This document shows, in pieces, positions 1 to 39,142 of a stretch of 39,142 nt of DNA. This DNA comes from Neisseria sp. Its GTDB lineage: Bacteria; Pseudomonadota; Gammaproteobacteria; Burkholderiales; Neisseriaceae. Where the stretch lies: the NCBI GenBank assembly GCA_030538415.1, contig JAUNTY010000027.1, forward strand, positions 1-39,142, given 5' to 3'. The translations under genes were made by a program, and so were the position numbers. The notes under the pieces are model-generated. The model was not told the DNA's origin. It was given only the letters and a program-made list of their open reading frames with translations, and searched no databases. Position 1 is the first letter of the stretch. Every line of letters begins with the position of its first letter.

Positions 1-51
1 ATGACAGATGGAATGGATATTTCCAAGAAAAAAGTATTTTGCAAAGGTCTC
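1..51. repeat. Right end of a hairpin-rich, MITE-like repeat
   Basis: Positions 8-51 closely match 27244-27290, the right end of a complete element: both read through ATTTCCAAGAAAAAAGTATT and end in a TTTTGCAAAGGTCTC-type terminal repeat. Only this end is inside the window, so the full element cannot be judged. Confidence 0.6.
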
Positions 52-99
52 AGGCCGTCTGAAACAGCTTGCGCGGTGGCGGGGTGTTTCAGACGGCCT
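52..99 (-). terminator. Inverted uptake-sequence pair downstream of fadD
   Basis: AGGCCGTCTGAAACA at 52-66 pairs perfectly with TGTTTCAGACGGCCT at 85-99 around an 18-nt loop. It lies 20 bp past the fadD stop. No T-run follows on the minus strand, so termination is inferred from the usual neisserial arrangement only. Confidence 0.5.
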
Positions 100-119
100 T
101 GATGGTTTGTCAAGCAGGG

Positions 120-1784
120 TTATTGGCCGTCGCGCAATTCGCGGCGCAGAATCTTGCCCACATTCGATTTCGGTAGTTCGTCGCGGAATTCGATGTCTTT
201 CGGCACTTTATAGCCGGTCAGCTCGCTGCGGCAGAAGGCGGTGAGTTCTTCTTGGGTTAGTGACGGGTCTTTTTTCACCACGAAGAGTTTCAGCGCTTCG
301 CCGGTTTTTTCGTTCGGTACGCCAACGCAGGCCACTTCGAGCACTTTGTCGTGATGGGCGACCACTTCTTCGATTTCGTTGGGGTAAACATTGAAGCCCG
401 ACACCACAATCAGGTCTTTTTTGCGGTCAACCAGTTTGAACCAGCCTTTTTCGTCCATCACGGCAATATCGCCGGTTTCGAGGAAGCCGCGTGCGTCGAT
501 GGCTTTGGCGGTTTCTTCGGGGCGCTGCCAATAGCCCTGCATCACTTGCGGGCCTTTCACCCACATCTCGCCGGGCTGGCCTTGTGCCACCGGATTGCCG
601 TTTTCGTCGCGCAATTCGACGTCGGTGGAGGGCACGGGCAGGCCGATGCTGCCGGTGTAGGCGGGGATGTTAATCGGGTTGCAGCACACGCCGGGGCTGG
701 CTTCGGTGAGGCCGTAGGCTTCGACGATGGGCGTGCCGGTGATGTTTTTCCATTTTTCGGCCACGGCTTTTTGGGTGGCCATGCCGCCGCCGAGGGTGAG
801 CTTGAGGCCGGAGAAATCGACTTCGGCAAATTCGGGGCGGTTGATCAGGCCGTTAAACAAGGTGTTTACGCCGATGAAGACGTTGATTTTGTTGCGCTTC
901 ATGTCGCCGATAAAGCTTTTCATGTCGCGCGGGTTGGTGATGAGGATGATGCGCGAACCGGTTTGGGTAAAAATCATCAGGTTCACGGTGAGCGCGAAAA
1001 TGTGATATAGCGGCAGCGCGGCGATGACGGTTTCTTCGCCGTTTTTGAGCTGGTTTTTAATCCATTCGCCCGCTTGCAGCATATTGGCGCAGATGTTGCC
1101 GTGGCTGAGTATCGCGCCTTTGGCCACACCGGTGGTGCCGCCGGTGTATTGCAGGAAGGCGGGGGTGTCGTGTTGCAAATCAACGGGCGTGAAATTTTGC
1201 GCCGCGCCTTGTTTCAAGGCCGTCTGAAAGGAAACGGCGTTGGCGATGCGGTATTCGGGCACCATTTTTTTGATTTTGCGGATGACGAAATTCATCAGCG
1301 TGCCTTTTACCGCGCCGAACATTTCGCCGATATTGGCGATGACGACGTTTTGAATCTGCGTGCGCGGCAGCACCAATTCGAGTGTGTTGGCGAAGTTTTC
1401 CAGCACGATGATGGTGGTGGCACCGCTGTCGTTGAGTTGGTGTTCCAGCTCGCGCGGGGTGTAGAGCGGATTGGTGTTGACCACCATCATGCCTGCTTTG
1501 AGCGCGCCGAAGAGGGCAATCGGGTATTGCAATACGTTGGGCATCATAATCGCCACGCGCTCGCCTTGGGGCAGCTTGAGCGTGTTTTGCAGGAAGGAGG
1601 CGAAATCGTTGACCAGCTTGCCGGTTTCGGCGTAGCTCAGCGTTTTGCCCATGTTTTGAAACGCGGTTTTGCTGCCGAATTGCTGCACGCTTTGGTCGAA
1701 TACGTCGATAATCGAGGTGTAGCGGTTGAGGTCGATTTCGGCGGGAATGCCTGCTTCGTAGCTTTGCAGCCAGATTTTTTCCAT
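120..1784 (-). CDS. fadD: Long-chain-fatty-acid--CoA ligase FadD
   Basis: It activates fatty acids to acyl-CoA using ATP, through an acyl-adenylate, at the inner face of the cytoplasmic membrane. The 554-residue product has the full ANL-superfamily layout. The phosphate-binding motif YTGGTTGVAKGA is near residue 213, EAYGLTEASPG is in the adenylation domain, and the C-terminal part has FLETGD, DRKKDLIVVSGFNVYP and a closing KSNVGKILRREL motif carrying the catalytic lysine. The start at 1784 (MEKIWLQSYEAG) is chosen because CCTAAAGAGAAACAAT precedes it and the family begins here; an in-frame ATG at 1850 would add 22 unrelated residues overlapping an uptake sequence. It stands alone, with no beta-oxidation gene beside it. 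Length is normal for bacterial FadD. Confidence 0.93.
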   Translation of the reverse strand: MEKIWLQSYEAGIPAEIDLNRYTSIIDVFDQSVQQFGSKTAFQNMGKTLSYAETGKLVNDFASFLQNTLKLPQGERVAIMMPNVLQYPIALFGALKAGMMVVNTNPLYTPRELEHQLNDSGATTIIVLENFANTLELVLPRTQIQNVVIANIGEMFGAVKGTLMNFVIRKIKKMVPEYRIANAVSFQTALKQGAAQNFTPVDLQHDTPAFLQYTGGTTGVAKGAILSHGNICANMLQAGEWIKNQLKNGEETVIAALPLYHIFALTVNLMIFTQTGSRIILITNPRDMKSFIGDMKRNKINVFIGVNTLFNGLINRPEFAEVDFSGLKLTLGGGMATQKAVAEKWKNITGTPIVEAYGLTEASPGVCCNPINIPAYTGSIGLPVPSTDVELRDENGNPVAQGQPGEMWVKGPQVMQGYWQRPEETAKAIDARGFLETGDIAVMDEKGWFKLVDRKKDLIVVSGFNVYPNEIEEVVAHHDKVLEVACVGVPNEKTGEALKLFVVKKDPSLTQEELTAFCRSELTGYKVPKDIEFRDELPKSNVGKILRRELRDGQ

Positions 1785-1862
1785 ATTGTTTCTCTTTAGG
1801 TTTTTTTGTGCTTGAGGCCGTCTGAAAGGAATGTTGCGGTGGTGAGGCAAGCCTTGCGGCTT

Positions 1863-1988
1863 GCTGCCCTCTCCCTAACCCTCTCCCGCGGGGAGAGGGA
1901 ATCAGGTTACTGTTGATTGAACTTTGCCTGATGCCGTGAATATTTGTCTTCCTGCAACTTGTCCCCTCTCCCCGCGGGAGAGGGCAGC
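1863..1988. repeat. GGGAGAGGG-type inverted-repeat element
   Basis: GCTGCCCTCTCCC at 1863-1875 is an exact inverted match to GGGAGAGGGCAGC at 1976-1988, and each arm also holds a CCCGCGGG-type core, so the arms can fold inwardly or pair with each other. A related element lies at 24445-24588. The rest of the fadD-mnmA gap holds several uptake sequences and no gene I can support. Confidence 0.6.
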
Positions 1989-2074
1989 AAACCACAGGTT
2001 TGCATCAAAGCTGTTATCGTTCAGGCCGTCTGAATGCGGTAACAAGTCGCATCAAGCGTATGCTTGTTTCAGCC

Positions 2075-2169
2075 GTAGCGTGGGTTTTGCCCACGAAACA
2101 ACCACCACAGGCCGTCTGAAACATGCTATCCGTATTTTCAGCAGAAAACGCGGGCAGAGCCCACGCTAC
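2075..2169. repeat. Inverted GTAGCGTGGG...CCCACGCTAC repeat
   Basis: GTAGCGTGGGTTTTGCCC at 2075-2092 is inverted, with two mismatches, as GGGCAGAGCCCACGCTAC at 2152-2169. A further single copy of the right arm lies near 11104. An AGGCCGTCTGAAACA/TGTTTCAGACGGCCT pair (2109-2123 and 2186-2200) is interleaved with it, just past the mnmA stop, and could serve as the mnmA terminator. Confidence 0.5.
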
Positions 2170-2207
2170 TGGTTAAGCGTATTTTTGTTTCAGACGGCCT
2201 TTGATGC

Positions 2208-3308
2208 TTATCCCGTCACAATCACCGGTTTGTCGGTGCTCATAATAATGCCGCCGCCCAAACAGATTTCGCCGTCGTACAACACCGCCGATTGGCCGGG
2301 GGTAACCGCCCATTGCGGTTCGTCGAAGGTCAGTTCGATGGTGTCGTCATCGAGATATTTCAGGCTGCACGCGGCATCGGCCATGCGGTAGCGGGTTTTG
2401 CAGCTGTAACGGCCTTCGGCGGGGCGCGCGGGCAGGGTGAAGCTCAAATCGTTCATGATTAATGTGTTGGTGAACAGCAGCGGATGGTCGTGGCCTTGCA
2501 CCACAATCAGCTCGTTTTTCGCCAAATCCTTGCCGGCGACAAACCACGGTTCGCCCGCGCCACCGATGCCCAAGCCTTTGCGCTGGCCGAGGGTGTAGAA
2601 AGTGAGGCCGACGTGTTGGCCGACTTTTTTGCCTTCGGGCGTAACCATGTCGCCGCTGTTGATTGGCAGGTATTTTTGCAGAAATTCGCGAAACGGGCGC
2701 TCGCCGATAAAGCAGATGCCGGTGCTGTCTTTTTTGGCGGCGGTGGGCAGTTTGGCTTCGGCGGCGAGGCGGCGCACTTCGGGTTTTTCCAAGTCGCCGA
2801 GCGGGAAAATCGCGCGTTCGAGTTGGAAAGGTTGCAAGCGGTAGAGGAAATAGCTTTGGTCTTTGTTTTGATCCAGACCTTTGAGCAGGTAATGCACGCC
2901 GCCGCGCACTTCTTTGCGGGCGTAGTGGCCGGTGGCAATCACATCCGCGCCTTGTTCGACGGCGTAATCAAGGAAGCATTTGAATTTGATTTCGGCATTG
3001 CAGAGCACGTCGGGATTGGGGGTGCGGCCTGCGCTGTATTCTTTCAGGAAATAGGCGAACACGTTGTCTTTGTATTGCGCGGCGAAGTTCACAATATCGA
3101 TGTCGATGTCGATGATGTCGGCCACCGCCATTGCATCGAGCGAATCTTCCTTGATGCTGCAATATTCGTCGTTGTTGTCGTCTTCCCAGTTTTGCATGAA
3201 CACGCCGCGCACTTGGTGTCCGGCTTGTTTGAGCAGATAGGCGGTGACGGAGGAATCGACGCCGCCGGAAAGGCCGACGATGATGTTTTGGGGGGTATCG
3301 GTATGCAT
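2208..3308 (-). CDS. mnmA: tRNA-specific 2-thiouridylase MnmA
   Basis: It thiolates U34 of tRNA-Lys, -Glu and -Gln: ATP adenylates the base and a relayed persulfide supplies sulfur. The 366-residue protein has the N-type PP-loop SGGVDSS at residues 14-20. The nucleophilic cysteine is C103 in [12 protein letters not shown], and the persulfide cysteine is C199 in [10 protein letters not shown]. The conserved [14 protein letters not shown] and [13 protein letters not shown] motifs are present and the length is normal. The ATG at 3308 gives the family N-terminus directly before the PP-loop. It is a single-gene unit with uptake sequences on both sides; the upstream neighbour, citMHS, is divergent. 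Confidence 0.96.
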
Positions 3309-3641
3309 GGTGCGGAATATGGGGCGGCGGTGCTGTTTTTAAAGCAGAGGCCGTCTGAAACAGTCAAACAAGGCAGGATTTTACCATAGAGTGAAAGTGC
3401 GGCGGTGAATCAGCCCGGTTTCGCCGGGGCGCGGCCGCAGACGGGGTCGGGTTGCGGGTTGTAGCGGATTGAAAGATGAATAAAATCAATTATTAGCCCG
3501 AAAAGATTGTTTTGTTGTGACGGATGTTATGCCGGATGAAAGCTTTGCGGTGATTTTGGCGGGCATAAATGCCTGTAGAATTTTCTTTTTTTTACATAAA
3601 AAGGAGTTGTGGGTGGAATTTGTGTAAACATTTATTAATAT

Positions 3642-3669
3642 TTGGCGCATTTTGTAGCGTTGTGTTATA
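3642..3669 (+). promoter_or_regulatory. Possible promoter of the citrate transporter
   Basis: TTGGCG (3642-3647), a 16-bp spacer and TATAAA (3664-3669) lie about 50 bp before the transporter start. The surrounding mnmA-transporter gap (3309-3718) is AT-rich from about 3480 onward, unlike the coding DNA, which suits a control region. No operator is obvious and no other gene is seen there. Confidence 0.35.
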
Positions 3670-3718
3670 AAGCTCCTCTGGCAATTTTATGATAAAAAAG
3701 TGATATCAAGGAGATTTT

Positions 3719-5101
3719 ATGCTTACTGTCATTGGTTTGGCGATTATTTTGGTTATCGTCGTGCTTCTTCTGGCCGAAAAGGTGTCGCCGGTAATCTGCA
3801 TGGTATTGGTGCCGCTGGTCGGCGCGGTCGTGGCCGGTTTTGATTTTGAAACCATTTCCCAGTTTTACAGCAAGGGCATCGGCTCGGTTACGCAGATTGT
3901 GGTGATGTTTGTGTTTGCCATTCTGTTTTTCGGCGTGATGAACGATGTGGGTTTGTTTGACCCGATGATACGCGGCATGATCAAGCTTACCCGCGGCAAT
4001 GTGGTGGCGGTCACGGTGGGCACGGTGATTGTGTCGGTGATTGCCCAGCTCGACGGCGCGGGCGCTTCCACGTTTTTGTTGGTGGTGCCGCCGCTGTTGC
4101 CGCTCTACAAGCGCTTGCGCATGAATCCTTATCTGCTGTTTCTGCTGCTGGCGGCCAGCGCCGGCCTGATTAACATGCTGCCGTGGGGCGGGCCTTTGGG
4201 GCGTGTGGCCACGGTGTTGAGTATGGATGTGGTGGAATTGTGGAAACCGTTGATTATCGTGCAGGTTATCGGCGTGGTCATGTTGTTGGTGCTGGCGGTG
4301 TTTCTGGGTTTGCGCGAGCAGCGCCGCATCCGCGCGGCTTACCCTGATGTTCAGGCCGGCCCGCTCACTGCGGCTGCCGAGCGTCTGGGCGAGGCGCATG
4401 AAAAACACCGCGGCGACAGCCAGGATGAAGAAGCCGCCATTACCCAGGAATGGGAAGAAACCGGCAGCGCCGAGCGCAAGGCCTTGCTGCGCCCGCATCT
4501 GCGCTGGGTAAACGCGCTGATTTTCCTCTCAGCGCTGGCGGTGTTGGTGTCGGGCATTTTCCCGCCGGGCTATGTGTTTATGATTGCGCTCTGTATCGCG
4601 CTGGTTATCAACTATCCCAAGCCGCATATGCAGATTGAACGCATCACCGCCCACGCAGGCGGCGCGGTGATGATGGCCAGCATCATTCTGGCGGCGGGCA
4701 CGTTTCTCGGTATTCTGAAAGAATCGGGCATGCTCAATGAAATTGCCGTGGCGCTGGTGAGTGTTTTGCCCAATTCGCTGCTGCCGTATCTGCACATCGC
4801 CATCGGCATCATCGGTATTCCGCTGGAGCTGGTGTTGAGCACCGATGCTTATTATTTCGCACTTTTCCCGGTGGTGGAACAAATCACCAGCCAGGCCGGT
4901 GTGCTGCCTGCTTCTGCGGGCTATGCGATGATTATCGGCAGCATCGTCGGCACGTTTGTCACGCCGTTTTCTCCCGCTTTGTGGATGGGGCTCGGCCTCG
5001 CCCGCCTTTCCATGGGCCAGCATATCCGCTATTCGTTTTTCTGGGTGTGGGGCTTCTCGCTCTTGCTGCTGCTGGTTTCTTACATGATTGGCGTATTTTG
5101 A
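3719..5101 (+). CDS. CitMHS-family citrate/divalent-cation:proton symporter
   Basis: A polytopic inner-membrane carrier of 460 residues and about 12 hydrophobic segments, with the CitMHS signatures: an N-terminal helix running into AEKVSPVICMVLVPL, the re-entrant stretch AQLDGAGASTFLLVVPPLLP near residue 105, GLINMLPWGGPLGR near 150, and LSTDAYYFALFPV near 375. Residues 205-255 form a charged cytoplasmic loop. Family members import citrate complexed with Mg2+ or Ca2+, or other tricarboxylates; the exact substrate cannot be read from the sequence. AAGGAG sits 7 bp before the ATG. The gene is monocistronic, with a strong hairpin after it. Confidence 0.88.
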   Translation: MLTVIGLAIILVIVVLLLAEKVSPVICMVLVPLVGAVVAGFDFETISQFYSKGIGSVTQIVVMFVFAILFFGVMNDVGLFDPMIRGMIKLTRGNVVAVTVGTVIVSVIAQLDGAGASTFLLVVPPLLPLYKRLRMNPYLLFLLLAASAGLINMLPWGGPLGRVATVLSMDVVELWKPLIIVQVIGVVMLLVLAVFLGLREQRRIRAAYPDVQAGPLTAAAERLGEAHEKHRGDSQDEEAAITQEWEETGSAERKALLRPHLRWVNALIFLSALAVLVSGIFPPGYVFMIALCIALVINYPKPHMQIERITAHAGGAVMMASIILAAGTFLGILKESGMLNEIAVALVSVLPNSLLPYLHIAIGIIGIPLELVLSTDAYYFALFPVVEQITSQAGVLPASAGYAMIIGSIVGTFVTPFSPALWMGLGLARLSMGQHIRYSFFWVWGFSLLLLLVSYMIGVF

Positions 5102-5113
5102 ATGAGTAATGCC

Positions 5114-5147
5114 AAAAGGCCGTCTGAACGTTCAGACGGCCTTTTTT
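5114..5147 (+). terminator. Uptake-sequence hairpin after the citrate transporter
   Basis: AAAAGGCCGTCTGAACG runs directly into its complement TTCAGACGGCCTTTTTT. This is a long stem with almost no loop and a T-run on the + strand, a classic neisserial intrinsic terminator built from two uptake sequences. Confidence 0.85.
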
Positions 5148-5330
5148 ATATACGTGTTTATATACGTGAATTCGGGATAAACATTTTAAGCATGGTGGAT
5201 TAAAATAAGAAGCCATCCGGGGCGGAGCTGATTGACTTAGTTGTTTCAGTATTTTAGCGAACCGTTCTCTTTAGGTTGTGTCGCAATCGGCTGTTTTTTG
5301 GAATTGCGCGGACTACAAACAGGAAAATAC

Positions 5331-5546
5331 ATGAAATATTACGCTGTTATCGGTGCATTGCTGCTTGGCGGTTGTGTGTATGCCGAAACCCCGTACGGGC
5401 GTGTGGCTGCGCTGGATTTGCCGCTAGAGAGCCAAACCACGGTAAATAAAACCGTTACCATCAACGCGCCGCCGGGCACCACGGTGATTTATCAGGACGC
5501 CGAGCCGGTGGCTTACCCGCTGCGGCGGCCGCGTTACCGCTATTGA
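5331..5546 (+). CDS. Small predicted lipoprotein, unknown function
   Basis: A 71-residue product starting MKYYAVIGALLLGGCVYAE: a short hydrophobic signal with lipobox LGGC, so C15 should be lipidated. The mature part has a beta-prone TVNKTVTINAPPGTTVIYQD stretch and ends in a basic, Pro/Tyr/Arg-rich tail. The ATG at 5331 follows ACAGGAAAATAC; an earlier in-frame ATG at 5241 would bury the signal peptide, so I reject it. The upstream gap has no clear promoter. Other Neisseria carry small lipoproteins of this general form, but I do not recognise a named family. Confidence 0.65.
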   Translation: MKYYAVIGALLLGGCVYAETPYGRVAALDLPLESQTTVNKTVTINAPPGTTVIYQDAEPVAYPLRRPRYRY

Positions 5547-5645
5547 ATTGATGAAAAGTGGGTTTGGGATAAGCCAATTGTTTTGAGAAGATGGAAATCT
5601 TTGATTGCTCAAGGTATCGGTTGATTCTGTAAAACGGGACCGAGG

Positions 5646-5709
5646 CCTTTGCAACAAAATAACCGCCGCACCCGCCTGCGCGGGTGCGGCGGTTATTTTG
5701 TTGCAAAGG
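5646..5709. repeat. Perfect 30-bp-stem hairpin, minimal MITE-like element
   Basis: CCTTTGCAACAAAATAACCG... at 5646-5675 is the exact reverse complement of 5680-5709, with a CTGC loop. The outer ends (GAGGCCTTTGCAA and TTGCAAAGGTCT) and the inner GCACCCGC-CTGC-GCGGGTGC hairpin are those of the larger repeat family at 18351, 27297 and 31158, so this looks like its shortest form. Confidence 0.8.
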
Positions 5710-5713
5710 TCTT

Positions 5714-5740
5714 AGGCCGTCTGAAACATTCAGACGGCCT
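5714..5740. terminator. Bidirectional uptake-sequence terminator, lipoprotein/cysN
   Basis: AGGCCGTCTGAA(ACA)TTCAGACGGCCT with a 3-nt loop, placed between two convergent genes. TGTTTTT follows on the + strand, and the cysN stop lies 21 bp away on the other side. Confidence 0.75.
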
Positions 5741-5760
5741 TGTTTTTGATGAAGCGTTGT

Positions 5761-7071
5761 TTAGATATCAAACGCACTTTGTTCGTCGGTGGCGCGAATC
5801 ATGCCTGCGGCGACGGTGTGGTGGCTGGCTTCGTCAATCAGGATAAATGCGCCGGTGGCGGGGTTGTCGGCGTAGGTGGTGGCCGTGAGCGGCTGCTGGG
5901 TTTTCAGGCTGACGCTGCCGATGTCGTTGAGCTTGAGTTCGTTGGCCGACTGCACGTGGCTGAGGGTGTGTACGTCCCAAATATAGGAAATATCGCTGAT
6001 TTTGACGGCGGTGGTTTGGGTAGCGTGTTTCAGCAGGTATTTGCGGCGCAGGTTGAGCGGGGTTTCGTCAAACCAGCACAACGAAGCTTGAAACTGCTGG
6101 CTCGGGCGGGCGGGGTGGCCGGCGGCGAGGATGCTGTTGCCGCGCGAGATGTCGATGTCGGTATCGAGCGTGAGGGTGAGGGTTTCGCCGGCGACGGCAT
6201 GACCGGTTTCGCCGTCGGGGTTATAAATGGCGCTGATGCGGGCGGTTTTGCCGGAGGGCTGGACGATGACTTCGTCGCCCGTGTTCAGACGGCCTGATTC
6301 GAGGCGGCCTTGGTAGCCGCGGAAATCATCGCTGCTGCTGCCGTCTTGGCGGGCGACGCGCTGCACCGGAAACTGGGCGGGCAGGCTGTCGCGCCGGGTG
6401 CCTGCCACGGGCAGGGTTTCGAGCAGCGGCAGCAGCGGCAGACCGCTATACCACGGTGTGCGGGCGCTGCTGCTGACGATGTTGTCGCCTTCCAGCGCGC
6501 TGATGGGCAGATAATGGATGGCGGCTTCGAGGCCGATTTGTCGGGCTAATCCGGCGTAGGCTTCGGTGATGGCGCGGTATTTGGCTTCGTCGAAATCAAG
6601 CAGGTCGAGTTTGTTGACCGCCACAATCACGTTAGGGCAGCCGAGCAGCTTCAAAATCGCGCTGTGGCGGCGGGTTTGCGGCAGCAGCGTGGCGGGCGAG
6701 GTGGAAAAATCAACGCGGGTGGCGTCGACCAATACGATGGCGGCGTCGGCGGTGGAGGCGCCGGTCACCATATTGCGGGTGTATTGTTCGTGGCCGGGGG
6801 TGTCGGCGATGATGAATTTGCGGCGGGCGGTGGCGAAATAGCGGTAGGCGACGTCGATGGTGATGCCTTGTTCGCGTTCGGCGGCCAGCCCATCGGTGAG
6901 GCTGGCGAAGTCGATGCTGCGGCCTGCGGCGGCATCGCGGTTGAGCTTGTCGAGCTGGTCGGTGAGCAGGGTTTTGCTGTCGTAGAGCAGGCGGCCGATG
7001 AGGGTGGATTTGCCGTCGTCAACGCTGCCTGCGGTGATGAAGCGGAGAACGGGGGCGGTGGAGGCAGACAT
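5761..7071 (-). CDS. cysN: Sulfate adenylyltransferase subunit 1 (GTPase) CysN
   Basis: The GTPase subunit of ATP sulfurylase, which drives formation of adenosine 5'-phosphosulfate in sulfate assimilation. The 436 residues show G1 GSVDDGKS (15-22), the EQGITIDVAYRYF switch, G3 DTPGHEQ (90-96) and G4 NKLD (153-156). EF-Tu-like beta-barrel domains follow, with the FDETPLNLRRKYLLKH stretch. It is slightly shorter than E. coli CysN at the C-terminus. In most genomes cysD, the catalytic subunit, is directly upstream; here the upstream gene is recB and no cysD is in the window. An uptake sequence lies in the 148-bp gap from recB. CysN cannot work alone, so cysD must lie elsewhere or the pathway is broken. 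Confidence 0.93.
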   Translation of the reverse strand: MSASTAPVLRFITAGSVDDGKSTLIGRLLYDSKTLLTDQLDKLNRDAAAGRSIDFASLTDGLAAEREQGITIDVAYRYFATARRKFIIADTPGHEQYTRNMVTGASTADAAIVLVDATRVDFSTSPATLLPQTRRHSAILKLLGCPNVIVAVNKLDLLDFDEAKYRAITEAYAGLARQIGLEAAIHYLPISALEGDNIVSSSARTPWYSGLPLLPLLETLPVAGTRRDSLPAQFPVQRVARQDGSSSDDFRGYQGRLESGRLNTGDEVIVQPSGKTARISAIYNPDGETGHAVAGETLTLTLDTDIDISRGNSILAAGHPARPSQQFQASLCWFDETPLNLRRKYLLKHATQTTAVKISDISYIWDVHTLSHVQSANELKLNDIGSVSLKTQQPLTATTYADNPATGAFILIDEASHHTVAAGMIRATDEQSAFDI

Positions 7072-7219
7072 GTGGTTTCCTTGTTCGGATGGCGTTTGGA
7101 TAGGGCTTTACTTTAGCGAGGCCGTCTGAAAAAGGGAAAGAATGGATGGTTTTAATAAAATGCGATTTTGTTATATGTGCATGCAGCACTTGTTGCATGG
7201 TTTTGTGCCGCTGCTGCGG

Positions 7220-10200
7220 TTAAAGCCAGTCGGCCAAATCGGCAGTGTCGATATCCCACTGCCACACGCCGTTGCCGCTGCCGTCCAGCCCGCGCAGGAA
7301 GAGGTAGCGCACGCAAACCGTCGGCAGCGTTTGGCCGCGCAGGGCGAAATAACGGGCGGCGGCGATGGCGTAGATCAGCGCCTGCAGATAGTAATGGTGT
7401 TCGGCCATCGCTTCGTTCATGGCGTCGGTGTTGTAGTCGGCGGGGCTGTTGCCGAGGTGGTTGGATTTATAGTCGATGATGCACACGCGCCCGTCGGCAT
7501 CCTGGCAAATCATGTCGATAAAGCCGTTGAGATAACCGGCGACATCCTGAAAATCCAGCCATTGCGCGGCTTCGATGCAGGCGGCGGGCAGCGTGGATCG
7601 GGTTTGGGCAAACCATTGGCGCAACCGCTCGAGCCCGAAATCGTGCATGTGCAGGGTAAACGCCATTTCCGGCAGGCGGCGCGCGGCGGGTTGGTCGGCG
7701 AGGCTGTGGCCGCCGCTGAGGGAGGTGAGGCGGGTGTGGTCGAGCATGGCGGTGACAGCGGGCAGCCATTGCGCATCAAAGCCGTAACGTGCCAGCGTGG
7801 CGGCGACGGCTTGCTGTTGGCAGGCGGCGGGGCTGTTGAAGTCGAAATTTTCCAGCAACTCGTGCAGACACACGCCTGCGTGCGCACCGCGCGGGAAATG
7901 GTGGATGTCGTCGGTTGCGGATGATGCGGCGCTTTCAGACGGCCTTTCCGGAAAGGTGGCGGCTTCGGCGGGGTCGATGGCGGGTTGCAGCTCTTCGGCG
8001 CCGTCGTTTGGGGTTTTGGTGTGGCGGCTCAGGCCGGTGAAACTGGTGTGGCGGATAAAGGCAAACGGCCTGGCCGGAATGTCGGCAGCCTGATAGTGGC
8101 CGTCTGCGAGGCGTGCGGCGTGGCTGACGGCGCCGGCGGGTGCGGCTTCGACGAACGCAAAGGCAGGTGCGTGTTCGATAAAGCGCAGCCAGTTGCGGCG
8201 CAGCATGGCTTTTTCGCCTTCGGCCTTGGCGGTTTTTTTTTCGGCGGCATAGGCGGCTTCTGTTTCGCTGCGGCTGCTGCGGCTGCCGCCTTCGAGCAGA
8301 TAGGCGAAGGTGTTGGCGGCGGTGTGGTTGCAATGGGCGGCATAGAGGGTGAGCTGCTCTTCGGCGCGGGTGAGCGCCACATAAAGCAGGCGCAGGCGTT
8401 CGGCAGCTTCTTCGTCGGCCAGCTGCCCGAGGTCGGCTTCGTCAAGCTGCGCTTTGGCGAGCAGCTCGCTTCGGCCGCCCGCGCGGTGGAGAATCTGCCA
8501 GTTGTCGGGTTTGTTGTCGGGCGCATCCCACACAAACGGGCAGTAAACCAGCGGATATTGCAGGCCTTTGGCGGCATGCATGGTGACGATTTTCACCAGC
8601 GCTTCATCGCTTTCCAGCCGCAGCTGGTGCGCTTCGTTGCTGTGCCCTTGCGTGGCCGTCTGAATCTGCGCCAGCAGCCATTGGTGCAGCGAGGCGGGCG
8701 TGTGGCTTTGTTCGTCTTCTTCGGCGAGCTTTTCCAGAATCTGGTGGTAATTGGTGAGGCTGCGCTCGTTGGCGGCGGCCAGCAGGCGGGTTTCGATGCC
8801 GTGACGCGCGACAAACTGCTGCATGGCGGCGTAAAAACCGTGTTGACGCCATTGCGCGGCGGCGGCTTCGGCGGAGGCTATCCAGCCCGACAATGCGGCT
8901 TCGTCCTGATTGAGTGCGTAAAGTTCGGCGGCGCTTTGCTGAAACAGGACGCCGCCGAGCACAAAGCGCAACGGCTCGGTGCGCTGCGGTTGCAGCCAGA
9001 AGCCGATGAGGGCGGCCAGCGCGGCGGCTTCCGGCGTGGCAAACACCGATTCGCGCCGGAGCAGCACGCTTTGCACATGGCGTGCTTTCAATGCCTGCGC
9101 GACCAGGCTGCCTTCGTTGTGGGTGCGCACCAGCACGGCGATGTCGCCCGAACGCAGCGGCACGCCGCCGACGTTCAGACGACCTTGCGCTGCTTCGTTG
9201 AGTGCGGCGGCGATTTCGTCGGCGCAATATTCGGCGGCACGGCGGCGCAGGGCTTCCTTGTTCAAAATGGTGTCGTTATCGTCAATCCAGCGCACCCGTA
9301 TCGGCGTTTGTGGCGGCTCGAGGCGGCTGTCGGCGCGGGCGGCATGCACTTGGGGGTAGCCGATTTGCGGCAGCACAAACGGCCGTTGCTTCAGGCAAAA
9401 CAGGCTGCCGACGCCGTCTACCAGCGCGGCGTGGCTGCGGTAATTGGCGGTGAGGGTGTAGCGCTGGTCGGCATCGGCGGCAGCCTGCAGGTAGGCGTAA
9501 ATATCGGCGCCGCGAAAGCTGTAAATCGCCTGCTTGGGGTCGCCGACGAGAAACAGCGGATTGCCGCGCTCGATAAAGATGCGGCGGAAGATTTCGTATT
9601 GCAGCGGGTCGGTGTCTTGAAATTCGTCAATCAGGGCGACGCGCCAGTTGGCGGCGATGATGTCGGCCAGTTTGCCGCGCTGCGGGCTGCCGGTCAGCGC
9701 GTGGTAGACGTCGAGCAGCAGGTCGTCGTAGCTGCGCTCGCGGCGGGATTTTTTCTGCTCGGCCAGCGCCGCTTCGAGATAGGCCAGAAAATCCAGCTGC
9801 AAGGTAATCAACGCGTCGGCTTCGGCGGCGGTCAGCGCGGCGAGATCGCGGCCGAGGTCGGCGAGGCTTTGCAGTTTGGCAAAAGCGGCCGAGTCGGGGC
9901 TTTGGCCTTTTTTCAACTTGGCTGCCAATTCGGCGGCGGCGAATTTGGCCAAACGGTTTTCCGGGTTGTCGGGCAGGCGGCCTGCATCGGCCGCGGCCTG
10001 CAATTCGGCGAATAAAGGCTCGAAAGTGGTTTTGCGGTAGCTGTTGCCGTTGAGCGCGGGGTGGATCTGCCAAAAAGTTTCGGCCAAATCGGACAGTTTG
10101 GGGATCAGACTTTGCCAGTTTTGCTGCACATCCTGTTGCGCCTGCGGCAAATCGGTTTGAGGCCGTCTGAAATGCAGATAGGGGCGGCTGAGAAAAGGCC

Positions 10201-10852
10201 GCATTTCCGCCAGCACGGCCGCCGGAGTGAGCTTGTGTTTGAACACCAGCCGCGCTTTTTGCTCATCGCCCGCTACCTGCGTGCGCCAGAAATCCTGCGC
10301 GGGCGTGAGCAGGCGGCCGTCGTTGTCGTCGGTCAGCTCGGTGTCGAACGGCACTTGGCAGAGAAAGGCATAATCGCGCAACAGCCGCTGACAGAAGCCG
10401 TGGATGGTGAAAATCGCCGCATTGTCGAAATCGCCGATGGCGGCCTTGAGGCGCACAATCAGCCGCGGCAGGCTTTCGGCGGCAAGGGCTTGGGCGAGCA
10501 GGGCGAAGATAAAGGCATCGGGCGCGGGTTTGCCGCTGTGTTGTCGGAACAGGGCTGCCAGCGCATCGGCATCGAAGGGGTGCGCCCAGGTTTCAGACGG
10601 CATGGGCTCGAATTCGAGCAACACGCCGAGCGCATCGTCCAAACGCGCGCGCAAACGGTTTTTCAGCTCCGCCGTCGCTGCTTTGGTAAAGGTGACCACC
10701 AATACCGCTTCGACCGGCAGTTTTTCCAACACAATCAGGCGGGTAAACAGCGCGGCGATGCCGTAGGTTTTGCCGGTGCCGGCGGAGGCTTCGATGAGGT
10801 TGGTGCCGCTGATGGCGATGGTGAGCGGATTGAAGGGCTGGGCTGGGGTCAT
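7220..10852 (-). CDS. recB: RecBCD exonuclease V beta subunit RecB
   Basis: A 3'-5' helicase and nuclease subunit of RecBCD, which resects double-strand breaks and loads RecA. The 1210-residue protein has Walker A ASAGTGKT (22-29), helicase motif Ia [15 protein letters not shown], Walker B DEFQDTDP (409-416), [19 protein letters not shown], and late helicase motifs [11 protein letters not shown] and [14 protein letters not shown]. The C-terminal nuclease domain has IIDYKSN near 1127 and QALIYA near 1157. Length is typical. Neither recC nor recD adjoins it. A TATAAT at 10885-10890 (minus sense) lies 32 bp upstream of the start, but with no convincing -35 box or ribosome site. Several uptake sequences lie inside the coding region. 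Confidence 0.95.
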
Positions 10853-11373
10853 GATGCGGTTTGGCCGGTGGGAACGATGCGGGGATTATAGCGCAAAGGG
10901 TTTGTGGAATGGATGCCGTCTGAAAAACAGGTTTCAGACGGTATCGGCTATGGGGCGTTTGGGATGGATGCCGACCTGCGTCGGCATGACGGGGTTTTGT
11001 TGCTGCGCGGTTGTGTGTGTTGTTTGGCGCTTCAGACGGCCTCAATTACAGGCAGATAGGGAATCCGCCCCTTACAAGCGCTTCAGACGGCATTTGGCAA
11101 ATTCGCGGGCAGAGCCCACGCTACGGCTGTTGTTTGCCATTTTGGAAATATTTGGATGCCGTCTGAAAATCAAACGGCGGGCGGATATGGAATCCGCCCC
11201 TACAAACGTTTCAGACGGCATCGGGCTGGGTTCAGGCGGCGTGGACTAAGCCCACGATACAAACTTCGTGGCCGTTTCGGGAATGGTGGATGCCGTCTGA
11301 AAACAAAACGCTTGCGGTTTCAGACGGCCTTATATATAAATGACCGCTATTCGGGAAAATTAAAGAACAAATC
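10853..11373. other. Gap of clustered ATGCCGTCTGAA uptake sequences
   Basis: I see no gene here. The gap holds many uptake sequences: ATGCCGTCTGAA (either strand) near 10914, 11087, 11155, 11213 and 11289, one variant near 10935, and AGGCCGTCTGAA near 11030 and 11320. A unit reading ...GAATCCGCCCCT(T)ACAA(A/G)CG followed by TTCAGACGGCAT occurs twice, near 11058 and 11190. The GGGCAGAGCCCACGCTAC repeat occurs at about 11104. The pair at 11290-11330 may end transcription coming from the left. Confidence 0.6.
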
Positions 11374-12606
11374 ATGCAGACGATGGAAACCCACCCCAAC
11401 ACGCGCCGTTTGTGGCTGATTGTGTTGGCGGCGGCAGCGGTGTTGATGATTACGATGGGCATACGGATGTCGCTGGGGCTGTTTGTGCAGCCGATGGTGC
11501 GCGACACGGCCTTGAGCATCACCGGCATCAGTTTTGCCATGGCGGTGACGCAGTTGATGTGGGGCGTGTCGCAACCGATTACCGGCGCGCTGGCCGACCG
11601 CTACGGCGCGTGGCCGGTGTTGTGGAGCGGCACGCTGCTGCTGGCTTTGGGTTGCGCACTCGTGCCGCTCTTGCCGACCACTTGGGGTTTGACGCTGACG
11701 CTGGGGGTGATGGTGGCGTTTGGCGCGGGCGCGGGCAGTTTTTCGATTCTGATGAGTCAGGTGGCGAATAAACTGCCGCTGAAAATGCGCGGCACGGCTT
11801 CGGGGATGGTGAACGCGGGAGGCTCGTTCGGGCAGTTTGTATTCGCGCCCTTGGTGCAGGGCTTGATTTTTCTGCCGATGGCGGGCTGGCGCGGGGCGAT
11901 GTATGCGCTGGCGGTGATCAGCTTGCTGGTGTTGCCGATTGCCCGCTGGCTGACCCGAGGCGATGTCAAACCGCAAGCCACTGCGGTTCAAACCGCCGCG
12001 CCGACGCAGACGTTGCGGCAGGCGGTGAAGCAGGCGTTTGGCGACCGCAGCTATATTCTGCTGCATTTGGGCTTTTTTACCTGCGGTTTCCACATCGCTT
12101 TTCTGGTAACCCACCTGCCCACCGAAGTGGCGATGTGCGGACTGCCGCCGAGCGTGGCCTCATGGTCGCTGGCGATTATCGGCATTTCGAACGTGGTCGG
12201 CAGCCTTGCGGTCGGCTGGGGTGTCGGCCGCTGGCGCAGCAAATACATCTTGTTTTGGATGTATGCCTCGCGCGTGGCCTTGATTGCGCTGTATCTGCTG
12301 TCGCCGCGTACCGACATCAATTTCTACCTTTTTGCCGCAGGGCTGGGGCTGACTTGGCTGGCTACCGTGCCGCCGACCGCAGCGATTGTCGGCAAACTCT
12401 TCGGCGTGCGCTATCTGGCGACTTTGTTCGGCCTCACTTTGCTGTCGCACCAGATTGGTGCTTTTTTCGGCGCTTACCTCGGCGGCTGGGCGATTAGCGC
12501 GTTTGGAGATTACGGCTGGATGTGGTATGCGGATATGGTTTTGGCGGGTGCGGCGGCTTTGTTGAATCTGCCGATACGGGAAGAGAAAGTGCGCCGCGCG
12601 GGATAA
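11374..12606 (+). CDS. Major facilitator superfamily transporter
   Basis: A 410-residue, 12-helix carrier. The helix 2-3 loop carries the MFS motif as ALADRYGAWPVL near residue 70, and the second half has a related loop after GSLAVGWGVGRWRSKYIL. AFGAGAGSFSILMSQVANKL and GGSFGQFVFAPLVQG resemble the OxlT/monocarboxylate-type and related anion-proton families, but the substrate cannot be assigned. The start is uncertain: ATG at 11374 or the in-frame ATG at 11383, both with weak ribosome sites (AAAGAAC). It is monocistronic, convergent with the RDD gene, and ends at a shared hairpin. Confidence 0.85.
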   Translation: MQTMETHPNTRRLWLIVLAAAAVLMITMGIRMSLGLFVQPMVRDTALSITGISFAMAVTQLMWGVSQPITGALADRYGAWPVLWSGTLLLALGCALVPLLPTTWGLTLTLGVMVAFGAGAGSFSILMSQVANKLPLKMRGTASGMVNAGGSFGQFVFAPLVQGLIFLPMAGWRGAMYALAVISLLVLPIARWLTRGDVKPQATAVQTAAPTQTLRQAVKQAFGDRSYILLHLGFFTCGFHIAFLVTHLPTEVAMCGLPPSVASWSLAIIGISNVVGSLAVGWGVGRWRSKYILFWMYASRVALIALYLLSPRTDINFYLFAAGLGLTWLATVPPTAAIVGKLFGVRYLATLFGLTLLSHQIGAFFGAYLGGWAISAFGDYGWMWYADMVLAGAAALLNLPIREEKVRRAG

Positions 12607-12653
12607 AGGAGCCGCTGGATATTTGCAAGGAAAAAGGCATTTTGCCAAGATTT

Positions 12654-12683
12654 CAGGCCGTCTGAAAGGATTCAGACGGCCTG
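12654..12683. terminator. Uptake-sequence hairpin between MFS and RDD genes
   Basis: CAGGCCGTCTGAA and TTCAGACGGCCTG form a 13-bp stem around AGGA, between convergent genes. Just before it, 12617-12650 (GGATATTTGCAAGGAAAAAG...) looks like a decayed right end of the MITE-like repeat also seen at 8-51. Confidence 0.75.
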
Positions 12684-12710
12684 TGTTGTGTAGGGGGGAA
12701 TGGCGGTTTT

Positions 12711-13226
12711 CTACGGTTTTTTCTGCAAGTCCACCAGCCGTGTTCCGGCCAGATAGTCATATAAAAACTGGCGGTCACGGTTGAAAAAGGCAAAGCCCCA
12801 CGGCAGTATCCACCAAATCAGCGCCATGCCGAATGCGCTGCGCGGGGGCAGGGCGGGCAGTTGGCGCAGGCCGATGTAGGCCAGTAGCGGCACAAGCACC
12901 ACCAACACGCAGGCCCACATAAAACGCAGGCGCAATTGCGGCAGCGGCGGGCGGGTGTCGCGCGCGTCGGCCAGGCCGATTTTCCACACCCGCATCGGCA
13001 GCGTCTGCCCTTCGCGCATCCAGTTGAGTTTGAAATACAGCCACCATGCGCCAATCAGAATCAGCGTGACGGCAAAGCTGGAAAGCAGCGGGGATATGCT
13101 GTTGGCTACGGTGGCGACAATGCCTGCCAACAGCGCGGCAACGGCGGTGACGGCGCCGATCAGCAGCGCTTCATACAGCAGCGCGGCCAGGCGGCGTTTG
13201 AGGGGGGCGGGCGGAAGGGTTTGCAT
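12711..13226 (-). CDS. RDD-family membrane protein
   Basis: A 171-residue inner-membrane protein with an RDD-type layout: LKRRLAALLYEALLIGAV at the N-terminus (the R and acidic positions of the first helix), further hydrophobic segments near 40-70 and 105-125, and an FNRDRQFLYDYLAGTRLV ending typical of the family. Some RDD proteins have been proposed to be transporters, but the role of most, including this one, is unknown. The ATG at 13226 (MQTLPPAPLKRR) places the first helix normally; an ATG at 13268 adds 14 residues without a better ribosome site. It lies downstream of miaA in the same direction, 124 bp away. Confidence 0.82.
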   Translation of the reverse strand: MQTLPPAPLKRRLAALLYEALLIGAVTAVAALLAGIVATVANSISPLLSSFAVTLILIGAWWLYFKLNWMREGQTLPMRVWKIGLADARDTRPPLPQLRLRFMWACVLVVLVPLLAYIGLRQLPALPPRSAFGMALIWWILPWGFAFFNRDRQFLYDYLAGTRLVDLQKKP

Positions 13227-13349
13227 GGCGGCTCGGAAGGTGGAGGAAGGGGGTATTTTATACGGCATTGGCTACAGATGCATACTATATAACGTGCGAT
13301 ACGGAATGGATTTTGCCATGTTTTCAGACGGCCTGCGGCTATAGGTTGC

Positions 13350-14294
13350 TTATGCCCCGAAATGCCTGCGCGCCAGTTGCAAGGCCGTCTGAACGTAGGC
13401 GCTGTCGGCATAGGGGTCGAGGCTGTGCGCCAGCGGGATTTTGCGCAGCCAGGTGAGCTGGCGTTTGGCGAGCTGGCGGGTGGCGGCGGTGCCTTTTGCC
13501 ACAAAAGTATCGTAATCGGTCGCTCCGGCGAGATAATCCCAGGCCTGGCGGTAGCCGACGCAGCGCATCGACGGCATCTCGGGCGTGAGCGCGGGGTAGT
13601 CGGCCTGCAATTGCGCCACTTCGTCGATAAAGCCCGCTTCCAGCATGCCGTGGAAGCGCTGCGCGATTTGCGCGTGCAGCAGCGTGCGTTGTTCGGGAAT
13701 CAGCGCGATGGTGCACAAATCCAGCGGCGGTGTGTGGCTTTGTTGCGCGGCAAAATGGGCGCTTAAAGGCTTGCCCGTCAATATGAACACCTCCAGCGCG
13801 CGCTCGATGCGCTGGCTGTCTGCGGGCTCGAGCCGCGCGGCGGTGGCCGGGTCGACGGTTTGCAGGCGTGCGTACAAGTGCGCCAAACCGTGTGCCGCTT
13901 TTTCGGCCTGCAAAGCGGCGCGGGTAGCGGCATCGGCTTCAGGCAAGTCGTTGAGCCCGGCGGTGAGGGCGTGGAAATACATCATGGTGCCGCCGACAAT
14001 CAGCGGCAGCCTGCCGCGCGCATGGATTTCACCAACCAGCCGCACGCAGTCGGCCACAAACTCGGCGGCGCTGTAGCTTTGCAGCGGCGAGATGATGTCG
14101 ATCAAGTGATGCGGCACGGCCGCTTGCTCGGCGGCACTCGGTTTGGCGGTGCCGATGTCCATGCCGCGGTAGACCAGCGCGGAATCAAGGCTGATGATTT
14201 CTGCGGGCAACCCGGCGGCGATGGCCAGCGCGAGGCCGGTTTTGCCGCTGGCGGTGGGGCCGAGCAGGGCGAGGGCTTTGGGATGAGGGGGCAT
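13350..14294 (-). CDS. miaA: tRNA dimethylallyltransferase MiaA
   Basis: It transfers a dimethylallyl group to N6 of A37 in tRNAs reading codons that begin with U, the first step towards ms2i6A. The 314 residues include the P-loop GPTASGKT (12-19), the substrate segment [19 protein letters not shown] with the catalytic Asp, [20 protein letters not shown], and the C-terminal [11 protein letters not shown] and [13 protein letters not shown] motifs. Length is normal. In many proteobacteria miaA neighbours hfq or mutL; here it stands alone, facing away from the CsgG-like cluster across a 545-bp gap. Confidence 0.95.
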
Positions 14295-14839
14295 GGGTTT
14301 CAGACGGCCTGAACAAACAAGCGGATATTATATCGTGAAACCGCTATAAAACCGATACGGGACGGCGGGCGGAAGGCAATGCCGCACCGTTATGTGCTCA
14401 TTGATGATGAATTGCCATCATCGACTAGGGCTTCCCCGAAATCCGTTCCGCCATCATTTTATTTCACGTTTTTTCGGTAACATTCCGCCCGATTGTTTTC
14501 TGTAAAGATTATTGGCAAAACAAGGCTCAAGGCCGTCTGAAAGAATATTTCCATAATTAATGAATTTTTCCGAATATTCATTGTTGCTAAAATTTTTTTG
14601 AACTTCTTTTCAATCCTTCACTCCCATCAACAGAAAACGAATGCCGCATTATCTTAATCCGGATTGGTTAATTACCTGATTATTCATAACAAGCGGTAAA
14701 GTTTTCTACGGTTGCGCAACCGGATACGGGTTCTACAGTCTCGCTTCAATCGTGTGTCGTTTGTTTCAAGCAATGCTCTTGATTTTGTTTGAAATAAAAC
14801 GGTCATCATTCTTTTTGAATTGCAAGAAAGGTTTGAATC
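14295..14839. promoter_or_regulatory. AT-rich gap with palindromes before the CsgG-like cluster
   Basis: No gene is visible. The stretch from 14440 is much richer in A+T than its surroundings. It contains a GAATATT/AATATTC inverted pair (14543-14549, 14573-14579), an uptake sequence near 14530, and a perfect 14-bp palindrome CGGTTGCGCAACCG at 14709-14722, which could be an operator. A GATGATG/CATCATC inverted pair lies near 14404-14423. No promoter boxes are convincing. Its size and composition suggest a regulated promoter for the four-gene cluster downstream. Confidence 0.4.
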
Positions 14840-15187
14840 ATGAAAAAGCGTTCTATTTCTTTGTTTTTGGGTTTGATGTTGGCTGCTGCGGGTGCGCAGG
14901 CCGGCGGTTTGGGTGATGCCATCGACGTACTGAAGGCTGCAGGTAACACAAAAGGCTCAATTACTTTCGGCTCCATCACGGGTAAGTCTAAAATTGATGC
15001 AGATGCAGAGGCGCAAGGCAAAGGTTCCGAAGCCATGGCCGGTGGTGTGATTTCCGCCACGCCGAGCGGTCAGGATGGAATCAATGCCAAAGTGACCATC
15101 GGTGTTATCGACAACTCCGCCATCAAAGCCAAAGCCAAAGCCAGCGACGGCGGCAGCGCCTATGCAGGCGGCGTTATCAGCAAATAA
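14840..15187 (+). CDS. Small secreted repeat protein of a CsgG-like cluster
   Basis: The 115-residue product has a clear Sec signal, MKKRSISLFLGLMLAAAGAQA, with likely cleavage before GGLGDA. The mature part contains two imperfect copies of one module. Residues 41-72 (ITFGSITGKSKIDADAEAQG, then AGGVIS) match residues 84-114 (KVTIGVIDNSAIKAKAKASD, then AGGVIS). Each alternates hydrophobic and charged residues, then a Gly/Ser turn, as in beta-solenoid or amyloid repeats. It has no cysteines. AAGAAAGG precedes the ATG. It is the first gene of the + strand cluster, 153 bp before the next. I infer an exported building block; no named family is recognised. Confidence 0.75.
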   Translation: MKKRSISLFLGLMLAAAGAQAGGLGDAIDVLKAAGNTKGSITFGSITGKSKIDADAEAQGKGSEAMAGGVISATPSGQDGINAKVTIGVIDNSAIKAKAKASDGGSAYAGGVISK

Positions 15188-15340
15188 TCTTTCAAACGGC
15201 TTCCGGCATCTGCCGCAGCCGCTCTGTTGAACCCATCCGAAATACGTTGCAGGCCGGTTCAGGTCTGCCTCTGCCCGGCTTGCCGCGTATTTTTGCAAGG
15301 GTTCGATAACATCTTTTTTCCGTTTCCCAGGAGCAATATC

Positions 15341-15931
15341 ATGAGTATGCATCTGCGACGCAAACTGGCTTTGGGCGCTTTAGGCAGCGTGTTGCTGGCC
15401 ACCGCCTACACCGCCACATCCGCACCCAACCCCGTCACCGACAAAGGCTCGGTCAGCCAAAAAGCCAGCGTGACCGACAAACACCAGAAGCTCAACACCG
15501 AACAGGTGAAAATCAACGGCCTGCAGGGCGGTAAAATCACCACCAGCGGCAACAAAATCATCGTGCAAGGCGGCACCATCGTTTCCAGGGCGGGCGACAA
15601 AGAGCCGGCCATCCGCATCGAAAACCCGAAAAACAAGCAGATTCTGATTCAAAACACGCGCGTGATTTCAGACGGCGTGACCCAAAACAACAAAAACGGC
15701 AGCGCGGGCATCGTGGTGATTGAAAACAGTCAGAAACAGGGCAACAGCCATTCGCGCGTGCAAATCGACAATGTGCGCGTCGATGCGCGCAACAGCACCA
15801 TCCGCGCCCAATCGAGCAGCGGCGGCAGCGCCTGCGCAGGTGTGGTGTGCACCGGCTTTGACGATGACGACGACAGCAACATGATTGTCAACATCCGCGG
15901 CAACAATACCTTTGAGGCCGTATCCAAATGA
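15341..15931 (+). CDS. Secreted beta-repeat protein of a CsgG-like cluster
   Basis: 196 residues with a signal peptide (RRKLALGALGSVLLATAYTA, likely cut after TSA). The mature part is built of strand-turn modules near 73-94, 102-129 and 141-169, each with an I-x-N/G-x-x-I/V strand and a Gly/Ser turn leading to I/V-x-I-E-N. The last module, with NSTIRA and GGSACAGVV, matches NSAIKAKAKA and GGSAYAGGV of the preceding small protein. Two cysteines (C165, C170) are close together, followed by five aspartates (FDDDDD). CAGGAGCAAT precedes the ATG at 15341; 15347 is also possible. The stop overlaps the next start (ATGA), implying translational coupling. Probably a substrate or anchor of the channel. 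Confidence 0.75.
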   Translation: MSMHLRRKLALGALGSVLLATAYTATSAPNPVTDKGSVSQKASVTDKHQKLNTEQVKINGLQGGKITTSGNKIIVQGGTIVSRAGDKEPAIRIENPKNKQILIQNTRVISDGVTQNNKNGSAGIVVIENSQKQGNSHSRVQIDNVRVDARNSTIRAQSSSGGSACAGVVCTGFDDDDDSNMIVNIRGNNTFEAVSK

Positions 15932-16878
15932 CGACACGCACTATCCTGAAAACCCTTACCCTCTGCGGCGCTCTGTTTGCGCTGAGCGCCTGCAGCACGG
16001 CCACGCTACAGGCCACGCGTGCGCATTATGCCTCTGAAGGCAGCCGCAGCAAAACACAGAAAGTGGCCGATGCGCGGGCGCAGCAAATCAGCGACGGCAG
16101 CACGTTTTACGGCAAGAAGCTGCAATGTTTGAGCGATTTGCACAAAGACTTTTTCCTCGCGCAGCGCGAAGCTCTGCTCAAATCGGGCGAAGTCAAAGGC
16201 GACGGCTGGTTCCGCATGGCGGTGGCGCCGATTCGCGACAAAACCGGCAAAGTGTTCGACCTCAATTCCACCGTATTGTCGGACATGGTGATGGATTCGC
16301 TGGCGCACTTCAAATATTTCGACGTGGTGGAAACCCCGCTCTATCCCGACGGGCTGACCGACTCGCGCAATAATTTTCTTGACCCGCGCTACGTGATGCC
16401 CAACGGCATCATCCAGAATTTTTCCTCCACCATGACCACGCTGCAACACCTGCCGGTGGGCACGATTTTTCCGTCCAACTACTACATCAGCGGCGCGGTA
16501 ACCCAATACGACGAAACCAACGTGTTGCCGACCAATAAAGACATCGGCATCGACATCTACCAATACCAGTTTTCGCACAACACCCAGGCCATCACCGCCA
16601 CCGTCAACCTGCGCCTGATTGACTCGTGGACCGGCGCGGTGGTGCGCATGCCCGAGAGCAACGATTTGGCCAGCGTCAGCATGACCAACACGTTCTACAC
16701 CATCAAAACCGGCAACAATTTCTTCCGCCTCATCGGCACCAAAGATTATGGCATTGACTATACGGTAGAAGTGGGCGACCCCAAAACCGCCGCCGTGAAA
16801 GAAATGGTCGACAAAGGCGTGTATGAGCTGCTGGAAAAATTCCTGCGCCCGTATCAGGTGCGTGAGCAAGGCTGCTAG
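15928..16878 (+). CDS. CsgG/HfaB-like outer-membrane lipoprotein
   Basis: 316 residues with signal and lipobox LSAC (Cys22). The layout follows CsgG, which forms a nonameric outer-membrane channel for curli subunits. A first strand FRMAVAPIRDKTGKVFDL recalls the CsgG strand with DETGQ; LSDMVMDSLAHFKYFDVVE and a DPR motif follow. Then come NYYISGAVTQYDETN (CsgG: IMVEGSIIGYESN), NTQAITATVNLRLIDSWTGA (CsgG: AVNLRVVNVSTGE) and a C-terminal helix VKEMVDKGVYELLEKF. These similarities are by eye from memory; identity is low. It is longer than CsgG (277) because of insertions and an N-terminal stretch. Its start overlaps the preceding stop by 4 bp, and the next gene begins 8 bp on. The family assignment is likely; the secretion role is inferred. 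Confidence 0.7.
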   Translation: MTTRTILKTLTLCGALFALSACSTATLQATRAHYASEGSRSKTQKVADARAQQISDGSTFYGKKLQCLSDLHKDFFLAQREALLKSGEVKGDGWFRMAVAPIRDKTGKVFDLNSTVLSDMVMDSLAHFKYFDVVETPLYPDGLTDSRNNFLDPRYVMPNGIIQNFSSTMTTLQHLPVGTIFPSNYYISGAVTQYDETNVLPTNKDIGIDIYQYQFSHNTQAITATVNLRLIDSWTGAVVRMPESNDLASVSMTNTFYTIKTGNNFFRLIGTKDYGIDYTVEVGDPKTAAVKEMVDKGVYELLEKFLRPYQVREQGC

Positions 16879-16886
16879 GAGGCAAT

Positions 16887-17378
16887 ATGCAAAACAAAAA
16901 AAGCAAAACACGAGCGCTGCTGCTCTGCGGCCTGATGCTGGCGCAGCCGGTCGGTGCGGAAATTTTCATCATCAACACCCAAACGCTTGACCCCGAGCAA
17001 CTGGGCACAGGCCGCGGCCATTCCCTCAGTGATGTAGAGGCCAACCGCAAGGTGTTGCTCGACTATTACCGCTACAGCGAACAGCAGGCCGCCGTTGTCG
17101 GGCATCAACAATCCACCCGCGACCTTGCCTATAAAATACAACTGCTCAGCCAAAGCGGCGCCGACGAACAGACGCTGAACGAAGTCAACAGCCAGCTCAA
17201 ACAGCTGCAGCAAGCCGTACAGGCCGCCTTGCCCGGACTGTCGAAATTCGAGCTGCCCGAATTCCGGCAACTGCACCGGATCGAACAGGAAAACGCCGCG
17301 CAACTGGAAAACCTGCAGCAGCAGGTCGGAAAAATACCGGCTGCCCCGCCGGAAAGCCAGGCGGACATCAAGCGGTAA
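16887..17378 (+). CDS. Secreted coiled-coil protein of the CsgG-like cluster
   Basis: The 163-residue product has a signal peptide ending QPVGA before EIFIINTQTLDPEQ. The middle and C-terminal parts (about 60-155) are rich in Gln, Leu and Ala with heptad-like spacing (TLNEVNSQLKQLQQAVQAAL, then ENAAQLENLQQQVGK), predicting a helical coiled coil. The tail is Pro-rich. AGGAGGC lies 6 bp before the ATG and only 8 bp separate it from the CsgG-like gene, so it is co-transcribed. It does not resemble CsgE or CsgF. An accessory role in the periplasm or at the surface is likely but unproven. Confidence 0.7.
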   Translation: MQNKKSKTRALLLCGLMLAQPVGAEIFIINTQTLDPEQLGTGRGHSLSDVEANRKVLLDYYRYSEQQAAVVGHQQSTRDLAYKIQLLSQSGADEQTLNEVNSQLKQLQQAVQAALPGLSKFELPEFRQLHRIEQENAAQLENLQQQVGKIPAAPPESQADIKR

Positions 17379-17398
17379 ACCACAGCTCCGGTTGACAC

Positions 17399-17434
17399 AG
17401 GCCGTCTGAAAACAATCATGTTTTCAGACGGCCT
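17399..17434. terminator. Uptake-sequence hairpin closing the CsgG-like cluster
   Basis: AGGCCGTCTGAAAAC and GTTTTCAGACGGCCT pair perfectly across a short AATCAT loop. It lies 20 bp after the last gene of the cluster and 40 bp from the stop of the convergent gene, so it may serve both. Confidence 0.75.
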
Positions 17435-17475
17435 TACATTAATTCCGTGTTGTTTGACGTATTCCGAATTCACGT

Positions 17476-18264
17476 TCAATACGAGAAATATTTCCGGTAA
17501 ATCATTTCGTATTCGCCGCTGTCGCGCACTTGTTGCAGCGCGTCATCGATTTTTGACAGTAATTCCGTATCTTCCGGTCTGACCGCGATGCCGTATTCTT
17601 CCACCGGAAAATCGGGCACTTCAATCACGGTGAAATTCCGGTTGCCGTTGTTTTTCACATAGTTGCCGACCACCGCGCTGTCGCTGATCATCGCCGGCGA
17701 GCCGCCGGTTTCGATTTCCTTGATGGTGAGCGGCAGATTTTCAAAGCGGGCGATTTTCGGGCTGGTGGCGCCAAACAGCTTTTGCGCTGCATAGTCGCCG
17801 GTGGTGCCGGTGCTCACCGCGATTTTGTCGAGCTTGGCCAAATCGTTGACCGATTGGATGTCTTGGCCGTCTGAAACCAATACCACTTGTTTTACTTCGA
17901 AATAAGGCTTGCTGAACGCCATCGTTTGGCGGCGCTCGTCGGTGATGGTGATGCCGGAAATCAGGATGTCGTTGTCTTTGCTTTTCAAAGAGGCAAACAG
18001 GCCGTCCCACGGCTGGTTTTTGTAGCGGATTTTGAAATTGCCCGCCTTGGCCATCGCATCCATCAAATCCACATCAAAGCCGTGCACCTTGCCTTGGCTG
18101 TCGGTGGATTCAAACGGCGCGAAATTGGCATTCATGCCGACGTTGTAAACCGTGTCGGCACTATTGCCGTCGGCGGCCTGCTGCCCTTTGGCCGAGGGCT
18201 GGCAGGCGGCGAGCAGCAGGGCGGCGCTGAGCGCGGTGAGAAGGGTGGCGTGTTGGTTCGACAT
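17476..18264 (-). CDS. Amino-acid ABC transporter substrate-binding lipoprotein
   Basis: A 262-residue solute-binding protein of the SBP_bac_3 family. The signal ends in lipobox LAAC (Cys20), so it is tethered to the membrane. Family features include NVGMNANFAPFES at the start of the first lobe, GFDVDLMDAMAK, WDGLFASLKSKDNDILISG, ITDERRQTMAFSKPYF, VSTGTTGDYAAQKL and the C-terminal EYGIAVRPEDTELLSKI. These proteins bind polar or basic amino acids; which one is uncertain. AGGGAG before the ATG at 18264 decides this start over one 46 codons upstream. No permease or ATPase gene is beside it, so the rest of the transporter is encoded elsewhere. Confidence 0.88.
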   Translation of the reverse strand: MSNQHATLLTALSAALLLAACQPSAKGQQAADGNSADTVYNVGMNANFAPFESTDSQGKVHGFDVDLMDAMAKAGNFKIRYKNQPWDGLFASLKSKDNDILISGITITDERRQTMAFSKPYFEVKQVVLVSDGQDIQSVNDLAKLDKIAVSTGTTGDYAAQKLFGATSPKIARFENLPLTIKEIETGGSPAMISDSAVVGNYVKNNGNRNFTVIEVPDFPVEEYGIAVRPEDTELLSKIDDALQQVRDSGEYEMIYRKYFSY

Positions 18265-18350
18265 GGCAAAACTCCCTTGGGTTGATGCGGATAAATTTTC
18301 CGGATGGAGATATTGTAAGCAGATTGTTGATAAAATAACAGCTTGATAAT

Positions 18351-18639
18351 TTTGTAAAAATAACCGTCGCACCCGCGCAGGCGGGTGCCTAGTCTGAAGC
18401 ACAGCTTCAGTTTAACCCCGACAGTTCTGTAAATTAGCAAGATTTTGATTTATATAGTGGAAAACTTAATATTTGATACAAGGCAGCAAACCGCAGACAG
18501 TACAGATAGTACGGCAAGGTGCAGCAACGCTGTATCAATCTAACGGAATGGCTATAGAATCAGAAAAATGGGCAGACAAGCAAAGCTACGCTTTGCACTG
18601 GGCACCCGCCTGCGCGGGCGCAACGGTTAAAGACCTCGG
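18351..18639. repeat. Hairpin-rich MITE-like element split by a Correia element
   Basis: The left part (18351-18452) begins TTTGTAAAAATAACCGTCGC and holds the hairpins GCACCCGC-GCAG-GCGGGTGC and CTGAAGC-ACA-GCTTCAG. The right part (18557-18639) holds GCAAAGC-TAC-GCTTTGC and CACCCGC-CTGC-GCGGGCG, and ends near AACGGTTAAAGACCTCGG. Together they make one unit like that at 31158-31362, interrupted by the Correia element at 18453-18556. The 18265-18720 gap otherwise holds only the leader of the binding-protein gene and the mfd terminator. Confidence 0.65.
18453..18556. repeat. Correia repeat element (CREE/NEMIS type)
   Basis: It starts TATAGTGGAAAACTTAAT, contains the core ACAAGGCAGCAAACCGCAGA and TAGTACGGCAAGGTGCAGC, and ends in a degraded GGCTATA. 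The terminal repeats match poorly here, so it is a decayed copy. Confidence 0.75.
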
Positions 18640-18651
18640 TTTGAATTCAAA

Positions 18652-18704
18652 CAGGCCGTCTGAAAGCTTGGGAGCAGGGTTCTGCAAAGCTTTCAGACGG
18701 CCTG
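18652..18704 (-). terminator. Uptake-sequence inverted pair after mfd
   Basis: CAGGCCGTCTGAAAGCTT and AAGCTTTCAGACGGCCTG make an 18-bp stem with a 17-nt loop, 17 bp past the mfd stop. Confidence 0.7.
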
Positions 18705-18720
18705 TTTGATTTATTTGCCT

Positions 18721-21700
18721 TTATTTCCCCTGCAATTTTTTCAACACCGCTTTGACGGTTTGAATGCGCGTGTCGATGTCGTCCATCGGCGTTTCCACGC
18801 GCAGTTTGTCTTGCCCGGCCAAGCGGTAGTTTTTGTGGTTTTGAATCAGCAGGATAATCTCGGCGGGGTCGATGCTGTGGTTTTTGCCGAAGGTGAAGGT
18901 AACGGCTTCGGCGGTGGCGTCGATGGCATCAATGCCGAGCGCTTTGGCTTCGAGGCGCAGGCGGTGGCTTTCGAGCAGGGTTTTGACGGGCTGCTCGGGC
19001 AGGCCGAAGCGGTCGGTGAGCTCTTCGTGCACGCTGTTGATGTCGTTTTGGGTTTCGCAGGTGGCGAGGCGTTTGTAGAGCACGAGGCGCTCGTGGATGT
19101 CGGGGCAGTAGCCGTCGGGCAGCAGCGCGGGGCTGTGCAGCTTGATGTCGGTGGTGACGCCGAGCGGTGCGTCGAGGTCGGGTACGCGGCCTTTTTTGAG
19201 GTCGCGCACGGCTTGTTTGAGCATTTCGGTGTAGAGCGTGAAGCCGACCTGCATCATCTCCCCGCTTTGGCCTTCGCCGAGGATTTCGCCCGCGCCACGG
19301 ATTTCCAAATCCTGCATCGCCAGCGTGAAACCTGCGCCCAATTCGTCGGCGGCGGCGATGGCGTCGAGGCGTTTTTCGGCATCTTTGCTGATGTATTCGG
19401 GCGTGAGCAGGTAGGCGTAGGCTTGGTGGTGGCTGCGGCCGACGCGCCCGCGCAGTTGGTGCAGTTGGGCGAGGCCGAATTTGTCGGCGCGGTTGATGAT
19501 GATGGTGTTGGCATTGGGGATGTCGATGCCGGTTTCGATGATGGTGGAGCAGAGCAATACGTTGAAGCGCTGTTGCAGAAAGTCGCGCATCACTTGCTCG
19601 AGCTCGCGTTCGCGCAATTGGCCGTGCGCCACGCCGATGCGGGCTTCGGGCAACAATTCGGCGAGGCGCTCGTGCATATTTTCGATGGTATCGACTTCAT
19701 TATGCAGGAAAAACACTTGGCCGCCGCGCTTGAGCTCGCGCAACACGGCTTCGCGCACGCTGGCTTCGCTGAAAGGCTTGACGAAGGTTTTGACGGCGAG
19801 GCGGCGGCTGGGGGCGGTGGTAATCAGCGAAAAATCGCGCAAGCCGTCGAGCGCCATGCTCAGCGTGCGCGGAATCGGCGTGGCGGTGAGGGTGAGGATG
19901 TCGACGTTGGCGCGCAGGCGTTTGAGCTGCTCTTTCTGGCGCACGCCGAAGCGGTGTTCTTCATCAATAATGACCAGGCCAAGGTTTTTGAAAACGATGT
20001 CGGGCTGCACCAGTTTGTGCGTGCCGATGACGATATCGACCGTGCCGTCAGCCATGCCCGCCAAGGCTTCTTTGGTGGCTTTGCCGCTGTTGAAACGCGA
20101 AAGCTGGGCGACTTTCACCGGAAAATCGGCGAAGCGGTCGGCGAAATTTTGCGCGTGTTGTTCCACCAACAAAGTGGTCGGCGCGAGCACGGCGACTTGT
20201 TTGCCGCCCATCACCGCCACGAAGGCGGCGCGCAAGGCCACTTCGGTTTTGCCGAAGCCGACATCGCCGCACACCAATCGGTCCATCGGTTTGCCTTGGG
20301 TGAGGTCTTTCAACACCGCGCCGATGGCGGCGGCCTGGTCTTCGGTTTCTTCGTAGCCGAAGCCGTCTGAAAAAGCCTGATAATCGGCTTCGTTTAATTC
20401 AAACTTGTGGCCTTGCTGGGCGGCGCGTTGGGCGTAGAGATTGAGCAGTTCGGCGGCGGTGTCGCGGGCTTTTTCGGCGGCTTTGCGCTTGGCTTTCGTC
20501 CATGCGCCGCTGCCGAGTTTGTGCAGCGGCACATTGTCGCTGGCATGGCCTGCATAGCGGCTGATCAGGTGCAACTGCGACACCGGCACATACAGCTGCG
20601 CTTCGCCCGCGTATTCGAGCAGCATCATTTCGCTGTTGCCGTCGCCCAAATCCATGTTGACCAAGCCCATGTAGCGGCCGATGCCGTGTTCTTCGTGCAC
20701 CACCGGGTCGCCGATGTTGATTTCGGCCAGGTCGCGCAAGAGGCCGTCTGAAACGGCGCTGTGTTTGCGGCGGTTTTTGTTGCGGCTGCGGGCGACGTAT
20801 TGGTAGAGGTCGGATTCGGTGATGACGGCGATGTTTTCAGACGGCAGTTGGAAACCAAACGCCAGCGGGGTGACGGTGAGCATCAAGGGCGCGTCGTCGG
20901 CGAGAAAGCCCTGCCAGTCGGCCACGGGCTTGATTTTGAGGCCGTGTTGCTGGATAAAGCCCTGCATGGTTTCGCGGCGGCCGAGGCTTTCGGCGCAAAG
21001 CAGGATGCGGCCTTTGAAGGCCGTCTGAAAGTCTTGCAGCGCCTGCAAAGGCATTTCGGATTGGCGGTTGACCGCCACATCGGGCAGGGCGTGGGCGGGG
21101 CTGTCGAATTCGGGCAGGATTTGCGGGTAGGCTTTCAGACGGCCTGAAAATTCGTTATCACTGAGATACAAATACCGTGGATGCAAAGGCGGATAAGTTT
21201 CGTCGCCCTGCGCCATGGTGAAACGGGTTTTCACGTCTGCCCAAAAGCGCACGGCTTCGGCGTGCACGTCGCCCACGCACACCACAATCGCATCATTGCC
21301 GGTGTAGTCAAACAGGCTCGCGCATTCGGTTTCAAAAAACAGCGGCAGATAATATTCCACCCCTGCGCCGAAATGACCGTTGCTGACCGCTTTGTACACC
21401 GTGGCGGCGGAAGCGTCGGCCTCGATTTCTTCGCGGAAACGGGCGCGGAAGATTTTTTGCGATTCGGCATCGGTGGGAAATTCGTGCGCGGGCAAAAGGC
21501 GGATTTCGGAAACGGGCGCGAGCGTGCGCTGGCTGTCGGGGTCGAAGGTTTTGATGCTGTCGATTTCGTCGTCAAACAAATCGAGGCGGTAGGGCGTGTC
21601 GCTGCCCATCGGAAACAAATCGACAATGCCGCCGCGCACGGCAAATTCGCCGCTTGCTACCACATTGGTGACGCTGCTGTAACCCGCTTCCACCAGGCTC

Positions 21701-22113
21701 TCGCGCAAGGCGTTGATGTCGAGGGTTTGCCCCGCTTGCAGCCAAAACGTGCGCCCCGCCATAAATGAAACGGGCGCGAGCTTCTGCATCGCCGTCGCCA
21801 CCGGCACAAACAACACATCGGCCTGACCGCTTTTGAGCTGCCACAAAGCCGCCAGCCGCTCCGACACCAAATCCTGATGCGGCGAAAAGCGCTCGTAAGG
21901 CAGCGTTTCCCAATCGGGCAGAAACACGCCGGTATCTTGAGGCCGGAAAAATTTCCACGCCGCCTGCAAACGCAAAGCCTGCTCCACATCTTGAGTGAGC
22001 ACGATCTTCAGCGGTTTGGCGGGCAGGTGTTCGGTAAGGAACAGCGGCAGACTGCCGCGCGAGAGGCCGGGCCAGACGGATTTTTGAGCGGGGGCGGGGG
22101 TGGTGTAGTTCAT
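18721..22113 (-). CDS. mfd: Transcription-repair coupling factor Mfd
   Basis: It removes RNA polymerase stalled at DNA lesions and recruits UvrA, coupling transcription to excision repair. About 1130 residues in the standard order: an N-terminal UvrB-like region without helicase activity (FLPDWETLPYERFSPHQD), an RNA polymerase-binding domain (GDPVVHEEHGIGRYMGL, near 475), then the translocase with Walker A CGDVGFGKTEVALRAAF (near 617), DEEH box LVIIDEEHRFGV (near 715), LTATPIPRTL, and motifs V-VI STIIETGIDIPNANT and QLRGRVGRS. The C-terminal domain is complete. The ATG at 22113 is chosen; an in-frame TTG at 22128 adds five residues. Several uptake sequences lie within the gene. Confidence 0.96.
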   Translation of the reverse strand: MNYTTPAPAQKSVWPGLSRGSLPLFLTEHLPAKPLKIVLTQDVEQALRLQAAWKFFRPQDTGVFLPDWETLPYERFSPHQDLVSERLAALWQLKSGQADVLFVPVATAMQKLAPVSFMAGRTFWLQAGQTLDINALRESLVEAGYSSVTNVVASGEFAVRGGIVDLFPMGSDTPYRLDLFDDEIDSIKTFDPDSQRTLAPVSEIRLLPAHEFPTDAESQKIFRARFREEIEADASAATVYKAVSNGHFGAGVEYYLPLFFETECASLFDYTGNDAIVVCVGDVHAEAVRFWADVKTRFTMAQGDETYPPLHPRYLYLSDNEFSGRLKAYPQILPEFDSPAHALPDVAVNRQSEMPLQALQDFQTAFKGRILLCAESLGRRETMQGFIQQHGLKIKPVADWQGFLADDAPLMLTVTPLAFGFQLPSENIAVITESDLYQYVARSRNKNRRKHSAVSDGLLRDLAEINIGDPVVHEEHGIGRYMGLVNMDLGDGNSEMMLLEYAGEAQLYVPVSQLHLISRYAGHASDNVPLHKLGSGAWTKAKRKAAEKARDTAAELLNLYAQRAAQQGHKFELNEADYQAFSDGFGYEETEDQAAAIGAVLKDLTQGKPMDRLVCGDVGFGKTEVALRAAFVAVMGGKQVAVLAPTTLLVEQHAQNFADRFADFPVKVAQLSRFNSGKATKEALAGMADGTVDIVIGTHKLVQPDIVFKNLGLVIIDEEHRFGVRQKEQLKRLRANVDILTLTATPIPRTLSMALDGLRDFSLITTAPSRRLAVKTFVKPFSEASVREAVLRELKRGGQVFFLHNEVDTIENMHERLAELLPEARIGVAHGQLRERELEQVMRDFLQQRFNVLLCSTIIETGIDIPNANTIIINRADKFGLAQLHQLRGRVGRSHHQAYAYLLTPEYISKDAEKRLDAIAAADELGAGFTLAMQDLEIRGAGEILGEGQSGEMMQVGFTLYTEMLKQAVRDLKKGRVPDLDAPLGVTTDIKLHSPALLPDGYCPDIHERLVLYKRLATCETQNDINSVHEELTDRFGLPEQPVKTLLESHRLRLEAKALGIDAIDATAEAVTFTFGKNHSIDPAEIILLIQNHKNYRLAGQDKLRVETPMDDIDTRIQTVKAVLKKLQGK

Positions 22114-22132
22114 CAATGGCAAACGCAACTTG

Positions 22133-22160
22133 AGGCCGTCTGAATGGTTTCAGACGGCCT
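22133..22160. terminator. Uptake-sequence hairpin between mfd and the FUSC gene
   Basis: AGGCCGTCTGAA, ATGG-type loop, TTCAGACGGCCT. It sits downstream of the FUSC gene and just upstream of mfd, on the same strand, so it can separate the two units. A further single uptake sequence is at about 22199. Confidence 0.65.
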
Positions 22161-22225
22161 GATTAAGATAAGGAAAACGTATTTTAGCAGCTTTCAGGCC
22201 GTCTGAAAAAATGGTGAATTGCGGT

Positions 22226-23221
22226 TCACAACCGAAACAGCCTGCCGCCGACAATCGCAATCGAGCCGCCCAAAAGCGTGGCCAGCAGGCGGTGTTCGGT
22301 GGTGGCGAGCGGGTCGCCGTGGCCGATGGCAATCAAAAACACGATGGTGGCGGACACCATAAAAGTAAACAAGGCATAATGCGCCCGCTGCATGGAAAAG
22401 GCGGCAGCAGAAGTGAGGGTGAGGCAGAGCACCAGCACCGGCTTGGCATCGTGAAAGGCATACACCAGCAGCGTGGCCGCCACGCAGCCGATCAGCGTGC
22501 CGATAAAGCGGTTGATGCCGCGCGTGAGCGTGTCGGCGGCGGCGGGGCGCAACACCAACAGCGCGGTCATCGCCGCCCAATAATTGTTTTTCATGCCCGC
22601 GCTCTCGGCGGCATACAGCGACAAGGCCACCGCCAAACCGGTGCAGGCGGCAAAACGCCACAAACGGCTGGGCGACAAGGGCGTGGCGGGTGCGGGCGGC
22701 AGGGGTTGGGCGCTGGCGGGGGTGATTTTGGCCAGCAACACGGTAAACACGATTTGCAAGCCGCCGCCGATGAGAATCCACAAGCCGCGCATGGCCGCTG
22801 CGGCAGGATGGTTGGGATAATAGGCCGCCACCAGAAACGCGATGACGACTTGCAGCATCAGCCACCACCCATTGTTGTTGCGGCTGCTCAGCGCGGCGCA
22901 ACCGGCGGCCAGCAGCGCGGCCAAAGCCAGCGACAACACGGGCATCATCCCGGCCAGCGAACCGGCGAATGCGGCAGCCGCCATGCCCAAGGTTGCCAGC
23001 GCCATCGCCCGCCAACGGTGCGCCCCCATGCTGCGCGCCGCGCCGAAGCCCACCGAAAACGCCGCGCTTACCACAATCACGGCAACCACGGGGTCGAGCT
23101 TCATGCTCAGCGCCATCACAATCAAAATCGCAGGCGCGCTCAACACGGCTTGCCGCCAGTAAATATTGCCGCAGTTTTTTTTCAGACGGCCTGTCAATAA
23201 AGAAAGTTGGTTTTGTAACAT
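22226..23221 (-). CDS. FUSC-family inner-membrane protein
   Basis: 331 residues with about ten hydrophobic segments in two halves (roughly 20-165 and 200-330) separated by a Pro/Ala-rich linker. The second half contains KNNYWAAMTALLVLRPAAADTLTRGINRFIGTLIGC in consecutive stretches, the classic FUSC/aromatic acid exporter signature (xxYWAxMTxxxVxxP...TxxRGxxRxxGTxxG). Related proteins (AaeB, YccS) export aromatic acids or are of unknown function; no substrate can be assigned. The long cytoplasmic domain of AaeB is absent, so this is the compact form. An uptake sequence forms codons of the N-terminal TGRLKK. The ribosome site is weak. Confidence 0.82.
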   Translation of the reverse strand: MLQNQLSLLTGRLKKNCGNIYWRQAVLSAPAILIVMALSMKLDPVVAVIVVSAAFSVGFGAARSMGAHRWRAMALATLGMAAAAFAGSLAGMMPVLSLALAALLAAGCAALSSRNNNGWWLMLQVVIAFLVAAYYPNHPAAAAMRGLWILIGGGLQIVFTVLLAKITPASAQPLPPAPATPLSPSRLWRFAACTGLAVALSLYAAESAGMKNNYWAAMTALLVLRPAAADTLTRGINRFIGTLIGCVAATLLVYAFHDAKPVLVLCLTLTSAAAFSMQRAHYALFTFMVSATIVFLIAIGHGDPLATTEHRLLATLLGGSIAIVGGRLFRL

Positions 23222-23322
23222 GATAAGGTATGCTATCCGAAGTGCTTTCAGACGGCTGGTCGTATTTTTGCAGTCAATGCGGCGGTTGGTTTATTCGCCG
23301 CGTTGATATAAAGGTTTCTAAT

Positions 23323-23354
23323 GAGGCCGTCTGAAATGCTTTTCAGACGGCCTC
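23323..23354 (-). terminator. Uptake-sequence hairpin after the AEC carrier gene
   Basis: GAGGCCGTCTGAAA and TTTCAGACGGCCTC form a 14-bp stem with a 4-nt loop, 13 bp past the stop of the carrier gene. Confidence 0.75.
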
Positions 23355-23367
23355 CTGATGCTTCCGC

Positions 23368-24327
23368 TCAAAACATCTGCAACAACGCATCCACAATCGG
23401 CACCACAACCATAAACAGAATGGTGCTGGTGGTGACCACATTGGTGGCAAAGCGCACATCGCCTTTGGCTTCGTTTGCCAAAATCGGCAACACCGCCAAG
23501 GCCGACACCGAAGACTGCACAATCAGCGTTTTCGCTTCCACCGCCGCCAGCGGCATGATGCTGTGACCTGCCCACACCAGCGCCGCCATAATCAGCGGCG
23601 CGAGCACGAATTTACCCAACAGCGCGGCGATGGTATCTTTGTCGAAACGGATGCTTTTCAGCCCCGCATCGGCCAGGGTGATGCCGATATACAGCAAGGC
23701 CAGCGGCGTGACCACGCTGCCGACATAGCCCAATGTGGAATGGACAAACGAAGGCACGGGAATATCGAGCAGCAGGAAAACCAGCGCCACCAGAAAGCCC
23801 AGCAGAGGCGCGGGCAAGAGCTTTTTCCAGTTGAATTTCTGCTTGTGCGCCGCCGCTTGCGGCTCGCTGCTGTCGCTGCTGATGAGAAATACGCCGAACG
23901 CCCAGGTCGAAACGGTGTTGAGTACATAATAAACCAGAAAATACGGCATGCTCGCCTCGCCGAACAAGGCGACATTGAGCGGCAGGCCGATGAAGATGGT
24001 GTTGGCATTGACGATGGTGTTGATAAACACCCCGCGCCGCCCGCGCCGCACCTTCAATACTTTCACCATCAGCCAGGCGATGATATAGCCGATGACCACC
24101 GAAGCCACGCCGTAAATCAGGCCGTCTGAAAGCGCCAGTAATTTATCGCGGGTCAGGTAGGTGAGCACCGAGACGAAAATCGATGCAGGCAGCGCGACAT
24201 TCATAATCAGTCGCGAAATATTGGCGGCAAAGCTGTCGGCAAACCAGCCCTTGTCGCGCAGGTAAAAGCCCAAGGCGATAATCAAGACAATGGGCAACAC
24301 GCTTTCGATAGCGGTGAGGAAAATCAT
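23368..24327 (-). CDS. AEC-family carrier, probable malate permease
   Basis: 319 residues with ten hydrophobic helices in the 5+5 arrangement of the auxin efflux carrier family. Features include LPIVLIIALGFYLRDKGWF at the N-terminus, LIMNVALPASIFVSVL (helix 2), NANTIFIGLPLNVALFG (helix 4 break), TPLALLYIGITLAD (helix 7) and the end QSSVSALAVLPILANEAKGD. In bacteria such carriers include MleP/MdcF-type malate and malonate permeases. It lies just downstream of, and on the same strand as, a malic/malolactic-type enzyme, which supports malate import. However, a 365-bp gap with its own hairpin separates them, so co-transcription is not shown. Confidence 0.85.
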   Translation of the reverse strand: MIFLTAIESVLPIVLIIALGFYLRDKGWFADSFAANISRLIMNVALPASIFVSVLTYLTRDKLLALSDGLIYGVASVVIGYIIAWLMVKVLKVRRGRRGVFINTIVNANTIFIGLPLNVALFGEASMPYFLVYYVLNTVSTWAFGVFLISSDSSEPQAAAHKQKFNWKKLLPAPLLGFLVALVFLLLDIPVPSFVHSTLGYVGSVVTPLALLYIGITLADAGLKSIRFDKDTIAALLGKFVLAPLIMAALVWAGHSIMPLAAVEAKTLIVQSSVSALAVLPILANEAKGDVRFATNVVTTSTILFMVVVPIVDALLQMF

Positions 24328-24444
24328 GAGATAGCTCCGGTTGTTGGCGGTAGGGGTGTAGTCGTGCGCGCCGGTGGTCGATAGTTTGGATACGGTAAAT
24401 GCATAGATAATGCAGGAACCTGTGGAAATTCAGCAATCTGTCCT

Positions 24445-24588
24445 CTCTCCCGTTTATTCTCGCAGGGGATGAGGAGAGAGTTAGCAGAGAGGGCAAAGCC
24501 GTTGGAGGAAGAAATATTACTTTAAGCCCCGAGTGTTTAGCCCTCTCCCCAAGCTTCTCCTCGTCCCCTGCGAGGATAAACGGGAGAG
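24445..24588. repeat. GGGAGAGGG-type long inverted-repeat element
   Basis: CTCTCCCGTTTA at 24445-24456 is inverted exactly at 24577-24588, and the next blocks (TCTCGCAGGGGATGAGGAGA against TCTCCTCGTCCCCTGCGAGG) continue the pairing with a small bulge. An inner AGCAGAGAGGGC / TAGCCCTCTCCC pair also faces inward. About 145 bp can fold into one long hairpin. It is related to 1863-1988. No gene is seen in the 24328-24692 gap. Confidence 0.65.
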
Positions 24589-24628
24589 GGAGCAAATTGC
24601 TGAAATTCCAATAATTACTCCAGACAAA

Positions 24629-24674
24629 AAGGCCGTCTGAAAAACGCTTCGACAAGATGCTTTCAGACGGCCTT
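24629..24674 (-). terminator. Uptake-sequence inverted pair after the malic enzyme gene
   Basis: AAGGCCGTCTGAAA and TTTCAGACGGCCTT pair around an 18-nt loop, 18 bp past the stop; an A-run precedes the left arm, giving a T-run on the minus strand. Confidence 0.75.
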
Positions 24675-24692
24675 GGTTTCAAAAATCAAACA

Positions 24693-26333
24693 TCAATCTT
24701 TGTAAACCGGCTGCCACATCGCATCCTGCACCGCCTGAATCAGATTGGCGTGTTCGCGGGTGGCGACGCCGTCGGCTTTGGCTTGTTTGGCCACGGCCAC
24801 GGCGACGGTGGCGGAGCTGGCGCGCAGGTTGTCTACCGGCGGCAGCAATGCCGCGCCGGGGGAGGAGACGTCCACTTGTCCGGCCACGGCTTCGGCGGCG
24901 GCGAGCAGCATGCCGTCGGTCACGCGCGATGCGCCGGAAACGATGATGCCCAGCCCCAAGCCCGGATACAGCAGCGCGTTGTTGCCTTGGCCGATGTGGT
25001 AGGCCGTGCCTTCGTATTCGACGGGCGCAACCGGAATGCCGGTCGAAATCAGCGCCTTGCCTTTGCTCCACGGAATGATATCGGCGGGCATGGCTTCGAT
25101 GCGCTCGGTGGGGTTGGAAAGCGGCAGGATAATCGGGCGTTCCACGCCTGCGCTCATGGCTTCGATCACTTGTTGGGTAAACGCGCCGTGGTCGGTGGAG
25201 GTGCCGATGAGGATGGTCGGTTTCACTTGCTCAACCACGGTCAGGAGGTTGATTTTGCCGTTGCTGCGCGGCCAGTCTTTCACTTCCGATGCGCTGCGGG
25301 CGTAGGCTTGCTGGTAGTCGGGCGCATCGGCCATGTCGTCGGTAACGAGGCCGTTGATGTCCACCAGCCACACACGGTTTTTGGCTTCTTCGGCGGAGAG
25401 GCCGTTGCGCATCATTGCGGCGTGGATTTGGTCGGCCATGCCCGTGCCCGCCGTGCCTGCGCCGTAAACCAGCAGGCGTTGTTCGGCAAAGCTCTGCTTG
25501 GTGACTTTGAGGCCGGAAATCACCGCCGACATCACAATCGCGCCTGTGCCCTGCATATCGTCGTTGAAAATGCGGTATTTGTCGGCATTATTCACCAAAA
25601 TACGGCGGGCGTTGCCGGGGCCGAAGTCTTCAAAGTGCAAGAGGGCATTGGGGTAAAGTTCGCTGGCGGTTTTGAGGTATAAATCGATAAAGTCGTCGTA
25701 GGCTTGGCCGGTGACGCGGGCGTGGCGGTTGCCGAGGTAGGCGGGGTCGTTGAGCAGGGCTTCGTTGTCGGTGCCGACATCGAGGTTGACCGCAATCACG
25801 CGGGCGGGGTCGATGCCTGCGGCGGCGGTGTAAACGGCGAGCTTGCCGACGGAAATATCGGTGCCGTTCACGCCCCAGTCGCCGATGCCGAGAATTTCCT
25901 GCGCGTCGGAAACCACCAGCAAATCAATGTCGTCGGGGCCGTAGCCCAAGGTTTCAAACGAGGCGCGTACGTCTTCGGGGCGGTCGATGGAGAGATAAAC
26001 CGCGCGCGATTGGCGGTAATCGTTGCTCCATTTTTTAATCGCCTCGCCGATGGTCGGGTCGTACACAATCGGCAGCATTTCGGCCAAATGGTCGGTAATC
26101 AGGCGGTAATATAAAACCTCGTTGCGGTTGTGCAGCGCATCGAGGTAGGTGTATTTTTCCAGGTCGGTTTCAAAGCTGCTGATTTGCTTATAGGCGCGGG
26201 CGGCCTGTTGATCCAGCGTTTCCACTGCGGCGGGCAGGCGGCCGACGAGGCCGAGCTTTGCACGCTCTTCGTGGCTGAAGGCAGTGCCGCGGTTGGTGAG
26301 CGGATTGGTGATGACTTCGGGTTTTTGCGACAT
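24693..26333 (-). CDS. NAD-type malic enzyme / malolactic-type enzyme
   Basis: A 546-residue malic-enzyme-family protein. It decarboxylates malate oxidatively to pyruvate, or directly to lactate if it is a true malolactic enzyme. It has NPLTNRGTAFSHEERAKLGL at the N-terminus, VYDPTIGEA with the catalytic region, GIGDWGVNGTDISVGKLAVY (near 160), metal-site LLHFEDFGPGNA, IFNDDMQGTGAIV, the NAD fold GAGTAGTGMADQI, and PIILPLSNPTERIEA. The DWG...DISVGKL wording and YTAAAGIDP match my memory of lactic-bacterial malolactic enzymes more than E. coli MaeA (DQG...GIPIGKL), while the C-terminus (ASRVTDGML, DAMWQPVYKD) is MaeA-like. AAAGGAG before the ATG at 26333 fixes the start. The AEC carrier lies downstream. 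Confidence 0.9.
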   Translation of the reverse strand: MSQKPEVITNPLTNRGTAFSHEERAKLGLVGRLPAAVETLDQQAARAYKQISSFETDLEKYTYLDALHNRNEVLYYRLITDHLAEMLPIVYDPTIGEAIKKWSNDYRQSRAVYLSIDRPEDVRASFETLGYGPDDIDLLVVSDAQEILGIGDWGVNGTDISVGKLAVYTAAAGIDPARVIAVNLDVGTDNEALLNDPAYLGNRHARVTGQAYDDFIDLYLKTASELYPNALLHFEDFGPGNARRILVNNADKYRIFNDDMQGTGAIVMSAVISGLKVTKQSFAEQRLLVYGAGTAGTGMADQIHAAMMRNGLSAEEAKNRVWLVDINGLVTDDMADAPDYQQAYARSASEVKDWPRSNGKINLLTVVEQVKPTILIGTSTDHGAFTQQVIEAMSAGVERPIILPLSNPTERIEAMPADIIPWSKGKALISTGIPVAPVEYEGTAYHIGQGNNALLYPGLGLGIIVSGASRVTDGMLLAAAEAVAGQVDVSSPGAALLPPVDNLRASSATVAVAVAKQAKADGVATREHANLIQAVQDAMWQPVYKD

Positions 26334-26419
26334 GGTAAAACTCCTTTGGTTGAGAGACCGGAAGAAAATTTTTGAAAATGTTGAAGCATCAATTATTTGC
26401 ATACATTCAAGATATGCAA

Positions 26420-26480
26420 TATAGTTGCCTCGTCTGCCCCGATAATATGCTCGCTGTTTTTTAAGTGTGGTGCAACTATA
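26420..26480. promoter_or_regulatory. Inverted TATAGTTGC/GCAACTATA pair in a divergent gap
   Basis: TATAGTTGC (26420-26428) and GCAACTATA (26472-26480) are exact inverted copies 43 bp apart, and TTGCATA/TATGCAA flank the left side (about 26397-26419). The gap separates the malic enzyme gene from the divergent XRE gene. It could be a paired operator for either. Confidence 0.35.
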
Positions 26481-26536
26481 ACCCGAACCATCAACTGCCG
26501 TCGGATTTTTTTACTGCAAGCAGCAGATTTTGTTTA

Positions 26537-26576
26537 GTATAAATGAATTATACACAATATTCTTACTCATAAGAAT
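26537..26576. promoter_or_regulatory. Two adjacent palindromes upstream of the XRE gene
   Basis: GTATAA-N5-TTATAC (26537-26553) and ATTCTTA-CTCA-TAAGAAT (26559-26576) lie 69-108 bp before the regulator start, in an AT-rich stretch. Their form and place suit binding sites of a dimeric XRE repressor controlling its own gene; binding is inferred. Confidence 0.45.
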
Positions 26577-26644
26577 ATAAATCTCTTCTGATTATGGTTT
26601 GAATGTCTGATAGTGACCCCTTTGTAAAACAAGACTAGATAACT

Positions 26645-27004
26645 GTGAAAAGTCCCAAAGTACACAAAATCGGGGAAATGATTGCAAAATACCGCAAAGC
26701 GGCAGGCATTACGCAGGCCGAGCTGGCGGAAAAGCTGGAATTGAGCAATGATGCCATTTCCCGACTGGAGCGCGGCCACATCTCATTGAGTGTGTCGCGC
26801 CTGTTGGAGTTGGCGGAAATTTTCGAATGCGATGCGGCGGAGTTGCTCAATGCCAGCAGCCACCGCATCCAGGATCACGAACGCCATCTGATGACCATGC
26901 TCAACCGGCTGGAAGCGAAGGAAAGAATGGCATTGCTGGGGCTGATCGAGCAGCTGATTCATTGGAAGCTCAATACGATGGGGGTAGAGCAGGAGCTGGA
27001 GTAG
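26645..27004 (+). CDS. XRE-family helix-turn-helix regulator
   Basis: 119 residues with a Cro/CI-type HTH at about 8-62: KIGEMIAKYRKAAGITQAEL, AEKLELSNDAISRLERGHIS, then LSVSRLLELAEIFECDAAEL. The C-terminal 50 residues form a helical tail (HERHLMTMLNRLEAKERMAL) probably used for dimerisation; no peptidase or ligand domain is present. The chosen start is GTG at 26645, giving the normal lead into the HTH; an ATG at 26678 would cut into helix 1. The ribosome site is weak. It is divergent from the malic enzyme gene, so control of that gene or of itself is possible. No toxin partner is adjacent. Confidence 0.85.
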   Translation: MKSPKVHKIGEMIAKYRKAAGITQAELAEKLELSNDAISRLERGHISLSVSRLLELAEIFECDAAELLNASSHRIQDHERHLMTMLNRLEAKERMALLGLIEQLIHWKLNTMGVEQELE

Positions 27005-27022
27005 CGCCGACACGGGATGTTT

Positions 27023-27064
27023 GCAACCGAGGCCGTCTGAAACGTTTCAGACGGCCTCGGTTGC
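27023..27064 (+). terminator. Perfect 42-bp uptake-sequence palindrome
   Basis: GCAACCGAGGCCGTCTGAAAC is followed at once by its exact complement, 18 bp past the XRE stop. There is no loop beyond the hairpin's own turn and no strong T-run. Confidence 0.7.
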
Positions 27065-27094
27065 GTTTGCAGGTTTGCCGGATAATCAAAGATT

Positions 27095-27291
27095 GAGACC
27101 TTTGCAAAATACCTTTTGCTGCATCGCAAAAGCATCCGCTCCGTCATTCCGGCGCAGGCCGGAATCCATAGCTCGCCATGAAAACCCATTTGAAATCAAA
27201 TAACTGAATCTTGGAGAAATGGATTCCGGCCTGCGCCGGAATGACGGATGTAATGGATATTTCCAAGAAAAAAGTATTTTGCAGAGGCCTT
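27095..27291. repeat. MITE-like element with terminal inverted repeats
   Basis: It begins GAGACCTTTGCAAAATACCT and ends AAAAAGTATTTTGCAGAGGCCT, so about 22 bp of each end are inverted copies with few mismatches. Inside, CGTCATTCCGGCGCAGGCCG and CGGCCTGCGCCGGAATGACG form a second inverted pair, each half itself a dRS3-like hairpin (ATTCCGG...CCGGAAT). No transposase gene is present. Its right end recurs at 8-51. Confidence 0.7.
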
Positions 27292-27296
27292 AAATT

Positions 27297-27962
27297 GAGA
27301 CCTTTGCAAAATACCTTTTTGTTGCTCCTGCGCAGGCAGGAGCCCAGTCTGAAGCATCGCTTCAGTTGTCTGTCAGGCAACAGTAATTGAATGAGAAAGT
27401 AACCATTTGATTTTATAAACGAATATTTCGATAATGTGTCAAACAAGCAAAGCTACGCTTTGCACTAGGCACCCGCCTGCGCGGGTGCGACGAGCGGGGC
27501 GTTTTGCAAAGGCCTCAGATTGTCTTTGCAAAATACCTTTTTGTTGCTCCTGCGCAGGCAGGAGCCCAGTCTGAAGCATCGCTTCAGTTGTCTGTCAGGC
27601 AACAGTAATTGAATGAGAAAGTAACCATTTGATTTTATAAACGAATATTTCGATAATGTGTCAAACAAGCAAAGCTACGCTTTGCACTAGGCACCCGCCT
27701 GCGCGGGTGCGACGAGCGGGGCGTTTTGCAAAGCCCTCAGATTGTCTTTGCAAAATACCTTTTTGTCGCTCCTGCGCAGGCAGGAGCCCAGTCTGAAGCA
27801 TCGCTTCAGTTGTCTGTCAGGCAACAGTAATTGAATGAGAAAGTAACCATTTGATTTTATAAACGAATATTTCGATAATGTGTCAAACAAGCAAAGCTAC
27901 GCTTTGCACTAGGCACCCGCCTGCGCGGGTGCGACGAGCGGGGCGTTTTGCAAAGCCCTCAG
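27297..27962. repeat. Three tandem copies of a 222-bp hairpin-rich unit
   Basis: The unit repeats at exactly 222 bp (for example TTTGCAAAATACCTTTTTGT near 27303, 27525 and 27747) with very few changes (GTTGCTCC/GTCGCTCC, AAGGCCTC/AAGCCCTC). Each copy holds four small hairpins: GCTCCTGC-GCAG-GCAGGAGC, CTGAAGC-ATC-GCTTCAG, GCAAAGC-TAC-GCTTTGC and GCACCCGC-CTGC-GCGGGTGC. It is bounded by TTTGCAAAA-type ends. Short open frames recur in it (about 67 codons) but look fortuitous. The 27005-27999 gap contains nothing else. Confidence 0.9.
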
Positions 27963-27999
27963 ATTGCTGTCTTTCTAAACCAGTCGGCTTATTCCGAAT

Positions 28000-28881
28000 T
28001 CACGTCAAATAGTGTTTTTTCAATTCGCCGACCAGATAATCGGTTACCACGCCGGGGCGGTGGCTGCGCGATTGCAGGCCGACGACGGTAATCAGGTTGC
28101 CGCCGGGTTCGAAATCCAGGTGGAGCTGCCTGAGGCGGCCGTTTTGCAGCAGCGGCGCAGCCAGTTTCTCAGGGATGTCTGCCCAGCCGACATTGCGCAG
28201 GGCAAGCTCCAACATGGTGTAATAGCTGTTGGCATACCAGCATTGCGGCGCGATGGTGTTGCTGAACCACAATTCCTTGCCGCCGATGCTGCGGTGCACG
28301 ATTTGGCGGTATTGCTTGAGCATTTCGGCATCGATGCGGCCTGCGGCGGCGAGCGGATGCCCGGGTGCGGCCACGGTGATAAAGCGGTGGTGGCCGAGAA
28401 AGAAAAAATCGAGCTCTTTTTGCACTTCGTAATCTTTATACGCCACGCCGAGTTGCGCCTGACCGTCGGCAATCATGGTTTCGATGTCGAAGGTGGAAGC
28501 GGTGATGATTTCGATGTTGCTGAGCGGGAAGCGCGGCGACAGGCGGGCGAGGGTGTCAAACAAATCATCGTTGTACAAGCCTTCTTCGATGGCCACGGTG
28601 AGCCGGTGCTCTTCGTTGTGCGAGAGGGAAAGCAGCTTCTGCTCGAAATGGCGGCTGTGTTTGAGCAGCGCTTCGGCGGCGGGCAGCAGCGCCGCGCCGT
28701 TTGCGGTCAGCGTGACCGCGCCTTTTTCGCGGTGAAACAATGGCTGGTCAAATTCGATTTCCAGATGGGCAATGGCTTGGCTGATGCCAGACTGAGCCCG
28801 TCCGAGGGCGCGGGCAGCGGCGGAAAACGAGCCGTGCCGGCACACGGCGGTAAAGATTTTGAGTTGTTCGAGGGTATACAT
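28000..28881 (-). CDS. LysR-family transcriptional regulator
   Basis: 293 residues with an N-terminal winged HTH (LEQLKIFTAVCRHGSFSAAA, then SGISQAIAHLEIEFDQPLFHR; about 1-62) and an effector-binding domain from about 88 (LTVAIEEGLYNDDLF through the C-terminus). It is divergent from the gdx/sugE gene 122 bp away, with a T-N11-A type palindrome between them, so that exporter is the likely target, as is common for LysR genes. The effector is unknown. The ATG at 28881 is the family start. Confidence 0.9.
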   Translation of the reverse strand: MYTLEQLKIFTAVCRHGSFSAAARALGRAQSGISQAIAHLEIEFDQPLFHREKGAVTLTANGAALLPAAEALLKHSRHFEQKLLSLSHNEEHRLTVAIEEGLYNDDLFDTLARLSPRFPLSNIEIITASTFDIETMIADGQAQLGVAYKDYEVQKELDFFFLGHHRFITVAAPGHPLAAAGRIDAEMLKQYRQIVHRSIGGKELWFSNTIAPQCWYANSYYTMLELALRNVGWADIPEKLAAPLLQNGRLRQLHLDFEPGGNLITVVGLQSRSHRPGVVTDYLVGELKKHYLT

Positions 28882-28924
28882 ACGGCCTGTTTTTTTGAGT
28901 TAATCAATCACATTTTATGATGGA

Positions 28925-28945
28925 ATCTAACTTTGTCAATTAGAT
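28925..28945. promoter_or_regulatory. Probable LysR-type operator
   Basis: ATCTAA-CTTTGTCAA-TTAGAT is a perfect 6-bp inverted pair containing the T-N11-A layout, extended by GGA/TTCC flanks. It overlaps the -35 box of the exporter promoter, so the regulator could act on both divergent genes. Confidence 0.6.
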
Positions 28946-28960
28946 TTCCTGAACTATAAT
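28933..28960 (+). promoter_or_regulatory. Sigma70 promoter of the gdx/sugE gene
   Basis: TTGTCA (28933-28938), a 16-bp spacer and a perfect TATAAT (28955-28960), 43 bp before the start codon. The -35 box lies inside the LysR-type operator. Confidence 0.65.
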
Positions 28961-29003
28961 CCGCCCTGTTTTCAATCACACATCATTCAAAAGGAAAGAC
29001 ATC

Positions 29004-29327
29004 ATGGCATGGATTTATCTCATCGGCGCAGGCCTGCTCGAAATCGGCTGGCCGCTGGGCATGAAATTGGCGCAGCAGCAGAGCTTTCGTTGGCAGGGCA
29101 TTTTGATGGCAGTGGCGTTTATGGCGGCGAGCGGTTTTTTATTGTTTCTGGCGCAGAAAAGCATTCCGCTGGGCACGGCTTATGCGGTGTGGACGGGCAT
29201 CGGCGCGGCGGGCACGTTTTTGGTCGGCGTGGTGTTTTTTCATGACCCGGCCAGCTTCGGGCGCTTTCTCGGCGCCTTTCTGATTATCTCGGGCGTGATT
29301 GTGATGAAGCTGAGCTCGGGGCATTGA
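29004..29327 (+). CDS. SMR-family exporter, Gdx/SugE subtype
   Basis: 107 residues and four membrane helices: a small multidrug resistance protein that works as an antiparallel dimer in the inner membrane, exchanging cation for protons. The essential Glu is E13 in GAGLLEIGWPLGMK. The IPLGTAYAVWTGIGAAGTFL signature is that of the SugE/Gdx branch, which exports guanidinium and some quaternary ammonium compounds, rather than EmrE. AAAAGGAAAG precedes the ATG. No guanidine riboswitch is visible in the 122-bp leader; control appears to be by the divergent LysR protein. The gene stands alone, before a hairpin. Confidence 0.9.
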   Translation: MAWIYLIGAGLLEIGWPLGMKLAQQQSFRWQGILMAVAFMAASGFLLFLAQKSIPLGTAYAVWTGIGAAGTFLVGVVFFHDPASFGRFLGAFLIISGVIVMKLSSGH

Positions 29328-29338
29328 GCTTTGTTGAG

Positions 29339-29367
29339 AGGCCGTCTGAAAGCGTTTCAGACGGCCT
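29339..29367 (+). terminator. Uptake-sequence hairpin after the SMR gene
   Basis: AGGCCGTCTGAAA and TTTCAGACGGCCT with a GCG loop, 11 bp after the stop and followed by TTTG. Confidence 0.8.
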
Positions 29368-29370
29368 TTG

Positions 29371-29440
29371 TATAGTCGGAGATGTAGCTTCTGATACAAG
29401 GCGAGCCAACGCCGTAGCAGAAGCTACATCTCCGACTATA
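29371..29440. repeat. Internally deleted Correia element (70 bp)
   Basis: TATAGTCGGAGATGTAGCTT(CTG) and its exact inverted copy form 23-bp termini around only 24 bp (ATACAAGGCGAGCCAACGCCGTAG), a remnant of the normal Correia core. It lies 37 bp before the ydiB-type start and would form a strong hairpin in the leader. Confidence 0.8.
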
Positions 29441-29477
29441 TGTTATGATGAATCATTTGTTTCCAGGGAAAGAAACC

Positions 29478-30350
29478 ATGCCCGAACGCCTCTCCGGCCA
29501 CACCGAGCTAATCGGCCTGATGGCCTATCCCATCCGCCATTCATTATCGCCCACCATGCACAACGAAGCCTTTGCCAAGCTGGGGCTGGATTTGGCTTAT
29601 CTGGCGTTTGAAGTCGACAACAGCAATCTGGCGGGCGCGGTGAATGCGATTCGCGATTTGAAAATGCTCGGCTCGAATGTGTCGATGCCGAATAAAATCA
29701 AAGTGTGCGAATACCTGGATGAATTGTCGCCCGCCACGCAGCTTACCGGCGCCTGCAACACGGTGGTCAACCGCGGCGGCAAGCTCTACGGCACCATCAC
29801 CGACGGCACCGGCTTTATGCGCGCGGTGGCGGCGGAAGGCATCGACATCATCGGCAAGAAAATCACTTTAATCGGCGCGGGCGGCGCGGGCACGGCGATT
29901 GCGGTGCAGGCGGCACTCGACGGCGTGGCCGAAATCGCCATTTTCAATATCAAGGATGCAAATTTTGCCAATGCCGAAGCGACGGTGGGTAAAATCAACG
30001 CTCATACCGGCTGCAAGGTCACGCTGCACGATTTGGCCGATTTGGAAGGCATGCGCCGCGAGCTGGCCGACAGCGTGATGCTGGTGGATGCGACGGGAAT
30101 GGGCATGAAGCCGCTGGAAGACGTGTCGCCGTTTGACGATGCCAGCCTGCTGCGAGCGGATTTGGTGGTGTTTGACGTGGTGTATATCCCGCTGGAAACC
30201 AAGTTTCTCAAGTTTTGCCGCGAAAACGGCTGCCGCACGATTAACGGCTTGGGTATGATGCTGTATCAGGGCGCGGAGGCGTTTGAATTGTTTACCGGGA
30301 AGCAAATGCCGGTGGATTATATTCGTGAATTGATGTTTGGAGGAGCATAA
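29478..30350 (+). CDS. ydiB: Quinate/shikimate dehydrogenase, YdiB type
   Basis: It interconverts 3-dehydroshikimate/shikimate or 3-dehydroquinate/quinate with NAD(P). The 290 residues follow E. coli YdiB closely: LIGLMAYPIRHSLSPTMHNE at the N-terminus, VSMPNK with catalytic Lys73, the TITDGTG catalytic Asp109, the nucleotide loop LIGAGGAGTA near 131-140, and INGLGMMLYQGAEAFELFTGK at the end. Ordinary AroE would have SPxxHN followed by NVTxPxK; SMPNK points to YdiB. AGGGAAAG before the ATG at 29478 fixes the start over an ATG at 29445. aroD follows 2 bp later, the same gene pair as in E. coli. Confidence 0.88.
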   Translation: MPERLSGHTELIGLMAYPIRHSLSPTMHNEAFAKLGLDLAYLAFEVDNSNLAGAVNAIRDLKMLGSNVSMPNKIKVCEYLDELSPATQLTGACNTVVNRGGKLYGTITDGTGFMRAVAAEGIDIIGKKITLIGAGGAGTAIAVQAALDGVAEIAIFNIKDANFANAEATVGKINAHTGCKVTLHDLADLEGMRRELADSVMLVDATGMGMKPLEDVSPFDDASLLRADLVVFDVVYIPLETKFLKFCRENGCRTINGLGMMLYQGAEAFELFTGKQMPVDYIRELMFGGA

Positions 30351-30352
30351 CG

Positions 30353-31108
30353 GTGAATACGGTCAAAGTGAAAAGTCTGGTGTTTGGCGAGGGGCGGCCG
30401 AAAATCTGCGTGCCGCTGGTGGCGGCAAACAAGGCGGCATTGGAAGAGCAGGTAGCGGCGTTGGCAGGGCTGAAATTTGATTTGGTGGAATTCCGTGTCG
30501 ATTTTCTTGAGGAAGTGGAAAACACGGATTTTGTGCTCGACTGCTGCCGCGAAGTGCGCCGTCTGCTGCCGGATGTGCCGATTCTGTTTACCTTCCGCAC
30601 CGCCGTCGAGGGCGGCGTGCACGAAATGCCGCCCGAACGCTATTTTGCCTTGCTGCATGCGGTGATTGCGGCGGGCGCTGCCGATTTGATCGACATCGAG
30701 CTGTTTGCAGGCGATGAAGAGGTTAAAAAAGTGATTGCGGCGGCCAAAGCCAAAGGCATCGCTACGGTGTTGTGCAACCATGATTTCGACAAAACGCCGC
30801 CGAAAGAAGAAATCATCTACCGCTTGCGCCGCATGCAGGATTTGGGCGCCGATATCTGCAAAATCGCAGTGATGCCGCAATCGAGCGCCGATGTGTTGGT
30901 GTTGCTCGATGCCACCGAAACCATGCGCAGCCGCTATGCGCGCCAGCCGCTGGTAACGATGGCGATGGGGCAGCGCGGCATCGTCAGCCGTTTGTGCGGC
31001 GAGGAATTCGGCTCAGCGATGACGTTTGGCGCGGCCAAGCAGGCTTCCGCGCCGGGGCAGATTGCGGTGAATGATTTGGCGTTTATTCTGGGCGTGTTGT
31101 CGAAATAA
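30353..31108 (+). CDS. aroD: Type I 3-dehydroquinate dehydratase AroD
   Basis: It dehydrates 3-dehydroquinate to 3-dehydroshikimate through a Schiff base, step three of the shikimate pathway. The 251 residues have VEFRVDFL (first-strand Glu and Arg), LFTFRTAVEGG, the general base His143 in CNHDFDKTP, Schiff-base Lys170 in DICKIAVMPQS, and the C-terminal ASAPGQIAVNDL. These align with E. coli AroD without major gaps. The start is GTG at 30353, directly after GGAGGAG located in the end of ydiB, so translation is coupled. A hairpin follows. Confidence 0.95.
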   Translation: MNTVKVKSLVFGEGRPKICVPLVAANKAALEEQVAALAGLKFDLVEFRVDFLEEVENTDFVLDCCREVRRLLPDVPILFTFRTAVEGGVHEMPPERYFALLHAVIAAGAADLIDIELFAGDEEVKKVIAAAKAKGIATVLCNHDFDKTPPKEEIIYRLRRMQDLGADICKIAVMPQSSADVLVLLDATETMRSRYARQPLVTMAMGQRGIVSRLCGEEFGSAMTFGAAKQASAPGQIAVNDLAFILGVLSK

Positions 31109-31120
31109 TAAAAACGACCC

Positions 31121-31152
31121 AGGCCGTCTGAAACCTGTGTTTCAGACGGCCT
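31121..31152 (+). terminator. Uptake-sequence hairpin after aroD
   Basis: AGGCCGTCTGAAAC(C) and (T)GTTTCAGACGGCCT form a stem with a short loop, 12 bp past the aroD stop. Confidence 0.75.
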
Positions 31153-31157
31153 TGACG

Positions 31158-31362
31158 TTTGCAAAAATAACCATCACACCCGCGCAGGCGGGTGTCTGGG
31201 GCAAAGCGCGGCTTTGCTTGTCTGCCTGTTTTTCCAATTCTAAAAACCCAAGATAAATCATAAGATTGCGAATTTTCAGGGCTGGCAAGTTTGAGCTGAA
31301 GCTGTGCTTCAGACTGGGCACCCGCCTGCGCGGGTGCGACGGGCAGGGGCGTTTTACAAAGA
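31158..31362. repeat. Single hairpin-rich MITE-like element
   Basis: It begins TTTGCAAAAATAACCATCAC and ends GCGTTTTACAAAGACATC. In between are CACCCGC-GCAG-GCGGGTG, GCAAAGC-GCG-GCTTTGC, CTGAAGC-TGT-GCTTCAG and GCACCCGC-CTGC-GCGGGTGC. Its left half is the inverted counterpart of the right half of 18351-18639. With the flanking uptake-sequence pairs it fills most of the 31109-31509 gap. Confidence 0.7.
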
Positions 31363-31365
31363 CAT

Positions 31366-31399
31366 CAGGCCGTCTGAAACTTGTGTTTCAGACGGCCTG
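31366..31399. terminator. Uptake-sequence hairpin before modA
   Basis: CAGGCCGTCTGAAAC and GTTTCAGACGGCCTG with a short TTGT-type loop, followed by TTTTT on the + strand. It would stop read-through from aroD into modA. Confidence 0.7.
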
Positions 31400-31509
31400 T
31401 TTTTATCCGAACCGTCTATACTCCAAAAGGATTAGCCAATAAGCGGAATGCTGCCAAAGCCGTCTGAATGGTAAAACACCGCATCTTAACCAATCGGGAA
31501 TCCGCATCC

Positions 31510-32259
31510 GTGAATATCAAGAAAACCGCGCTCGTCGCCGCTTTGCTGTTTGCCGCTTCTTCAACGTTTGCCGCCGACATCACCGTATCCGCCGCCGCCA
31601 GCCTCAGCAATGCCTTCAAAGACATTGCTGCGCAATATGAAAAACAGTATCCGCAAGCCAAAATCCGCCTCAACACCGCAGGTTCGGGCGCTTTGTTGCA
31701 ACAGGCCGCCAAGGGCGCGCCGGTGGATGTGTTGGCGTTTGCCGATGAAGAAACCATGAACAAGGCGCAGCAGCAGGGTTTGATTGACAAGGTCAGTCGC
31801 AAAACCTTCGCCACCAATGCGCTGGTCATCGCCGCGCCTGCCGACAGCCGCCTGCGTATCAGCAAATTGAGCGACCTGGCCACGCCCGCCGTCAAGCGCA
31901 TCGCCATCAGCAACCCGGCCAGCGTGCCGGTAGGGCGCTACAGCAAGGCCGCGCTGGAGAAAGCCCGTCTTTGGAATGCGCTGCAGCCGAAAATCATCAA
32001 CACCCAGCATGTGCGCCAGTCGCTCGATTACGTGGCGCGCGGCGAAGTGGATGCGGGCTTTGTTTACAACACCGATGCGGCGCTGATGAAAGACAAGGTG
32101 AAAGTGCTGCACACCGTGGCTACCGAAGAGCCGGTGAGCTATCCGATTGCGGTGACGAAAAACAGCACAAACAAGGCAGAGGCGCAGCGTTTTGCCGATT
32201 ATGTGCGCTCGGAAAGAGGGCAGGCGGTGTTGCGGCAATATGGTTTCGGGAGGCCATAA
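31510..32259 (+). CDS. modA: Molybdate ABC transporter periplasmic protein ModA
   Basis: It binds molybdate or tungstate in the periplasm and delivers it to ModBC. The 249 residues have signal NIKKTALVAALLFAASSTFA with cleavage before ADITVSAAASL, then the ligand loops AAASLSNAFKDIAAQY and NTAGSGALLQQAAKGAPVDV, ISNPASVPVGRYSKAAL near the hinge, and GEVDAGFVYNTDA. I choose GTG at 31510 because it gives the signal peptide directly; an ATG at 31468 lies in an uptake sequence and lacks a ribosome site. modB and modC are more than 1 kb downstream, after an unrelated acetyltransferase gene and a hairpin. Confidence 0.92.
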   Translation: MNIKKTALVAALLFAASSTFAADITVSAAASLSNAFKDIAAQYEKQYPQAKIRLNTAGSGALLQQAAKGAPVDVLAFADEETMNKAQQQGLIDKVSRKTFATNALVIAAPADSRLRISKLSDLATPAVKRIAISNPASVPVGRYSKAALEKARLWNALQPKIINTQHVRQSLDYVARGEVDAGFVYNTDAALMKDKVKVLHTVATEEPVSYPIAVTKNSTNKAEAQRFADYVRSERGQAVLRQYGFGRP

Positions 32260-32451
32260 CCATAAAGCGGGGATAAGATGGAAATAATAATTTAATATTA
32301 TCAAAAAGTTAGCGAGAGATTTAATAATTAATATACTAACGTGTTGAATTATTTCGATAAAACTTTTAAATTTATTGAACTTCCTGCAGATTGCTTGTAT
32401 CCTACCTCCAAGAAAATTTGTGTCAATCATCAGGAATGGTCAAGTTTAATC

Positions 32452-33045
32452 ATGAAATCGATTTATGTTTATGGCAACGGCGGACATGGGCAGGTAGTGG
32501 CCGATATCGCCCGTGCGGCGGGATACGGGCAGGTTGTTTTTCTTGATGATGCCGGTGCCGATAAATTTGATGAAAACTTGCCCAAAGGCGATATCATCGT
32601 GGCGGTGGGTAACAACAACGTTCGCCGCCGCCTGTGCAAGCGCGTGCAGGCAGCAGGCTTTAATCTGGTGTGCCTGGTGCACCCCAGCGCCGTAATCTCA
32701 CCCAGCGCTATGCTCGGTGCGGGCGTGGTGGTGATGCCGTTGGTGGTGGTGAATGCGCGCGCCCGCATCGAAGAAGGTGTGGTCATCAACACCGCCGCGG
32801 TAGTGGAGCACGACTGCCAAGTACATGCTTATGCCAATATCTGCCCGAATGTCTCACTGGCGGGCAATGTGGTGGTGGGAGAGGAGACGGACATCGGCAT
32901 CGGCAGCTGCGCCATCCAGGGTATAAATATCGGCGCCAACAGCCTGATTGGGGCGGGCAGCGTGATTGTGAACCATGTAGCGGATAATGTGGTGGCGTTC
33001 GGCAATCCCGCGCGCACGCAGCGGCTGTTGCACAACAGCGCCTGA
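32452..33045 (+). CDS. NeuD/PglD-type sugar acetyltransferase
   Basis: A 197-residue protein with an N-terminal Rossmann-like domain (YVYGNGGHGQVVADIARAAG) and a C-terminal left-handed beta-helix of hexapeptide repeats (from VHPSAVISPSAMLGAGVVVM to VVAFGNPARTQR). Such enzymes use acetyl-CoA to acetylate sugar nucleotides or sialic acid; PglD and NeuD are examples, and the fused PglB of meningococci has a similar domain. The catalytic His-Glu/Asp region appears as VVEHDCQVHAYANICP. No glycan gene adjoins it; it sits inside the mod locus. The 190-bp AT-rich leader (ATAATTTAATATTAT and similar) is unlike its surroundings, suggesting acquisition. The start is uncertain: ATG 32452 is preferred, GTG 32341 possible. 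Confidence 0.82.
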   Translation: MKSIYVYGNGGHGQVVADIARAAGYGQVVFLDDAGADKFDENLPKGDIIVAVGNNNVRRRLCKRVQAAGFNLVCLVHPSAVISPSAMLGAGVVVMPLVVVNARARIEEGVVINTAAVVEHDCQVHAYANICPNVSLAGNVVVGEETDIGIGSCAIQGINIGANSLIGAGSVIVNHVADNVVAFGNPARTQRLLHNSA

Positions 33046-33071
33046 CGTTTTAGCATGCCGGCGCAACAGCC

Positions 33072-33102
33072 AGGCCGTCTGAAACCCACGTTTCAGACGG
33101 CC
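33072..33102 (+). terminator. Uptake-sequence hairpin after the acetyltransferase
   Basis: AGGCCGTCTGAAAC and GTTTCAGACGGCCT around CCAC, 26 bp past the stop and followed by TTTTG. It separates modBC from the upstream transcript. Confidence 0.75.
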
Positions 33103-33148
33103 TTTTGTATATGGTTAGTTGCAGCCATCAAGGTTTCAGACGGCTTTC

Positions 33149-33335
33149 TATAGAGGGAAAACTTAATTTCTCCGACTATATTACAACTGAACAACACCTT
33201 CTGTATACAAGGCAGCAAACCGCAGGCAGTGCAGTAGTACGGAGCTGGCGAACTTGGTGCTTCGGTGCCTTAGCCGCCGTTTTCTTTGAGCCAAGGTGCA
33301 GCAACATTATATGCAAAATGGATTGTTTGGCTATA
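33149..33335. repeat. Long, degenerate Correia element before modB
   Basis: The left end is TATAGAGGGAAAACTTAATT and the right end TTTGGCTATA. The core ACAAGGCAGCAAACCGCAGG, TAGTACGG and AAGGTGCAGCAAC is interrupted by an extra ACTTGGTGCTTCGGTGCCTT stretch, which resembles the internal insertion of the long Correia form as I remember it. It fills most of the 33046-33386 gap and ends 51 bp before modB. Confidence 0.7.
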
Positions 33336-33386
33336 AATTATCGACAGTAAAAATCCTTCCGCCATGCGGGGGAACGGAACGGGAAA

Positions 33387-34073
33387 ATGACCGAATCAGT
33401 GGCAACCGCCTTATGGCTTTCTTTGAAAGTGGCCGGATTGGCGACTTTGTTCAACATCATCTTGGGCGTGGCCGTCGGCTTCGCGTTGGCGCGTTGGCGT
33501 TTCGCAGGCCGCAATCTACTTGATACGCTGCTTACCCTACCGATGGTGATGCCGCCCACGGTGATGGGCTATTATCTGCTGGTGTTACTGGGCAGCCGCG
33601 GCGTGTTGGGCGGTTGGTTGCAGCAAAATCTGGGCATCAACCTGATTTTTACCTGGCAGGGCGCGGTGGTGGCGGCGATGGTGGTGACTTTTCCGCTGGT
33701 ATTCAAACCGGCGCGGGCGGCTTTCGAAGGCGTAAACCCGCAGTTGGAAGCGGCGGCGCGGGTGTTGGGCTTGAACGAGCGGGCAGTGTTTTTCCGCGTC
33801 AGCCTGCCACTGGCCTGGCGCGGTATTTTGGCCGGGGTGTTGCTTGCGTTTGCGCGGGCGCTGGGCGAATTCGGTGCCACTCTGATGATTGCGGGCAGCA
33901 TTCCCGGCCAAACGCAAACCTTGTCGATTGCGGTTTATGAAGCGGTGCAGGCCGGGAATGACGCCGCCGCCAACTGGCTGGTGTTGCTGATTTCGATAGT
34001 GTGCATCACCATTTTGCTGGCGGTCGGCCATCTGGCGCGGGCGCGGGACGGAAAGGGCGGCCATGCTGTTTGA
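33387..34073 (+). CDS. modB: Molybdate ABC transporter permease ModB
   Basis: The membrane channel subunit for molybdate import. The 228 residues have five or six hydrophobic helices, TLPMVMPPTVMGYYLLVLLG (typical ModB wording), and the ATPase-coupling EAA loop at EAAARVLGLNERAVFFRVSLP, then LAFARALGEFGATLMIAGSI and PGQTQTLSIAVYEAVQAG. Length is normal. The ATG follows GGAACGGGAAA. Its end overlaps modC by 11 bp. A Correia element sits just upstream in place of the usual short link to modA, so modBC probably have their own promoter, perhaps inside that element. Confidence 0.94.
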   Translation: MTESVATALWLSLKVAGLATLFNIILGVAVGFALARWRFAGRNLLDTLLTLPMVMPPTVMGYYLLVLLGSRGVLGGWLQQNLGINLIFTWQGAVVAAMVVTFPLVFKPARAAFEGVNPQLEAAARVLGLNERAVFFRVSLPLAWRGILAGVLLAFARALGEFGATLMIAGSIPGQTQTLSIAVYEAVQAGNDAAANWLVLLISIVCITILLAVGHLARARDGKGGHAV

Positions 34074-34716
34074 TATCGAGATTTGCAAAAAACTGCCGTC
34101 GTTCGAATTAAATGCACGCTTGCAGTCAAACAGCGAACGGCTGGCCATACTCGGCGCTTCCGGCTCCGGCAAAAGCCTGTTCCTGCGCCTGCTGGCCGGG
34201 CTGATGCGGCCGGATGGCGGCCATATCCGTATCGGCGGCGAACATTGGTTTGGCGCGGGCGTGGATTTGAGCGTGCAGCAGCGGCGTGCGGGGCTGGTTT
34301 TCCAGGATTACGCCCTGTTTCCGCATCTGACCGTGGCGCAAAACATCGGCTTCGGTTTGCAGCCGGGCTGGGGCAATCCGCCGAAAAAACCCTCCGAACC
34401 GGTGCGCTACTGGCTCGACACCATGCGCCTGAACCACGTGGCCGATCATTATCCGCAGCATATTTCCGGCGGCCAAAAACAGCGCACCGCCCTGGCAAGG
34501 GCGCTGGTGACCCAACCGAAGCTGCTGTTGCTGGACGAGCCGCTCTCTGCGCTGGATGCCGACCTGCGCAGCCACACCCGCCGGGAATTGGCCTATTTGC
34601 AGCGGCAAACCCGGGTGCCGATGATTTTGATTACCCACGACCAAAGCGATGCCGATGCGCTGGCAGAAGAAGTGTGGCGGATGGAACGGGGCGTGTTGTC
34701 AAACCTTTCGGCTTGA
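34063..34716 (+). CDS. modC: Molybdate ABC transporter ATPase ModC, short form
   Basis: The ATPase subunit driving molybdate import. 217 residues with Walker A GASGSGKS (near 32-39), Q-loop GLVFQDYALFPHLTV, signature ISGGQKQRTALARAL, Walker B LLLLDEPLSALDADLR and H-loop MILITHDQSDADALAEEV. Standard ModC is about 350 residues with a C-terminal MOP domain that binds molybdate and inhibits transport; here the protein ends soon after the H-loop (MERGVLSNLSA). The stop is 13 bp before a Correia element, so truncation by that insertion or decay is possible, but ATPase-only forms also exist. It overlaps modB by 11 bp. Confidence 0.9.
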   Translation: MLFDIEICKKLPSFELNARLQSNSERLAILGASGSGKSLFLRLLAGLMRPDGGHIRIGGEHWFGAGVDLSVQQRRAGLVFQDYALFPHLTVAQNIGFGLQPGWGNPPKKPSEPVRYWLDTMRLNHVADHYPQHISGGQKQRTALARALVTQPKLLLLDEPLSALDADLRSHTRRELAYLQRQTRVPMILITHDQSDADALAEEVWRMERGVLSNLSA

Positions 34717-34728
34717 GAGCGTTGTTTC

Positions 34729-34831
34729 TATAGTGAAAAAACTTACTTTAATACAAGGCAGCAAGCCGAAGACAGTACAAGTAGTACGGCTAGGGCAGCA
34801 ACGCGGTAGTAGAGTAAGTTTTTTCACTATA
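34729..34831. repeat. Correia element directly after modC
   Basis: TATAGTGAAAAAACTTACTT at the left and its inverted copy AAGTTTTTTCACTATA at the right. The core is ACAAGGCAGCAAGCCGAAGA, CAGTACAAGTAGTACGG and AGGGCAGCAACGC. The last four bases, TATA, are shared with the next element. Confidence 0.88.
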
Positions 34832-34935
34832 GTCGAAGAAATTAGATTCTGCTACGGCGTTGGCTCGCCTTGTCGTACTATCTGTACTGCCTGCGGCTCG
34901 CCGCCTTGTATCAGAATCTAATTTCTTCGACTATA
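34828..34935. repeat. Second Correia element, opposite orientation
   Basis: TATAGTCGAAGAAATTAGAT and its inverted copy ATCTAATTTCTTCGACTATA bound a reversed core (TCGTACTATCTGTACTGCCT, CGGCTCGCCGCCTTGTAT). It shares TATA with the preceding element, so the two abut head to head as in insertion of one at the TA target of the other. Confidence 0.88.
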
Positions 34936-34961
34936 TATAACAAGGATAAACATGCAGTATA

Positions 34962-34991
34962 AAAGGCCGTCTGAATATTCAGACGGCCTTT
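34962..34991. terminator. Bidirectional uptake-sequence terminator, modC/fbp
   Basis: AAAGGCCGTCTGAAT runs straight into ATTCAGACGGCCTTT, a loopless palindrome 15 bp past the fbp stop, with A/T runs on both sides. Confidence 0.82.
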
Positions 34992-35006
34992 GAGCATGCA
35001 AGCAAA

Positions 35007-35978
35007 TCAATCGTGCAGCCTGGTGGCGTATTCGACCTCTTCGCGGCTGCCCATCACCACCGATACGCGCTGATGCAGGCCTTCGGGTTGGATGTCGAGC
35101 ATGTGTTGCCGCGTGTTGCCGGAAGCGCCGCCTGCCTGCTCGATAATCAGGCTCAGCGGGTTGGCTTCATACATCAGGCGCAGTTTGCCGGGTTTTTGCG
35201 GGTCGCGCGCGTCTTGCGGATACATAAACACGCCGCCGCGCATCAGGATACGGTGGATTTCGGCCACCATCGAGGCCACCCAGCGCATGTTGTAGTTTTT
35301 GCCGCGCGGGCCGGTGTCGCCTGCCAGCAGCTCGCCGATGTATTGCTGCATGGCGGGAAACCAATGGCGCTGGTTTGACATATTGATGGCGAATTCTTTG
35401 GTGGCGGCGGGTACTTGCGGGTTGGCCAGGGTTTGCACGAATTCGCCCTTGCCGTCGAGCGTAAACACATACACGCCGCGCTTGAGGGTAAACACGAGTA
35501 TGGTTTGCGGGCCGTAAAGCACATAGCCGCTGCCTGCCTGCTCGCTGCCTTTTTGCAGGAAAGATTCGGTGGCCAGCGCGCCTGCGGGCTTGGCGAGAAT
35601 CGAAAAAATGGTGCCCACGGAAATATTCACGTCGATGTTTGACGAGCCGTCGAGCGGGTCGAACAAGACCAGATAAGCGCCGCTTTCGTTGCAAGGCACG
35701 AAGCTGTCTTCTTCTTCGCTGGCGATACCGGCCACGTTGGCATCGGTTTTAAGCGCCTGAATCAACAAATCGTTGGCAATCACATCCAGCTTTTTCTGGT
35801 CTTCGCCCTGCACGTTGCCGGTACCCGCTTCGCCGAGCACGCCTGCGAGCGCGCCTTGGCGCACTTGGTTGTTGATTTGCACACAGGCTGCGACCACGGA
35901 TTGCAATACTTGGCCAAGCTCGGCGGGCAGGGCGTTTTGCTGCAGGTGTTGCGGCAGGAATTCAGCTAGAGTAGTCAT
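35007..35978 (-). CDS. fbp: Class I fructose-1,6-bisphosphatase
   Basis: It hydrolyses fructose 1,6-bisphosphate to fructose 6-phosphate, the committed gluconeogenic step, and is Mg2+-dependent. The 323 residues contain [14 protein letters not shown], the metal-site run [28 protein letters not shown] and the substrate-phosphate region ([27 protein letters not shown]), and end in [16 protein letters not shown]. Length is normal. It starts 21 bp after the stop of a lipoprotein gene on the same strand, so the two are probably co-transcribed. The ATG is at 35978, after a weak AAAGAGAAACCG leader. Confidence 0.95.
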
Positions 35979-35999
35979 CGGTTTCTCTTTTCGTTGCGG

Positions 36000-36380
36000 T
36001 TAGGGTTGGCTTGCTGAAGATGCAGGCTCGGGCTGTCGGAGGCTTGCATCGAATTGGGTAAGGCAAGGGGTAACGGCGGTGCTCAGTTTGTTGTGCAGCT
36101 CGGGCGGAATATTCCCGGCCACGGCTTGCGCGATTTCGGCGGCAGACACCGCTTCAACCGCGTGTTGGGCTGCGCAATCGCACACCATCAGTTTTTGCTC
36201 GGCATCAAGCCGCGCCCCTGCCGGAATGCTGTCGACGCACTGGCGGGTAAACGCCCCCACGAATTCGGCGCGGAATTTATTGTCGATTTCTTGTTTGATT
36301 TGCTCTTTTTGCTCGCCACAGCCGCCGAGCAGGGCGAGGCTGAGGAGTAGGGCGGAAAGGGTGCGTTTGTTGTCGGTCAT
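36000..36380 (-). CDS. Predicted lipoprotein upstream of fbp
   Basis: 126 residues: an N-terminal signal with lipobox LGGC (Cys21) and a mature helical domain with four further cysteines (C48, C67, C69, C106), including a CDC pair, that could form disulfides in the periplasm. The C-terminus is Pro/Ser-rich. I do not recognise a named family. The gene runs 21 bp ahead of fbp and a Correia element lies 27 bp upstream of its start, so that element may influence expression of both. Confidence 0.75.
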   Translation of the reverse strand: MTDNKRTLSALLLSLALLGGCGEQKEQIKQEIDNKFRAEFVGAFTRQCVDSIPAGARLDAEQKLMVCDCAAQHAVEAVSAAEIAQAVAGNIPPELHNKLSTAVTPCLTQFDASLRQPEPASSASQP

Positions 36381-36407
36381 CGGTATCCTTGCTGGCGAAA
36401 TCTTGTA

Positions 36408-36515
36408 TATAGTGGGAAAACTTAATTTCTAATACAAGGCAGCAAGCCGCAGACAGTACAGCTAGTACGGCTAGGCGCAGCAACGCCGTAGTAGGAATTA
36501 AGTTTTTCCACTATA
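36408..36515. repeat. Intact Correia element upstream of the lipoprotein-fbp pair
   Basis: TATAGTGGGAAAACTTAATT at the left and AATTAAGTTTTTCCACTATA at the right, with a full core (ACAAGGCAGCAAGCCGCAGA, CAGTACAGCTAGTACGGCTA, GGCGCAGCAACGCCGTA). It is the best preserved copy in the window. Confidence 0.92.
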
Positions 36516-36540
36516 GTTTAATCAAAGTTATCTTTGAATG

Positions 36541-36571
36541 AAAGGCCGTCTGAAAGTTTCAGACGGCCTTT
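36541..36571 (-). terminator. Uptake-sequence hairpin after rlmJ
   Basis: AAAGGCCGTCTGAAA and TTTCAGACGGCCTTT around a single G, 9 bp past the rlmJ stop, with T-run on the minus strand. Confidence 0.8.
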
Positions 36572-36579
36572 GCCTGCGC

Positions 36580-37425
36580 TTATGCGATTTGGTAATCCAA
36601 CACGAAACGTGCGCCCTTGTCTTGCGCCAATGTTTCGGTCAGCGCGGGCAGGGTTTCTTGCAGCTGTTTGGCCAACAGCCAGGGCGGATTCATGACAAAC
36701 ATGCCGCTGCCGTGCATGCCGAAGCCGTCGGCGCGCGGGCTGTGAACGTGCAATTCGGCCAAGAGGTAATTATCGGGCGCCAGTTTTTTCAGCTGCTCGG
36801 GCAGCTTACGGCTTTCTTCGCGCGACAGGCAGGGATACCACACCAGATAGCAGCCTTGGGCAAAGCGCTTTTGCGCTTCTTTGAGGGTGTTGGCCACGCG
36901 GGCGTAATCCTGCTTTTCTTCATAGGGCGGGTCGATTAACACCGCTGCACGGCGGGTGGGCGGCGGCAATAGCGCAATCAACCCCTGATAGCCGTCGGCC
37001 TGCGCAATCTGGCCGCGCCGCCCGAGGCGGGCTTCCTGCATATTGTGTTGCAGATGCTGGAAATCGGCCGGATGCAGCTCAAACAGACGCAGTTTGTCGC
37101 CGGGGCGCATAAGCGCCTGCGCCAGCCACGGCGAGCCGCAGTAGAGGCTTTTTTGAGGCAGTATGGCGTTCAGACGGCCTATGAAACCCTGCAATAACCC
37201 GGGCAGATTGTGTGCCTCTTGCAAGCGGGCGATGCCTTGCCGGTATTCGCCCACTTTTTGCGCTTCGTTGCCGCCTAAATCATACAAACCTGCGCCGCTG
37301 TGGGTATCGACATACCAATAAGGTTTGTCTTTGCGGTTGAAATATTCAAGGGTGAGGTAGAGCACGAAATGCTTGAGCATATCGGCATGATTGCCTGCGT
37401 GGAAAGCGTGGCGGTAGCTGAGCAT
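36580..37425 (-). CDS. rlmJ: 23S rRNA (adenine-2030-N6)-methyltransferase RlmJ
   Basis: It methylates A2030 of 23S rRNA using S-adenosylmethionine before ribosome assembly. The 281 residues match the E. coli length. They begin [20 protein letters not shown], the family hallmark, with [14 protein letters not shown] as the SAM-binding strand and catalytic DPPYEEK at 165-171. [20 protein letters not shown] closes the protein. The ATG at 37425 is fixed by this conserved N-terminus; the frame is open for 40 codons upstream. glpK is divergent, and two uptake sequences lie between the two genes. Confidence 0.95.
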
Positions 37426-37533
37426 GAAATAAGGCCGTCTGAAAGGGTAATGCGCCATTCTAGCATAGGCGGCAGTTGCCAAGGCCGTCTGAAAAGGGTT
37501 ACATTTTGCCGAAACCAGCAGAGGGAGCATTTT

Positions 37534-39027
37534 ATGGCCGATCAATACATTTTATCGCTCGATCAGGGCACCACTACATCGCGCGCGATTGTGTTCGACC
37601 GAAAGGGGCAGGTGGTGGCTACGGCGCAAAAAGCCTATCCGCAGCATTTCCCCGAGCCGGGTTGGGTGGAGCACGACGCCCGCGAAATCTGGAGCTCGCA
37701 AGTGGCGGTGTTGGCCGAAGTGTTGGCGCAATCGGGCATTGCCGCCGACCAAATCGCCGCGCTCGGCGTGACCAACCAACGCGAAACCACGGTGGTGTGG
37801 GACAGGGCGACCGGCGAGCCGGTGTATCGTGCGATTGTGTGGCAAGACAGGCGCACGGCGCGGTATTGCGACAGCATCCGCGATGCGCATGCCGAAACCA
37901 TCCGCGCCAAAACCGGGCTGGTGCTCGACGCTTATTTTTCCGCCACCAAAGTCAAATGGATTTTGGACAAGGTGCCCGATGCCCGCAAGCGCGCAGAAGC
38001 GGGCGAGCTCTGTTTCGGCACGGTGGATACCTGGCTGGTGTGGAACCTTACCCAAGGCAAGGCGTTTGTGACCGACCCCGGCAACGCCAGCCGCACCATG
38101 CTTTTCAATATCCATACGCTGCAATGGGATGACGAGCTTTTGGCCTTGTTTGGCATTCCGCGCGCGATGTTGCCCGAAGTGAAAAGCAGCAGCGAAATTT
38201 ACGGCCATACCGAGCCGCGTTTCACCAATCATCCGATACCGATTGCCGGTATCGCAGGTGACCAACACGCCGCCTTGTTCGGCCAGATGTGCATAGAAAA
38301 AGGCATGCTGAAAAACACCTACGGCACCGGCTGCTTTTTACTGATGAACACCGGCAGCGAGCCTGTCGAATCGAAAAACAATCTGCTTGCCACCGTGGCC
38401 TGGCAAATCGGCGGCGACACCACTTATGCGCTCGAAGGCGGCGTGTTTGTCGGCGGCGCGGCCATCCAGTGGCTGCGCGACGGCGCCCGCATGATACGCG
38501 ATGCCGATGAAATCAATGCATTGGCCGCCACCGTGGCCGACAACGGCGGCGTGTATTTCGTGCCCGCGCTGGCCGGTATGGGCGCGCCTTATTGGGATCA
38601 ATACGCGCGCGGCAGCATGTTTGGCATTACCCGCGGCACCACCGACGGCCACATCGCCCGCGCCGTGCTCGAAGGCATCGCTTTTCAGGTTTACGATATC
38701 GTGAAGGCAATGGAAGCCGATGCAGGCCAGGCCACGCGCCAATTACGGGTAGACGGCGGCGCCAGCAAAAGCGATTACCTGATGCAGGTGCAATCCGATT
38801 TGTTTGCCTTTGATATCGTGCGCCCGCAAACCATCGAAACCACCGCGCTCGGCGCCGCTTATCTGGCCGGGCTGGCGGTAGGTTATTGGCAGAACATCGA
38901 TGACATCCGCGCCCAATGGCAGGCGGATAAAGTGTTCAGCCCGCAACTGCCGCTGCAGCGGGTGCAAAAAATGCTGCATTACTGGCACAAGGCGGTGAAC
39001 GCGGCGCGGCACTGGATTGACGACTGA
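37534..39027 (+). CDS. glpK: Glycerol kinase GlpK
   Basis: It phosphorylates glycerol to sn-glycerol 3-phosphate in the cytoplasm. The 497 residues are FGGY-family complete: [20 protein letters not shown] at the N-terminus, [58 protein letters not shown] and the C-terminal [28 protein letters not shown] precedes the ATG at 37534. No glpF or glpD gene adjoins it in the window. A Correia element begins 61 bp after its stop. Confidence 0.96.
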
Positions 39028-39088
39028 TTGGGTGAGTCATATTGAAAAGCCGCTTGAAAATGCTTATCCCGAACTTGACGTCATGAAA

Positions 39089-39142
39089 TATAGTCGTTTC
39101 AATTTAGTTTGATACAGCGTTGCTGCGCCTAGCCGTACTATC
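39089..39142. repeat. Correia element cut off by the window end
   Basis: TATAGTCGTTTCAATTTAGT begins the left end, followed by the reversed core GATACAGCGTTGCTGCGCCT and AGCCGTACTATC. The right end lies beyond the window. Confidence 0.8.

What the first reader, a model, noticed from the sequence alone, without database searches (positions are those of the whole stretch)
14840..17378. Four-gene CsgG-like secretion cluster, not recognised as a described system
Seen: four + strand genes, three of them tightly linked (ATGA overlap, then an 8-bp gap). They encode two signal-peptide proteins built of repeats, a lipoprotein, and a secreted coiled-coil protein. The lipoprotein's strand order and motifs (VAPIRDKTGK, YYISGAVTQYDETN, ITATVNLRLIDSWTGA, C-terminal helix) parallel the CsgG/HfaB family. 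Known: CsgG exports curli subunits, and HfaB, with HfaA and HfaD, anchors the Caulobacter holdfast. Inferred: a dedicated outer-membrane channel with its own repeat substrates, perhaps a fibre or adhesive layer. No CsgA, CsgB, CsgE or CsgF homologue is visible, so the machinery would be a distinct variant.
Basis: partly seen in the sequence, partly recalled or inferred. Interest (0 to 1): 0.88.

Follow-up and report, generated by a model that had tools for sequence, protein, structure and literature searches.

The report
HfaB-like export operon in Neisseria
A few Neisseria species carry a four-gene set that looks like an outer-membrane export channel together with its own repeat-built surface proteins, which may form an unrecognised fibre or adhesive coat.

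Summary
In detail: the four + strand genes, the ATGA overlap and the 8-bp gap are there. The lipoprotein belongs to the CsgG superfamily: Pfam PF03783 is above its cut-off, and profile-profile comparison gives 98.3% to HfaB and 97.2% to curli CsgG, far beyond shuffled decoys. It forms its own clade, nearest HfaB (93/81), shares an HfaB-type motif, and fails the HfaB equivalog cut-off (19.3 against 300 bits). All four genes occur together in the same 8 of 46 Neisseria genomes; three of them (P4 not searched there) are in 0 of 37 other Neisseriaceae. Gene order is fixed while surroundings differ. P1 is a two-repeat protein in 1-3 copies. P2 has a P1-like stretch and a predicted all-beta fold. 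A hairpin follows the main P1 copy in 8 of 8 genomes. No curlin repeat or CsgF was found in the 8 genomes. Best reading: a CsgG/HfaB-type exporter with new substrates that build a surface fibre or coat. Pore, export and fibre are inferred. New variant of a known kind.

The parts
14840..15187 (+). P1: secreted two-repeat protein, proposed major surface subunit
   Evidence: ORF and signal peptide by reading; internal repeat; 15 homologous copies, all in the 8 cluster-bearing genomes among 83 searched
15225..15308 (+). long hairpin between P1 and P2, proposed attenuator or mRNA stabiliser that favours P1
   Evidence: fold of 15190-15339: -61.9 kcal/mol, z -6.46; a hairpin at the matching place in 8 of 8 genomes
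15341..15931 (+). P2: secreted protein with a P1-like stretch near residues 121-171 and a conserved CAGVVC; proposed minor, nucleating or anchoring subunit
   Evidence: P1 profile reaches P2 at E about 1e-4 in 4 genomes and 0.009 in a fifth, not in the window's own or two others; hhalign P1 to P2 29%, E 5.7e-4; AlphaFold2 all-beta model, mean pLDDT 72.6
15928..16878 (+). CsgG/HfaB-superfamily lipoprotein, proposed outer-membrane export channel
   Evidence: PF03783 31.9 bits, cut-off 20.8; hhalign to HfaB 98.3% and curli CsgG 97.2%; own clade 100/100
16887..17378 (+). P4: secreted accessory protein, proposed periplasmic or channel-associated partner
   Evidence: Found in the same 8 of 46 genus genomes, plus one hit at E 0.008 taken as chance
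17399..17434 (+). inverted repeat of the Neisseria DNA-uptake sequence (name recalled), likely end of the operon
   Evidence: 16-bp stem; fold of 17379-17450 z -7.51

Best explanation
A self-contained export operon. The lipoprotein forms a CsgG/HfaB-type oligomeric channel in the outer membrane (family shown; pore inferred). P1, the repeat subunit present in 1-3 copies, and P2, a beta-rich protein with a P1-like stretch, cross it unfolded and assemble on the surface, P2 acting as nucleator or anchor for P1 as CsgB does for CsgA (inferred). P4 serves as periplasmic or channel-bound accessory (inferred). A hairpin after the main P1 gene keeps P1 in excess over the machinery (hairpin shown by folding; effect inferred). 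The product is a surface fibre or adhesive coat (inferred).
For: Superfamily membership: PF03783 over its cut-off in the window and in 7 of the 8 homologues when scored in whole genomes. hhalign 98.3%, E 1.5e-14 to 18 HfaB-like proteins (11 of them over the HfaB cut-off) and 97.2%, E 3.4e-11 to 12 curli CsgG. Without the first 60 columns still 97.4% and 95.5%; best of 60 column-shuffled decoys per set 1.8% and 1.9%. Motif T.Y...L.C[LM] in 8 of 8 here, 11 of 18 HfaB-like, 0 of 12 curli CsgG, 0 of 19 short Neisseria CsgG. Co-occurrence in the same 8 genomes; fixed order in differing surroundings. P1-P2 kinship. All-beta P2 model. Hairpin after the main P1 in 8 of 8 genomes, z -2.85 to -6.46, against z -1.82 to +0.48 in the 7 other gaps. 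[quoted passage not shown]
Against: No experiment. The AlphaFold2 model of the lipoprotein failed (mean pLDDT 32.5). A plain profile of the 8 lipoproteins found no CsgG among solved structures at E <= 1 and only the own genome among 370 class genomes, so kinship rests on Pfam and profile-profile comparison; the Pfam match covers residues 177-304 only, one of 8 homologues stays under the cut-off, and a reversed alignment reached 16% against HfaB. P2's model has no significant structural match (0 of 71 at E <= 0.001). P1 and P2 match neither HfaA, HfaD nor CsgA. The window's own P2 was not hit by the P1 profile. The split that joins the clade to HfaB has 93/81 support on long branches, about which the program warned. 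The hairpins differ in sequence and 3 of the 8 genomes share one site.
Confidence: 0.62

Rival explanations
1. The lipoprotein anchors a surface polysaccharide as HfaABD anchors the Caulobacter holdfast; P1 and P2 hold the polysaccharide.
For: Nearest relative is HfaB, with a shared N-terminal motif. A small secreted-protein gene lies before and another gene after, as in hfaA-hfaB-hfaD, and three of the fetched loci (L093, L094, L101) show the same 4-base overlap before hfaB.
Against: P1, P2 and P4 show no profile match to 8 HfaA or 9 HfaD (at most 0.7%); but repeat proteins are hard cases, since HfaA against CsgA, said in print to be similar, also gave only 1.3%. Holdfast-synthesis genes were not searched.
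Confidence: 0.15
2. A CsgG-fold lipoprotein that works in the envelope without exporting anything; P1, P2 and P4 are periplasmic partners.
For: Most PF03783 hits in Neisseriaceae are a separate, shorter clade whose function was not looked into; no model of a barrel could be made.
Against: Linkage to repeat-built secreted proteins with variable copy number; nearest kin are HfaB and curli CsgG, aligned through the C-terminal half.
Confidence: 0.15
3. A protein-delivery or competition system comparable to MafA-MafB, in which a lipoprotein oligomer exports a secreted effector.
For: MafA is a Neisseria outer-membrane lipoprotein oligomer, compared with CsgG by its authors, that exports MafB (PMC7738311, passages).
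Against: No family over its cut-off for P1, P2 or P4 in Pfam or NCBIfam and none at E <= 0.01 in PADLOC. Kinship to MafA was not tested.
Confidence: 0.05
4. Canonical curli that has diverged.
For: CsgG-superfamily lipoprotein beside two secreted proteins that share a repeat.
Against: 0 of 8 genomes have a curlin repeat or CsgF, E. coli control positive; lipoprotein outside the curli CsgG clade.
Confidence: 0.03

Closest known systems
HfaB with HfaA and HfaD (Caulobacter holdfast anchor)
   Same: Lipoprotein of the same superfamily, nearest clade in the tree (93/81), shared T.Y...L.C motif; small secreted partner encoded before it and another protein after it
   Different: Below the HfaB equivalog cut-off (19.3 against 300 bits); partners without profile match to HfaA and HfaD; P1 in up to three tandem copies
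Curli: CsgG, CsgE, CsgF with CsgA and CsgB
   Same: CsgG-superfamily lipoprotein; two secreted proteins that share a motif; P4 of one clade has a mature N-terminus slightly like CsgF's (weak)
   Different: No curlin repeat and no CsgF in the 8 genomes; the window's own P4 does not score CsgF-like
Short CsgG-domain lipoproteins of Neisseriaceae (216-241 aa in the 19 read)
   Same: PF03783 domain
   Different: Separate clade; hhalign 32%, and 3.1% without the N-terminal columns
MafA-MafB (Neisseria)
   Same: A lipoprotein oligomer exports a secreted protein (PMC7738311, passages)
   Different: No MafB-like partner recognised; sequence relation not tested

Membership tests
CsgG superfamily (PF03783) | Score above the curated cut-off | tested here: met
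   31.9 bits against 20.8; 7 of 8 homologues over it in whole genomes
CsgG superfamily (PF03783) | Profile-profile relation over most of the protein | tested here: met
   98.3% to HfaB over 241 columns, 97.2% to curli CsgG over 182; decoys at most 1.9%, one reversed control 16%
CsgG superfamily (PF03783) | Oligomeric beta-barrel pore | not testable with these tools
   AlphaFold2 model failed, pLDDT 32.5
HfaB equivalog (NF037935) | Score above the curated cut-off | tested here: not met
   19.3 against 300 bits
Holdfast anchor HfaABD | Partners HfaA and HfaD | tested here: not met
   hhalign of P1, P2, P4 to 8 HfaA and 9 HfaD at most 0.7%; limited power on repeat proteins
Curli system | CsgA/CsgB with curlin repeats | tested here: not met
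   PF07012 in 0 of 8 genomes, E. coli control positive
Curli system | CsgF | tested here: not met
   PF10614 in 0 of 8 genomes, E. coli control positive
Curli system | CsgE | not tested
   No genome-wide search made
MafA | Sequence relation to MafA | not tested
   No MafA sequence was fetched

The most novel reading that the evidence does not exclude
A distinct branch of CsgG/HfaB-type export in which a new two-repeat (AGGV-type) subunit family, nucleated by a beta-solenoid protein that shares the repeat, builds a surface fibre in a subset of Neisseria and is passed around as one unit; the fibre would be a new class of functional amyloid or beta-solenoid polymer.
Probability: 0.35. Interest if true: 0.78.

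Novelty: new variant of a known kind. Interest (0 to 1): 0.6.

Why it matters
No description of such a system in Neisseria appeared in the listings of my library searches (only the top 2-30 papers of each were listed, and subscription journals are largely not held). If P1 and P2 are exported, they are a further set of substrates for the CsgG/HfaB channel family beside curli and holdfast anchors, and a test of what the channel requires of its cargo. It would also add a candidate adhesin or biofilm fibre to Neisseria. Four genes are few enough to rebuild in laboratory E. coli.

Tried and rejected
Rejected: curli membership; HfaB equivalog and HfaABD membership; close kinship of the lipoprotein with the short Neisseria CsgG clade.

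P4 as a CsgF relative: hhalign 3.7%, E 0.011, N-terminus only. In a score of mature N-termini against 12 CsgF, P4 of L014, L015 and L013 (one clade) scored 4.0, -1.3 and -2.8, where the best unrelated sequence scored -2.6 among 149 secreted-like ORFs (these also held 8 CsgF and one P4); the other 5 of 8, the window's included, scored -7.9 to -16.3. A lead only.

Led nowhere: AlphaFold2 of the lipoprotein; Foldseek of P2, 71 matches, best E 0.2, many of them beta-helices, FapC third at E 0.35, none significant; tblastn of the lipoprotein and of P1 against plasmids and of P2 against phages; PDB sequence searches with lipoprotein, P1 and P4, best E 0.12 to an unrelated enzyme; PHROGs, one unnamed family for the lipoprotein at E 1.1e-7; promoter scan, 3 sites against 2.0 expected; Rfam, no hit. 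Scattered single-member family hits (best E 0.00098 for one P4) were taken as chance. P1 profile in 370 class genomes: 3 hits outside the own genome at E 0.001-0.007, not followed up.

Rows dropped or limits: the HfaB-like set is 18 of the 52 genomes with a hit at E <= 1e-4, the best-scoring ones; the curli set is 12 of the rest (all 12 have a CsgF frame); the short set is 19 of 20 loci (L054 left out). Alignment A4 holds 13 of 15 P1 copies, because one search listed ATG starts only. Two HfaD entries kept overlong N-termini. One search read some short CsgG loci on the wrong strand; mended. My note says five or more sites; on rechecking I count at least four neighbourhoods.

Full report
What is there. 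The four genes lie on the + strand as described: P1 14840-15187, P2 15341-15931, the lipoprotein 15928-16878 and P4 16887-17378. P2 and the lipoprotein overlap by ATGA, the lipoprotein and P4 are 8 bp apart, and P1 stands 153 bp before P2. A DNA-uptake-type inverted repeat closes the unit at 17399-17434 (the name of the repeat is recalled). Upstream lies miaA on the other strand and downstream an amino-acid-binding protein gene, also on the other strand (Pfam IPPT and SBP_bac_3; gene names recalled).

The lipoprotein. PF03783 (CsgG) matches residues 177-304 with 31.9 bits, above its cut-off of 20.8; of the 8 homologues scored in whole genomes 7 pass. The HfaB equivalog model matches weakly, 19.3 bits against a cut-off of 300. 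Eight homologues were aligned. For comparison I took 18 HfaB-like proteins (11 over the HfaB cut-off), 12 curli-type CsgG and 19 short Neisseria CsgG proteins from genomes. hhalign gave 98.3%, E 1.5e-14 to the HfaB set, 97.2%, E 3.4e-11 to the curli set and 32% to the short set. With the first 60 columns removed the values were 97.4%, 95.5% and 3.1%; the best of 60 column-shuffled decoys per set reached 1.8% and 1.9%, and a reversed alignment 16% against HfaB and 0.2% against curli CsgG. The motif T.Y...L.C[LM] stands in 8 of 8 here, 11 of 18 HfaB-like, 0 of 12 curli CsgG and 0 of 19 short CsgG. In an unrooted tree of 57 proteins the eight form one clade (100/100) on a long stem; the split that puts them with HfaB has 93/81 support, and the program warned about long branches. 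A plain profile of the eight found no CsgG among solved structures and nothing beyond the own genome in 370 class genomes. So the protein is a divergent CsgG-superfamily member, nearest HfaB, and not HfaB itself. The AlphaFold2 model failed (mean pLDDT 32.5).

Distribution. The lipoprotein was found in 8 of 83 Neisseriaceae genomes, all in one genus (the genus has 46 genomes here). P1 and P2 profiles hit the same 8 of 83. The P4 profile, searched in the 46 genus genomes only, hit the same 8 plus one at E 0.008 inside a 933-aa frame, taken as chance. In wider samples the P2 profile hit 1 of 399 order genomes, the own one; the P1 profile hit 4 of 370 class genomes, the three others at E 0.001-0.007 and not followed up. 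Plasmids held no match to the lipoprotein or P1, and phages none to P2.

Kept together in differing surroundings. In 7 of 7 other genomes the order P1(1-3)-P2-lipoprotein-P4 is kept. Flanking genes differ. The window and L010 share miaA and its neighbour, but the cluster points the other way relative to them. L012 and L016 share one gene (83%), again with the cluster in opposite orientation and at a different distance. L013-L015 share one site. L011 shares none. This makes at least four neighbourhoods. The roughly 300 bases before P1 are visibly alike in the window and L010. That the unit moves is inferred from this.

Cargo candidates. P1 has two repeats (for example the window copy aligns ITFGSITGKSKIDADAEA...AGGVIS with VTIGVIDNSAIKAKAKA...AGGVIS); in 11 of 13 tested copies no shuffle of 500 did as well. 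It exists in 15 copies over the 8 genomes. The P1 profile also reaches P2 at E about 1e-4 in four genomes and 0.009 in a fifth; in the other three, the window's included, no P2 hit passed 0.01. hhalign of the two alignments places the match at residues 121-171 of the window's P2 (29%, E 5.7e-4). P2's model is all-beta with short, fairly regularly spaced strands: mean pLDDT 72.6, 12 of 14 ten-residue blocks from residue 61 on at 83-94, the other two at 59 and 63, and residues 1-51 under 50. Foldseek found nothing significant. 'Solenoid-like' is my inference from strand spacing. No family over its cut-off names P1, P2 or P4 of the window, and the scans of their relatives gave only scattered weak hits. 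Profile tests against HfaA, HfaD and CsgA were negative, but HfaA against CsgA, a pair said in print to be similar (PMC6707917, passages), was negative too (1.3%), so these tests have little power on repeat proteins. The 8 genomes have no curlin repeat and no CsgF (0 of 8 each, E. coli control positive).

Hairpin. Between P1 and P2 of the window a long hairpin folds at -61.9 kcal/mol, z -6.46. In all 8 genomes the gap right after the P1 copy that is closest to the window's P1 (by E-value) folds well: z -6.46, -3.71, -4.56, -5.27, -4.68, -3.64, -3.92, -2.85. The 7 other gaps, all in the four multi-copy loci, do not: z -1.82 to +0.48. Six gaps over 150 bases were trimmed to 150. The sequences differ between groups, which suggests that position matters; three of the eight genomes share one site, so the cases are not all independent. 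The plain reading is higher output of one subunit; that effect is inferred.

Selection. Between the window and L010, dN/dS is about 0.24 (P1), 0.13 (P2), 0.04 (lipoprotein) and 0.14 (P4, dS high): all four are kept as proteins, and the channel candidate is most constrained.

Mechanism. In Caulobacter, HfaB is needed for HfaA and HfaD to reach the outer membrane and surface (PMC6707917, passages). Curli CsgG is thought to pass unfolded subunits, with CsgF lining the upper channel (PMC7304575, passages). By analogy the lipoprotein would export P1 and P2. P2, sharing P1's repeat, would start or anchor the polymer as CsgB does. P4 could be a channel accessory: in one clade its mature N-terminus slightly resembles CsgF's, but not in the window's own protein. 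PMC3521004 (passages) notes that about half of the alphaproteobacterial genera with curli lack csgE and csgF, so a reduced set is not unheard of.

Verdict. It is a new variant of a known kind: a known channel superfamily with unrecognised partner families.

Noticed in passing
L038-L057: A different, shorter CsgG-domain lipoprotein clade (216-241 aa in the 19 read) makes up most PF03783 hits in Neisseriaceae; genomes G011 and G046 carry both kinds, in G011 about 7 kb apart.
   Followed up: partly
L099 (G085), 2889-5134 on the oriented strand: An HfaB-like gene of 297.5 bits, just under the 300-bit cut-off, in a genome of the window's own order, with two small secreted-looking proteins before it: a holdfast-anchor-like locus.
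   Followed up: no
L103, L104, L105: HfaB-like genes followed by repeat proteins of the ATAVGN type (251-584 aa), with no HfaA-like frame evident beside them: perhaps other cargo sets for this channel family.
   Followed up: no
window 12711-17434 and L010 5503-10213; also L012 and L016: The cluster lies near the same neighbour gene but in opposite orientation to it in two pairs of genomes, as if inverted or inserted independently.
   Followed up: partly
L015, oriented 10090-11061: A 323-aa frame near the cluster without a counterpart in the fetched stretches of L013 or L014, which otherwise share the site.
   Followed up: no
window:15928-16878, residues 67 and 316; window:15341-15931, residues 165 and 170: Two cysteines besides the lipobox cysteine are invariant in 8 of 8 lipoproteins, and P2 has an invariant CAGVVC; role unknown.
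   Followed up: no
window:15928-16878: The lipoprotein matches an unnamed family of phage proteins, phrog_20175, at E 1.1e-7, so CsgG-like proteins seem to occur in phages.
   Followed up: no
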